Shown: in pieces, positions 1-64,000 of the stretch
How the letters are laid out: every line of letters starts with the position of its first letter
Numbering within the stretch: position 1 is the stretch's first letter
Assembly (NCBI RefSeq): GCF_029589435.1
Contig: NZ_JARRAG010000001.1
Location: 982,808-1,046,807 of the forward strand
Direction of reading: 5' to 3'
Length of the DNA stretch: 64,000 nucleotides
From: Paludisphaera mucosa
GTDB taxonomy: Bacteria; Planctomycetota; Planctomycetia; Isosphaerales; Isosphaeraceae
The notes under the pieces: model-generated
Told to the model about the DNA's origin: nothing
Databases searched by the model: none
What the model saw: only the letters and a program-made list of their open reading frames with translations
Translations under genes and position numbers: made by a program

Positions 1-105
1 ATCGCCATGCATCAGAACCGCCGGATCGAGTTCGATCCCAAGTGGTTCGACTACGCCGCCGACGACACGCCCGACGGCTCCACCGTCGTCGCCAACCGCG
101 GCTGA
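1..105 (+). CDS. C-terminal end of an unidentified protein (partial)
   Basis: The window opens inside a reading frame that runs 34 codons to a TGA at 103-105. The visible tail contains RRIEFDPKWFDYAADDTPDG and ends in VVANRG. Nothing in this tail identifies a family for certain. The frame is judged coding because of its strong third-position GC bias and because a perfect hairpin follows the stop by 10 bases. The start lies upstream of the window. Confidence 0.55.
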   Translation: MAMHQNRRIEFDPKWFDYAADDTPDGSTVVANRG

Positions 106-115
106 TCCGCCCTCG

Positions 116-146
116 CGGCGGGCGGAGGCTCCCCCTCCGCCCGCCG
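116..146 (+). terminator. Perfect 13-bp hairpin after the partial gene
   Basis: Bases 116-128 (CGGCGGGCGGAGG) are the exact reverse complement of 134-146, with the five-base loop CTCCC. It starts 10 bases after the stop of the partial gene and lies 120 bases before citrate synthase. There is no T-tract, so it may act as an RNA-stabilising or Rho-assisted 3' end rather than a classical intrinsic terminator. Confidence 0.6.
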
Positions 147-266
147 ATCGCCTCCCCTCCTCTCCCGGCCCCACCGGCCCGGCGGCCCTCCTCCCACACC
201 GAGCCGACGTCGTCTCGCGTCCTCCCGTCACGTCCGAAAAGCCAGGCTCCCATCGAGGGCCCTTCC

Positions 267-1592
<1,326 letters not shown>

Positions 1593-1615
1593 TCCGTGCA
1601 ACGCGGCTGCAACTC

Positions 1616-1648
1616 ACGGCCTTCCCCCGCGAGGGGGGGGAAAGCCGT
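1616..1648. terminator. GCGA-loop hairpin between convergent gltA and lutC
   Basis: Arms 1616-1628 (ACGGCCTTCCCCC) and 1633-1648 pair around the loop GCGA (1629-1632), with small mismatches. It lies 23 bases after the gltA stop and 24 bases before the lutC stop on the other strand, so it can serve both transcripts. GCGA is a GNRA-type tetraloop. Hairpins with the same core occur at 7334 and 38018. Confidence 0.55.
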
Positions 1649-1672
1649 CGTCGACGTCGAACGACTCTTCGC

Positions 1673-2335
1673 TCACTCCACGTCGAGCGCAGTGACGACG
1701 ATCACTTCGAGCGTCCGCGGGCCGTGCACCCCTTCGACGCGATTCAATTCGATGTCGGAGGTGGCCGAGGGCCCGGAGATGAACGTGATCGGCCGATCCG
1801 GCGACTCGGCGGCGGACTGCAGCTTCACGACGGCCTCGGGGACGAGGCCGACGACCTGCTCCTGGAAGGTCACGCAGAGGTGGTAGTCGGGGACCAGGCT
1901 GATCGCGCGTCGGCCCTGGCCGGGCCCGCTGTCGAGCACGACGGTCCCGGTCTGCGAGATGCCCAGGGCGCATGCGGTCAGCACGCCGTCGCTGTGCTCC
2001 AGCTCGTCGTTGGACAGTCCGGGCTCGGCGATCAGCGTCACGCCGGCCGGCGCCCAGCCTTCGGGGAGGTCCGCCGGCACGACGAGGCGGGATACGTTCC
2101 GGGCGGCGCAGGACGCCGCGATCGCGGCGGCGAGGCCCTCGACGCGCGTGACCTTCACCTTCGCCTTGTACTCGCGGACCCGCTCGATGAAGCGTTCGAG
2201 ACGCTCGCGCTCGGGGGCGTGGTCGACGTGCTCGTACGAGCGGTCCACGGCGACGTCTTCCGGGCGCTCGGAGGCGGGGACGTCTTTCAGGGCGGCCCGG
2301 ATGCGGTTCAAGACGGTTTCTCGCGACGACGTCAC
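1673..2335 (-). CDS. lutC: LutC/YkgG-type LUD domain protein, lactate utilisation
   Basis: This is the third subunit of the LutABC L-lactate oxidation complex, which converts lactate to pyruvate. The product is 220 residues, close to family size, with an N-terminal helical region and a LUD domain that includes EPGLSNDELEHSDGVLTA and GISQTGTVVLDSG. It begins with GTG at 2335, and this codon overlaps the lutB stop (2332-2334) by the pattern GTGA, which strongly suggests translational coupling. The order lutA-lutB-lutC matches the Bacillus operon. No linked lactate permease or GntR-type regulator is visible. Confidence 0.9.
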   Translation of the reverse strand: MTSSRETVLNRIRAALKDVPASERPEDVAVDRSYEHVDHAPERERLERFIERVREYKAKVKVTRVEGLAAAIAASCAARNVSRLVVPADLPEGWAPAGVTLIAEPGLSNDELEHSDGVLTACALGISQTGTVVLDSGPGQGRRAISLVPDYHLCVTFQEQVVGLVPEAVVKLQSAAESPDRPITFISGPSATSDIELNRVEGVHGPRTLEVIVVTALDVE

Positions 2336-3861
2336 GGCCGGGTCTCCTCGCGGGGGGGCAGCTTGGGCTTCACGGTCCGCTCGCGCTCGGCCCACCACTC
2401 GCGGAAGGTCTGCTGGGCGACGGGGTAGACGTCGCGGACGGCCGTCCAGCCGCCGAGGCTGCCGGGGAGCCTGTCGATCACCCCGTTCTTGACGACGAGC
2501 TTCTGGCCCAGCCGGCCGAGCTTCTGCATCGCCGCGTAGCGCCGCGGCGTCGAGAAGACCTTGGCGAGGCCCTGCATCGACACGTTCTCGGGCGAGAGGC
2601 GGCCGAGGAAGGATTCTTGCTTCTTCCGGACGACCTGGCCGCGGAGGTGGAGCAGGACCTCGGGGATGTTGATCTTCACCGGGCAGACCTCGTAGCAGTA
2701 GCCGCAGAGCGACGAGGCGTACGGGAGCGAGCCGGCGTTTTCGACGCCCACGAGCTGGGGCGTCAGGATGGCGCCGATGGGGCCGGGGTAGACCGAGTTG
2801 TACGCGTGGCCGCCGGTCCGCTGGTAGACGGGGCAGACGTTGAGGCAGGCTGAGCAGCGGATGCACTGGAGCGCCTGGCGGCCGATCCGGTCAGCGAGGA
2901 CCTTGGTCCGGCCGTCGTCGAGCAGGACCAGGTGGAACTCGTCGGGCCCGTCGCCCGGCGGGGCCAACCCGGTCCAGAACGAGGTGTAGGGGTTCATGCG
3001 CTCGGCCGTGCTCGAACGCGGCAGGAGCTGCAGGTAGACCTCCAGGTCGCGCCAGGTCGGGATGAGCTTCTCGACGCCCATCACCGAGATCAGGACTTTC
3101 GGCAGGGTCAGGCACATCCGGCCGTTCCCCTCGGACTCGACGATGCAGACGGTCCCGGTCTCGGCCACGCCGAAGTTGACCCCGCTGATCGCGACCGGGA
3201 CGGTGAGGAACTTCTTCCGCAGGTGGGTGCGGGCGGCGGCGGCGAGGGCCTTGGGGTCGTCGCTGAGGCCTTCGGTCCCCTCCAGGGTGCGGCGGAACAG
3301 CTCGCGGATCTCGGCGCGGCTCTTGTGGATGGCGGGGACGAGGATGTGCGAGGACCGCTCGTCGGCGAGCTGGATGATCAGCTCGGCCAGGTCGGTCTCA
3401 TACGCCGCGATCCCCTCGCGGGCGAGGGCCTCGTTGAGGCCGATCTCGTCGGTGGTCAGCGACTTGATCTTCACGACCTCGCGGGCGCCGTGGGACTTGA
3501 CCAGGCCGGCGACGATCCGGTTGGCGTCCTCGGCGTCGGCCGCCCAGTGGACCTTGCCGCCGACCCGGGCGACGCTCTCTTCGAGCTGGATAAGGTACTT
3601 GTCCAGGTGCCGGAGCGTCCGATCCTTGATGGCCCGGCCGGCCTCGCGGAGCGCCTCCCAGTCGGGCATCTCGTCGACGACCTTCGTCCGCTTGCCGCGG
3701 ATGGTGGTGGTCGCCTTGCCCATGTTGAAGCGGAGCTGGGTGTCGCCCAGCGAGAGCCTCGCCGCGTCCTCGAAGGCCATGGCCGGCCGCTTGGTGGGCA
3801 GCGGGGGGACGCCCTCGCGCGACATCAGCTCGGCGTTGGTGGTCGGGTCGTGTCGGGCCAT
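2332..3861 (-). CDS. lutB: LutB-type iron-sulfur protein, lactate utilisation
   Basis: The 509-residue product has the LutB architecture: an N-terminal LUD-type domain, for example GVNFGVAETGTVCIVESEGN, then a ferredoxin-like region with two Cys clusters, CIRCSACLNVCPVYQ and CGYCYEVCPVKI, able to hold two [4Fe-4S] centres. It is the electron-transfer subunit of lactate oxidation. The ATG at 3861 follows the lutA stop by two bases and a purine-rich AAAGGA lies about 10 bases upstream of it. A longer reading frame reaching 4722 is only an open-frame extension across lutA. Confidence 0.93.
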   Translation of the reverse strand: MARHDPTTNAELMSREGVPPLPTKRPAMAFEDAARLSLGDTQLRFNMGKATTTIRGKRTKVVDEMPDWEALREAGRAIKDRTLRHLDKYLIQLEESVARVGGKVHWAADAEDANRIVAGLVKSHGAREVVKIKSLTTDEIGLNEALAREGIAAYETDLAELIIQLADERSSHILVPAIHKSRAEIRELFRRTLEGTEGLSDDPKALAAAARTHLRKKFLTVPVAISGVNFGVAETGTVCIVESEGNGRMCLTLPKVLISVMGVEKLIPTWRDLEVYLQLLPRSSTAERMNPYTSFWTGLAPPGDGPDEFHLVLLDDGRTKVLADRIGRQALQCIRCSACLNVCPVYQRTGGHAYNSVYPGPIGAILTPQLVGVENAGSLPYASSLCGYCYEVCPVKINIPEVLLHLRGQVVRKKQESFLGRLSPENVSMQGLAKVFSTPRRYAAMQKLGRLGQKLVVKNGVIDRLPGSLGGWTAVRDVYPVAQQTFREWWAERERTVKPKLPPREETRP

Positions 3862-3863
3862 GA

Positions 3864-4649
3864 TCAGGAATTCCTTTCGGCGGCCGCCGTCGCCGCCGCG
3901 ACGCCCACGGCCGGCATACCTTCCTCGGTGCAGGCCAGGATCTCGGCCAGGTGGATCGGGTTGACCCCCGTCCGCTGGCGGTGGAGGCCGCCGCCGATGT
4001 GCATCAGGCACGAGTTGTCGGCCGACGCGCAGTACTCGGCGCGGGTGTCCAGGACGCAGCGGATCTTGTCCGACAGCATGGCGATCGACGTGTCCGCGTT
4101 CTTGACCGCGAACGTGCCGCCGAACCCGCAGCACTCGTCGGCCTTGGGCAGCTCGACCAGGTCGATCCCGCGCACCTTGCGGAGCAGCCGCTGCGGCGCG
4201 TCGCCGATGTGCAGCATCCGCATCGAGTGGCAGGTCGTGTGGAAGGTGACGCGGTGCGGGAAGTAGGCCCCGACGTCCTCGACGCCCAGCTCGTTCACGA
4301 GGAACATCGACAGCTCGAAGACCCGGGGGGCCAGGGCGGCGACCTCGCGGCGGAGCGTCTCGTCGCCGAACTCCTCGGCGACCCGGGCGTAGACCTCTTG
4401 CACCATGCTCACGCACGAGGCCGACGGCGAGACCACGACCTCGGCGTCGCGGAAGACCTCGACGAAATGCCGGACCATCGGCAGGGCCTCGCGCTGGTAG
4501 CCCGAGTTGTAGTGCATCTGGCCGCAGCACGTCTGCCCCATCGGGAACGCGACCGTGTGGCCGAGCCGTTCGAGCAGGGCGACCATGGCCTTGCCGGTGC
4601 CGGGGAACAGGGTGTCGTTGAAGCAGGTGATGAACAGCGAAACATGCAT
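3864..4649 (-). CDS. lutA: LutA-type CCG-domain oxidoreductase subunit
   Basis: This is the first gene of the lactate-oxidation operon. The 261-residue protein begins MHVSLFITCFNDTLFPGTGK, typical of LutA/YkgE, and has two cysteine-rich CCG motifs, TCCGQMHYNSGY near residue 40 and ECCGFGGTFAVKN near residue 170. These bind iron-sulfur or heterodisulfide-reductase-like clusters. AGAGGT lies about 8 bases before the ATG. The 149-base region upstream is very GC-rich and shows no convincing regulator site. Confidence 0.93.
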   Translation of the reverse strand: MHVSLFITCFNDTLFPGTGKAMVALLERLGHTVAFPMGQTCCGQMHYNSGYQREALPMVRHFVEVFRDAEVVVSPSASCVSMVQEVYARVAEEFGDETLRREVAALAPRVFELSMFLVNELGVEDVGAYFPHRVTFHTTCHSMRMLHIGDAPQRLLRKVRGIDLVELPKADECCGFGGTFAVKNADTSIAMLSDKIRCVLDTRAEYCASADNSCLMHIGGGLHRQRTGVNPIHLAEILACTEEGMPAVGVAAATAAAERNS

Positions 4650-4798
4650 CGGCGCCGACCTCTGGCGGACCCGCGGCGGCCGGAGGGGCTCGCGACGCCG
4701 GGCCGAAAGGCCGACCGCTCATCCCGCGAGTCGCGAACTGGGTCGAGTATATCGCGCCGGGGCCGGCGAGGGCGACCGGGGCCCGGCCTCGCCCCGGC

Positions 4799-6154
4799 TC
4801 AGGACGCCTCGGCCGAACGCCCGGGACGCGACTCGGCCTCGGCCTCCGGCCGGATCGGTTCGATCCGGATCCGCCGCACGCGGGTGGGGTCGGCCTTGAG
4901 CACGGTGAAGCGATGGCCCTCGATCTCGACGTAGTCCCCCTTGTGGGCCAGGCGGCCGAGCAGGTCGAGGATCAGGCCGCCGGCGGTCTCGGCGTCGGTC
5001 TCCGGCAGCTTGACGCCGACGGCCTCTTCGAGGCGGTCGAGCGGGCAGGACGCCTCGACCTCGAAGACGCCCTCGCCAAGCGGCGTGACGTCGGGGGACT
5101 CGCGGTCGAACTCGTCCTGGATCGGCCCGACCAGCTCCTCCAGGACGTTCTCCAGCGTGACCATGCCGACCACGCTGCCGTACTCGTCGAGGAGCATCGC
5201 CAGGTGGACCTTGTTGCGCTGGAACTCCAGCAGGAGCTGGTCCAGACGCAGGGTGACGGGCAGGTAGGGGGCCTTGCGGGCGAGCTGACGGAGGTCGACC
5301 CGGCCGGTCTGGAAGCCGCCGCTGCGGAAGACGTCCTTGACGTGGATCATGCCGATCACGGAGGTCAGGTCGTCCTCGCAGAGCGGGTACCGCGTGTGTC
5401 CCGCCTGGCGGGCGAGCTTGAGGTTCTCTTCCAGGGGCCGCGACAGGCTCATGTAGACGATGTCGGGGCGGGGGATCATGACCCGCCGGGCGGTCTTCTC
5501 TTCGAGGGTCAGCACGTTCTCGATCATCATCCGCTCGGAGCGCGAGAGGTGGCCCCCCTCGACGCTCTCGGCCAGGATGTGGCGGATCTCCTCGTCGGTG
5601 TGCGTGATCTCCTCGGCGCTCCCCCCGCCCAGGCCCAGGACCTTGAGCGTCAGGTTGCTGAGGGTGTTGAGCAGCCAGATCGCCGGCCAGAAGACGTAGG
5701 CGAGCAGCACGAGCGGCGGCGCGGTCACCAGGGCCACCACCCTCGGCAGCCGGATCGCCAGCGTCTTGGGCGCCTGCTCGCCCAGGGCCATGTGCAGGAA
5801 CGTGACGAAGGTCAGCGAGAGGATCGGCACCAGGGCGATCGACATCCCGCCGACGGCCAGCCGCGAATGAGCCAGCCCGACCATCGCCAGGATGTGCTCC
5901 ATGAGCGGGTCGATCCACTTCTCGATCGCCCGCCCCAGCGCGAGGCTCGCGACCGTGATGCCGATCTGCGAGGCCGACAGGTAGAGGTCCAGCCGGTCGA
6001 GCGCCTTGCTCGTCAGCCGGGCGGCCCAGTTCCCCTGCTCGGCGAGCTGATCGATCTGGCTGGTCCGGACCTTCACCAGCGCGAACTCGGCCGCGACGAA
6101 GTAGGCGTTGACCAGGATCAGGCCCGAGATGATGAAGAAATGGGACGTCTCCAT
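4799..6154 (-). CDS. CNNM/CorC (HlyC)-family membrane protein with CBS pair
   Basis: The 451-residue protein has a DUF21/CNNM membrane domain of about 170 residues (METSHFFIISGLILVNAYFV, LSLTFVTFLHMALGEQAPK, APPLVLLAYVFWPAIWLLN), two CBS domains with the characteristic RVMIPRPDIVYMSL and VHLAMLLDEYGSVVGMVTLE, and a C-terminal CorC_HlyC domain. Family members are linked to Mg2+/Co2+ efflux or resistance. The old name hemolysin is misleading. The ATG at 6154 puts the hydrophobic first segment at the N-terminus, and the open frame upstream to 6529 does not look coding. It is monocistronic, with lutA downstream on the same strand. Confidence 0.9.
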   Translation of the reverse strand: METSHFFIISGLILVNAYFVAAEFALVKVRTSQIDQLAEQGNWAARLTSKALDRLDLYLSASQIGITVASLALGRAIEKWIDPLMEHILAMVGLAHSRLAVGGMSIALVPILSLTFVTFLHMALGEQAPKTLAIRLPRVVALVTAPPLVLLAYVFWPAIWLLNTLSNLTLKVLGLGGGSAEEITHTDEEIRHILAESVEGGHLSRSERMMIENVLTLEEKTARRVMIPRPDIVYMSLSRPLEENLKLARQAGHTRYPLCEDDLTSVIGMIHVKDVFRSGGFQTGRVDLRQLARKAPYLPVTLRLDQLLLEFQRNKVHLAMLLDEYGSVVGMVTLENVLEELVGPIQDEFDRESPDVTPLGEGVFEVEASCPLDRLEEAVGVKLPETDAETAGGLILDLLGRLAHKGDYVEIEGHRFTVLKADPTRVRRIRIEPIRPEAEAESRPGRSAEAS

Positions 6155-6444
6155 GGCGAGCTTGCCGGGTCCTGCTGTTGAGGATTGGGTGGCGTGTCGG
6201 AGGGCGATTCGGACGCGGACAGGGGATTCTAACCGATCGCGCCCGCCCTGACACTCTCGAATTCCGTGCCACGCCTGAGCTTGCGGCGGGCCGGAAATCG
6301 GGGCGACAGGTCCCGGCGATTCTGCTAAAGTCTCGGCCTGAAGATGACGGAGGCCCCGCTGACGCCTCGGCGTCCGGGGGCGTTCCCGTCTCTTGCTCGA
6401 AGGATCGGGCCAGGATCGCGAACGCTCATGGAGGAGTGCGCCGC

Positions 6445-7278
6445 ATGGATGCTCACAGCGCTCGGTCTTCGTCCCCCCGCTCGATCGTCGCCCTGCTGCT
6501 GGGCGTCTCGCCCCTCCTCTGCGGCGCATCGCACCAGACGACCAACTTCGTCGTCGAGGCCCCGACCCGCGAGGTCGCCCGCAAGGTCGGCGAGCACGCC
6601 GAGGAATGCCGGCGGACCATCGCCAAGGCCTGGCTGGGCCGCGAGCTGCCCGACTGGGCCGTCCCCTGCCCGGTGAAGGTCAAGCTGACGGGCGGCGAGG
6701 CGGGGGGGCTCACCTCCTTCGGCTTCGACCACGGCCACGTCAGCGACCAGAACATGGTCGTCGAGGGCCGCCTCGACCGCATCCTCGCCTCGGCCCTCCC
6801 CCACGAGGTCACGCACACCGTCTTCGCCGCCTTCTTCGGCGGCCCCATGCCGCGCTGGGCCGACGAGGGCGCCTCGCTCCTCAGCGAGGACGAGCGCGAG
6901 CGCAAGCGGCACGACCAGATCGCCCTCGACCTGCTGGCGCGTCGGGGCGAGATCGGCCTCGGCGAGCTGTTCCGGATCGATGAGTACCCGAAGGACCTCA
7001 TGTCCTTCTACGGACAGGGCTACTCGATCTCGCGGTTCCTGATCGAGATCGGCGGCCGCCCCCGTTTCCTGCGGTTCGTCCGCGACGGCCTGGAATCGGG
7101 CTGGGACGGCGCGACCCTCGACCACTACGGCTTGGCAGACGTCCGCGAACTCGACCGCGCCTGGCGCTCCTGGCACCGCGGCCTCCTCGCCAACCGCAAC
7201 GCCCCCCCCGCGAACGAAGCCGTCCTCGCCTACGGCGAACCCGTCGACGCTCTCCCGAGCCGGAATCCCCGTCCGTGA
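6445..7278 (+). CDS. Secreted HExxH metallopeptidase, peptidase MA-like
   Basis: The 277-residue protein has an N-terminal signal peptide (SPRSIVALLLGVSPLLCGAS). The zinc site is HEVTH in SALPHEVTHTVFAAFF, and the downstream Glu in MPRWADEGASLL gives the gluzincin pattern of peptidase MA-like proteins. The ATG at 6445 is preceded by GGAGGAG (6430-6436) at 8 bases, which fixes the start. The C-terminal half is helical (YGQGYSISRFLIEIGGRPRF). The substrate is unknown. The gene is divergent from the CNNM gene and is followed by a 472-base convergent gap. Confidence 0.8.
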   Translation: MDAHSARSSSPRSIVALLLGVSPLLCGASHQTTNFVVEAPTREVARKVGEHAEECRRTIAKAWLGRELPDWAVPCPVKVKLTGGEAGGLTSFGFDHGHVSDQNMVVEGRLDRILASALPHEVTHTVFAAFFGGPMPRWADEGASLLSEDERERKRHDQIALDLLARRGEIGLGELFRIDEYPKDLMSFYGQGYSISRFLIEIGGRPRFLRFVRDGLESGWDGATLDHYGLADVRELDRAWRSWHRGLLANRNAPPANEAVLAYGEPVDALPSRNPRP

Positions 7279-7333
7279 GCTGACGGCTCGCGGCGTTCAT
7301 GATCCCCGTTGAGCACGATCAACGCGGCGGCAC

Positions 7334-7360
7334 GTCCTTTTCCCGCGAGGGGAGAAGGAC
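7334..7360. terminator. GCGA-loop hairpin
   Basis: GTCCTTTTCCC (7334-7344) pairs with GGGGAGAAGGAC (7349-7360) around the loop GCGA. It lies 56 bases after the peptidase stop. It shares the core CCC-GCGA-GGG and the CTT/AAG continuation with the hairpin at 1616. Confidence 0.5.
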
Positions 7361-7497
7361 GATTCGAGCGGGTAATGCGAGACGGGGATACGGACGGGGG
7401 CCTCGCGAACTCCGACGACCCTCATCCGCCGCTGCGCGGCGCCTTCTCGCGGCGGGAGCAGGATTCGTGCCGGTTTTTCGTCTCCGCGATGCACACT

Positions 7498-7525
7498 CGG
7501 GCCATATTCTCAGAATAGGGGCCCG
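7498..7525. repeat. Two-part dyad symmetry element
   Basis: CGGGCC (7498-7503) is complementary to GGCCCG (7520-7525), and inside it TATTCT (7505-7510) is complementary to AGAATA (7512-7517) around a single C. The inner AT-rich palindrome is unusual for this genome. It could be a terminator for the gene at 7751 (opposite strand), a protein-binding site or an RNA element. Confidence 0.45.
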
Positions 7526-7750
7526 TGCGTATTGCCGCGATTTCCGGAGATCCGATCGATATAGAAACCTTCCTCTTTTCGATAACGAAAAACGACGACC
7601 GAAGCCAATTCCTGGGTCAGACGTCTGGTCGTAAAGCATTATTCGATAGTTATTTGCGTTCGGAGGCCTGGCAGTCCGGTTCGAAGAGCGAACCCGAACC
7701 GAACCCACATCGAAGCCAGATCGAAGCCGAGCGTCGAAACGGCCTGGTTT

Positions 7751-8824
7751 TCAGCCGATGTAGCCCAGGCCGCGGAGCCGTTCGCGGACCAGTTCGTCGT
7801 CGTCGATCGCATCGCCCGGGGGGGGCTCGGTGGGGAGCCGACCTTCGAGGATGTTGCGACCCTGGGCGTCGGGCAGGGGGGGGTGGCCGGCGAGTTCGAG
7901 AAGGGTCGGGGCGATGTCCAGGAGGCGGGCGCCTTCGACTTCGCCGACCGGCGGGACCTGGGGGCTCGCCAGGATGAAGGCACCATGATGGACGCGGTCG
8001 CCCTTGTCGTCGGCGGGGTCGCCCTCGCGGATCTGCGACGACGGCTCTGAGGCGCCGCCGAAGGACCGCCCGGCGCGGGCGTCTTGGACCGAGACGACCA
8101 GGACGACCGTGTCCTCGGTCAGGAGATCCAGCACCTTAGCCAGCTCCTCATCGAGGTGCAGGTAGTAGTCGCGGACGACCTCGGCGGACGGGCCCTCGGC
8201 GTCTTGGACGCGCCCAAAGGCGCGCTGGATCCAGTCCAGGCCGAGCTCCACGAAGTGGAAGTAGTCCCAGGGCTCGTTCTCCATGAGGTGCCGTACGACC
8301 GTGAACTGCTTGCGGCTCACGGCCAGGATCTTGTGGCTCAGCCCTGCCTCGTCGTCGGTCCGGAAGTCTCTGGGGTCGACGGCATAGGTCCCGACGAGCT
8401 TCTCGATCGCGGTCGCGACCTCGGGCGGATGCGTGAGTGTCCCGTCGACCGCGTCGGGCGGGGGGAGGCAGCAGACCGAGATGCCGTCCACCGGCCTCGG
8501 AGGATATCCGGGGGGCACGTCGACGAGGATCGACCGGCCCCCCTCCTTCGCGACCTGCTCCCACATGGTCGGAGCCTGGAACGACCGCGCGTCGACGAGC
8601 TGCGTCTCGTGGTCGTGTCGGTTGCGGGAGCCGTAGAAGCCCAGAGAGCCGGGATCTTGCCCGGTGGCCAGGCACATCCAGGCCGGGGCAGAGCCGGGAG
8701 CGAGGACGTTATCCAGGCGGCCGTAGCAGCCGATCTCCATCAGGCTCCGGATCGTGGAGAGCCGTTCGTCGCCGAGCAGGATCTCGGGCGCGGCGCCGTC
8801 GAGACCGATGACCAGGATCTTCAT
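7751..8824 (-). CDS. Type I phosphodiesterase/alkaline-phosphatase-fold protein, possibly degenerate
   Basis: The 357-residue protein begins MKILVIGLDGAAPEILLGD, the first metal-binding strand of type I phosphodiesterase/nucleotide pyrophosphatase proteins, and keeps PTMWEQVAKEGGRS and the C-terminal DIAPTLLELAGHP. The nucleophile region reads APGSAPAWMCLATG, with no obvious Thr. The usual SDHG metal motif appears as VVSVQDARAGRSF. It may therefore be inactive or have shifted specificity. Its ATG overlaps the stop of the larger paralogue (8821-8824, ATGA), so the two are translationally coupled and may act as a pair. No signal peptide is seen. Confidence 0.75.
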   Translation of the reverse strand: MKILVIGLDGAAPEILLGDERLSTIRSLMEIGCYGRLDNVLAPGSAPAWMCLATGQDPGSLGFYGSRNRHDHETQLVDARSFQAPTMWEQVAKEGGRSILVDVPPGYPPRPVDGISVCCLPPPDAVDGTLTHPPEVATAIEKLVGTYAVDPRDFRTDDEAGLSHKILAVSRKQFTVVRHLMENEPWDYFHFVELGLDWIQRAFGRVQDAEGPSAEVVRDYYLHLDEELAKVLDLLTEDTVVLVVSVQDARAGRSFGGASEPSSQIREGDPADDKGDRVHHGAFILASPQVPPVGEVEGARLLDIAPTLLELAGHPPLPDAQGRNILEGRLPTEPPPGDAIDDDELVRERLRGLGYIG

Positions 8825-10686
8825 GGCCGGAGCGTTCTCCCTTCCATCAGCGGGCCCTTGTCGGTCCCGAGGGCGTCGAGGATCGTGGGGGCCAGGTCGA
8901 CCAGGCTCGCGCCCTCGCGTCGGAACGGCCGGTTCATGAACAGGACGCCGGGCGTCGCGGCCGGGTCGATGCAATGGTCGCCGGACCACTTCTTGACGTT
9001 GTCCTCATGGAGCGACCCCTCCGCCACGCCCCCCATCGACGACGACCACGAGATCCGGTGCCCTGGCGCGTAGTCGACGATCACGTCAGGCGCCTCGTCG
9101 ACGTGCGGCCCCGCGTAAACCTGATCGCGGGGCCGGGCCGAACGGACCGCCACGCGGCCCCTTTCGTCGTCGCGGGCCCCCGAGAGCTTCTCGGCGATCG
9201 CCTGCCGCAACGCCGCGGCGTCCTCGGGCCGGACGATCCCGCGGCCCTCTCGCCCTTGCAGGTTGAGGAACAGCCCGCTCAGGCCCATCGCGTAGGCCTG
9301 GGTCCTCTCCCAGTCGATCCCTTGCAGGAATTCGCCGGCGCCGTGGCCGGGGACCAGGCCCGGCTTGAGGGTGAGGAGTCCCTCGCGCAGCAGCCAGGAG
9401 TTGAGGTGGAACTGGCGCTGGAAGCTGCTGAAGCCGTGGTCGCTGAGGACGATCAGCAGCGTCCGGTCGTCGACGTGGTCGAGCACCTGGCCGACGACCT
9501 CGTCGCCGCGTCGATAGTGGTCCTCGATCGCCCCGGCCAGGACCGGATTCGCGGGCCGGCCTCGGTTCGCGGGGTGCTCGGGCTCGCGGAATCGCCAGAG
9601 CATATGTTGGACCCGATCGGGCGTGTCGAAGAGGCAATAGAACAGGCCCGAATCGAACCGGCCCAGCTCGTGCTCCATCATCGCCCGGCGCTCGCGCCAG
9701 GCGTCCTCGCACTGGGCCAGGAACTGCTCCTCCGAGATCCGCTCGTTGATCAGGCCGTTGTGGTCCTCGACGAAGCCGGCCGTGTGGAACTTGCCGACGT
9801 CGTCGGCGAGCCGGCGAGCGAACTCGGGCGGCGCGCTGATCGGGAAGAGGGGGGCGGCAGGGTCGAAGTTGACGGGCGAGGCGTAGAGGACGATCGTCGG
9901 GTCGCGGCGGATCAGCAGGAATCGCGCGATCCCGTGCGCCGACTGGAGCGGGCCGAGCTTGAACTTGATCTTGAGCCAGTCGCTCCACTCCCCTTCGCGG
10001 ACGCGCAACTCGCGCGGCTCGCCGGCCGAGCGGATCGTCAACACGCCCGTCTCGGGTTCGCGGACGAGCTGGAGGTCGACGCGGAAATCGGCGCGGGTCT
10101 TGGGATTTCGGGGACCGATCAGGTGGGTCGCGACCGGGGTCTGGCCGTCGTCGACGAGGGCGACCACGTTCTCGCTCTCGCGAGCGGCGACGTCGGTTTC
10201 AGCGGTGTAATAAGTCGACGTGCCGAAGCCGCCGCGGAGGTCGGGAACGCCCATGCCGGCGAGCAGAGAGCCCCGGAGGCGGTCGGGCGGGTAAGAGCAG
10301 GGGCAGCGGAGGATCGTCGAGGGGAGCCCGGCCGCCGAGAGGAGGTCCCACACGGTCGTCCCCCGGCGCTGGTTGACGGCGCGGGGGGGGAGCAGGGGGT
10401 TCTTCTGCTCGTAGTGGTTCAGGCCGCTGTCGATGCGATAGGTCTTCGGGTCGCGGCGGAGGAAGTCGAAGACCCCGTGGCCGCCGGGGTTGACCCCCGT
10501 GGCGAACGTCGACCAGGCGACGGGCGTCTGCGCCGGGGCGGTCGTGGCCACCCGCGCCACCCCTTCGTCGCCGGCGAGCCTCGCCAGGTTGGGCAGGGAA
10601 CCCTGGGCCAGCATCGCCTCGACGACACTCGGCTCCAGTCCGTCCAGGCCGATGACCACGACCTTGCGTATCGCTGGGCTGCTCAA
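8821..10686 (-). CDS. Type I phosphodiesterase/alkaline-phosphatase-fold enzyme
   Basis: The 621-residue protein has the complete metal-site set: VVVIGLDGLEPSVVEAML at the N-terminus, a nucleophile region PAQTPVAWSTFATGVNPGG, FDTPDRVQHMLWRF, and LSDHGFSSFQRQFHLN. Family members hydrolyse phosphodiester or phosphomonoester bonds and are common in planctomycetes. The substrate cannot be read from sequence. The start is TTG at 10686, with GGAG just upstream. ATG alternatives lie too far inside to keep the first strand. It is coupled by a 4-base overlap to the smaller paralogue. Confidence 0.85.
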   Translation of the reverse strand: MSSPAIRKVVVIGLDGLEPSVVEAMLAQGSLPNLARLAGDEGVARVATTAPAQTPVAWSTFATGVNPGGHGVFDFLRRDPKTYRIDSGLNHYEQKNPLLPPRAVNQRRGTTVWDLLSAAGLPSTILRCPCSYPPDRLRGSLLAGMGVPDLRGGFGTSTYYTAETDVAARESENVVALVDDGQTPVATHLIGPRNPKTRADFRVDLQLVREPETGVLTIRSAGEPRELRVREGEWSDWLKIKFKLGPLQSAHGIARFLLIRRDPTIVLYASPVNFDPAAPLFPISAPPEFARRLADDVGKFHTAGFVEDHNGLINERISEEQFLAQCEDAWRERRAMMEHELGRFDSGLFYCLFDTPDRVQHMLWRFREPEHPANRGRPANPVLAGAIEDHYRRGDEVVGQVLDHVDDRTLLIVLSDHGFSSFQRQFHLNSWLLREGLLTLKPGLVPGHGAGEFLQGIDWERTQAYAMGLSGLFLNLQGREGRGIVRPEDAAALRQAIAEKLSGARDDERGRVAVRSARPRDQVYAGPHVDEAPDVIVDYAPGHRISWSSSMGGVAEGSLHEDNVKKWSGDHCIDPAATPGVLFMNRPFRREGASLVDLAPTILDALGTDKGPLMEGRTLRP

Positions 10687-10820
10687 GACTCCGTCCCACT
10701 CCCTTCGGCCCGGCGCGGGGAATCCCCGGGCGCGAGCCCCCCCGCGAGGGCCGAGCCTACCAGGGGACTATCCCTCGGGCAAGCTCGGATCGCGGGGGGC
10801 GAAGGGCCGTCGGCCGCCGC

Positions 10821-13800
10821 TCAGTCCGGGGAGCCGTGGACGGCGGTTCCGGCGGCGTGGTAGTGGACCATGCCGTTGCCGTTGGCCGCGACGAGCGCCG
10901 GCTCGCCGTCGTGACGGGGCCGGGGATGTTCGTCATCGTGGTCGATCGACTCCGTCTCGCCGCTCCGCACGCGCTTCAGGTAGTCGCCGAGGCGTTCCCC
11001 GAGGACGTAATAGATCGGGATGACGAATCGGCCGAGGATGGTGGAGATGGCGATGCCGGCCGCGATCACCACGCCCAGCGAGTTCCGGCTGTAGGCGCCG
11101 GCCCCCGTCGCACGGGCCATCGGCAAGACGCCCATGACGAACGCGAACGAGGTCATCAAGATCGGCCGGAGGCGCTCGCGGGAGGCGATCATGGCCGACT
11201 CGAGGATGGTCTTGCCGTGCTTCTCGCGCTGCTCGACGGCGAACTCGACCAGGAGGATCGCGTTCTTCGTCTCCAGGCCGATGAGCATGACGAGGCCGAT
11301 CTGGCCGAAGACGTCGAGCGGCATGTCGTAGAACCAGAGGCCCACGATGGCGCCGAACATGGCCAGGGGGACGGTCAGGACGATGACGGTGGGGCGGATC
11401 CAGCTCTCGTAGAGGGCCGCCATGAACAGGAAGACGCACACGACCGACAGCGTGAAGATGTAGATCGACTGGTTCCCGGTCTTCACCTCCTGGAGCGTCG
11501 TCCCCGTCCACTCGTAGCCGAAGCCCTCGGGGAGGACCTCCTCGGCGAGCTTCTGGAGGGCCTCGAGCGCCTGGCCGGAGCTGTAGCCCGGGGCCGGGTT
11601 GCCCGTCATCTTCGCCGCGGTGTAGAGGTTGTAGTGGGGGACGTCGATGGGCCCCAGGGTGTAGTGGACCTCGCCCAAACTGCTGAGCGGCACGCGCTCG
11701 CCCTTGCGGTTGAGGACGTAAAGGTTCGAGATGTCCTCGGGCTTGGTGCGGACGCCCCCCTCGGCTTGCATCAGCACGCGCCAGACCTTGCCGTAGAGGT
11801 CGAAATCGTTGATGTAGTAGGCGCCGAGGTTGACCTGGAGCGTGGCGAAGACGTCGGCGATCGGGACGTCGAGGCGGCGGGCCTTGATGCGGTCCAGCTC
11901 GAACCGGAGCTGGGGCACGCGCGACGTGTAGGTGGTGAAGACGCTGGCCAGCTCCGGCCGCTTGCGGGCGGCGTCCTGGAACTGGTCGACGACGCGCTGG
12001 AGCGCGTCCACCCCCTTGGCGGCGCGGTCCTCGATCATCAGCTCATGGCCGCCCGTCTGGCTCAGGCCCCGGATCGGCGGCGGCGTGAGGACCAGCGGCA
12101 GGGCGTTGTGGATCTCGGCGAAGAGCTGGCCCTGTAACTTCCGGGCCAGGGCGTCGGCCCGCAGCTCGGGGCTGCGACGCTCGGACCAGGGCTTGAGAGG
12201 GGTGAAGACCACTCCCGCGTTGCTCTGGGTCGTGGAGTTCATGACGTTCAGGCCGTCGAGCGCGACGACGTGCTTGATGCCGTCGAGCTTCATGGCGATG
12301 GCGGCGACCTTCTGGATCACGGCCGAGGTCACCTCGCGGCTGGTGCCGTCGGGCGTCTGGACGACCGCGATCAGGTAGCCCTGGTCCTCGGTCGGGATGA
12401 ACGCCTTGGGCCGCACCGACACCATGTAGATCGTCAGGGCCAGCAGCATCACCGAGGGGACGACGATCGTCCACCAGTGCCGGGCCGTGAAGATCAGAAC
12501 CGAGTCGTAAGACTCCTCGATCCACCGCATCCCGGCGTTGAACCAGCGGAAGAGGAAGAATCGGGTCTCGCCGTGCTTGGGCCGGAGGAACAGCCGGGCC
12601 ATGGCCGGGCTGAGCGTCAGCGAGTTGATCGCCGAGAAGACGAACGAGAAGACGATCGTCATGGCGAACTGGTTGTAGAGCTTCCCCGTCATGCCGGGCA
12701 TGAAGGCGACCGGCACGAACACGGCGGCCAGCACGAGCGTGATCGTGATGATCGGCGTCGTGATCTCGGCCATCGCGGCGCGGGTGGCCTCCAGGGGCCG
12801 GTAGCCTCGATGCAGGAACTTCTCGACGTTCTCGACCACGATGATCGCGTCGTCGACCACCAAACCGATCGCCAGGACCAGGCCGCAGAGGGTCAGCGAG
12901 TTGATCGAGAACCCGAAGAGGGCCATCGCGGCGAAGGTCGCGATCAGCGACACCGGGATCGCCAGCATCGGGATGATCGTGGCCCGCAAGCCCTGGAGGA
13001 AGAAGAAGACGACGATCATGACCAGGCCGAAGGCTTCCAGCAACGTATGCTGGACCTCCTCGATGTTCTCTTCGACGTACTTGGTCGTGTCGTAGGCCAT
13101 CGCGTAGTCGAGGCCTTCGGGGAAGTCCTTCTTGAGCCGCTCCATCTCGTGGTGGACGGCCTCGACGATGTTGAGGGCGTTGGCGTCGGCGTACTGGAAG
13201 ATCGGCATGGCGCCGGCGGGCTGGCCGTCGAGGTAGCCGGCGGTGTCGTAGTTCTCGGAGGAAAGCTCGAGGCGGGCGACGTCCTTCAGGCGGACGATCG
13301 AGCCGTCGTCGTTGCGGCGGACGACGATCTCCTCGAACTCGGCCGCCTTCGTGAGCCGGCCCTTGACCGTGATCGGGAACTCGCGGAGCTGGCCCTCGGG
13401 GACCGGCGAGGCGCCGATCTTGCCGGCGGCGGCCTGCAAGTTCTCGGACCGGACGGCCGCCAGGATCTCCTCGCTGCTGATCCGCATGTTCGCCAGGCGG
13501 TCGGGGTCGAGCCAGATCCGCATGGCGTACTTGCGGCCGAACGACATGACGTCGCTCACGCCGGGGATCCGCTTGAGCACGTCCGAGATGTAGATCTGGC
13601 CGTAATTGTCGAGGAAGTTGGCGTCGTAGCGGCTGTCGGGCGAGATCAGGTTGACGACGCAGACCATGTCGGTCGACGTCTTCTTGATCGTCACGCCGTA
13701 CTGCTTGACCTCGGGGGGGAGCTGGGCCTGGGCCGTCTGCACCTTGTTCTGGATGTCGACCGCGGCCATGTCCTGGCTGTAGCCGACGTCGAACGTGGCG

Positions 13801-14072
13801 ACGATGTTCGACACGCCGTTGCTGGTGCTGTCGGAGTTGAAGTAGATCAGGCCCTTGGTGCCGTTGACCTGCTGCTCGATCGGCGTCGTGACCGTGCGGG
13901 CGACGCTCAACGCGTCGGCGCCGGTGTAGGTCGTGGTGATCTGGACCTGCGGGGGCGCGATCGGCGGGTACTGGGCGATCGGCAGCAGGAAGGCGCAGAT
14001 GCCGCCGATGATCACCATCAGGAGGGCGAGGACGGTGGCGAAGATCGGCCGTCCGATGAAGAAATTCACCAT
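10821..14072 (-). CDS. RND efflux transporter, HAE1 (AcrB/MexB) family
   Basis: The 1083-residue inner-membrane pump begins MVNFFIGRPIFATVLALLMV. It has the paired acidic residues of helix 4 (LAIGLVVDDAIIVVENVEK) and the Lys of helix 10 (GLETKNAILLVEFA), all needed for proton coupling. The porter and docking domains are of full length. It expels hydrophobic or amphiphilic compounds together with the membrane fusion protein encoded 66 bases upstream. No outer-membrane TolC-like gene is present in the window, so that partner must be elsewhere. The last about 50 residues are polar and His-rich (DHDDEHPRPRHDG), beyond the usual end of the family. Confidence 0.95.
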   Translation of the reverse strand: MVNFFIGRPIFATVLALLMVIIGGICAFLLPIAQYPPIAPPQVQITTTYTGADALSVARTVTTPIEQQVNGTKGLIYFNSDSTSNGVSNIVATFDVGYSQDMAAVDIQNKVQTAQAQLPPEVKQYGVTIKKTSTDMVCVVNLISPDSRYDANFLDNYGQIYISDVLKRIPGVSDVMSFGRKYAMRIWLDPDRLANMRISSEEILAAVRSENLQAAAGKIGASPVPEGQLREFPITVKGRLTKAAEFEEIVVRRNDDGSIVRLKDVARLELSSENYDTAGYLDGQPAGAMPIFQYADANALNIVEAVHHEMERLKKDFPEGLDYAMAYDTTKYVEENIEEVQHTLLEAFGLVMIVVFFFLQGLRATIIPMLAIPVSLIATFAAMALFGFSINSLTLCGLVLAIGLVVDDAIIVVENVEKFLHRGYRPLEATRAAMAEITTPIITITLVLAAVFVPVAFMPGMTGKLYNQFAMTIVFSFVFSAINSLTLSPAMARLFLRPKHGETRFFLFRWFNAGMRWIEESYDSVLIFTARHWWTIVVPSVMLLALTIYMVSVRPKAFIPTEDQGYLIAVVQTPDGTSREVTSAVIQKVAAIAMKLDGIKHVVALDGLNVMNSTTQSNAGVVFTPLKPWSERRSPELRADALARKLQGQLFAEIHNALPLVLTPPPIRGLSQTGGHELMIEDRAAKGVDALQRVVDQFQDAARKRPELASVFTTYTSRVPQLRFELDRIKARRLDVPIADVFATLQVNLGAYYINDFDLYGKVWRVLMQAEGGVRTKPEDISNLYVLNRKGERVPLSSLGEVHYTLGPIDVPHYNLYTAAKMTGNPAPGYSSGQALEALQKLAEEVLPEGFGYEWTGTTLQEVKTGNQSIYIFTLSVVCVFLFMAALYESWIRPTVIVLTVPLAMFGAIVGLWFYDMPLDVFGQIGLVMLIGLETKNAILLVEFAVEQREKHGKTILESAMIASRERLRPILMTSFAFVMGVLPMARATGAGAYSRNSLGVVIAAGIAISTILGRFVIPIYYVLGERLGDYLKRVRSGETESIDHDDEHPRPRHDGEPALVAANGNGMVHYHAAGTAVHGSPD

Positions 14073-14138
14073 GATGGATATACGCTCGCTGGGGTTGAAC
14101 GGACCCTCGTGGATGGTGCTCGACGGCTCGGCGACGAC

Positions 14139-15542
14139 TCAGTGGACCGGCGTGGCCTTGGGGACGGCCGGCTTCTCGCCCTTGGCGGCGGTGGCCGGGG
14201 CCGCCCCGGCTGCGTCCTCGGCCTTGGTGGGGGTCTCGACGGGCCGGGCGAGCGTCACGGTCTGCGACGTGACGGGCATCCCCGGGCGGATCATCTGGAG
14301 GCCCTCGATGATGACGGGCACGCCGGCTTCGAGGCCGCCGAACAGCACCCGCATGCCCTGGTAGGTCGTCAGCCCCGCCTTGACGCGCTGGATGGCGACC
14401 TTGCCTTCCTTGTCGATGATGTAGACCACGGGCCCTGACTCGGTCTCCATGACCGCCTGGCCCGGGACCACCACGACGTCCTTGAGCTGCTCGATCTCCA
14501 TCTTGAGCTTGACGTACTCGCCCGGCAGGAGCGTCCCGTGGGGGTTGGGCATGCGGGCCTTGGACATGAAGGTCGAAGTGGTCTCGTCGATCCGGTTGTC
14601 GATGAAGTAGAGCTGGCCGAGGTAGGGGTGCTGCTCCTCGCCCTCGACGCCCGGGCGCGTGAGCTGGACCGGGGCCTGGTTCCGCACGAGCTGAGTCGCG
14701 CGATCGAGAAATCGCGAGCTGACGCGGATGTCGACGGCGATGGGGTCGAGCTGCTGGATCGTGGCCAGCTCGGAGAAGCTCCCGCCTTCCTGGCCGGGGC
14801 CGACGAGGTTGCCCACCTTCACGATCGCGACGCCGATCCGGCCGTCGATGGGAGAGGTCATCCGGCAGTAGCCGAGGTCGAGCTCGGCCTGGCGGATCCC
14901 GGCCCTCGCCTCGTCGAGCTGGGCCTTGGCCGAGAGCACGCCGATGTCGTAGTCGGCCATGGCCTGGTCGTAGTTGGCCTGGTCGGCCTCGACCTGCGCC
15001 TCGAACTGCTTGCGGTCGGCCTCGGCGCGGTCGAGATCCTCCTGCGAGCCGGCGTTGCGGCTGAGCAGGGCCCGGGCCCGACGCTCCTCGATCCGCTTGA
15101 GGTTGAGCTGGGCGACGTCGAGGGCCACCCGGGCCGCGGCCATCTCGCGGTTCTTCGACTGCTCGGCCTTGCGGACGGCCGCGTCGGCCTCGGCCTGCTT
15201 GGCGCGGGCCGACTCCAGGGCCACCTTGTACGGCTCCTCGTCGATCACGAAGAGGAGCTGCCCCTTCTTGACGAACGCGCCTTCCTCGAAGTGCCGCTCG
15301 GTGATGAAGCCTCGCACCCGCGCCCGGAGGGTCACCTCTTCCAGGGCGATCATCGTGCCGTTGGGGCTGTCGGTGACCGGGACGTCCATCCTTCGCGACT
15401 CGACGACGCCCACCATCGGGGGCGGGGGCGCCTTCGGGGCGACCGGCTTCGCGCAGCCCGAGAAGGCCCCGGCGACCACCGCGGCGGCCAGCAGGGCGAG
15501 GGATCGCGGCGACTTCGTCGGCAAGGCTCGTGGGTTGAGCAT
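14139..15542 (-). CDS. RND periplasmic adaptor (membrane fusion protein, AcrA/MexA-like)
   Basis: The 467-residue adaptor has an N-terminal lipoprotein-type signal ending AGAFSGCAKP, a lipoyl half-motif (TLRARVRGFITERHFEEG, GAFVKKGQLLFVID), a coiled-coil hairpin rich in Ala/Glu (about residues 130-220), and a beta-barrel region (GRIGVAIVKVGNLVGPGQ). ATG 15542 is preferred over GTG 15548 because AAGGTG is spaced five bases before it. It forms the periplasmic bridge for the RND pump. It sits between tetR and the pump gene in one operon. Confidence 0.92.
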   Translation of the reverse strand: MLNPRALPTKSPRSLALLAAAVVAGAFSGCAKPVAPKAPPPPMVGVVESRRMDVPVTDSPNGTMIALEEVTLRARVRGFITERHFEEGAFVKKGQLLFVIDEEPYKVALESARAKQAEADAAVRKAEQSKNREMAAARVALDVAQLNLKRIEERRARALLSRNAGSQEDLDRAEADRKQFEAQVEADQANYDQAMADYDIGVLSAKAQLDEARAGIRQAELDLGYCRMTSPIDGRIGVAIVKVGNLVGPGQEGGSFSELATIQQLDPIAVDIRVSSRFLDRATQLVRNQAPVQLTRPGVEGEEQHPYLGQLYFIDNRIDETTSTFMSKARMPNPHGTLLPGEYVKLKMEIEQLKDVVVVPGQAVMETESGPVVYIIDKEGKVAIQRVKAGLTTYQGMRVLFGGLEAGVPVIIEGLQMIRPGMPVTSQTVTLARPVETPTKAEDAAGAAPATAAKGEKPAVPKATPVH

Positions 15543-15677
15543 GGTCACCTTGCCCCGATGGGGGGCGTCCTCGGAATGAATGAAGATGGGTGCGTGGCGC
15601 TTCCCGAGCCCGACGCGAGGTCCCGAATGGAGGATGCGTGGAGTAACGTGGGCCCCCCGGGACGGGGGACGTCGAAA

Positions 15678-16421
15678 CTACTGGTCGCCGTTGATGATCC
15701 GCCACTCGTCGGGGAAGATCGTCTCCATGACCCGGATCCGGGTCGCGGCGTAGTCCCATTCCGTGTAGAGGGGGCGCCAGCCGAAGCCGTCGAGCATCAT
15801 GTTGACGCTCTCCCGCTTCATGCAGCAGGCGTGGTCCATGGGGCACTCGCCGCCCTCGAAAAGGGGCTCGGCGTTGACCAGGCCCAGGTGCGTGCCGACC
15901 GCGATCGCGAAGGTCGCCTTGGCGAGGCTCTCGGCCGTCCAGGGGGTTCGCAGGACGAGGTCGCCGTCATGCGCCGCGTCCTCGATGATCTCGCGGACCC
16001 AGCCCGCGCACTCGCGGTCGCGGTCGCGGAGCAGCTTCCGCCTCTGGACGTCGGCGCGATCCTGGAGGTTCGCGAGCCGGATCACCATCTCGGCCTTGTA
16101 ATACTGGGGATGCAGGCGGCCGAACAGCTCGTCGGCCACGCCGATCGCGAACATGCGCTCGCGCGCCCGGCCGTCGAACTTGCGGGCGCGCTCGAACAGC
16201 TCCCGACGGTGCTCGATGCTCTGGACCGCCAGGGCCGCGACCAGATCCTCCTTCGTCGAGAAATGCTGGTAGATCGTCCCCTTGGAGTATTCCGTGGCCT
16301 CCGCCAGGCGGTCCATGCTCAGCCCCGAGAAGCCGTGCTCCATCAGCATCTTCCGGGCGACGTCCAGCAGGTAGCCCTCGCGCTGACGGATCTCCTTCTG
16401 CTTACGCGTGGTCGTGCTCAT
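15678..16421 (-). CDS. TetR/AcrR-family regulator of the efflux operon
   Basis: The 247-residue protein has an N-terminal helix-turn-helix (LSMDRLAEATEYSKGTIYQH) and an unrelated ligand-binding domain. Its C-terminal part has an unusual Cys/His group, GGECPMDHACCMKRES, which could bind a metal or sense thiol stress. It is the first gene of the tetR-adaptor-pump operon, so the usual role is autorepression of the pump. ATG 16421 is chosen because the alternative ATG at 16445 lies inside the promoter and palindrome. Confidence 0.88.
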   Translation of the reverse strand: MSTTTRKQKEIRQREGYLLDVARKMLMEHGFSGLSMDRLAEATEYSKGTIYQHFSTKEDLVAALAVQSIEHRRELFERARKFDGRARERMFAIGVADELFGRLHPQYYKAEMVIRLANLQDRADVQRRKLLRDRDRECAGWVREIIEDAAHDGDLVLRTPWTAESLAKATFAIAVGTHLGLVNAEPLFEGGECPMDHACCMKRESVNMMLDGFGWRPLYTEWDYAATRIRVMETIFPDEWRIINGDQ

Positions 16422-16427
16422 GGGCGA

Positions 16428-16455
16428 ATTATGACGGATCGTCAAAATTCGTCAA
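16428..16455 (-). promoter_or_regulatory. Sigma70-like promoter with TetR operator candidate
   Basis: Read on the minus strand, TTGACG (16455-16450) and CATAAT (16433-16428) are separated by 16 bases and lie just before the tetR start. The palindrome TGACG-ATC-CGTCA (16444-16432) fills the spacer, and a further TTGACG copy forms the -35 box. A dimeric repressor bound here would block polymerase, so this is the likely autoregulatory operator. There is no strong ribosome site before the ATG. Confidence 0.65.
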
Positions 16456-16496
16456 GCCGTCGAAATGCGCCGGATTGCCGAAACGCTTGCGGGAGA

Positions 16497-17843
16497 TCAG
16501 GGTAGGGTTTCCGGATCGGCCGGTTTCAGGTCGTTCAGCGGACCAAGCCGGCGGAGCGCCGGCCAGAGGGCGGCGACGGCGATCACCGTCAGGAGGGCCC
16601 CCAATCCGCCCAGGACGACCGCTCCGACGGCCCCCGTGAATCGCGCCAGGATCCCCGATTCGAACTCGCCCAGCTCGTTCGACGAGGCGATGAAGATCGA
16701 GTTGATCGCCGACACCCGACCGCGCATCGCGTCCGGCGTGAGCATTTGGGTGAGCGTCTGGCGGACGACCACGCTGATGTTGTCGAAGGCCCCGGTCAGC
16801 AGCAGGGCGGCGAACGACACGTAGACGTTCCGCGACAGCCCGAACACGATCGTCGCGACGCCGAACCCGGCGACCGCCCCCAGGAGCACCGGACCCGTCC
16901 TCTGCAAGGGCGCCCGTTGGGTCTGGAGGAAGGCCATCGACAGCGAGCCGATCGAAGGTGCGGCTCGCAGCCACCCGAGGCCGGCCGGGCCGACGTGGAG
17001 GATGTCGCGGGCGAAGATCGGCAGCAGGGCCGTCGCGCCGCCGAGCAGGACGGCGAGCAGGTCCAGGGTCATCGCGGCCACGAGCATCTCGGTCTTCATC
17101 ACGAAACGGAGGCCCGCCAGCAGGGTGCGGATCGTCACCGGGCCCGAGTCGCGGGCCGTCGGCCGGACCTTCAGCATGGCGTTCAGGCCGATCACGCACG
17201 CGAGGAAGGCCGTGTTCAGGGCGTAGCACGCCGTCGCCGAGTGGGCGAGCGCGATGACCAGCCCGCCCAGAGCCGGGCCCGTGATCGCGGCCGTCTGCCA
17301 GAAGCTGGAATTCCAGGTGACGGCCGAGAGCATCAGCCTTCGCGGCACCAGCGTCGGCTGGATGGCCCATCGGGCGGGGCGGTTGAGGGCCTGACCGACT
17401 CCCGTCAGGAAGAGGAAGGCGTAGATCGACCCCACCGGCCATCCGAAGGCGGAGGCCGCCGACAGCCCCGCCGCCGCCAGGAACATCAGGACGTTGGACG
17501 CCAGGAACAGCCGCTTGCGGTCATAGCGGTCGGAAAGATGACCCGAGGGGATGGCCAGGAGCAGCACCGGGGCGACCTGGGCCAGACCGACCATGCCGAG
17601 CGCCAGGGCCGAATGAGTGCGTTCGTAGATCTCCCAGCCGACCGCGATGTTCTGCATCTGCGCGCCGAGCTGGACCAGGAAGACGCCGATCAGGAAGCGG
17701 AGGAAGTTGCCGTCGCGGAGGACCTCCATCGCCGCCGGGCGGCCGGGCACGCCCCCGTCGAAGTCGGGAAGGGGACGGGAGGGGGTGCGTTCGGGCTCGA
17801 GATTCTCGGAGCCGGGTCGGGTTTCGGGGCGGTCGTCTTTCAC
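16497..17843 (-). CDS. MFS transporter, MFS_3/EntS-like exporter
   Basis: The 448-residue protein has about 12 hydrophobic segments, beginning FLRFLIGVFLVQLGAQMQNI, with the signature VGWEIYERTHSALALG and the MFS loop GHLSDRYDRKRLFLAS. It resembles the MFS_3 group of drug or siderophore exporters. GTG 17843 is used because AGGA lies about 7 bases upstream. ATG 17885 would add 14 Arg/Pro-rich residues. It is on the same strand as the tetR operon and ends 41 bases before the operon's promoter. The substrate is unknown, and a link to efflux is suggested only by position. Confidence 0.87.
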   Translation of the reverse strand: MKDDRPETRPGSENLEPERTPSRPLPDFDGGVPGRPAAMEVLRDGNFLRFLIGVFLVQLGAQMQNIAVGWEIYERTHSALALGMVGLAQVAPVLLLAIPSGHLSDRYDRKRLFLASNVLMFLAAAGLSAASAFGWPVGSIYAFLFLTGVGQALNRPARWAIQPTLVPRRLMLSAVTWNSSFWQTAAITGPALGGLVIALAHSATACYALNTAFLACVIGLNAMLKVRPTARDSGPVTIRTLLAGLRFVMKTEMLVAAMTLDLLAVLLGGATALLPIFARDILHVGPAGLGWLRAAPSIGSLSMAFLQTQRAPLQRTGPVLLGAVAGFGVATIVFGLSRNVYVSFAALLLTGAFDNISVVVRQTLTQMLTPDAMRGRVSAINSIFIASSNELGEFESGILARFTGAVGAVVLGGLGALLTVIAVAALWPALRRLGPLNDLKPADPETLP

Positions 17844-18113
17844 CGAGATCCTCGGGCGGGGCGTGTCGGGGGGCGTCCGCCGCATTCTATCGGGGATGGG
17901 AATCCGGCACAGGTTCCGGAGGCCGAAGGCGAGCCGGGCGGACGTCGGAAGTGGGGCCCGCACTAGGCAAAACGGTGCGGGGCCAGTAAATTCAGGCTGC
18001 GATTCCCGTCGCACGACGACGCGTCGTCGCCCCCTGAGATTTCCACGATGGACGGGTCCGGCCGGAGGGAGCCGCCGCCGTCTGGACAGGCCCCGAGAGA
18101 GACGCAACCTGCC

Positions 18114-18677
18114 ATGATGATCAAAGCGACCGACGTCCGCCGCGGCATGGTGATCACGATGGAAGGCGTGAACTTCGTCGTGGTCGACTTCGCCCACCAC
18201 ACCCCGGGCAACCTCCGGGCCATGGTCCAGACCAAGCTCCGCAACATGAACTCCGGGGCGCTGATCGACAAGCGTCTTCGTTCCGTCGACCAGATCGAGG
18301 TCCCGTACGTCGAGACGAAGGAGTACGAGTACCTGTACTCCGCCGGCGACGAGCACGTCTTCATGGACACCGAGACCTACGACCAGCTCCATTTCTCGCC
18401 CGAGATCATCGGCACGGCGATGTCCTTCCTCCTGCCCAACAGCCGGGTGATGGTGAAGTACATCAACGACAAGCCGGTCTCGATCGAGATCCCCGACTCG
18501 GTCGAGCTGAGCGTCGCCGACACCCCCCCGGCGCTCGCGGGCGCCACGGCGACGAACCAGTACAAGGAAGCGACCATGGAGACCGGCCTGAAGGTGCAGG
18601 TCCCCCCCTTCATCAAGCCCGGCGAGAAGATCCGGATCGACACCCGCACCAGCGAGTATCTGGAACGCGTGAAATGA
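18114..18677 (+). CDS. efp: Elongation factor P, Asn-tip type
   Basis: EF-P binds ribosomes stalled at polyproline stretches and stimulates peptide bond formation. The 187-residue protein has the three beta-barrel domains: an N-terminal KOW-like domain, the middle domain LRSVDQIEVPYVETKEY, and the C-terminal KPGEKIRIDTRTSEYLERVK. The loop that carries the modified Lys34 in E. coli (PGKG) reads HHTPGNLRAM here, so the tip residue is Asn33. Two adjacent ATGs (18114 and 18117) are possible starts. No lysine-modifying gene (epmA/epmB) or earP is nearby. Confidence 0.95.
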   Translation: MMIKATDVRRGMVITMEGVNFVVVDFAHHTPGNLRAMVQTKLRNMNSGALIDKRLRSVDQIEVPYVETKEYEYLYSAGDEHVFMDTETYDQLHFSPEIIGTAMSFLLPNSRVMVKYINDKPVSIEIPDSVELSVADTPPALAGATATNQYKEATMETGLKVQVPPFIKPGEKIRIDTRTSEYLERVK

Positions 18678-18764
18678 TCCACGTCCGCTCGGGACGTCGC
18701 CGGGATCGGGGCCGCGCGATGTCGCGCCGGCCCGGACGGTCCCCGAGTCGGTCGAAGCAAAAGG

Positions 18765-19922
18765 GTGCGGCACGTGGATGAATCGACCCGCCTCCTCGCC
18801 GACCTGGTCGCCATCCCCAGCGTCAACCCGATGGGGAGGCCGGTCAGCGGCCCGGAGTACTTCGAAGGCCGCATCGGCGCATACCTCGAGGACTGGTTCC
18901 GGGACGCCGGGATCCCGGTCATCCGGCAATCCGTCGCCTCGGGGAGAACCAATCTCCTGGCGCGTTACGAGGCGCCCGGTCGGGCCGCACGCACCTTGCT
19001 CTTCGACGTCCACCAGGACACCGTCCCCGTCGAGGGCATGACGATCCCGCCTTTCGAACCGCGTGTCGAGGGCGGGCGGCTGTGGGGCCGAGGTTCGTGC
19101 GACGTGAAGGCGGGGATGGCGGCCATGCTGCTGGCCTTCCGCCGGCTCTGCTTCGAGCGCCCGGCGGGCTCGGCGTCGGTCGTGCTGGCCTGCACGGTCG
19201 ACGAGGAATACACGCACCTGGGATCGGACAAGCTGGCCGAGACCCAGAAGGGGATCGATCTCGCGATCGTCGCCGAGCCGACGAAGCTCGACATCGTGCC
19301 GTGGCACAAGGGCTCGGTGCGCTGGGTCGTCCGGACCAAGGGCGTCGCCTGCCACAGCTCGACGCCGGAGCGCGGGGTGAATGCGATCTATCGGATGGCG
19401 AGGATCGTCGACGCCCTGGCCGAGCACGCCGCCGAGCTGTCGCGATCGACCCCCCACCCGCGGCTTGGCCCGCCGAGCCTCTCCGTCGGTCGGATCGACG
19501 GCGGGCGGAGCGTGAACGTCGTCCCCGACGCCTGCGAGATCGAGATCGACCGCCGCGTCATCCCGGGCGAGTCCCCCGACCAGGCGGTGGAGCAGGCGCG
19601 GGCCTTCGTCGCCTCTCGGGTCGAGATGGAAGGAGTCGAGTTCGAGGTCCCCTGGGGCCGCATGCCGGCGCTCGAGACGCCGCTCGGCCCCTGGCTGGAG
19701 CCACTGACGAGGGCCGTCCAGGCCGCGACCGGCCGGACGCCCGAGCTGATCGGAGTGCCCTACGGGACCGATGCGGGGCCGCTGGGGCAGGTGGGGATGC
19801 CCGCGATCGTCTTCGGGCCGGGCGACATCGCGCAGGCCCACACCCGGGACGAGTGGGTCGAGTTGGATCAGGTCGCCCTGGCCGTCGAGGCGTATTACCG
19901 GATCGCCTGCGCTCTGGGCTGA
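18765..19922 (+). CDS. M20-family peptidase/deacylase (ArgE/DapE-like)
   Basis: This 385-residue metal-dependent hydrolase has all M20 motifs: FDVHQDTVP (metal His and catalytic Asp), GRGSCDVKAGMAAML (bridging Asp), VDEEYTHLGSD (general base Glu), IVAEPT (metal ligand) and the late His in IAQAHTRDEW. The dimerisation domain lies in the middle (HKGSVRWVVRTKG). Exact substrate (acetylornithine, succinyl-DAP or dipeptides) cannot be decided. Starts are GTG at 18765 or 18774. The second has AAAGG at better spacing, so the protein may be three residues shorter. Confidence 0.87.
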   Translation: MRHVDESTRLLADLVAIPSVNPMGRPVSGPEYFEGRIGAYLEDWFRDAGIPVIRQSVASGRTNLLARYEAPGRAARTLLFDVHQDTVPVEGMTIPPFEPRVEGGRLWGRGSCDVKAGMAAMLLAFRRLCFERPAGSASVVLACTVDEEYTHLGSDKLAETQKGIDLAIVAEPTKLDIVPWHKGSVRWVVRTKGVACHSSTPERGVNAIYRMARIVDALAEHAAELSRSTPHPRLGPPSLSVGRIDGGRSVNVVPDACEIEIDRRVIPGESPDQAVEQARAFVASRVEMEGVEFEVPWGRMPALETPLGPWLEPLTRAVQAATGRTPELIGVPYGTDAGPLGQVGMPAIVFGPGDIAQAHTRDEWVELDQVALAVEAYYRIACALG

Positions 19923-19965
19923 TCGGCGACCATGGACGTGGAGACGAAACGACGCCGCCCCGACG

Positions 19966-19988
19966 GCCGCCCTTCGGGAGAAGGCGGC
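19966..19988. terminator. Hairpin between convergent M20 gene and small secreted gene
   Basis: GCCGCCCTTC (19966-19975) pairs with GAAGGCGGC (19980-19988), with one bulged C and the loop GGGA, a GNRA-type tetraloop. It is 43 bases after the M20 stop and 76 bases from the stop of the opposite gene. There is no T-tract. Confidence 0.5.
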
Positions 19989-20064
19989 TCGGGGCGGTTG
20001 TCGTCGGGAGCACCCTGGACGTGAGTCCTGGGGCGGCGGCCCGGCGGCTCAGCTCGATCGGGGA

Positions 20065-20397
20065 TCAGAAGACGTCCATGGTGAAGTGGCTGCCCTGATA
20101 GAACTTCTTCTTGTCCCAATCGTGCCAGCCGTGGGGGTGCCGAAACTTGCCGAGGACGCGGTAGCCGCCGTAGAAGTTGCGGTAGTACGGGCCCTGAATC
20201 TGGGGCACGATCCGCTGTTCTCGGGGGTACTTGTACCAGCCGTCGTACAGCCCGTTGTACTCGAAGCCGTTGCCCGGGACCTGGGGCGGCACGTAGGGCC
20301 AGTGCAGATAGTCGTTCCAATCCTGGGCCTTCGCCGATCCGCCCAGCGAGAACGCCAGGGCCAGAGCGAACGCCATGATCCATGAGCCTCGCGACAC
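20065..20397 (-). CDS. Small secreted aromatic-rich protein of unknown function
   Basis: The 110-residue product starts at GTG 20397, 6 bases after GGAGGT, and has a signal peptide (SWIMAFALALAFSLGGSAKA) with cleavage likely at AKA-QD. The mature part is about 85 residues, rich in Trp, Tyr and Gly, with HWPYVPPQVPGNGFEYNG and YYRNFYGGYRVLGKFRHPHG. I recognise no domain. Similar small secreted proteins are common in planctomycete genomes, but their role is unknown. The strong ribosome site supports it as real. Confidence 0.7.
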   Translation of the reverse strand: MSRGSWIMAFALALAFSLGGSAKAQDWNDYLHWPYVPPQVPGNGFEYNGLYDGWYKYPREQRIVPQIQGPYYRNFYGGYRVLGKFRHPHGWHDWDKKKFYQGSHFTMDVF

Positions 20398-20503
20398 GTT
20401 CCACCTCCGTGTAGGGAACCAACCCAATCCACGACCAGCTTGCCACACGATCCGCGGCCGTGCGGCGATTTCGGACGGCGATTTCTCGCCCCAAGGAGCG
20501 GTT

Positions 20504-21697
20504 ATGCACGACGCGTCGATTCGCCCGCCCAAGCTCGCGTCAAGGGTCGTTTCGATCGCTCGGCTGGTCCCGGTCGCGACGATCGCGACCCTCCTCGGCC
20601 TCTCGGCGGGCGAGGCCTGCGCCTCGGAGCCCGAACGTACGAACCTGGAACGCTGGGTGAGGCAGCTCGCGTCCCCCGAGTTGGAGGGCCGACGCGGGGA
20701 AGGGGCCCGGAAGGCCGCAGGCCTCATCGTCGAGGAATTCCAACGCCTGAAGCTGGAGCCGCTCTTCCAAGGCCAGTACGTCCAGGAGGTCCCGCCGGCC
20801 CCTCCCGTGGAGGTCCTGGGCCGCAACGTAGGCGCTGTCTTGCGGGGCAGCGACCCCAGCCTCGCCGAGCGATGCGTCGTGGTCTCGGCGCACTACGACC
20901 ACCTCGGCGTACGGCAGGGCGTCCTCTACCCGGGGGCCGACGATAACGCCTCGGGCGTCGCGATGATGCTCGAAACGGCCCGGTGTCTGGCGGGCGCGAT
21001 CGAGAAGCCCAAACGCTCCGTCGTCTTCCTCGCCTTCGACCAGGAGGAGTCGGGCCTCTACGGCTCGCGCTACTTCGCCGCCCACTCGCCGTTCGCGGTC
21101 GAGAACATCGAGTTGTTCATCACGGCCGACATGATCGGCCGTTCGCTGGGCGGCGTCTGCGGCGACTTTTTCTTCGTGATGGGGACCGAACACGTCCCCG
21201 CGCTCCGTCCCTGGCTGACGGAGGCGGCGGCGGGGCGTCCTGTGCGGCTGGGAATCCTAGGAGCCGACTTGCTCGTCCTGAATCGCAGCGACTACGGGCC
21301 CTTCCGCACCCGGAAAATCCCCTTCCTGTTCTTCAGCACCGGCGAAAACCCCCGATACCACGCACCGAGCGATACGCCGGAGACCCTGGACTATCCCAAG
21401 CTGACCGAGATCAGCCGGGTCATCCACGGCGTCACGTCGCGGGCGGCCGACGCGCCGACGCTCCCGCGATGGAACGACCGGACCGACAACCCGATCGAGG
21501 AGGCGCTCACGATCCGCGACGTCCTGCGCACCCTCGACGCGAATCGCGAGAAGCTCAAAATCAACGCCGCGCAGGGGTTCGTGATCGCCAACGCCCTGCG
21601 GACTTTGGACGGGGTCGCCGGGCGTGGGAAGGTGACGCCCGCCGAACGATCGCTCCTGATCCAGGCGGCCCGGGTGGTCCTGATGACCACCTTCTGA
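20504..21697 (+). CDS. Secreted M28-family metallopeptidase
   Basis: The 397-residue protein has a signal peptide (residues about 15-38, ending GEACAS). The M28 zinc residues are present: VSAHYDHLG (His and Asp), GADDNASGVAMMLE (Asp bridging both metals), FDQEESGLYGSRYF (catalytic Glu pair) and the last His in PRYHAPSDTPETLDY. It is most likely a periplasmic aminopeptidase. AAGGAG at 20493-20498 lies five bases before the ATG and fixes the start. It is divergent from the small secreted gene by 106 bases. Confidence 0.9.
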   Translation: MHDASIRPPKLASRVVSIARLVPVATIATLLGLSAGEACASEPERTNLERWVRQLASPELEGRRGEGARKAAGLIVEEFQRLKLEPLFQGQYVQEVPPAPPVEVLGRNVGAVLRGSDPSLAERCVVVSAHYDHLGVRQGVLYPGADDNASGVAMMLETARCLAGAIEKPKRSVVFLAFDQEESGLYGSRYFAAHSPFAVENIELFITADMIGRSLGGVCGDFFFVMGTEHVPALRPWLTEAAAGRPVRLGILGADLLVLNRSDYGPFRTRKIPFLFFSTGENPRYHAPSDTPETLDYPKLTEISRVIHGVTSRAADAPTLPRWNDRTDNPIEEALTIRDVLRTLDANREKLKINAAQGFVIANALRTLDGVAGRGKVTPAERSLLIQAARVVLMTTF

Positions 21698-21699
21698 AC

Positions 21700-23829
21700 C
21701 TACTGTTCGATCTCCAGCTGCAAGGCCCGAAGGCCCGCGGCGGGAGGTTGGGGGGGCAACCGGCCCGGCTCGATCCCGCCCGGTGGCGGCGCGAAGCGGG
21801 GCATCCGAGCCGGCGGCTGCAGCCCCGGAGCGGGCGGCTCGATCAGGCCCGGGATTCGGATCTGGGGCGGGACGCCCAGCTCATCGGGCTGGAGAGGGAC
21901 GAGGCCCTGCTCGACGCCCGGATTGGGCGCGAAGGGGAGGTTCGGCATCCGGTCGACGTCCCAACCGCCCATCTCCGCGGTCTGGCCGTCGAGGCCGGCC
22001 TGCGGGTCCACCTGGCCGTTCCGGCCGCGGACGAGGGCGCCCTGGGTCGCCTTCTGGGCAAGATGCTTCGCCCAGGCGTTCTGAGGGTTGGCGACGCTCT
22101 CGATCTGGAAGCCCGACGGAACGTCCTCGATGGAGAGGGCCTGCGGCTGGGTCTCGCGGTCGATGTAGGCGATCATCCCGCGCGCCCGGTCGACCTCGCC
22201 CTCGCTCAGCAGGATCTGGGCCCGGAGGCAGAGCCATCTCAGCCGAGCGTGAGGGTCGGTCGTCGTCGCCTCGATCGCGCCGAGGTGGCGTTCCGCGGCC
22301 GTGTAGTCCTGATTCAGATAGGCGAAGAGCAGCCGGAATTCCGCTAGCCCGTCCCGACCCGTTCCCGAGGCCGGGACGGGATCGCCAGGCTCGTGCACGA
22401 GTCCCGAGGCGAATTTCGCCAGGCGCTTGAGACGGAACTGCCGGGGATGGACGCCTCCCAGCTCCGCGAGCAGAGGCAGGACCGTGGCGCGGACCCCCGC
22501 ACCATCCGCATCCGGGGAGGGGAGCCAGGTCTGGAGGAGCGTCACCGCGCAGGCGGCGAGTCGATCCAACCAGCGAATCCGGGCCCCCGCGTCGGGGGCG
22601 ACGAGGGTGACCTCTTCCGAATTCAGGTCGAGGAGGGCGACGAGCCCCGCGCCGCCGTCTTCTACTCGGAAGACCAGGCTCCGGCCGTCGGGTGCGACAG
22701 CCGGTGAGCCGATCTGGAGACCCGCATCGAGCGGATGAAATCGCTTGAAGGTGTTCTGGGTGTGGAGGTTGCCCCACTTCACGACCTGATCCTGGCCCTC
22801 GGTGTCGACCAGGCAGACGGCCTGCTCCTGCTCGCCGTCGAGTGCCAATCCGACGCGGACCGCGGGCGACTTCTCGGCGCCGGCCAGGGTGGTGGGCCCG
22901 CGGAATCGCCGCGGGGCGTTCGTCGGCGCGACGGCCTCAAGGGTCGAGACGGGCGATGTCTGGCCCGTGTCGAGGCCGACTCGGACCAGGTCGACCTGGG
23001 TGTTCCGGAAGGGCCCACGCCTGGGGTTGGCGATCATCAAGAGCGACTGGCCGTCGAGGCCCCAGGTCAGGAATGAGGCCGTCAGCGAGGCCTCGATGCT
23101 GAGGACGCGATCGGCGGTCCCGGCCGGATTCAACAGGTGGACGGACACGACCGGCTCCCCGTCGGGCCCCGGCTTGGACTTCAGATAGGCGAGGCGGTGG
23201 CCGTCCGGCGACCAGGCGGGCATCCGAGCCTCGTCGATGGCCCGTGTCGCGCGATCCTCGTCGAGGTGCACCACCCAGACCCCCGCATCGGGCCCGGGAC
23301 GCGGAACCGCCAGGCGCCTTCCGTCGGCGCTCAGGGTCGGTCCGAGGAAGGGGATCGAGGACCTAGCCGCGGCCTCGAGTTCCAGGTCGGGCTGGACCAC
23401 GACGACTCGCTTCTGGTCGAGACCCGACTGGACGACGACCTCGTACCGGCCCCGCTGGCTAGACGGGCTGTCCGGCTGCGAGGAGACGAACCGACCGTAG
23501 ACGAGCGTGCGTCCGTCGGCCCCCCAGGTCGGCGAGGAGAGTGGCTGCTTCGATTCTTCGATCAGCACCGAATCCGGGCCCTTGACCCGGGTCGCCCAGA
23601 CTCGAAAGGTCTTCTGCGAGCCGGCGATCACGGAGGAAGACGTCGGCCCCGCTTCCGAACCCGAGGGCGCCAGCAGCCATCCCGGCGGCAGGGCGGGGGC
23701 GTCGGGCGAATCGACGAGGGTGTAGGCGATCCACCGTCCGTCCCGGGACCAGTCGACCGGGGCGAGGGGGGACGACGTCATGAGGGCGGCCGAGAGCACG
23801 CACGAGAGGCCCGCGAGGCTCGAGAACAT
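21700..23829 (-). CDS. Secreted PD40 (TolB-like) beta-propeller protein with helical C-terminus
   Basis: The 709-residue protein starts with a signal peptide (MFSSLAGLSCVLSAALMTSS) and carries at least five PD40 repeats: SRDGRWIAYTLVD, GADGRTLVYGRF, SADGRRLAVPRPG, SPDGHRLAYLK and APDGRSLVFRVE. The C-terminal 250 residues are helical, possibly TPR-like (YTAAERHLGAIEATT), and end in a Pro-rich tail. PD40 propellers bind proteins or glycans in the periplasm. No Tol-Pal partner is adjacent. It converges on the M28 gene with a gap of only two bases between the stops. Confidence 0.78.
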   Translation of the reverse strand: MFSSLAGLSCVLSAALMTSSPLAPVDWSRDGRWIAYTLVDSPDAPALPPGWLLAPSGSEAGPTSSSVIAGSQKTFRVWATRVKGPDSVLIEESKQPLSSPTWGADGRTLVYGRFVSSQPDSPSSQRGRYEVVVQSGLDQKRVVVVQPDLELEAAARSSIPFLGPTLSADGRRLAVPRPGPDAGVWVVHLDEDRATRAIDEARMPAWSPDGHRLAYLKSKPGPDGEPVVSVHLLNPAGTADRVLSIEASLTASFLTWGLDGQSLLMIANPRRGPFRNTQVDLVRVGLDTGQTSPVSTLEAVAPTNAPRRFRGPTTLAGAEKSPAVRVGLALDGEQEQAVCLVDTEGQDQVVKWGNLHTQNTFKRFHPLDAGLQIGSPAVAPDGRSLVFRVEDGGAGLVALLDLNSEEVTLVAPDAGARIRWLDRLAACAVTLLQTWLPSPDADGAGVRATVLPLLAELGGVHPRQFRLKRLAKFASGLVHEPGDPVPASGTGRDGLAEFRLLFAYLNQDYTAAERHLGAIEATTTDPHARLRWLCLRAQILLSEGEVDRARGMIAYIDRETQPQALSIEDVPSGFQIESVANPQNAWAKHLAQKATQGALVRGRNGQVDPQAGLDGQTAEMGGWDVDRMPNLPFAPNPGVEQGLVPLQPDELGVPPQIRIPGLIEPPAPGLQPPARMPRFAPPPGGIEPGRLPPQPPAAGLRALQLEIEQ

Positions 23830-24009
23830 GATCGCAGGATCTCCGCCGACTCGTGGGCGCGTCTGGGCTCCGCGCCGAGGCCACGCCGATCGCCCGGCGC
23901 GACGGCGACTCGTCTCAAGTATAGAGCCGCAAGCGTCGACTTCCTAGCTGAAAGGGCGCGAGGCGGCGTCGCCCGAGGCCGTCCCCGCGCACCGGCGTCG
24001 AGCGCCGAT

Positions 24010-24047
24010 TTGACCGGGGTCTCGAAAGTTGTATGTTCCAATGGAAC
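24010..24047 (+). promoter_or_regulatory. Promoter with overlapping palindrome upstream of the FAS/PKS-like locus
   Basis: TTGACC (24010-24015) and TATGTT (24032-24037) are 16 bases apart, a sigma70-like arrangement. The perfect palindrome GTTCCA-A-TGGAAC (24035-24047) overlaps the -10 box and expected start site. A dimeric repressor bound there would block transcription. The 5' leader to the first gene would be about 175 bases. Confidence 0.5.
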
Positions 24048-24090
24048 GAGTTACGTCCGGCGGCCTCCTCGACGGGTCGTGGACCGGTCC

Positions 24091-24120
24091 TTGAACGGGC
24101 CCCCCAGGCGGGGATAAGAT
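24091..24120 (+). promoter_or_regulatory. Second sigma70-like promoter candidate
   Basis: TTGAAC (24091-24096) and TAAGAT (24115-24120) are separated by 18 bases, about 100 bases before the dehydratase start. Four of six bases match the consensus in each box, so this is weaker evidence than the element at 24010. It may instead be the downstream promoter of a tandem pair. Confidence 0.35.
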
Positions 24121-24218
24121 GCGGGGTCGCCGATGGCGGATTCCCGCGGCGCTCGGATCCCGGACGGCTCGAGAGTCGAGCCCCCTTGAGTCTCGCCTTC
24201 TTGATTTCGGGAGCTTCC

Positions 24219-24746
24219 ATGCGTTTCGTCCTCATCGATCGGATCCTCGACGTCCAGCCCGGCCGCTCGCTGCACGCCGTCAAGAACCTCTCGCTCGCCG
24301 AGGAATACCTCGCCGACCACTTCCCGGGGTTCCCGGTCATGCCCGGCGTGCTCATGCTGGAAGCCCTGACCCAGGCCGGGGCGTGGCTGATCCGCGAGAC
24401 GGAAGACTTCGCCCACAGCATCATCGTCCTCAAGCAGGCCAAGACGATCAAGTACGGCAGCTTCGTCGAGCCCGGCCGTCAGCTGGAGCTGAAGATCGAC
24501 ATGGTCTCCGACGTCGGCGTCGACGCGACCTTCAAGGGCGTCGGCATGATCGACGGCCAGGAGATGGTCAAGGGCCGCATCGTCCTCACGCGATACAACT
24601 TGCGGGAGAAGAACCCGATGTTGCACGGCGTCGACGCCCAGATCGTCGCCGGCCTTCGCGACCTCTATTCGACCCTCCGCAAGGGGTCGGTCGGCGCCCG
24701 CGCCATCGCCAAGACGCCGGAGCCTGCGGGCGTCAAGCTGATCTGA
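24219..24746 (+). CDS. FabZ-like 3-hydroxyacyl-ACP dehydratase, locus copy 1
   Basis: This 175-residue hotdog-fold protein has the FabZ active site: His34 and Glu48 in HFPGFPVMPGVLMLE. It would dehydrate 3-hydroxyacyl-ACP to the trans-2-enoyl form. It is the first gene of the seven-gene locus. It has about 30 residues beyond the FabZ core (DAQIVAGLRDLYSTLRKG). A second dehydratase-like copy lies after the ACP gene. Start ATG 24219 gives an N-terminus MRFVLIDRILDVQPG that aligns with the family. Confidence 0.87.
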   Translation: MRFVLIDRILDVQPGRSLHAVKNLSLAEEYLADHFPGFPVMPGVLMLEALTQAGAWLIRETEDFAHSIIVLKQAKTIKYGSFVEPGRQLELKIDMVSDVGVDATFKGVGMIDGQEMVKGRIVLTRYNLREKNPMLHGVDAQIVAGLRDLYSTLRKGSVGARAIAKTPEPAGVKLI

Positions 24747-25127
24747 GCGCGAGTCCGCCCCGCGGATTTTCAGGGAGCGGGGCGCAGGATCGGTGCATCC
24801 GGTGCAGTCGGTGCACCTTGCCACGAGGCCGCCGGGAAATTCCCCCGATCCGGCCCATTTTCGTCGTATCATTGGTTGAGCATGATGAGGTTGCAAGAAA
24901 TCCCGATTTTCTGGACAATACGGTGACGTGTCTCGAATCCCGGCCGAAGGATTCGGGCACTCCCCCCAAGTGAATCGGGCTTCCATCTTGCGACCCGCCC
25001 CCCTTGAAGTTCGTCACTCGATCTCGCCGACGATTAAGTGAGCCGACTTGATCGCCGGCCCGACCGCGTCCCCGATTCGCCGTGGATCGAGTGCGAGCCC
25101 GTGTTCCCCCTTAGCCCTGAGGATGAC
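24747..25127. other. 381-base gap before the acyl carrier protein gene
   Basis: The gap holds three CGGTGCA repeats (24791-24815), the palindrome GGGAAATTCCC (24834-24844) and a weak promoter-like pair TTGCAA (24891-24896) and GACAAT (24914-24919) separated by 17 bases. It is more AT-rich than the flanking genes between about 24850 and 24925. No gene was found. Confidence 0.5.
24791..24815 (+). repeat. Three 9-base-period CGGTGCA repeats
   Basis: CGGTGCA occurs at 24791, 24800 and 24809 with two variable bases between copies, giving an exact 9-base period. The array is short and lies in the gap between the first dehydratase and the ACP gene. It could be a protein-binding site, but no other copies were noted in the locus. 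Confidence 0.5.
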
Positions 25128-25514
25128 ATGCCCGCATACGACGAGATCTTCGAGAAGGTCCAGTCCACCCTGGTCGACGCGCTGGGAGTGGACGAGGAGG
25201 ACGTGACCAAAGAGTCCACCCTGCAAGGCGACCTGGGGGCCGAGTCGATCGACTTCCTGGACATCGTCTTCCGCCTCGAGCGGAACTTCGGCATCAAGAT
25301 CCCCCGTGGCGAGCTGTTCCCCGAGAACCTGGTCGCCGATCCCGAGTGGATCAACGACGGCCGGCTCACGACGAAGGGGATCTCCGAGCTGAAGGGCCGC
25401 CTCCCTTTCGCCGACCTGTCGAAGTTCGAGGCCGATCCCGACCTTGAGAAGATGGGCGACCTCTATACGGTGGACATGCTCGTCCAGTACGTGCAGAGCA
25501 AGTTGGCCGCCTGA
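25128..25514 (+). CDS. Acyl carrier protein with C-terminal extension
   Basis: The 128-residue protein begins like a bacterial ACP (MPAYDEIFEKVQSTLVDALG). The phosphopantetheine site is Ser40 in LGAESIDFLDIVF, where the usual DSL is ESI. Typical ACPs are about 80 residues, and this one has roughly 45 more after the core (TTKGISELKGRLPFADLSKF onward). It would carry the growing chain for the neighbouring dehydratases and ketosynthases. A GAGGA ribosome site precedes the ATG. No phosphopantetheinyl transferase is in the window. Confidence 0.87.
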   Translation: MPAYDEIFEKVQSTLVDALGVDEEDVTKESTLQGDLGAESIDFLDIVFRLERNFGIKIPRGELFPENLVADPEWINDGRLTTKGISELKGRLPFADLSKFEADPDLEKMGDLYTVDMLVQYVQSKLAA

Positions 25515-25676
25515 TCTCGGCCGCTCGACCGTCCCGGAGAGTCGATGGGCCCGCGTCCCGCCGCGGCGGGTGGAGCGCCTCCACCCGCCCGGGCCGACGC
25601 GGTCGGGTTCTTCGGATTCTGCGGGCGCCCGGCCCTCATCTCCCCCTTTCCCCTTTGCCTGGCGGCGCCCTCGACC

Positions 25677-26219
25677 ATGCGATGGATCTGGATCGACAAG
25701 TTTGTGGAGTTCCGGAGCGGTCAGTTCGCGCGAGCGATCAAGAACCTGACCCTCGCCGAGGAGCATCTGCACGACCACTTCCCGGGCTACCCGGTCATGC
25801 CCGCGTCGCTCATCATCGAGGGCCTGGCCCAGACCGGCGGGATCCTCGTGGGAGAGGCGGGAGGGTTCGCCGAGAAGGTGGTGCTGGCCAAGATCCCCCG
25901 GGCCGAGTTCTTCGGCGTCGCCTGCGCCGGCGACCAGCTGATCTATGAGGTGACGCTCACCGACCTCCGCGCCGAGGGGGCCGTGGTCGAGGGCAAGGCT
26001 TTCCTCGGGACCGAGCTGCTGGCCGACGTGGAGATCGTCTTCGCGCACCTCGACAACACCCGGGCCAACCAGATCTTCGGCCCCAAGAATTTCGTCTTCA
26101 CGCAGCAGCTCCTGGGCGTCCTCGACCTCGCCAAGGCGCAGCAGCGCGCCAAGGAGAACGAAGGAGCCCTGGCCGATGGCGAGGTCAACGGCGAGGCCCC
26201 GGTCGCGCCGACGCCCTGA
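25677..26219 (+). CDS. FabZ-like hotdog dehydratase, locus copy 2
   Basis: The 180-residue protein is collinear with the first dehydratase: His34 and Glu48 lie at the same positions in HFPGYPVMPASLIIE, but the Gly after the second Pro is Ala. The middle part (AKIPRAEFFGVACAGDQLIY) is FabZ-like. Two dehydratases in one locus may form a heterodimer or act at different chain lengths. The N-terminus MRWIWIDKFVEF aligns with that of copy 1, which supports ATG 25677. Frames upstream to 25545 are Pro/Ala-rich and not conserved. Confidence 0.83.
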   Translation: MRWIWIDKFVEFRSGQFARAIKNLTLAEEHLHDHFPGYPVMPASLIIEGLAQTGGILVGEAGGFAEKVVLAKIPRAEFFGVACAGDQLIYEVTLTDLRAEGAVVEGKAFLGTELLADVEIVFAHLDNTRANQIFGPKNFVFTQQLLGVLDLAKAQQRAKENEGALADGEVNGEAPVAPTP

Positions 26220-26355
26220 GACGGTCGCCAAATATGCGGGATTCGGGTAGACTAATCGCATTCGGAGATTCGTGACGTCGCGCGGGAGGGTCCGATCAGG
26301 GCCGTCCCAGGGCGAACGAGTCGCAGGCCCTCACCGGGAGTTCGACGGGTCATTC

Positions 26356-27678
26356 ATGCTTGGTTCCGAACGCCGCGTCGTCATCACCGGGATAGGTTTC
26401 GTCACGCCCCTGGGTGACGCTCCGGATCGCATCTGGGAGCGGCTCGCCTCCGGCCAAGGGGCGCTGCGACGCGTGGAGGCTTTCCCCGTCGAGGGCCTGC
26501 CCAACGACATCGTCGCCGAGATCCGCGACTTCGACTTCCTCAAGGGCTACGCCCTGCCGAAATACCGCAACGCACTCCGCAAGAGCCGGAAGTACATGGC
26601 CCGGGACATCCAGCTCGCAGTGGCCGCGGCCCAGCGGGCGATGGATGACGCGGGCCTCGTCGACGGCGGCGTCGAGCCCACGCGGATCGGCATCGACCTG
26701 GGCGCCGGCCTGATCTCGACCGAGCTCGACGAGCTGGCGCCGGCGATCTCGATGGCCTCGGCGAACACCGGCCAGTTCGAGTTCCCGGTCTGGGGCCGTG
26801 AGGCGATCGGGGTCATCGAGCCGATCTGGCTGCTGAAGTATCTTCCCAACATGCTGGCCTGCCACATCTCGATCCTGATGGACTGCCAGGGGCCCAGCAA
26901 CACGATCACCGAGGCCGACGCCTCGTCGAACCTGGCCATCGCCGAGGCCGCGCGGATCATCGCCCGCGGCAAGGCCGACGTCATGATCACCGGCGGGGCC
27001 GACTCGAAAATCCACCCGCTGAGCCTCACCCGGATGGCCCTCTACAACACGATGTCGCGCTGGGAGGGGGAACCATCGGCGGGCCTCCGCCCGTTCGACG
27101 CGCGTCGCGACGGCAGCCTGCCGGGCGAAGGGGCGGGGATCCTGATCCTCGAGGAGCTGGGCCACGCGCTCCGGCGGGGCGTCAAGATCCACGGCGAGAT
27201 CCTGGGTGCGGGCTCGGGCTGCGACGCGGTCCCGAGCGGCGGCCAGGACCCGCAGGGCAGCGGGACCGAGATCGCCGTCAAGGGGGCGCTCCGAGAGGCC
27301 CGCCTGGGCCCCGGCGACGTCGGACACGTCAACGCCCACGGCTCGGGCTCGAAGCTGGGCGACCTCGCGGAGGCGCGGGCCTTCGAGCGCGTCTTCGGAC
27401 GCTCGGGCGTGCCGGTCGTCGGCCTCAAGGGCTTCCTCGGCAACATCGCCTCGGGCGCGGGGGCGGTCGAGCTGATCGCCAGCCTCGTGGGCGTGAATCG
27501 CGGCCTCATCCCGCCGACCTTGAACTGCGACGACCTCGACCCCGGCTGCGGGATCGACGTCGTGGTCGGCGGCCCCCGCGCCACGGATAACCCCGTCTTT
27601 GTGAACACGAACGTCACCATCAACGGCCAGGCTTCCGCGGTCGTGGTCAAGGGCGGGCCCGTCGATCCCGCAGGCTGA
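26356..27678 (+). CDS. Ketosynthase-fold protein lacking catalytic Cys (KS-beta/CLF-like)
   Basis: The 440-residue thiolase-fold protein begins ERRVVITGIGFVTPLGD, like FabF. The nucleophile motif (normally TACSS) reads EADASS, placing Ala189 where Cys should be. The first His is kept (H328 in VNAHGSGSKLGD), but the second (normally KSMTGH) is Asn363 in KGFLGNIASGAG. It cannot be a normal condensing enzyme. By analogy with chain length factors of type II PKS and aryl-polyene systems it may pair with the intact ketosynthase encoded 73 bases downstream. GTG 26272 would add 28 nonconserved residues. Confidence 0.85.
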   Translation: MLGSERRVVITGIGFVTPLGDAPDRIWERLASGQGALRRVEAFPVEGLPNDIVAEIRDFDFLKGYALPKYRNALRKSRKYMARDIQLAVAAAQRAMDDAGLVDGGVEPTRIGIDLGAGLISTELDELAPAISMASANTGQFEFPVWGREAIGVIEPIWLLKYLPNMLACHISILMDCQGPSNTITEADASSNLAIAEAARIIARGKADVMITGGADSKIHPLSLTRMALYNTMSRWEGEPSAGLRPFDARRDGSLPGEGAGILILEELGHALRRGVKIHGEILGAGSGCDAVPSGGQDPQGSGTEIAVKGALREARLGPGDVGHVNAHGSGSKLGDLAEARAFERVFGRSGVPVVGLKGFLGNIASGAGAVELIASLVGVNRGLIPPTLNCDDLDPGCGIDVVVGGPRATDNPVFVNTNVTINGQASAVVVKGGPVDPAG

Positions 27679-27751
27679 GCGCGTCGCGCCTCGTCGTCCG
27701 ATGGCTCTTCATTACATCCAAAGGTCGGGCGTAGGCCCGGAAAGTTGCTCC

Positions 27752-29038
27752 ATGCGGCGGGTCGTCGTCACAGGAATGGGAATGGTCACCCCGGTGGGCG
27801 GGGACGTCGAGTCGACGTGGTCCGCGCTGCTGGCCGGCAAGAGCGGCGTGGGCGCGATCTCGCTCTTCGACGCGCACACCTTCCCCACCCGGATCGCCGC
27901 CGAGGTCAAGGGCTTCGACCTCTCGTCCTACATCGACGACGCCGACCGCTGGACCGAGCATTCCCGCAACACCCGCTTCGCCCTGGCCGCCGGCAAGATG
28001 GCGATGGACGATTCGGGCCTTTCGACCCACGACGGCCCGTTCGACCGCTCGCGGTTCGGCGTCTATCTCGGCGCCGGCGAGGGCCAGCAGGACTTCGTCC
28101 GGTTCGTGAAGCTGGTCTACAAGACCGGGAAGTCGGGCAAGGTCGCCACGAACGAATTCACCAAGCACGGCGCCCAGGACCTGCACGTCGTCCACGAATC
28201 CGAGCAGGAGCCGGGGACGCCCGCCGCCCACCTTGCGGCCCGGTTCGGGGCCAAGGGGCCGAACTCGAACTGCCTCACGGCCTGCGCCGCCAGCTCGCAG
28301 GCGATCGGCGAGGCCTACGAGATGATCCGCCACGACTGCGCCGACGTCATGCTCTCGGGCGGCACGCACAGCATGATCCACCCGTTCGGCGTTACGGGGT
28401 TCATCCTGCTGACGGCCCTGTCGACCCGCAACGACGAGCCCGCGAAGGCCAGCCGCCCGTTCGACCGCGACCGCGACGGCTTCATCATCGGCGAAGGGGC
28501 GGGCATGCTCGTCCTGGAGGAGCTGGAGCACGCCAAGGCTCGCGGCGCCAAGATCTACGGCGAGATCGTCGGCTACGGCTCGACGGCCGACGCCTTTCGC
28601 ATCACCGACAGCCACGAGGAAGGCCGGGGCGCGATCGCCTGCCTCCGCGAGGCCCTCGAGGGCGCGGGGATCGAGCCCGAGGCGATCGACTACATCAACG
28701 CCCACGGCACCAGCACGTCGGTCAACGACTCGGTCGAGACCCTGGCGATCAAGAAGACGTTCGGCGACGCCGCGTACACCGTGCCGATCTCCAGCACCAA
28801 GAGCATGATGGGGCACCTGATCGCCGCCGCCGGCAGCGTCGAGGCGATCGTCTGCCTGCTGACCATCCGCGACGGCCTGCTGCCGCCGACGATCAACCTG
28901 GACAACCCGGATCCCGAGTGCGACCTCGATTACATCCCCCACGAGGCGCGGAAGAAGCGGGTCGACGTGGCGCTCTCCAACAGCTTCGGCTTCGGCGGGC
29001 AGAACATCACCTTGATCTTGAAACGCTACACCGACTGA
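27752..29038 (+). CDS. Beta-ketoacyl-ACP synthase II-type ketosynthase (KS-alpha)
   Basis: The 428-residue enzyme has the complete Cys-His-His triad: Cys178 in LTACAASSQ, His318 in INAHGTSTS and His355 in KSMMGHLIAAAG, as in FabF. It would condense malonyl-ACP with acyl chains on the nearby ACP. The N-terminus MRRVVVTGMGMVTPVGG supports ATG 27752. It follows the degenerate ketosynthase gene closely, as KS-alpha/KS-beta genes do. An insertion-like stretch around HGAQDLHVVHESEQEPG distinguishes it from housekeeping FabF. Confidence 0.92.
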   Translation: MRRVVVTGMGMVTPVGGDVESTWSALLAGKSGVGAISLFDAHTFPTRIAAEVKGFDLSSYIDDADRWTEHSRNTRFALAAGKMAMDDSGLSTHDGPFDRSRFGVYLGAGEGQQDFVRFVKLVYKTGKSGKVATNEFTKHGAQDLHVVHESEQEPGTPAAHLAARFGAKGPNSNCLTACAASSQAIGEAYEMIRHDCADVMLSGGTHSMIHPFGVTGFILLTALSTRNDEPAKASRPFDRDRDGFIIGEGAGMLVLEELEHAKARGAKIYGEIVGYGSTADAFRITDSHEEGRGAIACLREALEGAGIEPEAIDYINAHGTSTSVNDSVETLAIKKTFGDAAYTVPISSTKSMMGHLIAAAGSVEAIVCLLTIRDGLLPPTINLDNPDPECDLDYIPHEARKKRVDVALSNSFGFGGQNITLILKRYTD

Positions 29039-29138
29039 CCGAAGTTCCGCCGCCGTTCGATCCGTCGTCGACCCCCGCGCCCCGCGGGGCCGACGGCCGG
29101 CCGCGATCGGCCCGGGCGATTCCAACGGGAGTGCATCC

Positions 29139-30230
29139 GTGGTCGGCCTCTCTACGCTGCTCATCGCCCTCGCGGTCCTCGCGACGATCCCCGTCGTCGC
29201 GCTCGGCGGCTTCCTCGTCGCCACGATCTGGCTGTACTGCCCGGTGATCCGACGGATCTTCGAAGATCGTCCGGTCTTCCAGCCGCTGAAGGTCAAGCCG
29301 GACGACCTCGGCGAACCGGCCGCGTTCGCCTCGTCCGACGGCCTGACGCTCAGGGGAAGCTATTTCAAGGCCCGCACCGACGCACGCGTCGGGGTGCTCG
29401 TCTTCTGCCACGAGTTCCTCAGCGACCGCTGGAGCTACGCGCCTTATCTCGACCACTTGCGGGATCGCGGCTTCGACGTCTTCAGCTTCGATTTCCGGAG
29501 CCATGGCGCGAGCGCCGTCGACCCGGCCTACGAGCCCTTGCAGTACGCGTCCAACCACGAGGTCGACGACCTCCGGAGCGCGCTGGCGTATCTTCGGTCG
29601 CGTCCCGACCGCGACCTCTCCGGCTACGGCCTCTTCGGCGTGAGCCGAGGCGGCGGCGCGGCCCTCCTGGTCGCCGCCGACGAGCCCGACGTCTGGGGCG
29701 TCGTGACCGACGGGGCCTTCCCCACCCGCGGCACGATGACCTCCTACATCGTCCGCTGGGCGGAGATCTACGTCCGCTGCCGCTGGTTCCTCGCCCTCGT
29801 GCCCCGGTTCATCTTCGCCACCCTGGGCGACGTGGCCCGCGCCGGCACCGAACGGACCCGGAACTGTCATTACCCCAGCGTCGAACGGGCCGTCGCGCGG
29901 CTCACGCCCCGACCCTGGCTCCAGATCCACGGCCAGCGCGACGTCTACATCGGGACCGACATCGCCCACGAGTTTTTCGCCCGGGCCCGCGAGCCCAAAG
30001 AACAGTGGATGGTGGCCGACGCCAAGCACAATCGCTGCCGCGAATCGGCCCCCGAGGCCTACGCTTGGCGACTCGGCGCCTACGTCGACCGCCATGCGCC
30101 CCGACGCCCCCTGGCCGAGTTCGAGAACGAACTCGTCGAGGCGGACTTCTCCGCGTTCGCCGCCGCGGCGACCGCCCGCGTCGAGGCTCCAGGGCACATC
30201 CCGAACGTCGCTTCATCCGTCACCGGCTGA
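29139..30230 (+). CDS. Membrane-anchored alpha/beta hydrolase
   Basis: The 363-residue protein starts with a transmembrane segment (LSTLLIALAVLATIPVVALG). The hydrolase core shows the nucleophile elbow FGVSRGGGAALL, an Asp in QIHGQRDVYIG and the His in VADAKHNRC. The lid helices lie around SYIVRWAEIYVRCRW. It could release or transfer acyl chains made by the preceding genes, which is an inference from position. GTG 29139 is the start used. GH3 begins 29 bases after its stop. Confidence 0.82.
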   Translation: MVGLSTLLIALAVLATIPVVALGGFLVATIWLYCPVIRRIFEDRPVFQPLKVKPDDLGEPAAFASSDGLTLRGSYFKARTDARVGVLVFCHEFLSDRWSYAPYLDHLRDRGFDVFSFDFRSHGASAVDPAYEPLQYASNHEVDDLRSALAYLRSRPDRDLSGYGLFGVSRGGGAALLVAADEPDVWGVVTDGAFPTRGTMTSYIVRWAEIYVRCRWFLALVPRFIFATLGDVARAGTERTRNCHYPSVERAVARLTPRPWLQIHGQRDVYIGTDIAHEFFARAREPKEQWMVADAKHNRCRESAPEAYAWRLGAYVDRHAPRRPLAEFENELVEADFSAFAAAATARVEAPGHIPNVASSVTG

Positions 30231-30259
30231 TCCCTTCCCAATCCGGGGCGCCGACTCCC

Positions 30260-31954
30260 ATGCTCAGATTCATCAAGCGGCTCGTCGGCCGCCCGATCGC
30301 GAACCGCGCCCGCCGATTGGCGGTCGAGTTCCATCAGCAGACTAAGCGGGCCGGCGCGTTCCAGCGCGAGCTGCTCCTCTCCCGGATCGCCCGCAACGCC
30401 GACAGCGCCTTCGGACGCGACCACCATTTCGGCGAGATCCACAGCCCCGAAGACTTCCGCCGCCAGGTGCCGATCGCCGACTACACCCGCCACGAGCCCT
30501 ACATCGACCGCGTCCGCAACGGCGACGTCTCGGCCCTCTTCGGCCCGGGGACGGAAGTCCTCATGTTCGCCATGACGTCGGGCACGACCAACCGGCCCAA
30601 GACCATCCCCGTGACCCGAGAGGCCCTCAACAACTACCGCGAGGGCTGGCTCATCTGGGGTATACAGGCGTTCGACGCCCACCCCGACATCATCGAGAAC
30701 GGCCTCCGCCCGATCCTCCAGATCGCCAGCGACTGGCGCGAGAGCTATACGCCCGCCGGGATCCCCTGCGGGGCCATCACCGGCCTCACGGCGTCGATGC
30801 AGTCGCGGATGATCCGGACCACCTACTGCATGCCGCCGTCGGGTTCGCGCATCAAGGACGTCGAGTCGAAGTATTACGTCGCCCTCCGCTACTCGATCTA
30901 CAAGAACCTCGGCACCATCATCGCGGCCAACCCCAGCACGATCCTCAACATGGTCCGCCTCGGCGACCGCGAGCGCGAGACCTTGATCCGCGACCTTCAT
31001 GACGGCACCCTCGCCACCCGCTGGTCGATCCCCGACGACGTCCGCAGGGAGCTTCGATTCCGGACCCGCATCCGCCGCAAGGACGCCGCGCGTCGCCTGG
31101 AGCAGATCGTCTCCGAGACCGGCCGGCTGCTCCCGAAAGACTACTGGCCCAACCTGGAGTTCCTCTCCAACTGGATGGGCGGGACGATGCGGGCCTACCT
31201 CCGAGGCTACCCCGAGTTCTTCGGCGAGAAGCCCGTCCGCGACGTCGGCCTGATCGCTTCCGAGGGCCGGATGACGATCCCGATCGAGGACAACACCCCG
31301 GCCGGGGTCCTCGACATACGCCACCACTACTTCGAGTTCATCCCCGAGGAGGACGCCGACAAGCCCGATCCCCAGACCGTCGAGGCGGTCGACCTGGTGG
31401 AGGGGAAGAACTACTTCGTCCTCCTGACGACGGCGGGGGGATTGTACCGCTACAACATCTTCGACCTGGTGCGCTGCGTGGGGTTCCACGGCGAAGCCCC
31501 GATCGTGGAGTTCCTCAACAAGGGGGCCCATTTCTCCAGCCTGACGGGGGAGAAGCTCTCGGAACACCAGGTGATCACGGCCGTCGAGTCGGCCCAGCGG
31601 AGCGTCGGGCTTCGCCTGCGCTCCTACTTGCTCCTGCCGATCTGGGGCGATCCGCCTTCGTACGGGATCCTCGTCGAGGCCTCGGACCTGCCGGAGGGCG
31701 AGGCCGCCGATCGGTTCACGGCCGAGGTGGAGGAGCAACTCCGGACGCTCAACGTCGAGTACGCCGCCAAGCGCGACAGCCTCCGCCTCGGCCCCGTCCG
31801 CACGATCCGCATCCGGGACGGGGCGTGGGGCGAATTCCAGAAACGCCGCCTCGCCCGCAGCGGCGGGACCGTCGAACAGTATAAGCAACCGCACCTGATC
31901 CCCGACGTCGAGGCGATCCACGCCTTTCCGACGGTCGCGACGATCGGTTCCTGA
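30260..31954 (+). CDS. GH3-family acyl-adenylating enzyme
   Basis: The 564-residue protein matches the GH3 (auxin-responsive promoter) acyl-adenylase family: MTSGTTNRPKTIPVT (ATP-binding P-loop-like motif), GLIASEGRMTIPIED and TAGGLYRYNIFDLVRCVG, with the C-terminal YRSYLLLPIW-like region. Plant GH3 enzymes join acyl groups to amino acids through an acyl-AMP. Bacterial substrates are largely unknown. It closes the seven-gene locus and could activate or conjugate the finished acyl chain. ATG 30260 follows a closely spaced gene. Confidence 0.87.
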   Translation: MLRFIKRLVGRPIANRARRLAVEFHQQTKRAGAFQRELLLSRIARNADSAFGRDHHFGEIHSPEDFRRQVPIADYTRHEPYIDRVRNGDVSALFGPGTEVLMFAMTSGTTNRPKTIPVTREALNNYREGWLIWGIQAFDAHPDIIENGLRPILQIASDWRESYTPAGIPCGAITGLTASMQSRMIRTTYCMPPSGSRIKDVESKYYVALRYSIYKNLGTIIAANPSTILNMVRLGDRERETLIRDLHDGTLATRWSIPDDVRRELRFRTRIRRKDAARRLEQIVSETGRLLPKDYWPNLEFLSNWMGGTMRAYLRGYPEFFGEKPVRDVGLIASEGRMTIPIEDNTPAGVLDIRHHYFEFIPEEDADKPDPQTVEAVDLVEGKNYFVLLTTAGGLYRYNIFDLVRCVGFHGEAPIVEFLNKGAHFSSLTGEKLSEHQVITAVESAQRSVGLRLRSYLLLPIWGDPPSYGILVEASDLPEGEAADRFTAEVEEQLRTLNVEYAAKRDSLRLGPVRTIRIRDGAWGEFQKRRLARSGGTVEQYKQPHLIPDVEAIHAFPTVATIGS

Positions 31955-32125
31955 GCAGGGCGGGCAGGCGGGGCGGCGTGCGGCGCCGTCGCGGGCGGCG
32001 GTTCGACTTGCCCGGATCCGCCGGATCTGGTAAGCGTACGCGTCTTCTGAATCGAGGCCAGGGCTTTACGGCCGCCGTCCGGACGATCCGTCCGACGGAT
32101 TCCCCATCGAGGGGGAGCGAAGCTC

Positions 32126-33526
32126 ATGAATCCGGCGAACGAGGCCGCGGAGAAGATCGGGTCCGCGCGGCGAAGCATGCTTTTGCTCGCCGCCGCGGTC
32201 GGCGTCTGCGCGGAAGTCGGCTGCGCGACCGGGGGACAGGCCTGGCGAGCCGGCGCGGGGGCGATGTCGGGCATGCTCTGGTCGCGTGGTCGCGCCGAGC
32301 CCGGCTACGACCTTTACGCCCAGAACATGGCTGGATCGAAGGGGGTCAAGGCCGCCGAGGCGGCGACCGTCGCCGACCGGGACGTCAGGCCATCGGACGA
32401 GACGGGGACCGGGGCGGCTTTGGTCGCACGCGATCGCGTGCAACCGGCGGACGTGGCCGCCGAGCCGCGTCCGCAGCCCCGATCGACCTCCGATGCGAGC
32501 GTCCGCGTCACCCTGGGTCGGCCCGAGAGCCTGCCGGTCCTGAAGAATCCCGACGGCGAGCCCGGCCCCCTGGTCGCCTCCGCCGCCCCTGAGGCCAATT
32601 CGGCCCATGTCGCGGTGACGTCGCCGGCCCCGGCCGAATCCGCGGCTCCGATCGAACTCGCCGCCGCGCCGGAGCGGCCTCCCGTGGAGGCTCAACCCGA
32701 GCCCAGCCCAGCCCCCGCCCCGGAGGCGCCGAACGCCGAGGCCGCCGAGGTCGCCCAGGCCGAACCCGCCGACGAGCCAGCGGCGAAAACGCGCGGAGTG
32801 ACGCTCAAGTCCCTGCTGGACGACGCTCGCGGCCGGCTCGAGTCCATGAACACCTACCAGGTGGGGATCACCCGCATCGAACGGGTCGGGAACCAGGTCT
32901 TGCCCGAGGAGAAGGCGCTCCTCAGCATCAGGCGCAACCCGAAGGCGGTCCGGCTCGAATGGCCCGAGGGGCCCAACAAGGGTCGCGAGGTCATCTATTC
33001 GGCGGCGATCAACGACCGGGTCATGCACGTCAACATCGCGAACTCGGCCATACCGATCCCCCGCATGAGCATCCCCGTCGACAGCCCGCTCGCCCTGCGA
33101 AACAGCCGCCACGCGATCACCGAGGCCGGTTTCGACACGATCTTCAACAACCTCTCCAGCCAGGTCGACGCCCAGGGGCGTCCCACGGGAGCCGAGGGGA
33201 GGCTCACCTACAAGGGCCTCCAGCAGGCCGAGGGGATGGATCGGCCCTGTCACCTGGTCCAGCGCATCACCCCCACCCGAGAAGTCTGGCGCGTCTATCT
33301 GGACCCCGACACCCTGATGCCCGTGGCCGTGACCGCCCGTCAGGCCGACGGGGGGCTCCTTGAGTCCTATCGGTACGAGGGCCTCAAGGCCGACCCGACC
33401 GAACTCGCCGCGGTCGAGGCCTTCGATCCCGACAAGCGCTGGGGCGAGGCCAAGGGGCTGTTCTCCCGAATCGCCAAGGCCGCCGGTGCCGCGGCGACGC
33501 AGCCGGCGTCGACGACCACGCGTTGA
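32126..33526 (+). CDS. DUF1571-like protein with lipoprotein-type start
   Basis: The 466-residue protein starts with a hydrophobic segment (SMLLLAAAVGVCAEVGCATGG) whose end resembles a lipobox. A Pro/Ala/Glu-rich linker follows to about residue 235, then a folded domain (LKSLLDDARGRLESMNTYQV onward) that resembles the planctomycete DUF1571 domain, with SIRRNPKAVRLEWPEGPNKG and HAITEAGFDTIFNNL. The domain is of unknown function, with a LolA-like or outer-membrane role possible. GGGGGAGCGAAG precedes the ATG. It is not part of the lipid locus by annotation, only by adjacency. Confidence 0.75.
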   Translation: MNPANEAAEKIGSARRSMLLLAAAVGVCAEVGCATGGQAWRAGAGAMSGMLWSRGRAEPGYDLYAQNMAGSKGVKAAEAATVADRDVRPSDETGTGAALVARDRVQPADVAAEPRPQPRSTSDASVRVTLGRPESLPVLKNPDGEPGPLVASAAPEANSAHVAVTSPAPAESAAPIELAAAPERPPVEAQPEPSPAPAPEAPNAEAAEVAQAEPADEPAAKTRGVTLKSLLDDARGRLESMNTYQVGITRIERVGNQVLPEEKALLSIRRNPKAVRLEWPEGPNKGREVIYSAAINDRVMHVNIANSAIPIPRMSIPVDSPLALRNSRHAITEAGFDTIFNNLSSQVDAQGRPTGAEGRLTYKGLQQAEGMDRPCHLVQRITPTREVWRVYLDPDTLMPVAVTARQADGGLLESYRYEGLKADPTELAAVEAFDPDKRWGEAKGLFSRIAKAAGAAATQPASTTTR

Positions 33527-33729
33527 CTGCCAAATCGGCCGGCATGGTGTCTCGAGAATCCACCGGGCTGGAATCCGGTTCCGAGAATCTCGATTTTCTA
33601 AGATTAAACCGCGACGAACTTTGCATCGATCGGGTATGGTAATGAGGGAGAATCGGGATCAGTTGGCCTGCCGCTTGCTGTCGACCCTTGTGATCGAATC
33701 CTCGGAGCGGATCAAAGTGGATCGAGACT

Positions 33730-34128
33730 ATGCCGTCACCAGCAGTTCAGGATTATTCGATCCTCATCACGGACGATGACGCGGGTGTTCGCGAGACCCT
33801 CCGCGACATCTTCGTTCCGCACGGCTATCGGACCTACCTCGCCGAGAGCGGCGAGGAAGCCATCGACATCGTCAGCACCCATCACGTGCACATCGCCCTG
33901 CTCGATATGCACCTGCCACGGCTCTCCGGGCTGGAGACCCTGGCGGTCTTCCGCCAGATGCGCGGGGCTCTGCCGGCGATCCTGATCTCGGGCGCCTGCG
34001 ACGAGAACCTGATGCGTCGCGCCCTCTCCGAGCATGCCTTCTGCGTCCTGGAGAAGCCCGTGAGCCGTCACGTGGTCGTCCACGTGGTCCACCGAGTCAT
34101 CCAGAAGTTCTACCAGCAGGTGAGCTGA
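33730..34128 (+). CDS. Stand-alone receiver domain response regulator
   Basis: The 132-residue protein is a single receiver domain. Acidic residues DDD (15-17), the phosphoacceptor Asp58 in ALLDMHLPRLSG, the Ser of LISGAC and the Lys of LEKPVS are all present. There is no output domain, so it would act through protein contacts, like CheY or Spo0F. No histidine kinase is adjacent. The 203-base region upstream is relatively AT-rich at about 33590-33610. The ATG at 33730 has only a weak ribosome site (GGATCGAG). Confidence 0.88.
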   Translation: MPSPAVQDYSILITDDDAGVRETLRDIFVPHGYRTYLAESGEEAIDIVSTHHVHIALLDMHLPRLSGLETLAVFRQMRGALPAILISGACDENLMRRALSEHAFCVLEKPVSRHVVVHVVHRVIQKFYQQVS

Positions 34129-34149
34129 TCGAGGGCTGCCGGACGGCCC

Positions 34150-36408
34150 TCAGGCCGTGGCGTCGGCGTCGAGCTCGCCGTCCGATTCGGGCTCGGGTCC
34201 GGACCACTTCTTGACGGTGATCCGCGTGCCCTGTACGTCGACGACCTCGACGAGGCTGTCGGGCTCGATGTAGAAATTGTCGGCCGTGACGTCCACCAGC
34301 ATGTTGCCGAACCGCGCCTTGCCGGTCGGCCGCAGCGGGGAGGTCGTGCGCCCCGTCTCGCCGATCAGGAAGGTGAGCGACTCGTACCCCTCCATCGAAG
34401 GTTTGATCGTCGGGTCGACGCCTTCGACGCCCGTCCACGGCTCGGGTTTGAGGATAAGCCGGTTGAAGATCGGGATGGCCGGAAAGTAATGCGCCAGGAC
34501 GACCCCACCCGCGGTCACGCCGAGGAGGGCCAGGGTGAGCTGGATGAGGGTCAGGCCCATCTCGCGGTATTCGTACTCCTGGGTCGGCCAGGTGAAGGTG
34601 TGGCTGGCCATGACGATGCTGGCGAGCATCAGCACGATGCCCGACATGCCGAACACCCCGAACCCCGGTAGTACGAACAACTCGACCGCCAGCGACATCA
34701 GCCCCATGAGGAAGAGGATGATCTCAAGCTGGTCGGCAGTGCCGCTCAGGTAGTGGCTCCAGAAGAAGAGCATGAACGCCAGGGCCGAGACGATCGCCGG
34801 CAGGCCGATCCCCGGGAGCTTCAACTCGAGGACCATCATGAACAGGCCGACGAAGAGGAGCATCCAGCTCACATAGGGATCGGTCAGCAGCGTCACCAGC
34901 GAATCGACCCAGCCCGGCCCCTCGACGCGGATCGTCACCCCTTGCAGGCCGTAAAGGGCCTTCAGCTCCTCGACGTCGCGAACGACCTGGCCGAGCCCCA
35001 AACCGGGGGCGTCCTCGCCGGTGATCGTCAGAGGCTGGCCGGGCTCCTTGCGGGTCTGGACGTTGAGGAACCGGTCGCGGTCGGAGTCGGCCTCTCGACG
35101 GAGGAGCAGGCGGGCGGCTCCCGTGGTCTGGTCGAGGGCCTCGACGAGCTCTGCCTCGGCGTCGATCATGGCGCGGGCGACGGCCTCGGGGTGGCCCTTC
35201 TTGCCGGCGAGGAACGCGGCCTTCTCGGCCAGGCCGTCGAGTTGGGCCTCGGACAGGGGTTCGAGCCGGCCCCGGGCGGTGATGAACTGGCGGACGTCGC
35301 CGATCTGGCCGGCCTGCTTGAACACGATGTCGCGGCAGGCCAGGGGGAGCAGCGACGAGACGCCGAGCGCCCGCTCGCCGACGTACGCGACGGTCTTCAT
35401 GTCGTCGATTCCGACGATCAGGTCGGCGACGGCGTCGGCCGCCTCGACCAGTCCGCCGGGGCTGTCGAACTCGAAGAAGACCAGGTTGGCCTGCTCCCGC
35501 CGCGCCTGCTCGATGCGTCGGCCCATGTACGAGACCTGAGCAGCCTCGATGGGGCCCTCGATCTTTATCCAGACCGGCCGCAGCAGCCGGCCCAGGGTCG
35601 GGTCGTCGACCGTGGACTGGCCGTCGATCCGGTACAGGTGGGCGACGTCCGCGGGCGTCTCGGCGACGCGTTTGCTGAAGCCGTCCTCGCGAGCCCGGTC
35701 GGCGGTGAGCACGCCGCGGCGCCCCCCTTCCCACGCGGGGCGGTCGTCGACGACCTGATTCGCCTTCAAGAAGTCGGGGAGGTGCTCGGCCAGGATGTAG
35801 TGGACCCCCTTGTCGGCCGTGCGGACGAGCCTCAGGTCGGCGTCGCGGTCGAGCATGCCGAGGATCAGGTCGGGGTCGCGGGTCTTCCGGACGGCGAGGA
35901 ATCGGACCGGCTCGCGGAAAGCGAGGTCGAATGCCTGATTTTCGGGGGTGATCGGCCCCAGGGTGGCTCGCGAGGCCATCACGAGCTCCGTGCAGGCGAT
36001 GGCCGGCAGGACGGCGTAGCCCGAGAGCGGCTCGGGGACGTAGGCCACGGTCAGCTTGGCCCCCCCCAGATCCTTGGCGATGTAATTCGCCAGGTCGAAC
36101 GAGGCCCCGAAATCGCTGGTACCCGGCGCGGCGTCGCCGGGGAGGAACTGGAAGATCAGGATCGGGCTGCGGCCCCGCGCCCCGCCGGCCGCCTTGTCGA
36201 CGAGACTCCGCGTCGCGGCGCGGACCCGCGTGATCGTCTCGTGCGTGATCGGCTCGACGATCGTGAAGAACTGGCCGGGCGTCGATTCGTCCTTCACCGC
36301 GTCCGGGCCCTGGGCCCGGATCGTCGCGGCGGTCAGGAGCCCGCAGGCGAGCAGTGTCGCGCAGATGCGAAGCGGGGGGCCCTGGCGTGCGACAACGGGG
36401 GCTATCAT
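34150..36408 (-). CDS. NfeD-family membrane protein with ClpP-like protease region
   Basis: The 752-residue protein has a signal-like N-terminus, two ClpP/SppA-like blocks (LGGAKLTVAYVPEPLSGYAV near residues 105-125, and VFFEFDSPGGLVEAADAVAD with ALGVSSLLPLACRDIV near 310-365), four or five membrane helices (about 520-640, for example VSWMLLFVGLFMMVLELKLP) and a C-terminal NfeD OB-fold. Known members act as membrane proteases or with stomatin-like proteins. The first block is weaker and may be degenerate. A shorter NfeD gene lies at 57384 in an operon with floA. This copy has no such partner. Confidence 0.85.
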   Translation of the reverse strand: MIAPVVARQGPPLRICATLLACGLLTAATIRAQGPDAVKDESTPGQFFTIVEPITHETITRVRAATRSLVDKAAGGARGRSPILIFQFLPGDAAPGTSDFGASFDLANYIAKDLGGAKLTVAYVPEPLSGYAVLPAIACTELVMASRATLGPITPENQAFDLAFREPVRFLAVRKTRDPDLILGMLDRDADLRLVRTADKGVHYILAEHLPDFLKANQVVDDRPAWEGGRRGVLTADRAREDGFSKRVAETPADVAHLYRIDGQSTVDDPTLGRLLRPVWIKIEGPIEAAQVSYMGRRIEQARREQANLVFFEFDSPGGLVEAADAVADLIVGIDDMKTVAYVGERALGVSSLLPLACRDIVFKQAGQIGDVRQFITARGRLEPLSEAQLDGLAEKAAFLAGKKGHPEAVARAMIDAEAELVEALDQTTGAARLLLRREADSDRDRFLNVQTRKEPGQPLTITGEDAPGLGLGQVVRDVEELKALYGLQGVTIRVEGPGWVDSLVTLLTDPYVSWMLLFVGLFMMVLELKLPGIGLPAIVSALAFMLFFWSHYLSGTADQLEIILFLMGLMSLAVELFVLPGFGVFGMSGIVLMLASIVMASHTFTWPTQEYEYREMGLTLIQLTLALLGVTAGGVVLAHYFPAIPIFNRLILKPEPWTGVEGVDPTIKPSMEGYESLTFLIGETGRTTSPLRPTGKARFGNMLVDVTADNFYIEPDSLVEVVDVQGTRITVKKWSGPEPESDGELDADATA

Positions 36409-36680
36409 CAGAGTCGGACTCCCTCCGAGAACCGTCGTCGTCGTGGCTTGCCGTCTGCGGGATCGCGCTTGGGACGGGCCGCGGAAGACCTTGGCCTCGT
36501 CGGGCCGGTCGGAAACGGCCTCGCCCGGCGTCCAGATGGCTCGTCGATGTCGCGGATCACGCCGGCTGCGTCCCTGACCGTTCCACCGCGCTGATTATAG
36601 CGCTCGGGAAAATGACCGTCAAACCGCCGATCCGTCCCTCCCCGTCAGCGGTCCTGCTTGCGGACCATCGGCGCGCGCGA

Positions 36681-36704
36681 GAGCCCTCCGCAGGGGGAGG
36701 GCTC
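36681..36704 (-). terminator. Hairpin downstream of the TIGR03009-like gene
   Basis: GAGCCCTCC (36681-36689) is the exact complement of GGAGGGCTC (36696-36704), with the loop GCAGGG. It lies 36 bases beyond the stop of the minus-strand gene at 36740, the expected place for its transcript end. No T-tract follows. Confidence 0.5.
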
Positions 36705-36739
36705 GGGTCAACGCCGGAGGCCGTCGACGGGCCGAAGGA

Positions 36740-37660
36740 TCAGCGCCGGGGGGCCGCCGCGGCGGGGACGGGCCGGGCGGCCGCGGCGGGCGGCGCGTTA
36801 CGGGGACGCTCTTCGCCGGCCGGGTTCCGGATGACCTTCCATTTCGCGAACTCCTTGCCCACGAAATTCTCCTCCTTGACGGTGGCGTTCGGCTTCACGG
36901 ATTCGAGCTTGAAGTCTTTCTTGCTCTTGCCGTCGGGCGAGACGAGCACGATCCGGACCGGCAGCATGTAGGCCCGGTCGAGCTGCACGAAGGCGTGGCT
37001 GAAGCTCTCCTTGTCGACGTCGAGCTTGGGCTTGATGCTGATCCCGAACGATTTGTCGTTGGGGGGGGGCATCAGGCCGATCTCGTAGCGTTGCTTCGCC
37101 TCTTCCGCCTTCATGTTGAAGAGGAAGGGGAGCGGCCCCTCCTCGATCGCCTTGGCCGCCTGGTCCTTCTCCAGCGGGAAGACGAAGATCTGGCGGGTGT
37201 CGCTCTTGTACTGCCAGACCTCGTTCCCAGTGCAGATGATCCGCTCTTCGTGGGTGCTGTCCCAGGTCGTTTCGTCCTTCTTGACGGGCTTGCCGGCGTC
37301 GTCCTGCTTGATCTTCTTGAAGTCGATGAACGCCAGGTTGGGGCTCTTGAACAAGGCGCGACCCTCGTAGTATTCGACCTCGTCGAAGGCCGGGACGTCG
37401 TCCCGGCGGAAGATGACGACGTCGAGCGTCTTGAGCTTTGAGCTCTGGCCTTCCCAACGCTTCAGCAGGGTCTCCAGGTCGATGCCCGGATTCGCGGGGG
37501 CAGCCTGGGGCTGCGCGGGGGCCGCCTGGACCTCGGCCGGCGCCAAGGCCTTCCGGGCGGCGGCGGGGGGCTGCGCGGCCTGGCCGAACGCGAAGGATCC
37601 TCCGGCCGCACAGGCCGCCAGCAGTCCGGCCGCACCGATCGTCGCTCCTCGTCTTCCCAT
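36740..37660 (-). CDS. TIGR03009-like secreted planctomycete protein
   Basis: The 306-residue protein has a signal peptide (GAAGLLAACAAGGSFAFGQ), a Gln/Pro/Ala-rich segment, then a domain of about 200 residues starting LLKRWEGQSSKLKTLDVVIF, which matches the TIGR03009 planctomycete domain as I recall it. It contains ICTGNEVWQYKSDTRQIFVF and NMKAEEAKQRYEIGL, and ends in a low-complexity Ala/Pro tail. The function is unknown, though the fold may be LolA-like. GGAGG precedes ATG 37660. The open frame upstream to 37822 does not look coding. Confidence 0.75.
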   Translation of the reverse strand: MGRRGATIGAAGLLAACAAGGSFAFGQAAQPPAAARKALAPAEVQAAPAQPQAAPANPGIDLETLLKRWEGQSSKLKTLDVVIFRRDDVPAFDEVEYYEGRALFKSPNLAFIDFKKIKQDDAGKPVKKDETTWDSTHEERIICTGNEVWQYKSDTRQIFVFPLEKDQAAKAIEEGPLPFLFNMKAEEAKQRYEIGLMPPPNDKSFGISIKPKLDVDKESFSHAFVQLDRAYMLPVRIVLVSPDGKSKKDFKLESVKPNATVKEENFVGKEFAKWKVIRNPAGEERPRNAPPAAAARPVPAAAAPRR

Positions 37661-38017
37661 GACTCCCTCCCCCTCCTGAGCCTGTCTTCCCGGGCGTATC
37701 CTACCCGCCGGTCCGAGGCCCGCGTCGCCTTGTCGGCGCACGAGGCCCTCGCCTTGAGGAGTTCTTACCAGAGACCCGGAATTGCCACCAGTCCAGCCGC
37801 AGCGGCCTTGGGAGAAGTCCATGGGCCGTGATTGTCGCTTTTTCCATCAGGACGCTTGAAGAAAGCGCGAACTCCTACCGACGCAACGGAGTCCTGGCTT
37901 GTATCTTTTGGCGCAACTGCCGTGCGAATTGGCTATTGGATCGCAAGGGCTCGTTGGCGCACGGCTTGCATGAGACACTTCCGTGATCTGTCTCGTACGC
38001 CGTCCCGACGCTTGAGC

Positions 38018-38040
38018 CGGCCGTCCCGCGAGGGAGGCCG
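38018..38040. terminator. GCGA-loop hairpin
   Basis: CGGCCGTCCC (38018-38027) pairs with GGGAGGCCG (38032-38040) around the loop GCGA, with one bulged G. It repeats the CCC-GCGA-GGG core of the hairpins at 1616 and 7334. It lies 27 bases before a small open frame and 239 bases before the ammeMEMO gene. Confidence 0.45.
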
Positions 38041-38066
38041 TCCTCCGAACGAGGAAGGAGTCAGAC

Positions 38067-38159
38067 ATGCGACCTCACCCCATCCAGGACATGGCGCCCC
38101 CAACCTGGCCGCTGCCCCTCATCGCGATCGAGCCTCGCGGCCCTCGCCAATCGACTTGA
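38067..38159 (+). CDS. Possible 30-residue small protein
   Basis: ATG 38067 follows AGGAAGGAG (38052-38060) by six bases, the best ribosome site of this gap, and the frame runs 30 codons to a TGA at 38157. The peptide is MRPHPIQDMAPPTWPLPLIA followed by 10 residues, Pro-rich, with no recognised motif. It could be a leader or regulatory peptide for the downstream gene, or chance. Not supported by homology. Confidence 0.25.
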   Translation: MRPHPIQDMAPPTWPLPLIAIEPRGPRQST

Positions 38160-38256
38160 TCCCCGAGGCTTGACGGAGCCGCTCCGGCTCCCGAAGATTT
38201 CGAAGCTGTGCAAGGCGTGGTCCCCTCCCACACACGCTTCGAGATCCGAACACCTC

Positions 38257-39528
38257 ATGGCTTCTCCCGACCGCCCCATGCTTCGCCCCCTCTCGGCGCG
38301 GCGCATCGAGAACAACGATCCCCCCCTGATGGTGCTGGACGATCCGCGACGGTTCTGCTCGTCGCCGATTGTGCTCCCGCTCGCCGTCTTCCAGAACGTC
38401 GTTCGTCATTTCAACGGCCGCAATCGCCTTGAGGACGTTCAGAAGATCGTCCTCGACACGACGGGCGAGCGACTCGATGCGGCGTTCCTTCAGCGCCTGA
38501 TCGACGATCTCGACCGAGCGATCGCGTTCGAAGGGGCCACATTCGAGGCGGCGGTTCGTGACTTCCACGAGGCCGGCGAACGCCCGGCCGCGCTGGCGGG
38601 CCGTTCCTACGCCGCCGAGCCCCGTCGGCTCGCGGACGAGCTGGATCGCTACTTCCGGGCCCGGGGGGGCGCCGGGCCCCTGGCCTTGCCGGCCCCAAAA
38701 CGGACGCGTTCCGAGCCGGTCCGGGGCCCGAGGCTTCGGGCCGTGGTCAGCCCGCACATCGACTTCACGCGAGGCGGCACGGCGTACACCTGGGCGTACA
38801 AGCGTCTCGTCGAGGAGAGCGACGCCGACGTCTTCGTCGTCTTGGGCGTGGCGCATCAGTATTGCCGAAGCCGGTTCGTTCTGACGCGGAAGGATTTCGC
38901 AACGCCGTTGGGGCCGGTGAAGACCGACCAGGCGTTCGTCGACCGGCTCGTCGCGGAGGCGGGCGACCACCTGTTCGCCGACGAGCTGACCCACCGTTCG
39001 GAGCATTCGATCGAGTTCCAGGCCGTCTTCCTGAAACACGTCCTCGGCGACCGCCCGTTCACGATCGTGCCGATCCTGGTCGGTTCGTTCCACGACTTCG
39101 TCACCCGCCGCGTCGACCCGATCACCGATCCGGAGGTTGCCCGATTCGTCGCTGCCCTCCGGACCGCCGAGGAGGCCGGAGGGAGGAAGGTGGCGTATAT
39201 CGGCGGCGTCGACCTCTGCCACGTCGGCCCCGAGTTCGGCGACCCGGAGGTCGTCGATTCCGCCTTCCAGGATCGGATCCGCCGGTTCGATCGGAGCATG
39301 CTGGACCGGGCCGAGGCGGCCGACCCGACCGGATGGTTCCGGACGGCCTCCGACGTCGGCGACCGCTGGCGGGTCTGCGGCCTGGCCGCGACGTACACGA
39401 TGCTGCACGCGATCGGCCCGTCGCAGGGCAAGCTCCTCCGCTACGATCAGGCCATCGACGAACGCGGCCGGTGCTGCGTGTCGTTCGCGAGCATGGTGTT
39501 CCACGAGGCAGACGCCGCGAACGCCTGA
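38257..39528 (+). CDS. amrB: AmmeMemoRadiSam system protein B (MEMO family)
   Basis: The 423-residue protein has a MEMO-type domain of about 260 residues: [56 protein letters not shown] and [17 protein letters not shown]. The His/Asp set is the same as in MEMO1 and extradiol-dioxygenase-like folds. The first 110 residues form a separate helical region ([20 protein letters not shown]) resembling a small PqqD-like helical domain. The other two members of the AMMECR1/MEMO/radical SAM set are not in the window. The biochemical role is not established. ATG 38257 is used, and 38278 is an alternative. Confidence 0.85.
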
Positions 39529-39653
39529 CGGCGCCCGTCTGGGCCCGCGACTCTCCACTCCCTGGCCGCTGCCGCCTGCGCCGACTACAATAAGGTTTTC
39601 GCAAGAATCGGCGTCTTCGCCGGCTACCGAGGGCTTTGCGAGGCGAGAGGTCG

Positions 39654-40922
39654 ATGACCGCAGAGGGGCGATCCAAGCTGGTGATCCTGGGGATCGGCGA
39701 CGACGGAACGGCGGGGCTGACCGAGAGCGCCCGCCGGATCCTGGCCGAGGCGGATTTGATCCTGGGCCCCGCCTCGACGCTGGCGCAGGTGGGCCGGGTC
39801 CCGGGCCGGAAGGTCATCCTCGAGGCCGAGATGCCCGCGGCGCTGGAGCAGGTCCGGGCGTCGCAATCGGCGTCGCGGCCGGTGCTCGTCTGCGGCGGCG
39901 ACCCGCTGTTCTACGGCGTCGCCCGTTATCTCTGCGACCGCCTCGGCAAGGACGCCTTCGAGGTCGTCCCGCACGTCAGCAGCATGCAGCTCGCCTTCGC
40001 CCGCGTGAAGGAAAGCTGGGAGGACGCCTACCTGACCAGCCTGGCGAGTCGGCCGATCGAGTCGGTCATCGATCGGATCCGGACGGCCGAGAAGGCGGGG
40101 CTCTTCTCCAGCGATCAGCACCAGCCCGGCAAGGTGGCACGCGCGCTTCTGGACCACGGCGTCGATTACTTCCGGGCGTATGTCTGCGAGAATCTCGGCT
40201 CGCCCGACGAGCGGGTCACGCAGGCGGAGCTCGGCGAGCTGGTGGGCATGGATTTCTCCCCCCTCAACGTGCTGATCTTGATCCGAAAGGCGGGCGGCCC
40301 GGATCAGGTCGGTCGCAAGGGGGGCCGTCGTCTCTTCGGCAACCCCGAAGACGCCTTCGCCGAGGGGCGGTCCGCGACCGGCCTGGTCACGCAGGCCGAG
40401 GTCCGCGCGATGGCCCTGGCTCAGCTCGACATCCGGCCGACGAGCGTCGTGTGGGACGTCGGGGCCGGCAGCGGCTCGCTGGCGATCGAGGCGGCGCAGC
40501 TGGCCAGCCTGGGGGCGGTCTATGCGATCGAGCCCGAGGCGGTGGACGTCGCGCTGATCCGGTCCAACGCCGAGGCCTTCGGGACGGCCAACGTCCGGGC
40601 CGTCGCCGGCCGCGCCCCCGAGGCCCTGGCCGACCTCCCCGACCCCGACGCCGTCTTCATCGGGGGGCTGGGACGGCAGTTCGACCCGCTCATCGAGGCG
40701 GCGTACGGCCGGCTCCGCGCGGGGGGGACGCTGGTCGTGAACGTGGCGACGCTCGAATCCCTCTCGTCGTCCTACGGCGCGATGAAGCGGCTGGGCGAGC
40801 CGGTCCGGGTGTGGAACGTCATGATCTCGAGGGGCGTCGAGCAGATGGAGACGCTCCGGTTCGACGCGATCCCCCCTTCCTTCCTGCTGGCCGTGACCAA
40901 GTCGGGGGCGGGGCGGGGCTGA
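39654..40922 (+). CDS. cobL: Precorrin-6Y C5,15-methyltransferase (CbiE/CbiT fusion)
   Basis: This bifunctional enzyme of cobalamin biosynthesis methylates C5 and C15 of the corrin ring and decarboxylates the acetate side chain. The 422-residue protein has an N-terminal CbiE domain ([40 protein letters not shown]) and a C-terminal SAM-dependent CbiT domain ([32 protein letters not shown]). No other cobalamin genes are in the window. GAGAGG lies a few bases before ATG 39654, with a TACAAT -10-like box at 39586-39591 upstream that has no clear -35. Confidence 0.9.
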
Positions 40923-40963
40923 TTCCCCAGGCCCGGCGTCGCCCGCGAGGATCGATTCGAAGG

Positions 40964-41722
40964 ATGAATCAAGGTATGCCTGTCGCCGCCGACGTGGAAC
41001 TGGACCTGATCGCCGTGGGGGCGCACCCGGACGACGTCGAGATCGCCTGCGGCGGCACCCTCGCCAAGCTCGCGCGCAAGGGCTACGCGGTCGGGATCGT
41101 CGACCTGACCGACGGCGAGCCCACGCCCCTGTCCCCGGGCCCGGACGTGCGTCTCGAGGAGGCTCGGTGCGCCGCGGAAGTCCTCGGCGTCCAGACGCGG
41201 ATCAACTTGAACCTACCGAATCGCCGCCTCTTCGACGGCTTCGAGGCGCGCGTCGCCCTGGCCAAGGTCTTCCGGCGGCATCGCCCCAAGGTGGTCCTCG
41301 GGTTCGGCGGCAAGACCGTGATGGCGTCGCCCGACCATTACCAGGCCATGCTCATCACCGATGCGGCCGTCTTCTACAGCCGACTGACCAAGTGGGACGA
41401 GCACTTCGACGGCCTGCCCCCCCACACAATCCAGAACCAATTGAGTTTTCCGTTGGCGCTCCATGGGTTAGACTTGCCCGAAGCCTCGGGTTTCCTGGTC
41501 GCCGACATGGGGAGCACGCTGGACGTGAAGCTCGAAGCCGTCCGGTGCTATCAGACACAGTTCCCCGCGAGCAAAGTAGGTATCTACAAGGCCGTGGAAA
41601 CCATGAATCGCTATCACGGGCTGACGGCCGGATACGAGGCGGGCGAGCTTTTCCTGACCTACAGGTCGGTCGGCGTCGACGACCTGATGCGCTGGGCGAG
41701 CCCGGCCCACGCGCGGACCTGA
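40964..41722 (+). CDS. PIG-L family N-acetylglucosamine deacetylase-like hydrolase (BshB1-like)
   Basis: The 252-residue protein shows the zinc motif AHPDD in [16 protein letters not shown] and [20 protein letters not shown], as in PIG-L/BshB enzymes that deacetylate sugar amides. The late His of the family is in SPDHYQAM. BshB1-like members act in bacillithiol synthesis, but no bshA or bshC is present here, so this role is not claimed. The start can be ATG 40964 or 40976, and GAAGG lies before the first. It follows cobL by 41 bases, with no functional link known. Confidence 0.85.
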
Positions 41723-41806
41723 GGTCGACGCCGCGTCCGACGGGGCTCCGTCGCGGGCGCCTCCGGGTCGTCGGATCGTGCAAGGAACAAGGCAAAGGCG
41801 GTTCTC

Positions 41807-42742
41807 GTGGCCGTGTTATCCAGCCTGAAGCGATGGTGGCAACGAACGTTCGGCGGACGGTCCGGCCACGACCCGGAAGCGACCGACGAGTTCGCCACCC
41901 TCTCGTCGCTCACGCTCGACCCCGGTCGCCTGCGGCTGAAAGTGGGGGTCGTCTCGGTCCGCGGGAACTACCGCGAGCATAACGAAGACAACTATTTCGT
42001 GCCCGGCCGCCGTCCCGTCCGCCACGACGTCCTCAACGAGAGCGGCGACCACTCGACGATGACGATGGAGTCGTCGAACCTCTTCATCGTCGCCGACGGG
42101 ATGGGGGGGCAGCAGGGGGGCGAGCAGGCCAGCCTCATGGCCGTCGAGCTGATCCCGCGCGAGGTCGCCAAGCGGCTGGCGCCCGACCAATGCGAGCCGC
42201 GTCACGTCCAGGAGGCGATCCGCGAGGCCGTCGCCCACGTCAACCAGGAGATCCTGGGAAGCTCGGGAGCGATCACGGAGTTTTCGAACATGGGGACCAC
42301 CGTGGTCCTCGCCCAGTTCCGCCCCGACAAGGTCTACGTCGCCGGCATCGGCGACTCGCGCGCCTACCGTCTCCGCGACGGCGTCCTTGAGCGGCTCACC
42401 AAGGACCATTCGCTGGCCGACGCGCTCCTCGACGCCGGCACGATCACGGCCGAGGAACTGCCCAACCACAAGTTCAAGAACGTCCTCTACCTCTACCTGG
42501 GGAGTAAGGACGCTCGGGGGGGGCCCGAGGATTTCCGGGTGATGGACGTCCGCAGCGGCGACCGTTTCCTGATGGCCAGCGACGGCCTGACGGGGGTCGT
42601 CGCCGATGTGGAACTCGGCCGCGTGCTGGGTGGCGTCGACGATCCCCAGGAGGCGGCCTTGGTGCTCAAGAACCTGGCGCTCGCGAACGACTCGAAGGAC
42701 AACGTCACATGCCTGATCGTCCACGTCGTCGCCCAGCAATAG
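41807..42742 (+). CDS. PP2C-family Ser/Thr phosphatase
   Basis: The 311-residue protein has the PP2C motif set: NYREHNEDNYFVPG, LFIVADGMGGQQGGEQAS, YVAGIGDSRAYRLRDG, LMASDGLTGVV and SKDNVTCLIVHV. The acidic residues that bind two Mn2+ or Mg2+ ions are intact. A basic N-terminus of about 20 residues precedes the domain. GTG 41807 is the start. It probably opposes the Ser/Thr kinase encoded 79 bases downstream on the same strand, as in other kinase-phosphatase pairs. Confidence 0.92.
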   Translation: MAVLSSLKRWWQRTFGGRSGHDPEATDEFATLSSLTLDPGRLRLKVGVVSVRGNYREHNEDNYFVPGRRPVRHDVLNESGDHSTMTMESSNLFIVADGMGGQQGGEQASLMAVELIPREVAKRLAPDQCEPRHVQEAIREAVAHVNQEILGSSGAITEFSNMGTTVVLAQFRPDKVYVAGIGDSRAYRLRDGVLERLTKDHSLADALLDAGTITAEELPNHKFKNVLYLYLGSKDARGGPEDFRVMDVRSGDRFLMASDGLTGVVADVELGRVLGGVDDPQEAALVLKNLALANDSKDNVTCLIVHVVAQQ

Positions 42743-42821
42743 CCCGACCCGCAGGCCCTCGCGACGCCTCGCGGTCGGCCCTCTTCGGGTTTTCAAGGCA
42801 CCTGGCGATGAAAGTCGGGCG

Positions 42822-44162
42822 ATGATCGGGTTGGACGAGTTCGTGGAGTGCGTAGACCGTTCCGGCCTGATATCTCCGGCCGACCTGGCGACGGCGCGCG
42901 CGCGGTTCGGCCGCTTGGATTCCGTGGGACTCGCCCGAAGGCTCGTGCAACAGGGCCTCCTCACCCAGTACCAGGCCCGCAAGCTGCTGGCGGGGGCGAC
43001 CCGCGGCTTCTTCCTGGGGGGCTATCGCATCCTCCGCCCGCTCGGCGAGGGCGGCATGGGCAAGGTCTACCTGGCCGCGCACGAGAAGGACGGCGAGAAG
43101 GTCGCGATCAAGGTGCTCCCGCCCCGCCGCGCCCAGGAGGAGGTCAACAGCCTGGCCCGGTTCCGGCGTGAGATGGAGCTCTCGATGCGTTGCAACCACC
43201 CCAACGTGGCCCGGACCCTGACCTTCGGCAGCGACGGCGACGTCCACTTCATGGTCCTGGAGTACATCCCGGGCCTCAGCCTGTTCGACATGGTCAAGAG
43301 CGAGCGACACGGCCCGTTGAGGGTGGCGGCGGCCTCGCGTCTGTTCCTCCGGATCGCCAGCGGTCTGCAGGCGGCGCACGCGGCCGGGATCGTGCATCGC
43401 GACATCAAGCCATCGAACATCATGATCACCCCCGAGGGCGACGCGAAGATCCTCGACCTCGGCCTGGCGAAGGCCCTGGGCGAGGAAGGCGGTCTCACCC
43501 GCGCCAACACGGTCCTGGGTACGCTCGACTACGCCAGCCCCGAGCAACTGCGCGACGCCAGCGGGGCCGACGTCCGCAGCGACCTCTACAGCCTCGGGTG
43601 TACGCTCTACTTCGCCCTCGCCGGCGACCCGCCGTTCGGCGGCGGCGACGCGATCAACAAGATCTTCAAGCAGCGGATGGAAGACCCGGAACCCATCGAG
43701 CGGGTTGCGAAGGGCGTGCCGCCGGCGTTCGCCGCCATCGTCCGCAAGCTGATGGCGAAGGAACCTGCCGACCGTTATCAAACCTGCGCCGAGCTGCGCA
43801 CCGACCTGGAGCGTTGGACCGACGCCATGTTCGTCCGCTCGCTGCTGGGGTCCGCGGCCGAGACGGCCCACGCCTTCCACCCGCCGCCGCCGGTCCTCGA
43901 GGAGGACGACCTGCGTCTGCTGACCGCCGATTCGAGCCCCAGCGTGATCTCGCTTCGAAGCCTCGGCGAGGCCGAGCCGACGCCGGCTCCCCGTCGGCGC
44001 ACGCCCCCGCCTCCGCTCAAGGCCCGATACCGGCCGCTCGCAGATCCCGAGCGCCGTTCCGTGCTCGCCGGCGACTCGCGTTGGCTCGTCCACTTCTCCC
44101 TGATCGCCCTGGCGATCGGCCTGGTCGCCATCCTCGCCATCGCCCTCCTCCTGCATTCCTGA
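42822..44162 (+). CDS. Tail-anchored Ser/Thr protein kinase
   Basis: The 446-residue Hanks-type kinase has about 65 N-terminal residues of the planctomycete type (GLLTQYQARKLLAG), the glycine loop GEGGMGKVYLAAH, VAIKVL, catalytic HRDIKPSN, DLG (usual DFG) and YASPEQLRDASG. The final transmembrane helix (SLIALAIGLVAILAIALLL) reaches to within two residues of the end, so the kinase is membrane-anchored with essentially no extracytoplasmic domain. A Pro/Arg-rich linker lies before the helix. Its probable antagonist is the PP2C phosphatase upstream. Confidence 0.92.
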   Translation: MIGLDEFVECVDRSGLISPADLATARARFGRLDSVGLARRLVQQGLLTQYQARKLLAGATRGFFLGGYRILRPLGEGGMGKVYLAAHEKDGEKVAIKVLPPRRAQEEVNSLARFRREMELSMRCNHPNVARTLTFGSDGDVHFMVLEYIPGLSLFDMVKSERHGPLRVAAASRLFLRIASGLQAAHAAGIVHRDIKPSNIMITPEGDAKILDLGLAKALGEEGGLTRANTVLGTLDYASPEQLRDASGADVRSDLYSLGCTLYFALAGDPPFGGGDAINKIFKQRMEDPEPIERVAKGVPPAFAAIVRKLMAKEPADRYQTCAELRTDLERWTDAMFVRSLLGSAAETAHAFHPPPPVLEEDDLRLLTADSSPSVISLRSLGEAEPTPAPRRRTPPPPLKARYRPLADPERRSVLAGDSRWLVHFSLIALAIGLVAILAIALLLHS

Positions 44163-44246
44163 CGCCGGCGATGGATCGGACGGTGGACTTTTGTATCATG
44201 GGAGACTGTGGCGGTCCATACCGGGAGCCGATACTCGCGAGGCGCC

Positions 44247-47200
44247 ATGACGTCGGGACGTAAGAAGCGGGGCGGAGCTTCCGCGACGGAGCCGGGCGGG
44301 GGGGCGGACGTCCTCGACCTCTTCCTGCCGCCGGTCGCTTCGTGGTTTCGCGCCACGCTGGGCGAGCCCACGCTTCCCCAGCGCTTGGGATGGGGTGCGA
44401 TCGCGGCGGGCCAAAATACGCTGGTCGCCGCGCCGACGGGATCGGGCAAGAGCCTGGCCGCCTTCCTGGCCGGGCTTGACCTCCTCTGGCGATCGCCGAC
44501 TCGCGGCCGGGGCGTGCGGATCCTCTACATCTCGCCCCTCAAGGCCCTCAACGCGGACGTCCACCGCAACCTGAGCGTCCCTCTCGAAGGGATCCTGGAA
44601 GAGGCCGAGGCGTCCGGGACCCCCTTGCGACCGCTCTCGACGGCCGTGCGAAGCGGAGACACGCCCGCGAGCGAACGCGCGCGGATCCTTCGCAAGCCTC
44701 CCGAGATCCTCATCATCACGCCCGAGTCGCTGCACCTGATGCTGACCTCGGCGGCGCGGGAGACGCTCCGCAAAGTCTCCCACGTCGTCGTCGACGAGAT
44801 CCACGCCCTCTGCGGCGACAAGCGCGGGGTCTTCCTCGCCCTGCTGCTCGAACGCCTCGAAGCGCTGGGGACCGGCCGGCCGTTCGTCCGAATCGGGCTA
44901 TCGGCCACGCAGAAGCCGCTCGAAGAGGTCGCCCGCTACCTGGGGGGGCTCCGGCCGACGGCGACGGGCGGCACCGAATTCCGACCCGTGACGATCGTCG
45001 ACGCCAGCGGCCGGAAGCCGATGGATCTTCGCGTGATCTGGCCTTCCTCGGAAGCCGGCGGCGGTCTCGGCCCTCCCGGGTCGATCTGGCCGGCGATCGA
45101 GGATCGCGTGCTGGGGCTGGTCGAGGAGCATCGTTCGACCCTGATCTTCGCCAACAACCGCCGCACCGTCGAGAAGCTGACCGCCCGGCTCAACGAGCTG
45201 GCGAATCGAGACGTCGAGGGCGAGGCCGCCGGCGATTCCAGGGGAGACGCGACCCCGTTTCGCGCCCATCACGGCAGCCTGAGTCTTCAGGAGCGGCGCA
45301 CGACGGAAGAGATGCTCAAGAACGCCGACCTCAAGGGGGTCGTGTCGACGGCCTCGCTGGAGCTGGGCATCGACATGGGCGAGGTCGATCTCGTCTGCCA
45401 GGTGGAGTCGCCGGGAAACGTGGCTCGCGGCCTCCAGCGGGTGGGGCGATCGGGCCACCTCGTCGGCGGGACCAGCCGGGGCCGATTGATCGCCAAGACG
45501 CCGAGCGACCTCCTGGAGAACGCAGCGCTCGCCCGGGCGATGCTCGCGGGCGACATCGAACCCCTCCGGGTCCCCCGCAACTGCCTCGACGTCCTCTCGC
45601 AGCAGGTCGTCGCCTGCGTGGCCGTCGATCGCTGGGACGCACCCGCCCTCTACGAGCTGGTGAAGCGGGCTTACCCGTTCAGCGAGCTGCCGGCGGAGGC
45701 GTTCGAGCGCGTGCTGAGCCTGGTCTCGGGGCGCTACTCGACGGGCTCGATCCGCGACCTGCGGGCGCGGGTGGCCTGGGATCGGATCCACAACCGCCTG
45801 GCGGCGCTGCCGGGGACCTCCCGCCTGGCGCTGACCGGAGGAGGCACGATCCCCGACGTCGGCCATTATCCCGTCTACCTGGGCGAGGGAGGGCCCAAGC
45901 TCGGCGAACTGGATGAAGAGTTCGTGTTCGAGAGGCGGGTGGGCGAGAGCTTCATGCTCGGCAACAGCGCATGGCGGATCGACCTCATCGACGTCCACAA
46001 GGTCGTCGTCAGCCCCGCCGGCGGGAGTCAGGTCGTGATGCCCTTCTGGAGGGGCGAGACGAACCCGCGTTCGCTCGAACTGGGCAAGGCGGTCGGCGTC
46101 CTGACTCGCGAGATCGCCGGCGGCCTCGACGATCCCGGTCTCGCCGGCCGGCTGGAGGCCGAATGCCGGCTCGAACCACCCGCCGCGCGGTTCCTGATCC
46201 GCCACGTCGGCCGTCAGCAGCGGCTGGCCGGCGTCGTCCCCGATGACCGGACCGTCCTCGTCGAGAGCTTCCGCGACCCCACCGGCGAGATGGCGCTCGC
46301 CGTGCTTTCCCCCTACGGACGTATGCACCTGGGACTTAAGTTCGCCCTGCTCGCGCGGATCCAGGATCGCTACGGCTTCACGGCGTCGTGCCTCCACGGC
46401 GACGACGGCCTGCTGTTCCGCCTACCGCAGACGGACGAACCGCCGCTCGACCTGCTCGACGGCCTTGACGGCGCCGAGGCTGACCGCCTCATCCGCCGCG
46501 TCCTCCCCGACACGGCCCTCTTCGGCCTACGCTTCCGCCAGAATGCAGGCCGGGCCCTCCTGATGCCGCGTCCCGACCCGGCCAAACGTACCCCGCTCTG
46601 GCTCCAGCGCCTACGAGCCAAGGACCTGCTCGGAGTCGTCGGCGACTTCCCGGACCACCCGATCGTCGTCGAGACGTATCGCGAGTGCCTGGACGACGAC
46701 CTGCAGATGCCCAGGCTCCGGCGATTCCTAGACGACATCGCGGCGGGGTCGATCCGGGTCGCGAGGCGATCGGCCGAGCTGGCCTCGCCGTTCGCCTCGG
46801 ACCTCGTCTTCCAGTTCACCATGGCTTACATGTACGAGTGGGACGAGCCCCGACGGAAGCCCGAGCCGACCGCGTCGGCGGCGGTGGACGAGTCGTTGCT
46901 CGACGGTCTCCTGCACGGCCTGGAGGCCGGCCGGACGCTCGACGAGCAGGCGATCGGTCGAGTCGAGGGCCGTCTCCGCCACCGCGGACGGCCTCCCAGG
47001 ACGGCTGACGAGATGGGCGAGACGCTCCGCACCCTCGGAGACCTCGCCGCATCGGAGCTGGACGGCCCGATGGAGGGTTTCGCGAACGAATTGGCCGCGC
47101 AGGGACGGGCCGTGAAGATCGAGCTGCCGGGGGCCGCCGAACCCGGGCGCTGGATCTCGGCCGAGGAGCACGCACTCTACCTAGCGGCGTTCGCGACGCC

Positions 47201-48710
47201 CGACGAGGCCGACCCGGGGGCGGTCGAGACCATCGTGCGCCGATTCCTCCGGACTCACGCCCTTGTCGGCCTGACCGACGTCCTCGGTCGCTATCCTCTG
47301 GCCGCGGCGACCGCCCGGACGCTGCTCGAAGATTGGGTGGAATCGAGCGGCGTCGTCCGGATCGATCACGGGGAGGACGGCCCGCGATGGGCCGAGCGCG
47401 AAAACCTCGCCGAGATCCAGCGGCTGACGCTCGCCCAGCGCCGTCGCGAGAGCGTGGCCGTGGCGCCCGAGGTCTTCGCCGACTTCGTCGCCCGCCGCCA
47501 GCACGTCCACCCCGACGATCGTCTCGCGGGCGTCGAGGGCGTCGAGGCGACCCTCGACCAGCTCCAGGGCTTCGCCGCGACCGCCCTCGCCTGGGAGGAG
47601 GAGCTGCTCCCGCGGCGGGTCGCCGGATTCGTCGGGTCCTGGCTCGACGACGCCCTCGCCCGCGGCGGTTGGGCGTGGCGCGCGGCGGCCGAGGGGGTCG
47701 GAGAGCCCCTCGTCGCGATCGTCGCCCGCGAATTCTTTGGCGGCCGGCGGGAGCCGGCCGAACCGATTTCGATCGGGGACGCCGAGCAAGGCGTTCTGGA
47801 AGCGCTGGGGCACCGCGGGGCGTCGTTCGCGGCCGATCTGGCACGAGCGACGGCGATCGAGCCGATGGCGCTGCGGAGGTCGTTGCGATCGCTCATGCGA
47901 TTGGGAAAGGTGAGCAACGACCGCTTCGACCCCCTACGTCCGGGCGCCTTCGACATCCTCGACGTGGCGGCGTCGGTGCCACGCGGCGGCCTGCGTCGCC
48001 CTCGTGTGCGCCGGACGGACCTCGCGCGCCCCGAGGGCCGCTGGGACGTCGTGCCGCCGGCCGACGACGATCTCGAGCGCCGCGCCTTGGCCTGGATCGA
48101 GGTCCTTTTCGCACGCTACGGCGTTCTGACGCGGGAGACGACGGCGATGGACCCCTGGGGCCCTCCCTGGTCGGAGTTGTATCCGCACCTCGCCCGCCTG
48201 GAGTTGAGGGGCGAGATCCGCAGGGGCTATTTCGTGGAGGGCCTGTCGGGGGTGCAGTACGCGACCGAGGAGGCGGCGGAAGGGCTCGGCTCGCTGGCGT
48301 CGGCCGCCGGCCGCGAACACCCCGAGATCCTGATCCCCGCGGGCGACCCGGCCAATCTCTACGGGGCCGGGGCGCCTCTCGACGTGGCGCTGCTGGAAGG
48401 CGGCTCGGCCCGGCTGAGTCGGTCGCCCGGCAATTACCTCGTCCTCCGGGGCGGTCGACCGGTCCTGATCATGGAGGCGTATGGGAAGCGGCTCACCGGG
48501 TTGGCCTCGGCGTCGCAGGCCGAGCTGGACTCCGCACTCGCCCGGGTCCTCGACCTCGTCTCGACGGAGCGCCGGGTCTTCAAGGTCGAGACCTACAACG
48601 GCCAGCCTTCGCTGGCGAGCCCCGCTGCGGAGCGGCTCGCCGAGTTGGGTTTCGTGAGGGACTATCCCGCGATGACGTATTACGCCGCCTGGTCGGCGAA
48701 CGGCGTTTGA
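44247..48710 (+). CDS. Lhr-type superfamily II helicase
   Basis: The 1487-residue protein has the full Lhr architecture: a DExH helicase core (VAAPTGSGKSLAAFLAG Walker A, VVVDEIHALCGDKRG, IGLSATQKPLEEVARYLGG, FRAHHGSLSLQERRTTEEML, RGLQRVGRSGHLVGG), a winged-helix region and a long Lhr C-terminal domain. Family members unwind DNA:RNA hybrids and act in DNA repair, with expression in mycobacteria induced by DNA damage. The ATG at 44247 is used. GTG 44208 is a possible alternative. The gene starts 84 bases after the kinase stop. Codon and GC content match the neighbours. Confidence 0.9.
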   Translation: MTSGRKKRGGASATEPGGGADVLDLFLPPVASWFRATLGEPTLPQRLGWGAIAAGQNTLVAAPTGSGKSLAAFLAGLDLLWRSPTRGRGVRILYISPLKALNADVHRNLSVPLEGILEEAEASGTPLRPLSTAVRSGDTPASERARILRKPPEILIITPESLHLMLTSAARETLRKVSHVVVDEIHALCGDKRGVFLALLLERLEALGTGRPFVRIGLSATQKPLEEVARYLGGLRPTATGGTEFRPVTIVDASGRKPMDLRVIWPSSEAGGGLGPPGSIWPAIEDRVLGLVEEHRSTLIFANNRRTVEKLTARLNELANRDVEGEAAGDSRGDATPFRAHHGSLSLQERRTTEEMLKNADLKGVVSTASLELGIDMGEVDLVCQVESPGNVARGLQRVGRSGHLVGGTSRGRLIAKTPSDLLENAALARAMLAGDIEPLRVPRNCLDVLSQQVVACVAVDRWDAPALYELVKRAYPFSELPAEAFERVLSLVSGRYSTGSIRDLRARVAWDRIHNRLAALPGTSRLALTGGGTIPDVGHYPVYLGEGGPKLGELDEEFVFERRVGESFMLGNSAWRIDLIDVHKVVVSPAGGSQVVMPFWRGETNPRSLELGKAVGVLTREIAGGLDDPGLAGRLEAECRLEPPAARFLIRHVGRQQRLAGVVPDDRTVLVESFRDPTGEMALAVLSPYGRMHLGLKFALLARIQDRYGFTASCLHGDDGLLFRLPQTDEPPLDLLDGLDGAEADRLIRRVLPDTALFGLRFRQNAGRALLMPRPDPAKRTPLWLQRLRAKDLLGVVGDFPDHPIVVETYRECLDDDLQMPRLRRFLDDIAAGSIRVARRSAELASPFASDLVFQFTMAYMYEWDEPRRKPEPTASAAVDESLLDGLLHGLEAGRTLDEQAIGRVEGRLRHRGRPPRTADEMGETLRTLGDLAASELDGPMEGFANELAAQGRAVKIELPGAAEPGRWISAEEHALYLAAFATPDEADPGAVETIVRRFLRTHALVGLTDVLGRYPLAAATARTLLEDWVESSGVVRIDHGEDGPRWAERENLAEIQRLTLAQRRRESVAVAPEVFADFVARRQHVHPDDRLAGVEGVEATLDQLQGFAATALAWEEELLPRRVAGFVGSWLDDALARGGWAWRAAAEGVGEPLVAIVAREFFGGRREPAEPISIGDAEQGVLEALGHRGASFAADLARATAIEPMALRRSLRSLMRLGKVSNDRFDPLRPGAFDILDVAASVPRGGLRRPRVRRTDLARPEGRWDVVPPADDDLERRALAWIEVLFARYGVLTRETTAMDPWGPPWSELYPHLARLELRGEIRRGYFVEGLSGVQYATEEAAEGLGSLASAAGREHPEILIPAGDPANLYGAGAPLDVALLEGGSARLSRSPGNYLVLRGGRPVLIMEAYGKRLTGLASASQAELDSALARVLDLVSTERRVFKVETYNGQPSLASPAAERLAELGFVRDYPAMTYYAAWSANGV

Positions 48711-48829
48711 AGTTTCCATGGATCGGCCGAACTCGGACGGGCGCGGGTTTGCCTTGGGGCTGCGAAGGTTGTAGCCTCGATTGAAGGTCGAGCCGAGCGG
48801 TCAGGTCCTGTTGGAGTCGCCCGTTCACG

Positions 48830-49630
48830 ATGTCCGTCAACACCGCGACGAGCCCCGAGAACCGGATCTACGACTGCATCGTGATCAGCGACCTCCACCT
48901 CGGCAGCGCGGTCTGTCAGGCCAGGCTGCTGGAGGAGTTCCTGATCTGGGCGTTCGGCCACTGCCGCACCCTGGTCATCAACGGCGACATCTTCGACGAC
49001 CTGAACTTCAAACGCCTCAGCAAGCGGCATTTCGCCTGCCTGAAAGAGATCCGCCGCAACAGCGACCGTGCCGACGTCCGCGTGGTGTGGGTCCGAGGGA
49101 ACCACGACGGGCCGGCCGAGATCGTCAGCCACATCGTCGGCGTCGACATCCACGACGAATACGTCTTCGACGACGGCCGGATCCGGCTCCTCATCCTCCA
49201 CGGCGACCAGTTCGACACGATCGTCAGCGACTACCCCTGGCTGACCGACCTGGCCTGCGGGGCTTTTTATTACATCCAGAAATGGATGCCGCACCAGGCC
49301 GCCCGCTGGATCCGCCGCCTGACCAAGAAGTTCCAGCGCAACAGCCAGCTCATCGAGCATCGGGCGGCCGAATACGCCCGCGGCCGAGGGTTCCGCTTCG
49401 TGACCTGCGGCCATACCCATCTGCCCCTGACGGCCGAGCACGACGGCGTCGTCTACATCAACAGCGGGACCTGGACGGAGACGCCGCCCTGTCCCTTCGT
49501 CGTCGTGGATGGAGATGAGATCCGCCTCGAATTCTGGCCCCTGCCGGCTTTCGTCCTCGACCCCGAATCGATCGAGCGCTCCGAACCGACGCCGGGGCCG
49601 ACGGCCCCGGTCCTGCCGGCCCTCGGCTGA
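48830..49630 (+). CDS. Calcineurin-like metallophosphoesterase (LpxH-like fold)
   Basis: The 266-residue protein has the five metallophosphoesterase motifs: SDLHLGS, INGDIFDD, VRGNHDG, LLILHGDQFD and TCGHTHLP. The overall pattern resembles UDP-2,3-diacylglucosamine hydrolase-type proteins, but the lipid A link is not proven. Two predicted helices (YIQKWMPHQAARWIRR) extend from the core, perhaps for membrane contact. It starts 119 bases after the helicase stop and precedes fumarase by about 106 bases. Confidence 0.87.
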   Translation: MSVNTATSPENRIYDCIVISDLHLGSAVCQARLLEEFLIWAFGHCRTLVINGDIFDDLNFKRLSKRHFACLKEIRRNSDRADVRVVWVRGNHDGPAEIVSHIVGVDIHDEYVFDDGRIRLLILHGDQFDTIVSDYPWLTDLACGAFYYIQKWMPHQAARWIRRLTKKFQRNSQLIEHRAAEYARGRGFRFVTCGHTHLPLTAEHDGVVYINSGTWTETPPCPFVVVDGDEIRLEFWPLPAFVLDPESIERSEPTPGPTAPVLPALG

Positions 49631-49736
49631 CGATCTCCGCGATCGGCACGGCGTTTCCATGCCGATGGTCGTCGGAAGGCGTCCGGCGACCGTCCTCTCG
49701 GCCGCGCGCCCTCCGCCCCGAAGCAGGAGCCTACCC

Positions 49737-51275
49737 TTGGAGCAGACTCGACCGGAACGCGATTCGATGGGCGAGATGGACGTGCCGGTCGACGCCTACT
49801 ACGGCGCCCAGACCGAGCGCGCGAGGCGGAATTTCGAGATCGGCTCGCTGAGGTTCCCCCGCGCGTTCCTGCGCGCGCTCGGCCTCATCAAGAAAAGCGC
49901 CGCCGGGGTCAACCGGGATTTGGGTCTGCTCGAGGCGAAGCTCAGCGTCCTGATCGAGGAGGCCGCCCAGGAAGTCGCCGACGGCCGCCGCGATGACCAG
50001 TTCCCGCTGCTGATCTTCCAGACCGGCAGCGGGACGTCGACGAACATGAACGCCAATGAGGTCATCGCCGGCCTGGCGAACGAGAAAGCGACGGGCGAGC
50101 GAGGCGGTCGGTCTCCCGTGCATCCCAACGACGCCGTCAATATGGGTCAGTCGTCGAACGACGTCATCCCCACGGCGATCCACGTCGCGGCGTGCGAGGA
50201 GATCCACAAGCGGTTGCTCCCCTCCCTGGAACGGCTCCGGAACGCCCTCGACGAGCGAGCCGAGGCTTTCGACGCGGTCGTCAAGATCGGTCGAACGCAC
50301 CTCCAGGATGCGGTCCCGATCCGGCTCGGCCAGGAATTTTCGGGCTACGCGGCCCAGGTCGAGCACGCCTTGAGGCGCGTCGGCGTGGCGTCCGAGGCCC
50401 TCGCCGAGCTGCCGATCGGCGGCACGGCGTTGGGGACCGGTGTGAACACGCACGCCGAGTTCGCCGTGCGGATGGTCGAAGCCCTCGGACGGGAGACGAG
50501 ATTGCCGTTCCGGCCCGCCGCCAACCTGTTCGAGGCGATGGCCGGCCGGGATGCGGTCGTCGAGGCCTCGGCCATGCTCCGGACGACGGCGGTGAGCCTG
50601 TCCAACATCGCCAACAACCTCCGCCTGCTGGGCTCCGGCCCGCGCTGCGGGATCGGCGAGATCCGCATCCCCGAGCTGCAGCCCGGGAGCTCGATCATGC
50701 CGGGGAAGGTCAACCCCGTCATCCCGGAAGCCGTCATGATGGTCGCCGCGCAGGTCGTCGGGAACGATGCCACGATCGCCTGGGCCAACGCGTTGGGGTC
50801 GAATTTCGACCTGAACGTCATGATGCCCGTCATGGCCTACGATTTACTGGAGTCGATCGAGCTGCTGACCGACGCGGCCGATCACCTCGTTCGGAAGTGC
50901 ATCGACGCTCGGGAGTTCCTCGCAGGCCAGAAGGCCCAGGGGGCGACCCGCATCGAGGCCGACGAGGAGCGTTGTCGCGAGCACGTCGAGCAGAGCCTGG
51001 CCATGTGCACGTCCCTGGCGCCCCGGATCGGCTACGACAACGCTTCGGCCCTGGCGAAGTCCGCCTATCGCGAGGGGACCACGGTCCGCGAGGTCGCCCA
51101 CGCCCTGGACGGGATGGATCCCGAGGAGATCGCCCGCAAGCTCGGCGCGCCGGCCTCGGCCGAAGCGATCCGTGAGCATGGGGGCTTCCCGAACAGGGCC
51201 GAGGTGGATCGGCTGCTCGACCCGCTTCGCCAGACCGAGCGGGGCGTCGGCGCCGGGTCGGGAAGTGGCGGCTGA
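49737..51275 (+). CDS. fumC: Class II fumarate hydratase
   Basis: The enzyme hydrates fumarate to L-malate in the TCA cycle. The 512-residue protein has the signature GSSIMPGKVNPV, QTGSGTSTNMNANEV and HPNDAVNMGQSSND. The family N-terminus (ERDSMGEMDVPVDAYYGAQT) must be included, and TTG 49737 is the best start because GCAGGAG lies seven bases upstream. ATG 49659 would add a Pro/Arg-rich stretch. Cys- and cluster-free class II fumarases are oxygen-stable. It is one of two TCA enzymes in the window, with citrate synthase. Confidence 0.92.
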   Translation: MEQTRPERDSMGEMDVPVDAYYGAQTERARRNFEIGSLRFPRAFLRALGLIKKSAAGVNRDLGLLEAKLSVLIEEAAQEVADGRRDDQFPLLIFQTGSGTSTNMNANEVIAGLANEKATGERGGRSPVHPNDAVNMGQSSNDVIPTAIHVAACEEIHKRLLPSLERLRNALDERAEAFDAVVKIGRTHLQDAVPIRLGQEFSGYAAQVEHALRRVGVASEALAELPIGGTALGTGVNTHAEFAVRMVEALGRETRLPFRPAANLFEAMAGRDAVVEASAMLRTTAVSLSNIANNLRLLGSGPRCGIGEIRIPELQPGSSIMPGKVNPVIPEAVMMVAAQVVGNDATIAWANALGSNFDLNVMMPVMAYDLLESIELLTDAADHLVRKCIDAREFLAGQKAQGATRIEADEERCREHVEQSLAMCTSLAPRIGYDNASALAKSAYREGTTVREVAHALDGMDPEEIARKLGAPASAEAIREHGGFPNRAEVDRLLDPLRQTERGVGAGSGSGG

Positions 51276-51369
51276 AGGGGGTTTCGGCGAAACTCCTCTG
51301 GGCGAGCGGGGGCCTTTTCGGAGAAAATCGGGCGCGACGCCGGACACGCGACCACGAGGGCGACGTCTC

Positions 51370-52662
51370 ATGACCCAGCCGACGGAATTCAACCTCGAGT
51401 CCGATTGGATCGACCCGCCCCCGTCGGAGCCGTCGAGCACGACGGAACCCGCCGCACCGGCCGAGCCCCGGCCCGCCGAACCCGTCGTGGTGATCCAGTA
51501 TCGGAGTCGGGGCCTCTCGCCGTTCCTTCTCTTCCCCTTGACCCTCATCACCGCGCTGGCGCTCTTCGCGGGCTACCACCACTTCTTCGTGGAGCCAATC
51601 TTCAGCCGCGGCGGCTTCGCCCCCCCCCGGAACGAGCCGGGAGCGGGGATCGAAAAGCCGTCCGGAGCCGCCGCCTCGCCGAATCTGGACGAGACGCTCG
51701 CGCAGGTTTCGGCGGCCATCGCCGTTCAGCCCCAGGTCCTTCCGATGCCGCTGACGCTTGAGAGCCAGCCCCTGCCCCTGGGACTGCCGCCGTCCGCCCA
51801 GGCGTTTCCGCAGCCGGCCGCGGCCGGGCCCGCGGCCTCCACCGACGCCTTGATCTGGCCGGGCTCCGAGCCTGCACCTCCAACCTCCGTCGCGTCGAGG
51901 CCCGTGGAAACGCCGAAGCCGGCCGACGAGATCCCCGTCGCGGCGAACCCGACGACGCCTGGCGAAACCCCGACGGTCGAGCGCGACCGCTCTCGCATCT
52001 CCATCGCTTCGACCTCGCCGGATACGGCGAAGCCGGCTCCGACCCCCGATTCGGCCGCACCCGACGCCCGTCCACTCGCCGAGCCGCCCCCCCCCACTCG
52101 CGAGGAGATGATGGAACGCATCCGCCAGGAGGCGGAACTCAAACAGGCTCAACAGGAAGAGCTGGAGCGACGCAAGCAGGAGGCCGTGGCCCGCTTCGAC
52201 GCCGAAGCGGTGGAGCGCGTCGACAACGAGCGCGTCACCTTCCGCAAGGCGCTCCAGGACATCGTCTCCGCGGGAGGCCGGGACGCGGGTCAGGCGATCG
52301 ACGACCTTTGCGACCAGTTCGGCCGCGGCTACAGCCAGGAACTGAAGGATCGCGCCTACGCGGGTCTCGCCCACTACAAGGGCAAGCTCACGAGGGACGG
52401 CGAGATCCGGATGCTCCGCACCCTCGGCGTCCCCGAGGCGGGCATCCTCGACTACCTGGCGAATCGGGCCCACCGGACGATCAACTCTCGCAACGGCCCC
52501 CGCGACTCAGGGGAGGTCCGCCTCATCGCGGCCAGGCAACTCCTCCGAATTCCGCCGGCGCCCGCGACTCCCGGTGCACCAGGCGCGACATCGCCGGCCG
52601 CGGTCCCCGCTCGGCCCTCCGCGATCCGTCGTACGACCTCGCCGAATGCGAATCGTCAGTGA
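51370..52662 (+). CDS. Single-pass Pro-rich membrane protein of unknown function
   Basis: The 430-residue protein has a Pro/Glu-rich cytoplasmic N-terminus, one transmembrane helix (PFLLFPLTLITALALFAGYH, about residues 50-70), a long disordered Pro/Ala/Thr segment, a charged coiled coil (about 245-280, MMERIRQEAELKQAQQEELE) and a helical C-terminal domain (ALQDIVSAGGRDAGQAIDDL). No family is recognised. Only ATG 51370 gives a sensible N-terminus. It sits 94 bases after fumC. Confidence 0.65.
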   Translation: MTQPTEFNLESDWIDPPPSEPSSTTEPAAPAEPRPAEPVVVIQYRSRGLSPFLLFPLTLITALALFAGYHHFFVEPIFSRGGFAPPRNEPGAGIEKPSGAAASPNLDETLAQVSAAIAVQPQVLPMPLTLESQPLPLGLPPSAQAFPQPAAAGPAASTDALIWPGSEPAPPTSVASRPVETPKPADEIPVAANPTTPGETPTVERDRSRISIASTSPDTAKPAPTPDSAAPDARPLAEPPPPTREEMMERIRQEAELKQAQQEELERRKQEAVARFDAEAVERVDNERVTFRKALQDIVSAGGRDAGQAIDDLCDQFGRGYSQELKDRAYAGLAHYKGKLTRDGEIRMLRTLGVPEAGILDYLANRAHRTINSRNGPRDSGEVRLIAARQLLRIPPAPATPGAPGATSPAAVPARPSAIRRTTSPNANRQ

Positions 52663-52738
52663 TCCGGTCGGGGCCGGACCCGATCGACGCCACCCGTCAC
52701 GTTCGACCCTCAGGCCCTCGACGTCCAGGGAAGTCTCC

Positions 52739-54202
52739 ATGCACTCGCTTGCGCTGAAGTCGATCCTCGTCCTCCCCTTCGCCATGCTCGCCGTCGGCCT
52801 CGCCCGGGCCGAGGAACACCCGGACGTCAAGGCGGGGACCGGACTCCTCTCAGTCGGCGACGAACTTGCCGACAAGGGCAAGCCCAACGACGCCCAGATC
52901 CGCTACAAGGAAGCATTCGAGAAGATCCTGCCGCGGCTCCGCGGCATCCCCTTCCGGCACGAGGTCAAGCGCGACGTCACCAAGCGCGAGAAGCTCCAGG
53001 AGATGCTCCTCAAGGAGTTCGAGGCGGACATGACCCCCGGCGAATTCGAGGCCGAGGAGAAGGCGTTCAAGGCCTTCGGCCTGCTGCCGGCCGACCTGGA
53101 CCTCAAGAAGCTGCTCGTCGACGTCTATTCGGAGGAGATCGCCGCCTACTACGACCCTCGGACGAAGACCATGTACATGATCGAGGAGCCCGAGTCCAAG
53201 AAGGACAAGCCGCCGACGTTCCTCGAGCGGTTCCTCGGCAAGACCGGCGGGTTCGACAAGGACGAGAACAAGACGGTCATCGCCCACGAGATGACCCACG
53301 CCCTTTCCGACCAGCATTACGACCTGGACGGCCTGCACGCGGCTTCCAAGAAGAACGACGACCAGTCGATGGCCGTCTCCGCCCTGATCGAGGGCGAGGC
53401 CACCCTGGCGATGATGGCCGCGGGGCAGGAGGACTGGGAAGGGGCGCAGCTCATCAAGACCCCCGCCGAGGCGCTGGGCCGAGGCCTCGAACTGATGGCC
53501 CCGTTCATGACGGCCCTGGGCGGCGGTAAGACCCTCAAGAACGCCCCGCCGATCATCGCCGACTCGATGCTGTTCCCTTATTTGCGGGGTATGGTGTTCT
53601 GCGCCAAACTCGCCAACGACGACGGCTGGAAGGGGATCGACGCCGCTTACCGCGAGCCTCCTCTCTCGACCGAGCAGATCCTCCACCCGGCGAAGTACCA
53701 CGCCAAGCCCGACCATCCGACGCTGATCGAGCTGGGGACTCTCAACCCCGGCGACGGCTGGAAGGAACTCGGCCGCAACGTCCTGGGCGAGATGCAGACG
53801 TCCGTGCTCCTCCGCCGCAACGGCGGCCCGGCCGCCGCCGCCGGCTGGGACGGCGACCGCTACGCCGTCTTCGAGGGGCCCGACAAGAAGCTGGGTCTCG
53901 TCTGGATGACCACCTGGGACGGCGAGGACGACGCCCGCGAGTTCGCCCAGGCGTACGTCCGCTACCAGACCTCGCGGATGGGTGATTCCAAGTTTCAGCC
54001 GCTGAACGTCCCCGATTCCCTCTGGCGTTGCACCGACGGCGTCTGTCGGATCGTCGAGCGACGCGGGGCCGACGTGGCCGTCGTCGAGGGCTTCTCGGGG
54101 CTCGTCTCGGGCGCCCTTTTGGAGGCCGCATTCAAGGCCGAAAAGTCCGAAATGAAGCCGATTCCGCGCACGCTCGAGGCGGCCGAGGCTCCCCAGCACT
54201 AG
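52739..54202 (+). CDS. Secreted HExxH protein, possibly a gluzincin-like peptidase
   Basis: The 487-residue protein has a signal peptide (LALKSILVLPFAMLAVGLARA). A zinc motif is seen in VIAHEMTHALSDQHYD, with a possible third ligand in SALIEGEATLAM. The rest (AYYDPRTKTMYMI before the motif, LGTLNPGDGWKELGRNVLGE after it) is not assigned to a named family. A protease role is likely but unproven. It differs from the HExxH protein at 6445 outside the motif. Confidence 0.75.
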   Translation: MHSLALKSILVLPFAMLAVGLARAEEHPDVKAGTGLLSVGDELADKGKPNDAQIRYKEAFEKILPRLRGIPFRHEVKRDVTKREKLQEMLLKEFEADMTPGEFEAEEKAFKAFGLLPADLDLKKLLVDVYSEEIAAYYDPRTKTMYMIEEPESKKDKPPTFLERFLGKTGGFDKDENKTVIAHEMTHALSDQHYDLDGLHAASKKNDDQSMAVSALIEGEATLAMMAAGQEDWEGAQLIKTPAEALGRGLELMAPFMTALGGGKTLKNAPPIIADSMLFPYLRGMVFCAKLANDDGWKGIDAAYREPPLSTEQILHPAKYHAKPDHPTLIELGTLNPGDGWKELGRNVLGEMQTSVLLRRNGGPAAAAGWDGDRYAVFEGPDKKLGLVWMTTWDGEDDAREFAQAYVRYQTSRMGDSKFQPLNVPDSLWRCTDGVCRIVERRGADVAVVEGFSGLVSGALLEAAFKAEKSEMKPIPRTLEAAEAPQH

Positions 54203-54298
54203 ACCGGCCGGTAGAATGGAGTCGAGGTTATATGTTTCTGGCGTCTCCACGTGGCGACGCCCGCGCCGAACCTGACTCCCAGCAAGGACGGCCGACCC

Positions 54299-55048
54299 AT
54301 GTCCACCGCCCCGCACCCTCGCGAGATCGCCCGCCTCCTGGCGGGGGCCTTGGCCGTCGCCGTCATCGCCTCCTCGACGCAGGCCCAGGACGCCAGGTCG
54401 CGCCCGTCCACGACCTCGGACGAGGCGTCCGCGTCGAAGCCGGTCGACGACACGGCCAAGCCCGCCGCGAAATCGGACGTCCGAGACCCGGCGGCAAAAG
54501 ATGCGCCCGAGAAAGAGTCGGAACGGGTCTTCAAGTCCGACGAGGAATGGCGGCGGATCCTGACGTACGACCAGTACTTGGTCACCCGGATGAAGATGAC
54601 CGAGCCGGCGTTCACGGGGCGCTACGCGCACGGCAACTTCAAGGGGACGTTCCTCTGCGTCTGCTGCGGCGCGAAGCTCTTCGACTCCCGCCACAAGTTC
54701 GACTCCGGCACCGGTTGGCCGAGCTTCTGGCGGCCTTTCGTCCCGAAGGCGCTCGACGAGGCCCTGGATCGCAGCGAGGCCGAGCCCCGGATCGAAGTCA
54801 CCTGCGCCCGCTGCGGCGCCCACCTCGGCCACGTTTTCTCCGACGGCCCCGCGCCGACGGGACTCCGCTACTGCATCAACTCTCTGGCGATCAAGCTCGA
54901 TTCCGAACCGGTACGTCCGGCGGTGCCGACCCGGAAGGCCACCAACCGTCGCAGGACCCCTTCCAGCCGCGACGCCCGGCCGGAAGCCCCCGAGTCGACG
55001 GCCCCGCCCGTGGACGGTTCGAAGCCGAAGGCTCCCGCCGCGTCGTGA
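54299..55048 (+). CDS. msrB: Secreted peptide-methionine (R)-S-oxide reductase
   Basis: The 249-residue protein has a signal peptide (LAGALAVAVIASSTQAQDA) and a Lys/Asp-rich linker before the MsrB domain (LTYDQYLVTRMKMTEPAFTG). Zinc-site cysteines CVCC and CARCGAHLGHVF and the catalytic Cys in LRYCINSLAI are visible. It would repair oxidised methionine in periplasmic proteins. The C-terminal tail is Pro/Arg-rich. ATG 54299 follows AAGGAC. Its stop directly abuts the stop of the opposite gene. Confidence 0.9.
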   Translation: MSTAPHPREIARLLAGALAVAVIASSTQAQDARSRPSTTSDEASASKPVDDTAKPAAKSDVRDPAAKDAPEKESERVFKSDEEWRRILTYDQYLVTRMKMTEPAFTGRYAHGNFKGTFLCVCCGAKLFDSRHKFDSGTGWPSFWRPFVPKALDEALDRSEAEPRIEVTCARCGAHLGHVFSDGPAPTGLRYCINSLAIKLDSEPVRPAVPTRKATNRRRTPSSRDARPEAPESTAPPVDGSKPKAPAAS

Positions 55049-55918
55049 TCAGACGGACTGTCGCCGCTTCGAGTCGAATCGCGGTTCGAGCCATGCGACG
55101 AGGTCGCGTACGTACTGGCCCGGGTCCGGATCGAATTCCAGGGTGTGGCCGCCTTCGGGGTACTCGATGATCCGTCGGTCGACGGCGGCGACGCGGCCGA
55201 AGTACCGCCGGGTCCGGGCGTTGTCGACGATCCGGTCGCGACCGCCGAGCATCAGCAAACAGGGCTGATGGAGCTTCCCCGGAGCCCGTCGGATCATGCG
55301 ATCGATCAGGAAGCTCGCGAGCAGGAGGCCGGCGGTCGCCTTGCGGAGGCCGAGCGGGTCGTTCCGGATGAACTCCTGCTTTTCGACGTTGTCGGTGAAG
55401 AGGGCGGGGTCGGCCAGCGGGATTGGAAAGGTCTTGCGGCGGTTGGTGAAGACCGCCTTGGCGATCCGGAGCTTCTCGGCGAAGGTGACGCCCACCTGGG
55501 GCTCCAAGCCCGGGCAGATCAACGCCAGGGCGTCGACCAGGTCGGGACGGCGGACGGCCGTCAGCACCGCGATCTTGCCTCCCCAGCTGATCCCCGCCAG
55601 CCCGACGGGCAGCCCTGGGGCCTCGGACCGGATCCGAGAGATCCACTCGGCGACGTCCTCGACCAGCCGGCGCGCCGAGGGAGCGTGGCCCCGGTCCGCC
55701 TGATTCGGCCCGGAACCCCGGCGGTTCGGGAAGGACGCCTCGTAGCCCGCCTCGGCCAGCCGGGTCCCCAGGCCCGCATACCAGCCCGAATGGCTCTGGA
55801 CGCCGTGCAGCACGACGACGTGACCCCGAGGCTCGGCGACGGCCCGCCAACGTTCGACCTGGAAGGAGTACCCGTCGGACGCCGGGAACGCGAGTTCCTC
55901 GCGTAGGACCTCAGGCAT
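55049..55918 (-). CDS. Alpha/beta hydrolase (monoacylglycerol-lipase-like)
   Basis: The 289-residue protein has VVVLHGVQSHSGWYAGLGTR, the nucleophile motif AGISWGGKIAV (GxSxG), an Asp in MLGGRDRIVDN and the His of YPEGGHTLEF. It is a serine-type esterase or lipase of unknown substrate. Its first codons overlap the last codons of the enolase-superfamily gene (55911-55918), so the two are co-transcribed on the minus strand and probably translationally coupled. Confidence 0.85.
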   Translation of the reverse strand: MPEVLREELAFPASDGYSFQVERWRAVAEPRGHVVVLHGVQSHSGWYAGLGTRLAEAGYEASFPNRRGSGPNQADRGHAPSARRLVEDVAEWISRIRSEAPGLPVGLAGISWGGKIAVLTAVRRPDLVDALALICPGLEPQVGVTFAEKLRIAKAVFTNRRKTFPIPLADPALFTDNVEKQEFIRNDPLGLRKATAGLLLASFLIDRMIRRAPGKLHQPCLLMLGGRDRIVDNARTRRYFGRVAAVDRRIIEYPEGGHTLEFDPDPGQYVRDLVAWLEPRFDSKRRQSV

Positions 55919-57149
55919 AGTCGATCACCTTCGTCTCCGTCGTCATCGCGGCGAGCAACGCGGGGTCGACTTCGATCCCCAGCCCGTGGCCGTCGATGGG
56001 CCGGGCGCGGCCTCCGTAGCCGAACGTCAGGTCGGCCGCGGTCAGATTGGCCTTGAGGATGTGCCGGTCGTAAGAGCCTTCCAGATAGCGGATGCCCGCG
56101 ACCCGGCCGGCGACGTGGCGACCGGCCGCCGAGAGGATCGCCGTCTCCCCGGGATGACAGCCGAGCTGGACCCCCAGCCCGTTCCGCCTCGCGAGCCCGA
56201 TGAGCCGCAGCGACGGCAACAGGCCGCCGCACTTGGAGAGCCGGACGTTGAAGTAATCGGCGGTCTTGCGCTCGATCGCGGCGACGCCGTCGGGCCAGCC
56301 GCACAGGGACTCGTCGAGCATCACCGGGACGCCGAGCCGGAGACGCAGTTCCGCCAGGGCGTCGACCTGGGCGTGAGGGACGGGCTGTTCGAGCAGTGAC
56401 GGTCGGAAGCGGAGCAGGGGGGCCACCCGCTCGATCAGGACGTCGGCCCGCCACGCCTCGTTTGCGTCGATGCGGATGTCCATCCTTCGGCCCAGGATGC
56501 GTCTGAGCGTCTCAAGCCGCCGAGGGTCGTCCTGGCCGGCCACGCCCACCTTCGCCTTCACGTCGCGGAAGCCGTAGATCCGGAACTTCACCGCCGAGAC
56601 GATCTCCTTCCGGCGCGACTCGGCCGTGATCGCCGCGCTGTAGCGGACGGCTCGGGGCCGGGCATGACGCTCCAGGCCCTCGACCTTCGCCAGCCGGACG
56701 GCCTCGCCGATCGAGGTCTGGAAATAGCGCCCGTAAGCGTCGAGCACGGCCAGTTCGAGCGCGCAACGGGCGGCGTTGCCGCCCATCCCGCGCGAATCTC
56801 CGTCGATCTCGGCGAGGCTCAGGCCTTCGAGCTTCGCCACGACCTCGGCGAACGAGCCCGGGCGGCCGATCGAGCGGGGCCAGTCGGATCTTTCGAGGGC
56901 CCGGAACGTCGATCCGATCGACTCGCCGGTCACGTAGGTCCGGGGCACGCCCTCTCCGTAGCCGGTCGTCCCATCATCCAGCTCGATCCGGACGACGAGG
57001 TTCTCGCTCGCGGTCCGCTCGTGCGAGGCGTGCTTCACGGGCTTCTTGAGCGGCACCTGCACGCGAAGCAGGGTCATCCGGCGGATCGCGGGCATGCGGC
57101 TGCGCACCGTGGCGGACGAGACGTCTGGTGCGTGGAGCGAGTCGGCCAA
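55911..57149 (-). CDS. Enolase-superfamily enzyme (MLE subgroup; dipeptide epimerase-like)
   Basis: The 412-residue protein has the catalytic frame of the muconate-lactonising subgroup: VKAKVG (Lys), DIRIDANEAW (Asp), SLLEQPV (Glu), VMLDESLCG (Asp) and NVRLSKCGG (Lys). Dipeptide epimerase, o-succinylbenzoate synthase or muconate cycloisomerase are possible roles. The TTG start at 57149 has GGGAG six bases upstream. ATG 57095 is an alternative and would remove the leading 18 residues. It forms an operon with the overlapping alpha/beta hydrolase. The substrate cannot be decided from sequence. Confidence 0.83.
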   Translation of the reverse strand: MADSLHAPDVSSATVRSRMPAIRRMTLLRVQVPLKKPVKHASHERTASENLVVRIELDDGTTGYGEGVPRTYVTGESIGSTFRALERSDWPRSIGRPGSFAEVVAKLEGLSLAEIDGDSRGMGGNAARCALELAVLDAYGRYFQTSIGEAVRLAKVEGLERHARPRAVRYSAAITAESRRKEIVSAVKFRIYGFRDVKAKVGVAGQDDPRRLETLRRILGRRMDIRIDANEAWRADVLIERVAPLLRFRPSLLEQPVPHAQVDALAELRLRLGVPVMLDESLCGWPDGVAAIERKTADYFNVRLSKCGGLLPSLRLIGLARRNGLGVQLGCHPGETAILSAAGRHVAGRVAGIRYLEGSYDRHILKANLTAADLTFGYGGRARPIDGHGLGIEVDPALLAAMTTETKVIDYA

Positions 57150-57266
57150 GAGGAACTCCCGCCGCCCGGCTCGATCGGGACGCGCGAGGGGGGCGTCCGC
57201 GGCGGCGGCCCCATTAGCCTAGCACACCGGGGCGGCCGGGCGGCGGGAGGGGCCGATTTCGGATCC

Positions 57267-57297
57267 TTGCGGTTTCGCGACCCCGTTCGCGTACAAT
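57267..57297 (+). promoter_or_regulatory. Promoter candidate upstream of nfeD-floA
   Basis: TTGCGG (57267-57272) and TACAAT (57292-57297) are 19 bases apart, longer than ideal. The -10 match is good (five of six). It is 87 bases before the nfeD start. Confidence 0.35.
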
Positions 57298-57383
57298 ACC
57301 CGCATGGTAGAATCGCCGAAAAGTCGAGAGGTCTCGTCGGGCGACGCGCGCGGAAACGGGGACGGACGCGAAGGAGGAGGATC

Positions 57384-57944
57384 GTGAGCGAACTGTTCTG
57401 GCCGATCGTCTTCCTGGCGGTCGGCCTGCTGCTGCTGGTCCTCGAACTGTTCGTCCCCTCGGGCGGGTTCATCGGCTTCAGCGCGCTCGTCTGCCTGGGC
57501 CTGGGCGTGTGGCACGCCTTCCAGTCGTCGCAACGGCTGGGGATGATCTTCGTGCTGGTCGACTTCATCGCCGTGCCGACGACGGCCGTCGGGGCGTTCC
57601 GTCTCTGGGCCCGTTCTCCGTTGGGTCGGCGATTCGCGCTGACCCCGCCCGAGCTGGACGAGGTCGACGTCTCGCACGCCGATCGCCGCGTCCACGACCT
57701 GGTCGGCGTCGACGGTCGGGCGCTCACGCCGCTGCATCCGTGCGGGCACGTCGAGATCCGCGGCCGTCGCTACGACGGGATGGCCGAGGCCGGCCTGATC
57801 TCCGAAGGGTCGCGGGTCCGCGTGGTCCGCATCCGGTCGAATCAGGTCGTGGTCCGGACGCTGGACGTCCCCGCGACGGCGGAGCGGCCTTCGCTCGCCG
57901 ACGACCCGTTTTCGACCCCCGTCGACCTCGGCGCCGAGGCTTAG
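57384..57944 (+). CDS. Short NfeD-like membrane protein
   Basis: The 186-residue protein has two hydrophobic segments ([20 protein letters not shown] and [18 protein letters not shown]) and a C-terminal OB-fold typical of NfeD ([20 protein letters not shown]). GTG 57384 is preceded by AAGGAGGAGG (57371-57380). In Bacillus the order yqeZ-floA matches this arrangement. NfeD proteins work with SPFH/stomatin-like partners. Here floA follows by 46 bases. Confidence 0.9.
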
Positions 57945-57990
57945 GTCCGCTCGAGGACTGAGAATCTTCAACCACTCCCGAGGCTGCACC

Positions 57991-59064
57991 ATGACCGCCA
58001 TGATTCTCGCTCAGGCGAATCCCCCGGGGATGCCCATCCCCGCCCTATTCTGGCTGGGCGTCGTCACGCTGGGCGTGATCGCCCTGCTCGGCGGCCTCTT
58101 CATCACCAAGTACTTCAACCTGTGGATCCAGGCCTTCCTCACGCACGCCAACGTGAGCATCGTCGACCTGGTCGGGATGTCGTTCCGGAAGGTGAACCCG
58201 AACATCATCGTCCGCTCCAAGATCATGGCGTACCAGGCCGGCCTGACGGAGAAGGACGGGCTCTCGACTCGGGCGCTGGAGTCGCACTACCTCGCCGGCG
58301 GCAACGTGCCCAACGTCATCCGCGCCCTCATCGCCGCCAACCGCGCCGACATCCCGCTGTCGTACAAGCAGGCGACCGCCATCGACCTCGCCGGGCGGAA
58401 CGTCCTGGAGGCCGTGCAGACGAGCGTCAACCCGAAGGTCATCCCGTGCCCGGATCCCAGCCAAGGCCGGAGCACCATCGACGGCGTCGCCCGCAACGGC
58501 ATCCAGCTCAAGGTCAAGGCGAAGGTGACGGTCCGGACCAATCTCGACCGCCTCGTCGGCGGCGCCACCGACGAGACCATCATCGCCCGCGTCGGCGAGG
58601 GCATCGTCAACGCCATCGGCTCGGCCGACACCCACCTTCTCGTCCTGGAGAGGCCCGATTCGATCTCGAAGCGCGTCCTGGAGAAGGGGCTCGACGCCGG
58701 CACGGCGTACGAAATCCTGTCGATCGACATCGCCGACATCGACGTCGGCGACAACATCGGCGCCAACCTGCAGGCCCTGCAGGCCGAGGCCGACATGCGC
58801 GTGGCCCGGGCCAAGGCCGAGGAGCGGCGGGCCTTCGCCGTCGCGAAGGAGCAGGAGATGCAGGCGGCCGTCCAGGAAAACCGGGCCAAGGTCGTCGAGG
58901 CCGAGGCCGAGATCCCCATGGCGATCGCCGAGGCCTTTCGGCAGGGTCATCTCGGCGTCGGCGAATACTACAACCTGAAGAACGTCCAAGCCGACACCGA
59001 GATGCGGACGGCCATCGCCGGGACCGGCGGCAATTCACGCCAGCCGGCCGGGACGCAGCCCTGA
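57991..59064 (+). CDS. floA: Flotillin-like protein FloA
   Basis: The 357-residue protein has an N-terminal membrane hairpin ([20 protein letters not shown]), [19 protein letters not shown] and the FloA core ([19 protein letters not shown]), followed by a coiled coil rich in Ala/Glu (about 265-320) and a Pro-rich end. It organises membrane microdomains and lipid-ordered regions. It is co-transcribed with nfeD and a third gene of lineage type. Confidence 0.93.
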
Positions 59065-59119
59065 TCCGGCCTCGCGAAGTCTGCGACCGCCTTCGCCCTC
59101 GGAACCTCGGGAGCCGCCC

Positions 59120-59938
59120 ATGAGACTCGAAGCGTTGTCTCAGTTCATCGTGCCGCTGATGTTCCTGGCGATCTGGGCGCTGACATCCCTCCTGAATCGC
59201 GACGCGCAGCCGCTCCCGCAGCGTCCTGTCCGGCCGGGCCCGCGGCCTGACCCGGGACCCGGCGGGGCGGCGGCCGGGATGCACGGCGGCTCCTTCTCGA
59301 CCGACGTCCGGAGCGAAGGCTCCCCATCCTCCGCCGCGCCCCCGTCGTCTCCGAGGCGACCGGGCATCGACCCGAACGATCCTCGGACCGCCGAGCGGCC
59401 CGCCCGGGCTCCGGTCCGCCCGGCGCAAGGCCGGACGGGGGGCGGGAAGACGCGCGACCCGGACGTGTTCGTGATCGACGACGAGCTGGTGTTCGTCGAT
59501 CCCGTCACGCGTCGTCAGATCGGCTCGACCCCGCTGCCGACCGGCACCTCCGGGCAGCGCCCAAGTCCTCGCCCGGCGGTGGCCCGCAAACCGAGCCGGT
59601 CGCGCCGACCGGAATCGCCGGCCGACCGCGGCCGTCGCAGCGAGCCGGAGACCCAACGAGTGCTCTCCGAACAGGTGAGCCAATCGATGGCCGAGAATCG
59701 GGGGGTGCCGATGAGCCTATCCCCCCTGACATCCGGGCTCACCTCGTTGACGAGCCCATCCCTCGGAAACGCCATGTCGGCCGCCGCGACCGTGACTTCG
59801 AACGACGCCCCCCCCTCGCTCTCGGCCCTCCAGGTGAGCAAGATGATCACCGACCGCGGCCGGCTCCGCGAAATGGCGTTGCTCAACGAACTCCTCGGCC
59901 CGCCCGTCAGCATGCGACGCTCGCACCGGATCCGCTGA
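59120..59938 (+). CDS. Third gene of the nfeD-floA operon, unknown function
   Basis: The 272-residue protein has one N-terminal membrane helix (LSQFIVPLMFLAIWALTSLL), a long Pro/Arg-rich disordered segment (about residues 30-185) with a short conserved-looking DVFVIDDELVFVDPVTRRQ, and a C-terminal helical region ending MITDRGRLREMALLNELLG. No family is recognised. It follows floA by 55 bases and likely works with the microdomain system by context. Confidence 0.7.
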   Translation: MRLEALSQFIVPLMFLAIWALTSLLNRDAQPLPQRPVRPGPRPDPGPGGAAAGMHGGSFSTDVRSEGSPSSAAPPSSPRRPGIDPNDPRTAERPARAPVRPAQGRTGGGKTRDPDVFVIDDELVFVDPVTRRQIGSTPLPTGTSGQRPSPRPAVARKPSRSRRPESPADRGRRSEPETQRVLSEQVSQSMAENRGVPMSLSPLTSGLTSLTSPSLGNAMSAAATVTSNDAPPSLSALQVSKMITDRGRLREMALLNELLGPPVSMRRSHRIR

Positions 59939-60242
59939 ACCCTCGGTTGTCGTCAAACCTTCGGGGTCGGCGCGATCGCGCGAATTTCGCGCGATCCGCC
60001 GGCCTTGATCGTCGCGCAGGCAGATGTCGTTTCGCGACCATTCTCCGGCGGGAAATCGCTCCAGCCCGTCTGACGACGCGTCGATAACGACCCTGGACTC
60101 GGAAAGACTCCGGATCCGCCGCCGACGGCCTGGCGCCTCTCGACACGGTAGAGCGGCATCTCCATGGATGGGGTGCGTCCGATTCTCGGACGTGCACTCA
60201 ATCAGCACACCATAGCGAATCGCCCGTCGATGAGGAGATGCG
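59939..60242. other. 304-base gap with a palindrome
   Basis: The gap follows the nfeD-floA operon. The 11-bp-arm palindrome at 59974 is 35 bases past the last stop. The rest has no recognised element except the ribosome site for the next gene (GAGGAG, 60232-60237). Confidence 0.5.
59974..59996. repeat. Perfect 11-bp-arm palindrome
   Basis: GATCGCGCGAA (59974-59984) and TTCGCGCGATC (59986-59996) are complementary around a single T. A hairpin with a larger loop (AATTT) could end the nfeD-floA transcript, or the palindrome could be bound by a dimeric regulator of the next gene. Confidence 0.55.
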
Positions 60243-61298
60243 ATGACTCCCCAACGATCCGCCATGCGCCTCGCCGCGCTGCTCGCGCTCGCGGTGGCGT
60301 TCCCCGACCCGAACTCGCGCGGTGACGAACCTCCGGCCGAAGCCCCTCTCTCGTGGCGTGCGGAATACGGCGCAGCCCTGGAAGAAGCCCGGGCCGCGAA
60401 CCGCCTGCTGTGGGTCCAGTTCACGGGCAGTTGGTGCCCGAATTGTCGGCGGATGGAGCAGGACAGCTTCTCCAATCCGGCCGTCGTGGCTCGGACGCGT
60501 TCGGAGTTCGTCGCGGTCAAGCTCCACGCCGACGCGAACGAGGAGCTGGCGATGGGCTTCAACCTGACGGGCCTTCCGGCGAGCGTGATCGTCGATCCTT
60601 CGCTCAACGTCCTCGCGGTCCATCAGGGCTACCTTGGACCCGACGACCTTGACGGCCTGCTGGGCCGCGCCGCGGCGAGTCGCGCGCCCCGGCACAACCC
60701 CGAGGACTTGGCCGACGCCCCTCGCCTGGCGTTGGAACTGGTCGGACCTCCCGCGCCCGAGGTCCTCCGCACCATGGCCGTCTCAAAACCCCTCAAGAAG
60801 GAGGAGCACGCCGCCCTGTCCGGGTACTGCCCGGTGAGCCTCGTCTCCGACAAGCGTCTGATCCCGGGGCAGGCGGAGTACGCCGTATCTCACGAAGGGC
60901 GGATCTACCGATTCGCGAACCTCGTGACGTTCAACCTCTTCCGTCGCGACCCCGAACGCTACGTGCCCGCCAACGACGGCCTGTGCCCGGTCGAGAAGCT
61001 CGAAAACGGTCGGAACGCCTCCGGAGACCCGCGCTTCGGGGCGCTCTACAAGGGGCGACTCTATCTGTGCGCCTCGAAGGACGACAGGGTCCGTTTCCTC
61101 CAGGAGCCCGACCGTTTCGCAACGGTCGGCGTCGAGGAGGGCGGAAACTGCCCCCACTGCCTCGCCCAGGGCGGGCAAGCCGTGCCCGGCGACCCTCGCT
61201 TCAGCCTGACCCAGGGGGGGCGTCGTTACTGGTTCCCCGACGAGGATCACCGCAGCGCGTTCATGTCGCTGGCCCCTTCCAGCACCATCCGACGTTGA
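60243..61298 (+). CDS. Thioredoxin-fold protein with YHS-like repeats
   Basis: The 351-residue protein has a signal-like start (MRLAALLALAVAFPDPNSRG) and a thioredoxin-like domain with the redox pair WCPNCRRM and LPASVIVDP. The C-terminal half has three repeats that each start with a CPV or CPHC pair (GYCPVSLVSDKRLIPGQAEY, GLCPVEKLENGRNASGDPRF, GNCPHCLAQGGQAVPGDPRF) and resemble YHS domains, which bind metals or act in copper handling. GAGGAG is five bases upstream of ATG 60243. Confidence 0.8.
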   Translation: MTPQRSAMRLAALLALAVAFPDPNSRGDEPPAEAPLSWRAEYGAALEEARAANRLLWVQFTGSWCPNCRRMEQDSFSNPAVVARTRSEFVAVKLHADANEELAMGFNLTGLPASVIVDPSLNVLAVHQGYLGPDDLDGLLGRAAASRAPRHNPEDLADAPRLALELVGPPAPEVLRTMAVSKPLKKEEHAALSGYCPVSLVSDKRLIPGQAEYAVSHEGRIYRFANLVTFNLFRRDPERYVPANDGLCPVEKLENGRNASGDPRFGALYKGRLYLCASKDDRVRFLQEPDRFATVGVEEGGNCPHCLAQGGQAVPGDPRFSLTQGGRRYWFPDEDHRSAFMSLAPSSTIRR

Positions 61299-61388
61299 AC
61301 GCCGCCCACCGAGCCCGGACGCGGCGCCGCGTTTGCTAGGTCGAGCGGTGTGTCGATCCGAAGTGGGAAGCCCCGGGGCTGGCGAAGT

Positions 61389-62480
61389 ATGGACGCGTCG
61401 AAGCGACGATTTCGATCGGCGATGGATCTGGGCGGCTTGACCCTCAGGGAGTCCCTGCGAAGGACCTGGGTCAAGCTCAATGAACATGAATTGATGACCC
61501 GCGCGGCCGCGATCACCTTCTACGCGGTCGCCTCGCTCGTCCCGTTCCTCGGCCTCGTGGCCTTGATCGCCGCCCACGTCCTGCCCTGGGTCTCCCGCGA
61601 CAAGAATCTCGATCCGTCGGACTTCCTGAACGGAATCCTCCCCGCCGAGGCCGCGAAGCTTCTCGCCGGTCAGCTCGAGGACATGCGAAGCCGTCCCAAC
61701 GCGGGGCTCGTCTCGTTCGGGACGGTCGCCCTCCTGTGGCTGAATTCCAGCCTGTTCGTCGCCGTGATGGACGCCGCCAATCGAATCATGGGCGTCGAGG
61801 AACGCCGACCCTACTGGAAGCAGCGCCTGGTGGCGGTCTTCATGGCGATTTTGGAGGCCGTCCTGCTGATCTTGGTCCTCGCGAGCACCTTGCTCTGGCC
61901 GCAGATCCTGGGATTCCTGAAGCTCGACGCCGTTTCCGCCTCCCTCCTGACGGTGGTGCACGGGCTCTCGGTTCTCATCTTGGTCCTCGTCAGCTTCGCG
62001 GTGGCGATGTACTTCGCGCCCGACGCCGAGCAGCGGTGGGAGTGGATCACGCCCGGGAGCCTCCTTGGGTCGCTCCTGCTCGTCTTCGTGAGCTACCTCT
62101 TCCGCTTCTACGTCCAGCGCTGGGGGGACTACGGCGCGACCTATGGTTCGCTCGCCGGGCTGGTCGTCCTGATGAGCTGGATCTGGCTCTGCAGCGTGGA
62201 ACTGCTGGCGGCGGCCGAGTTCAACAAGGTGATCGAGGACGCGTCGCCATATGGCAAGGATTACGGCGAGCGCACCGAGAATCCCGCCACCCGGGCCCGC
62301 GCGGCGGGCTATCTGGAAGCCTTCTTCAAGCAGGGCCCCCTGAAGGATCCTCGCGGCCGGATGCGCTCGCCGGTCTTCACGACCTACCCGACCGAACCCG
62401 ATCCCGCCCCGCCCGGAACCGAAAAGCCGCCGGCTCCGACCGCGCCGGCGACGGAGGGCGAGGTCGACGCGGGTTCATGA
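61389..62480 (+). CDS. YihY/BrkB-family integral membrane protein
   Basis: The 363-residue protein has six hydrophobic segments, beginning AITFYAVASLVPFLGLVALI, with SFGTVALLWLNSSLFVAVMD and YGSLAGLVVLMSWIWLCSVE, the pattern of YihY/BrkB proteins (once called ribonuclease BN). The function is unknown. The C-terminus is Pro/Thr-rich and may be extracytoplasmic or cytoplasmic. ATG 61389 is used. GTG 61350 would add 13 residues. Confidence 0.88.
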   Translation: MDASKRRFRSAMDLGGLTLRESLRRTWVKLNEHELMTRAAAITFYAVASLVPFLGLVALIAAHVLPWVSRDKNLDPSDFLNGILPAEAAKLLAGQLEDMRSRPNAGLVSFGTVALLWLNSSLFVAVMDAANRIMGVEERRPYWKQRLVAVFMAILEAVLLILVLASTLLWPQILGFLKLDAVSASLLTVVHGLSVLILVLVSFAVAMYFAPDAEQRWEWITPGSLLGSLLLVFVSYLFRFYVQRWGDYGATYGSLAGLVVLMSWIWLCSVELLAAAEFNKVIEDASPYGKDYGERTENPATRARAAGYLEAFFKQGPLKDPRGRMRSPVFTTYPTEPDPAPPGTEKPPAPTAPATEGEVDAGS

Positions 62481-62814
62481 GTGCTCGGCTTGGAGAAAGT
62501 CGGCTTGAACTCGACGTGGCGAAGCCCTATTTTGACGCTGCCTCGATTCGGGATGCTGCGGCAATGGATTGCGACTTTGAGGTCTAGCAGGGCGGACGGC
62601 TTCGCCATTCCCCACTCGCTCGGCATCGCTGCGCACCACGCCCACCTTCCCGCCTCCCGGCGGATCTCGCGTCGCTCAATCGACGCCGATCTCGATCTCC
62701 TCTGACACACAACGCCCGTCCCGCACGGCGCCACGCGCGAACCCGGAAGGTTCCGCGTCGTGGACGAAGCCCGCGGCTCGGCCCGGATTCTTCGAGCTGA
62801 AGGAGACTAGCCCG
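62481..62814. other. 334-base gap before the TPR gene
   Basis: The gap contains a promoter candidate at 62505 and the ribosome site of the next gene (AAGGAG, 62800-62805). Short frames here show no recognisable protein. I see nothing else in it. Confidence 0.5.
62505..62533 (+). promoter_or_regulatory. Promoter candidate upstream of the TPR gene
   Basis: TTGAAC (62505-62510) and TATTTT (62528-62533) are 17 bases apart. Both boxes match four of six consensus bases. It lies 280 bases upstream of the TPR gene start. Confidence 0.35.
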
Positions 62815-64000
62815 ATGACCGTCCGCTGGAAGCCCCTGCTGATCCTCTCCGGACTCTTCGTCGCGGTCGCCGTCGTCGGCGTGATCGCGATCTCGTCCAC
62901 CCTGGCGCCCCCCACGGCCCAGAGCGTCCTCAAGCGGGCGCGATCGGCCCGCGACGCCGGGCGGCTGGCCGACGCCGAGATCTATTACAAGCAGGCCCTC
63001 CAGTCCGACGGCCGGAACGCCGCCGTCCACGAGGAGTTCGCCGGGCTGTACGACGACATGATCAAGGCCGCGCCCGCCGACCGCCGCGACGCCCTTCGCA
63101 CCGAGCGGGCCGACCACCTCATCAAGTCGGTCCGGTTCGACAAGAATCTCAAGGGGCCTCGGCTCCGGCTCCTCCAGGACGCCATGGCCGACGACGTCGC
63201 CCACGACGCCGTCTACTGGGCCCGCGAGCTGGCGACGCTCGATCCCGAGAACCTCGACGTCGCCTTCGTCCTGGCCTCGGAGGCGCTCGACTCCCGCACC
63301 CCGAACCTGGCCGAAGTTCGCAAGCTTTACGATCGCCTGGCGGCGGGACAGGCGCCCGAAGTCCGTCGGCTCCTGATCCAGGCTCGTCTCGCGGCCGCCA
63401 CCAACGACGACGCCGGGCGGGCCGCCGCGCTCGCCGCCGGACGCAAGCTGGCCGTGGCCGACGACGCCGGGCCGACCGAGCTGATGGCCAAGCTCCGCCT
63501 CGACGCCCTCGACGTCCAGAACGAGGCCGACCCGGCCGTGCAGGGCGAGATCGTCAAGGGGATGGTCGCCCTCTCCGACCGCGTTTTGGCCTCCGCCGAG
63601 CCCGGCTCGCAGCGGGTGACCCGGCTGAGCTACCTGCTGGAGCAGTCGCAGCGCTCGCTCGTCCAGCAGTCCCAGGCCAAGGGCGATTCCGCGATCGACG
63701 CCCTCATCGCGACCATCGAAAACCAGCTCGCCAGCCTGTTCGAGAAGAGCCGGCAGGCCGGCGACCACGTCGACTATCAGATCTATCTGACCTACGCCGA
63801 CCACCTCCGCTTCCGTCGCCAGCGCGACCGCTGCCTGCAGGTCGTCAACGAGGCCCTGGGCTCGCCGCTGGCCGCCCGGCCCAGCTCGTCGCTGATCGTC
63901 CTCGGCCTGCACACGGTCGGTGCCGAGATGGCCCTCATCCAGACCGACGACTCGGCTCGGCTGCCCAAGGCCGCCCCCCATATCCAGGCGTTGCTGGCCG
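62815..64000 (+). CDS. TPR-type protein with N-terminal membrane anchor (partial)
   Basis: The visible 395 codons start at ATG 62815, with AAGGAG (62800-62805) nine bases upstream. An N-terminal membrane helix (LLILSGLFVAVAVVGVIAIS) precedes helical repeats typical of TPR/Sel1 proteins (ARSARDAGRLADAEIYYKQA, AVHEEFAGLYDDMIKAAP, YWARELATLDPENLDVAFVL). TPR proteins assemble other proteins. The gene runs past the end of the window, so its C-terminal domains are unseen. Confidence 0.8.
   Translation, partial: MTVRWKPLLILSGLFVAVAVVGVIAISSTLAPPTAQSVLKRARSARDAGRLADAEIYYKQALQSDGRNAAVHEEFAGLYDDMIKAAPADRRDALRTERADHLIKSVRFDKNLKGPRLRLLQDAMADDVAHDAVYWARELATLDPENLDVAFVLASEALDSRTPNLAEVRKLYDRLAAGQAPEVRRLLIQARLAAATNDDAGRAAALAAGRKLAVADDAGPTELMAKLRLDALDVQNEADPAVQGEIVKGMVALSDRVLASAEPGSQRVTRLSYLLEQSQRSLVQQSQAKGDSAIDALIATIENQLASLFEKSRQAGDHVDYQIYLTYADHLRFRRQRDRCLQVVNEALGSPLAARPSSSLIVLGLHTVGAEMALIQTDDSARLPKAAPHIQALLA

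Follow-up and report, generated by a model that had tools for sequence, protein, structure and literature searches.

What can a ketosynthase (KS)-fold protein do once its catalytic cysteine is lost, when it is encoded directly beside an intact KS? This question is raised by two adjacent genes in the window, the 64,000-nucleotide stretch of Paludisphaera mucosa DNA analyzed here (Table 1); the closest named relative is Paludisphaera soli, at 92% identity. An earlier note read the first of them (KS-beta) as a chain length factor (CLF)-type subunit, predicted a heterodimer in which only the second (KS-alpha) condenses, and proposed structure prediction of the pair and a phylogeny against CLF and FabF families as checks.

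Table 1. KS-beta, KS-alpha and neighboring genes in the window.
Feature	Coordinates	Strand	Supporting match or remark
FabZ1, FabA/FabZ-like 3-hydroxyacyl-ACP dehydratase, His and Glu present (HFPGFPVMPGVLMLEA)	24219..24746	+	PF07977, 2.7e-18
ACP, phosphopantetheine motif GAESIDFLD	25128..25514	+	PF00550, 3.3e-10
FabZ2, second FabA/FabZ-like dehydratase (HFPGYPVMPASLIIEG)	25677..26219	+	PF07977, 1.2e-14
KS-beta, Asp188 ketosynthase fold, 440 aa	26356..27678	+	PF00109 + PF02801
KS-alpha, FabF-type condensing enzyme	27752..29038	+	TIGR03150, 517.6 bits (cut-off 493.75)
Alpha/beta hydrolase, GVSRG motif	29139..30230	+	PF12146, 6.6e-11; position after KS-alpha conserved
GH3-family acyl-amino-acid synthetase	30260..31954	+	PF03321, 7.9e-71

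The open reading frame, coordinates and KS fold first described for KS-beta are all borne out: the protein has both ketosynthase domains (PF00109 and PF02801) and the KS/thiolase fold (Z 61.7 vs. FabF). The ATG at 26356, rather than the upstream GTG at 26272, is likely the start, because the orthologues, to which this ATG is common, have the same beginning, M-[LPV]-x-S-[EQ]-RRVVITG. The best profile matches are FabF-type, with the FabF equivalog TIGR03150 at 295 bits, under its curated cut-off of 493.75; structure searches (Foldseek, VIA) put FabF chains on top and do not discriminate between CLF and FabF. Automatic annotation labels these Cys-less proteins FabF, a warning for annotation users. 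The dN/dS values of KS-beta (0.09–0.45) indicate purifying selection; those of KS-alpha are 0.11–0.25.

The catalytic Cys-His-His of FabF is absent from KS-beta, which has Asp188, His328, and Asn363 instead. Asp188 sits at FabF Cys163 in an ungapped PDB alignment (GPSNTITEADASSN vs. GPSSTVVTACATGA), and alignment with the neighboring KS-alpha also places it at the nucleophile position; Ala189, first taken as the replacement for Cys, is one residue off and is ruled out by the ungapped alignments as the conserved residue right after that position. The retention of His328 (FabF His303) and the presence of Asn363 in place of the second catalytic His (FabF His340) had been read correctly, and Lys358 (FabF Lys335) is retained as well. 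The gate motif GFGG is replaced by T-I-N-G, with Ile422 in place of FabF Phe400. The KSQ decarboxylase signature (Gln for Cys plus both His) is absent, given Asp188 and Asn363. KS-alpha has a complete set of site residues (Cys195, His335, Lys367, His372, and the GFGG gate); this numbering begins at an ATG further upstream (27701), and the likely start is 27752.

Relatives were drawn from genome contigs and a Planctomycetota genome set. Across 124 distinct Cys-less relatives, all from Planctomycetota, the Cys163 position is occupied by Asp (66), Glu (55), Asn (2), or Gly (1); because it is an acid in 121 of the 124, its presence there is, judged from these sequences, not chance. The first His is retained in 109 and the Lys335 equivalent in 119; at position 340, 78 have Asn and 32 have His. 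One locus (L153) is intermediate, the change from Cys to Asp being the sole one with the remaining site residues intact. One acid-type subclade, still paired with KS-alpha, has retained the acid and lost both His and Lys (EF[AKV][NA]). Among the phylum-labeled loci of the genome-contig scan, which was limited by its search pattern, the Cys-less proteins belong to Planctomycetota and the others checked carry Cys. Two MAGs (L068, L073) labeled Candidatus Kuenenia have KS-beta of a non-anammox type (DHKHT/S), and these labels are probably wrong.

The genes around KS-beta are shared by related loci. Families f101, f102, and f104 have the order FabZ1-KR-ACP-FabZ2-KSbeta-KSalpha-hydrolase, usually with GH3 next, and the place of FabZ1 in the operon is conserved across related loci. 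Isosphaeraceae lack a local KR in the operon; in Paludisphaera, FabG is encoded elsewhere in the genome. Coordinates were listed for 42 Isosphaeraceae genomes, and in 39 of them KS-beta adjoins KS-alpha on the same strand; in the remaining three, two pairs are apparently split by contig ends and one genome has no KS-alpha listed. The adjacency also occurs in f101, f102, f104, and several further classes. The case of a lone FabF pseudoenzyme without a co-occurring KS, which the earlier note held against its own reading, is not seen here, as KS-alpha adjoins KS-beta. Several f101 genomes have Gln at the catalytic Glu position of FabZ1, and from sequence one of their two dehydratases may be inactive; in L246, L249, L251, and L253 the region reads HFPTFPVMPGVLMLQ or similar, with E retained in L253.

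The window GH3 is a distant OlsH paralogue, scoring 97.8 bits with the OlsH model (cut-off 620). It is ruled out as OlsH itself: that of the same genome (G000:C1:1063413-1064987, 989 bits) lies ~48 kb away and shares 23% identity with it. The alpha/beta hydrolase 3′ of KS-alpha is possibly an acyltransferase or thioesterase. NCBIfam models of the cispentacin-type (Amc) system match KS, ACP, and FabZ, all far under cut-off, and this system is rejected as an identity for the operon. Elsewhere in the genome (G000:C2:2932315-2941085), very long KS-bearing open reading frames (2320 and 2639 aa) resemble a PUFA synthase-type cluster.

Almost all genomes of the class encode KS-alpha, with a clean count of 292/298 genomes at E ~1e-140 or better; the same figure for KS-beta, counted by E-value alone, is an upper bound, as KS-alpha itself reaches ~1e-84. 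Families f2–f5 often have KS-beta distant from KS-alpha, at times adjoining the housekeeping ACP-FabF, and the partners of KS-beta may therefore differ. In Planctomycetaceae (f2), KS-alpha retains FabZ-KR-ACP-FabZ, and the KS-beta genes lie elsewhere, one of them adjoining ACP-FabF. Acid-type KS-beta adjoins the housekeeping ACP-FabF at L244, L129, L135, L137, L140, and L146, which suggests a second pairing, of FabF with KS-beta, in Planctomycetaceae-type genomes. At L134 and L131, KS-beta has no KS partner alongside.

In a 120-sequence maximum-likelihood tree, the acid KS-beta form one clade (support 100/100), so that the loss of Cys maps as one change of state. The sister of this clade (100/95) is a small planctomycete clade that retains Cys-His-Lys-His-Phe, and planctomycete KS-alpha is in turn the sister group of the two combined (100/99 each; joint 95/99); the joint node with KS-alpha has 100/99 in a second tree, the one with anammox FabFs. 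The Cys-bearing sister persists in Isosphaeraceae, as an additional KS, and in the f18 operon (L122:8730-10268, L257:8227-9507, L144:8683-10056), and L144_8683 lies within a FabZ-ACP-FabZ-KS-KS operon as well. The non-canonical anammox FabFs fall in a separate clade from the acid KS-beta, which rules out a link to these ladderane-associated proteins. Constraining the acid KS-beta and the actinobacterial CLFs to be monophyletic gives −363 log-likelihood units (AU test, p 1e-6), the CLF references being plasmid-borne actinobacterial sequences only; loci L077–L121 held Cys-bearing FabF-type KSs and no CLFs. The phylogeny proposed earlier thus sets the acid clade among planctomycete KSs, next to Cys-bearing sisters and then KS-alpha, and rejects a CLF grouping. 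The designation as a CLF-type subunit stands as far as a non-condensing KS-beta beside an intact KS-alpha is concerned and fails for CLF membership, also on the site signature (D-H-K-N vs. Q-D-K-R in the CLF references). KS-beta looks CLF-like in role and outside the sampled actinobacterial CLF family, and planctomycetes look to have evolved a KS/CLF-like pair independently.

For a joint model, we used loci in which KS-beta, a stop, and KS-alpha lie in one frame, with the stop(s) read as glycine purely as a modeling device, and aligned 12 such read-through pairs. The AlphaFold model (893 residues) has a pTM of 0.92 and a mean pLDDT of 88.4; because KS folds form homodimers readily, these values show compatibility of the two proteins and not a preference for the heterodimer. 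Its best whole-length match among solved structures is the PfaC KS-CLF didomain (6riw), with TM 0.77/0.74 over 961 columns and both lobes matched. The prediction of a non-condensing KS-beta paired with a condensing KS-alpha thus gains support from the intact KS-alpha and from a confident paired model. The interface loop (FabF 131–137) is changed in both paralogues: Trp stands at FabF 133 in 48/49 KS-beta, and in the Cys-bearing sisters too (Trp158 in the window protein), and Glu at FabF 134 in 28/29 KS-alpha. Because each FabF monomer contributes Phe133 to the wall of its partner's acyl pocket, Trp158 may well shape the pocket of KS-alpha.

We consider it likely that KS-beta is the non-condensing, CLF-like subunit of a planctomycete-specific KS-alpha/KS-beta heterodimer. 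The growing acyl chain would move from the operon ACP to the Cys of KS-alpha, which would decarboxylate malonyl-ACP and then condense; FabG, whose gene belongs to the operon in sister families and lies elsewhere in Paludisphaera, and the two FabZ would reduce and dehydrate the chain. KS-beta, in which a thioester would be impossible because the nucleophile is Asp or Glu, would close off the acyl tunnel from its other side, at the dimer interface, and thereby shape chain length or substrate choice in the manner of a CLF. We infer that the pairing is obligate and that KS-beta controls chain length. GH3 and the hydrolase would couple the acyl chain with an amine, giving the final product. The presence of KR and two FabZ, the absence of a local enoyl reductase, and a GH3 with hydrolase as in OlsH/OlsI (PMC12493201) together suggest by analogy an unsaturated or hydroxy acyl chain linked to an amine, the linking step being a tentative assignment.

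It is unlikely, in our assessment, that KS-beta is itself catalytic, with Asp/Glu-His-Lys-Asn decarboxylating malonyl-ACP (KSQ-like priming) or hydrolyzing or cyclizing an ACP-bound chain, in or out of the heterodimer. The conservation of His328 and Lys358 (109/124 and 119/124) exceeds the needs of a purely structural subunit and counts against a passive role, Asn or His occupies position 340 in 110/124, and the actinobacterial CLF references, by contrast, have neither His; moreover, KAS III enzymes decarboxylate by means of a His-Asn pair. A CLF-like subunit has also been proposed as a cyclization factor (PMC10698177). However, a whole KS-alpha-paired subclade lacks the His, so catalysis is not the general role, and an acid in place of the nucleophile would be expected to repel the malonyl carboxylate. 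The shared role of the acid KS-beta is probably structural, because the acid is retained even in this subclade without His and Lys. With His-Lys-Asn conserved in Planctomycetia, malonyl decarboxylation or some other reaction is conceivable. We give little credence to the more ambitious proposition of an essential heterodimeric core-lipid condensing enzyme that arose by one internal Planctomycetota duplication and has an acid subunit that itself decarboxylates, primes, or releases.

The loci at which KS-beta adjoins ACP-FabF, or stands alone, favor a reading in which it pairs mainly with the housekeeping FabF, or acts by itself as a homodimer that binds acyl-ACP or has a regulatory function, and adjacency to KS-alpha reflects co-regulation only. 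This reading is improbable, given that the adjacency is near universal in Isosphaeraceae and recurrent in distant classes, and that the two proteins form sister clades whose interface changes match. Horizontal acquisition of a classical CLF from an actinobacterial-type type II PKS would account for the similar gene logic of a KS pair plus ACP, but is scarcely credible: the AU test refutes it against the sampled, plasmid-borne actinobacterial CLFs, the residue is Asp instead of Gln, and FabF-type profiles score best. The heterodimer with a non-condensing KS-beta is the reading we retain.

Genome G321 is Planctopirus limnophila DSM 3776, its second contig matching plasmid pPLIM01 (100% over the 4 kb compared). 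Its stand-alone KSs number exactly five, of which two are acid-type KS-beta and the others FabF, KS-alpha, and a divergent Cys-KS. In a Tn-seq study of P. limnophila, a paralogue group with five KS members is reported, every one essential (PMC10632474), and we infer that these are the same five. Because KS-alpha occurs in nearly all sampled Planctomycetia and the five-KS group is reported as essential throughout, the KS-alpha/KS-beta function is probably part of core lipid metabolism and not an optional natural product.

If correct, this reading means an independent origin of KS-CLF pairing, in which living Cys-bearing sisters let the steps from a working ketosynthase to a non-condensing partner be traced, and the operon is a concrete handle on unexplained planctomycete lipids. 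Two Rhodopirellula baltica FabF paralogues (NP_865682, NP_866153) with Asp163 or Glu163 and His298 retained (Rattray and colleagues 2009, PMC2649909) evidently belong to the same family as the acid KS-beta; that study lists these two odd active sites, whereas operon, partner, and origin are absent there. A 2023 catalog has Planctomycetes among the phyla with KS-CLF matches (PMC10132072). In the papers searched, we found no description of this operon, of a single origin, of a sister lineage with Cys, or of the KS-beta/KS-alpha pairing; these appear to be new, and the Asp/Glu change has been known since 2009.

Actinobacterial KS-CLF (actinorhodin, 1TQY) has the same heterodimer logic, with a Cys-less KS-fold partner adjoining an intact KS; however, the Act CLF carries Gln in place of the Cys and has neither His left, whereas the planctomycete acid KS-beta has Asp/Glu, mostly retains the first His and Lys, and is of separate origin. 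The two-lobe arrangement of PfaC KS-CLF (6riw) matches the KSbeta-KSalpha model over both halves, although PfaC is a single polypeptide of a PUFA synthase with only 16% identity. The aryl polyene ApeO-ApeC and ishigamide Iga11-Iga12 systems (highly reducing type II PKS) likewise combine KS-CLF with KR, DH, and ACP and lack a clustered enoyl reductase; the planctomycete operon has GH3 and a hydrolase in addition, and ApeC is about half the size (PMC8358021), with about one thiolase domain, unlike the full-length KS-beta with both domains. The Singulisphaera OlsH/OlsI ornithine-lipid pathway (PMC12493201) also has a GH3 plus alpha/beta hydrolase pair in Isosphaeraceae, but the GH3 of the window, a paralogue, goes with a dedicated KS pair. 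Within planctomycetes, the anammox non-canonical FabF/FabB (Kuste3606, Kuste2805) are also Cys-less KSs that adjoin an intact KS, but they have a Val/Phe-Asn-Lys-Glu signature and a separate clade. Two such anammox lineages (F-N-K-E and V-N-K-E), each adjoined by an intact KS, occur at L276, L279, L281, and L272–L274, and are, by their sequences, a separate set of KS pairs within Planctomycetota.
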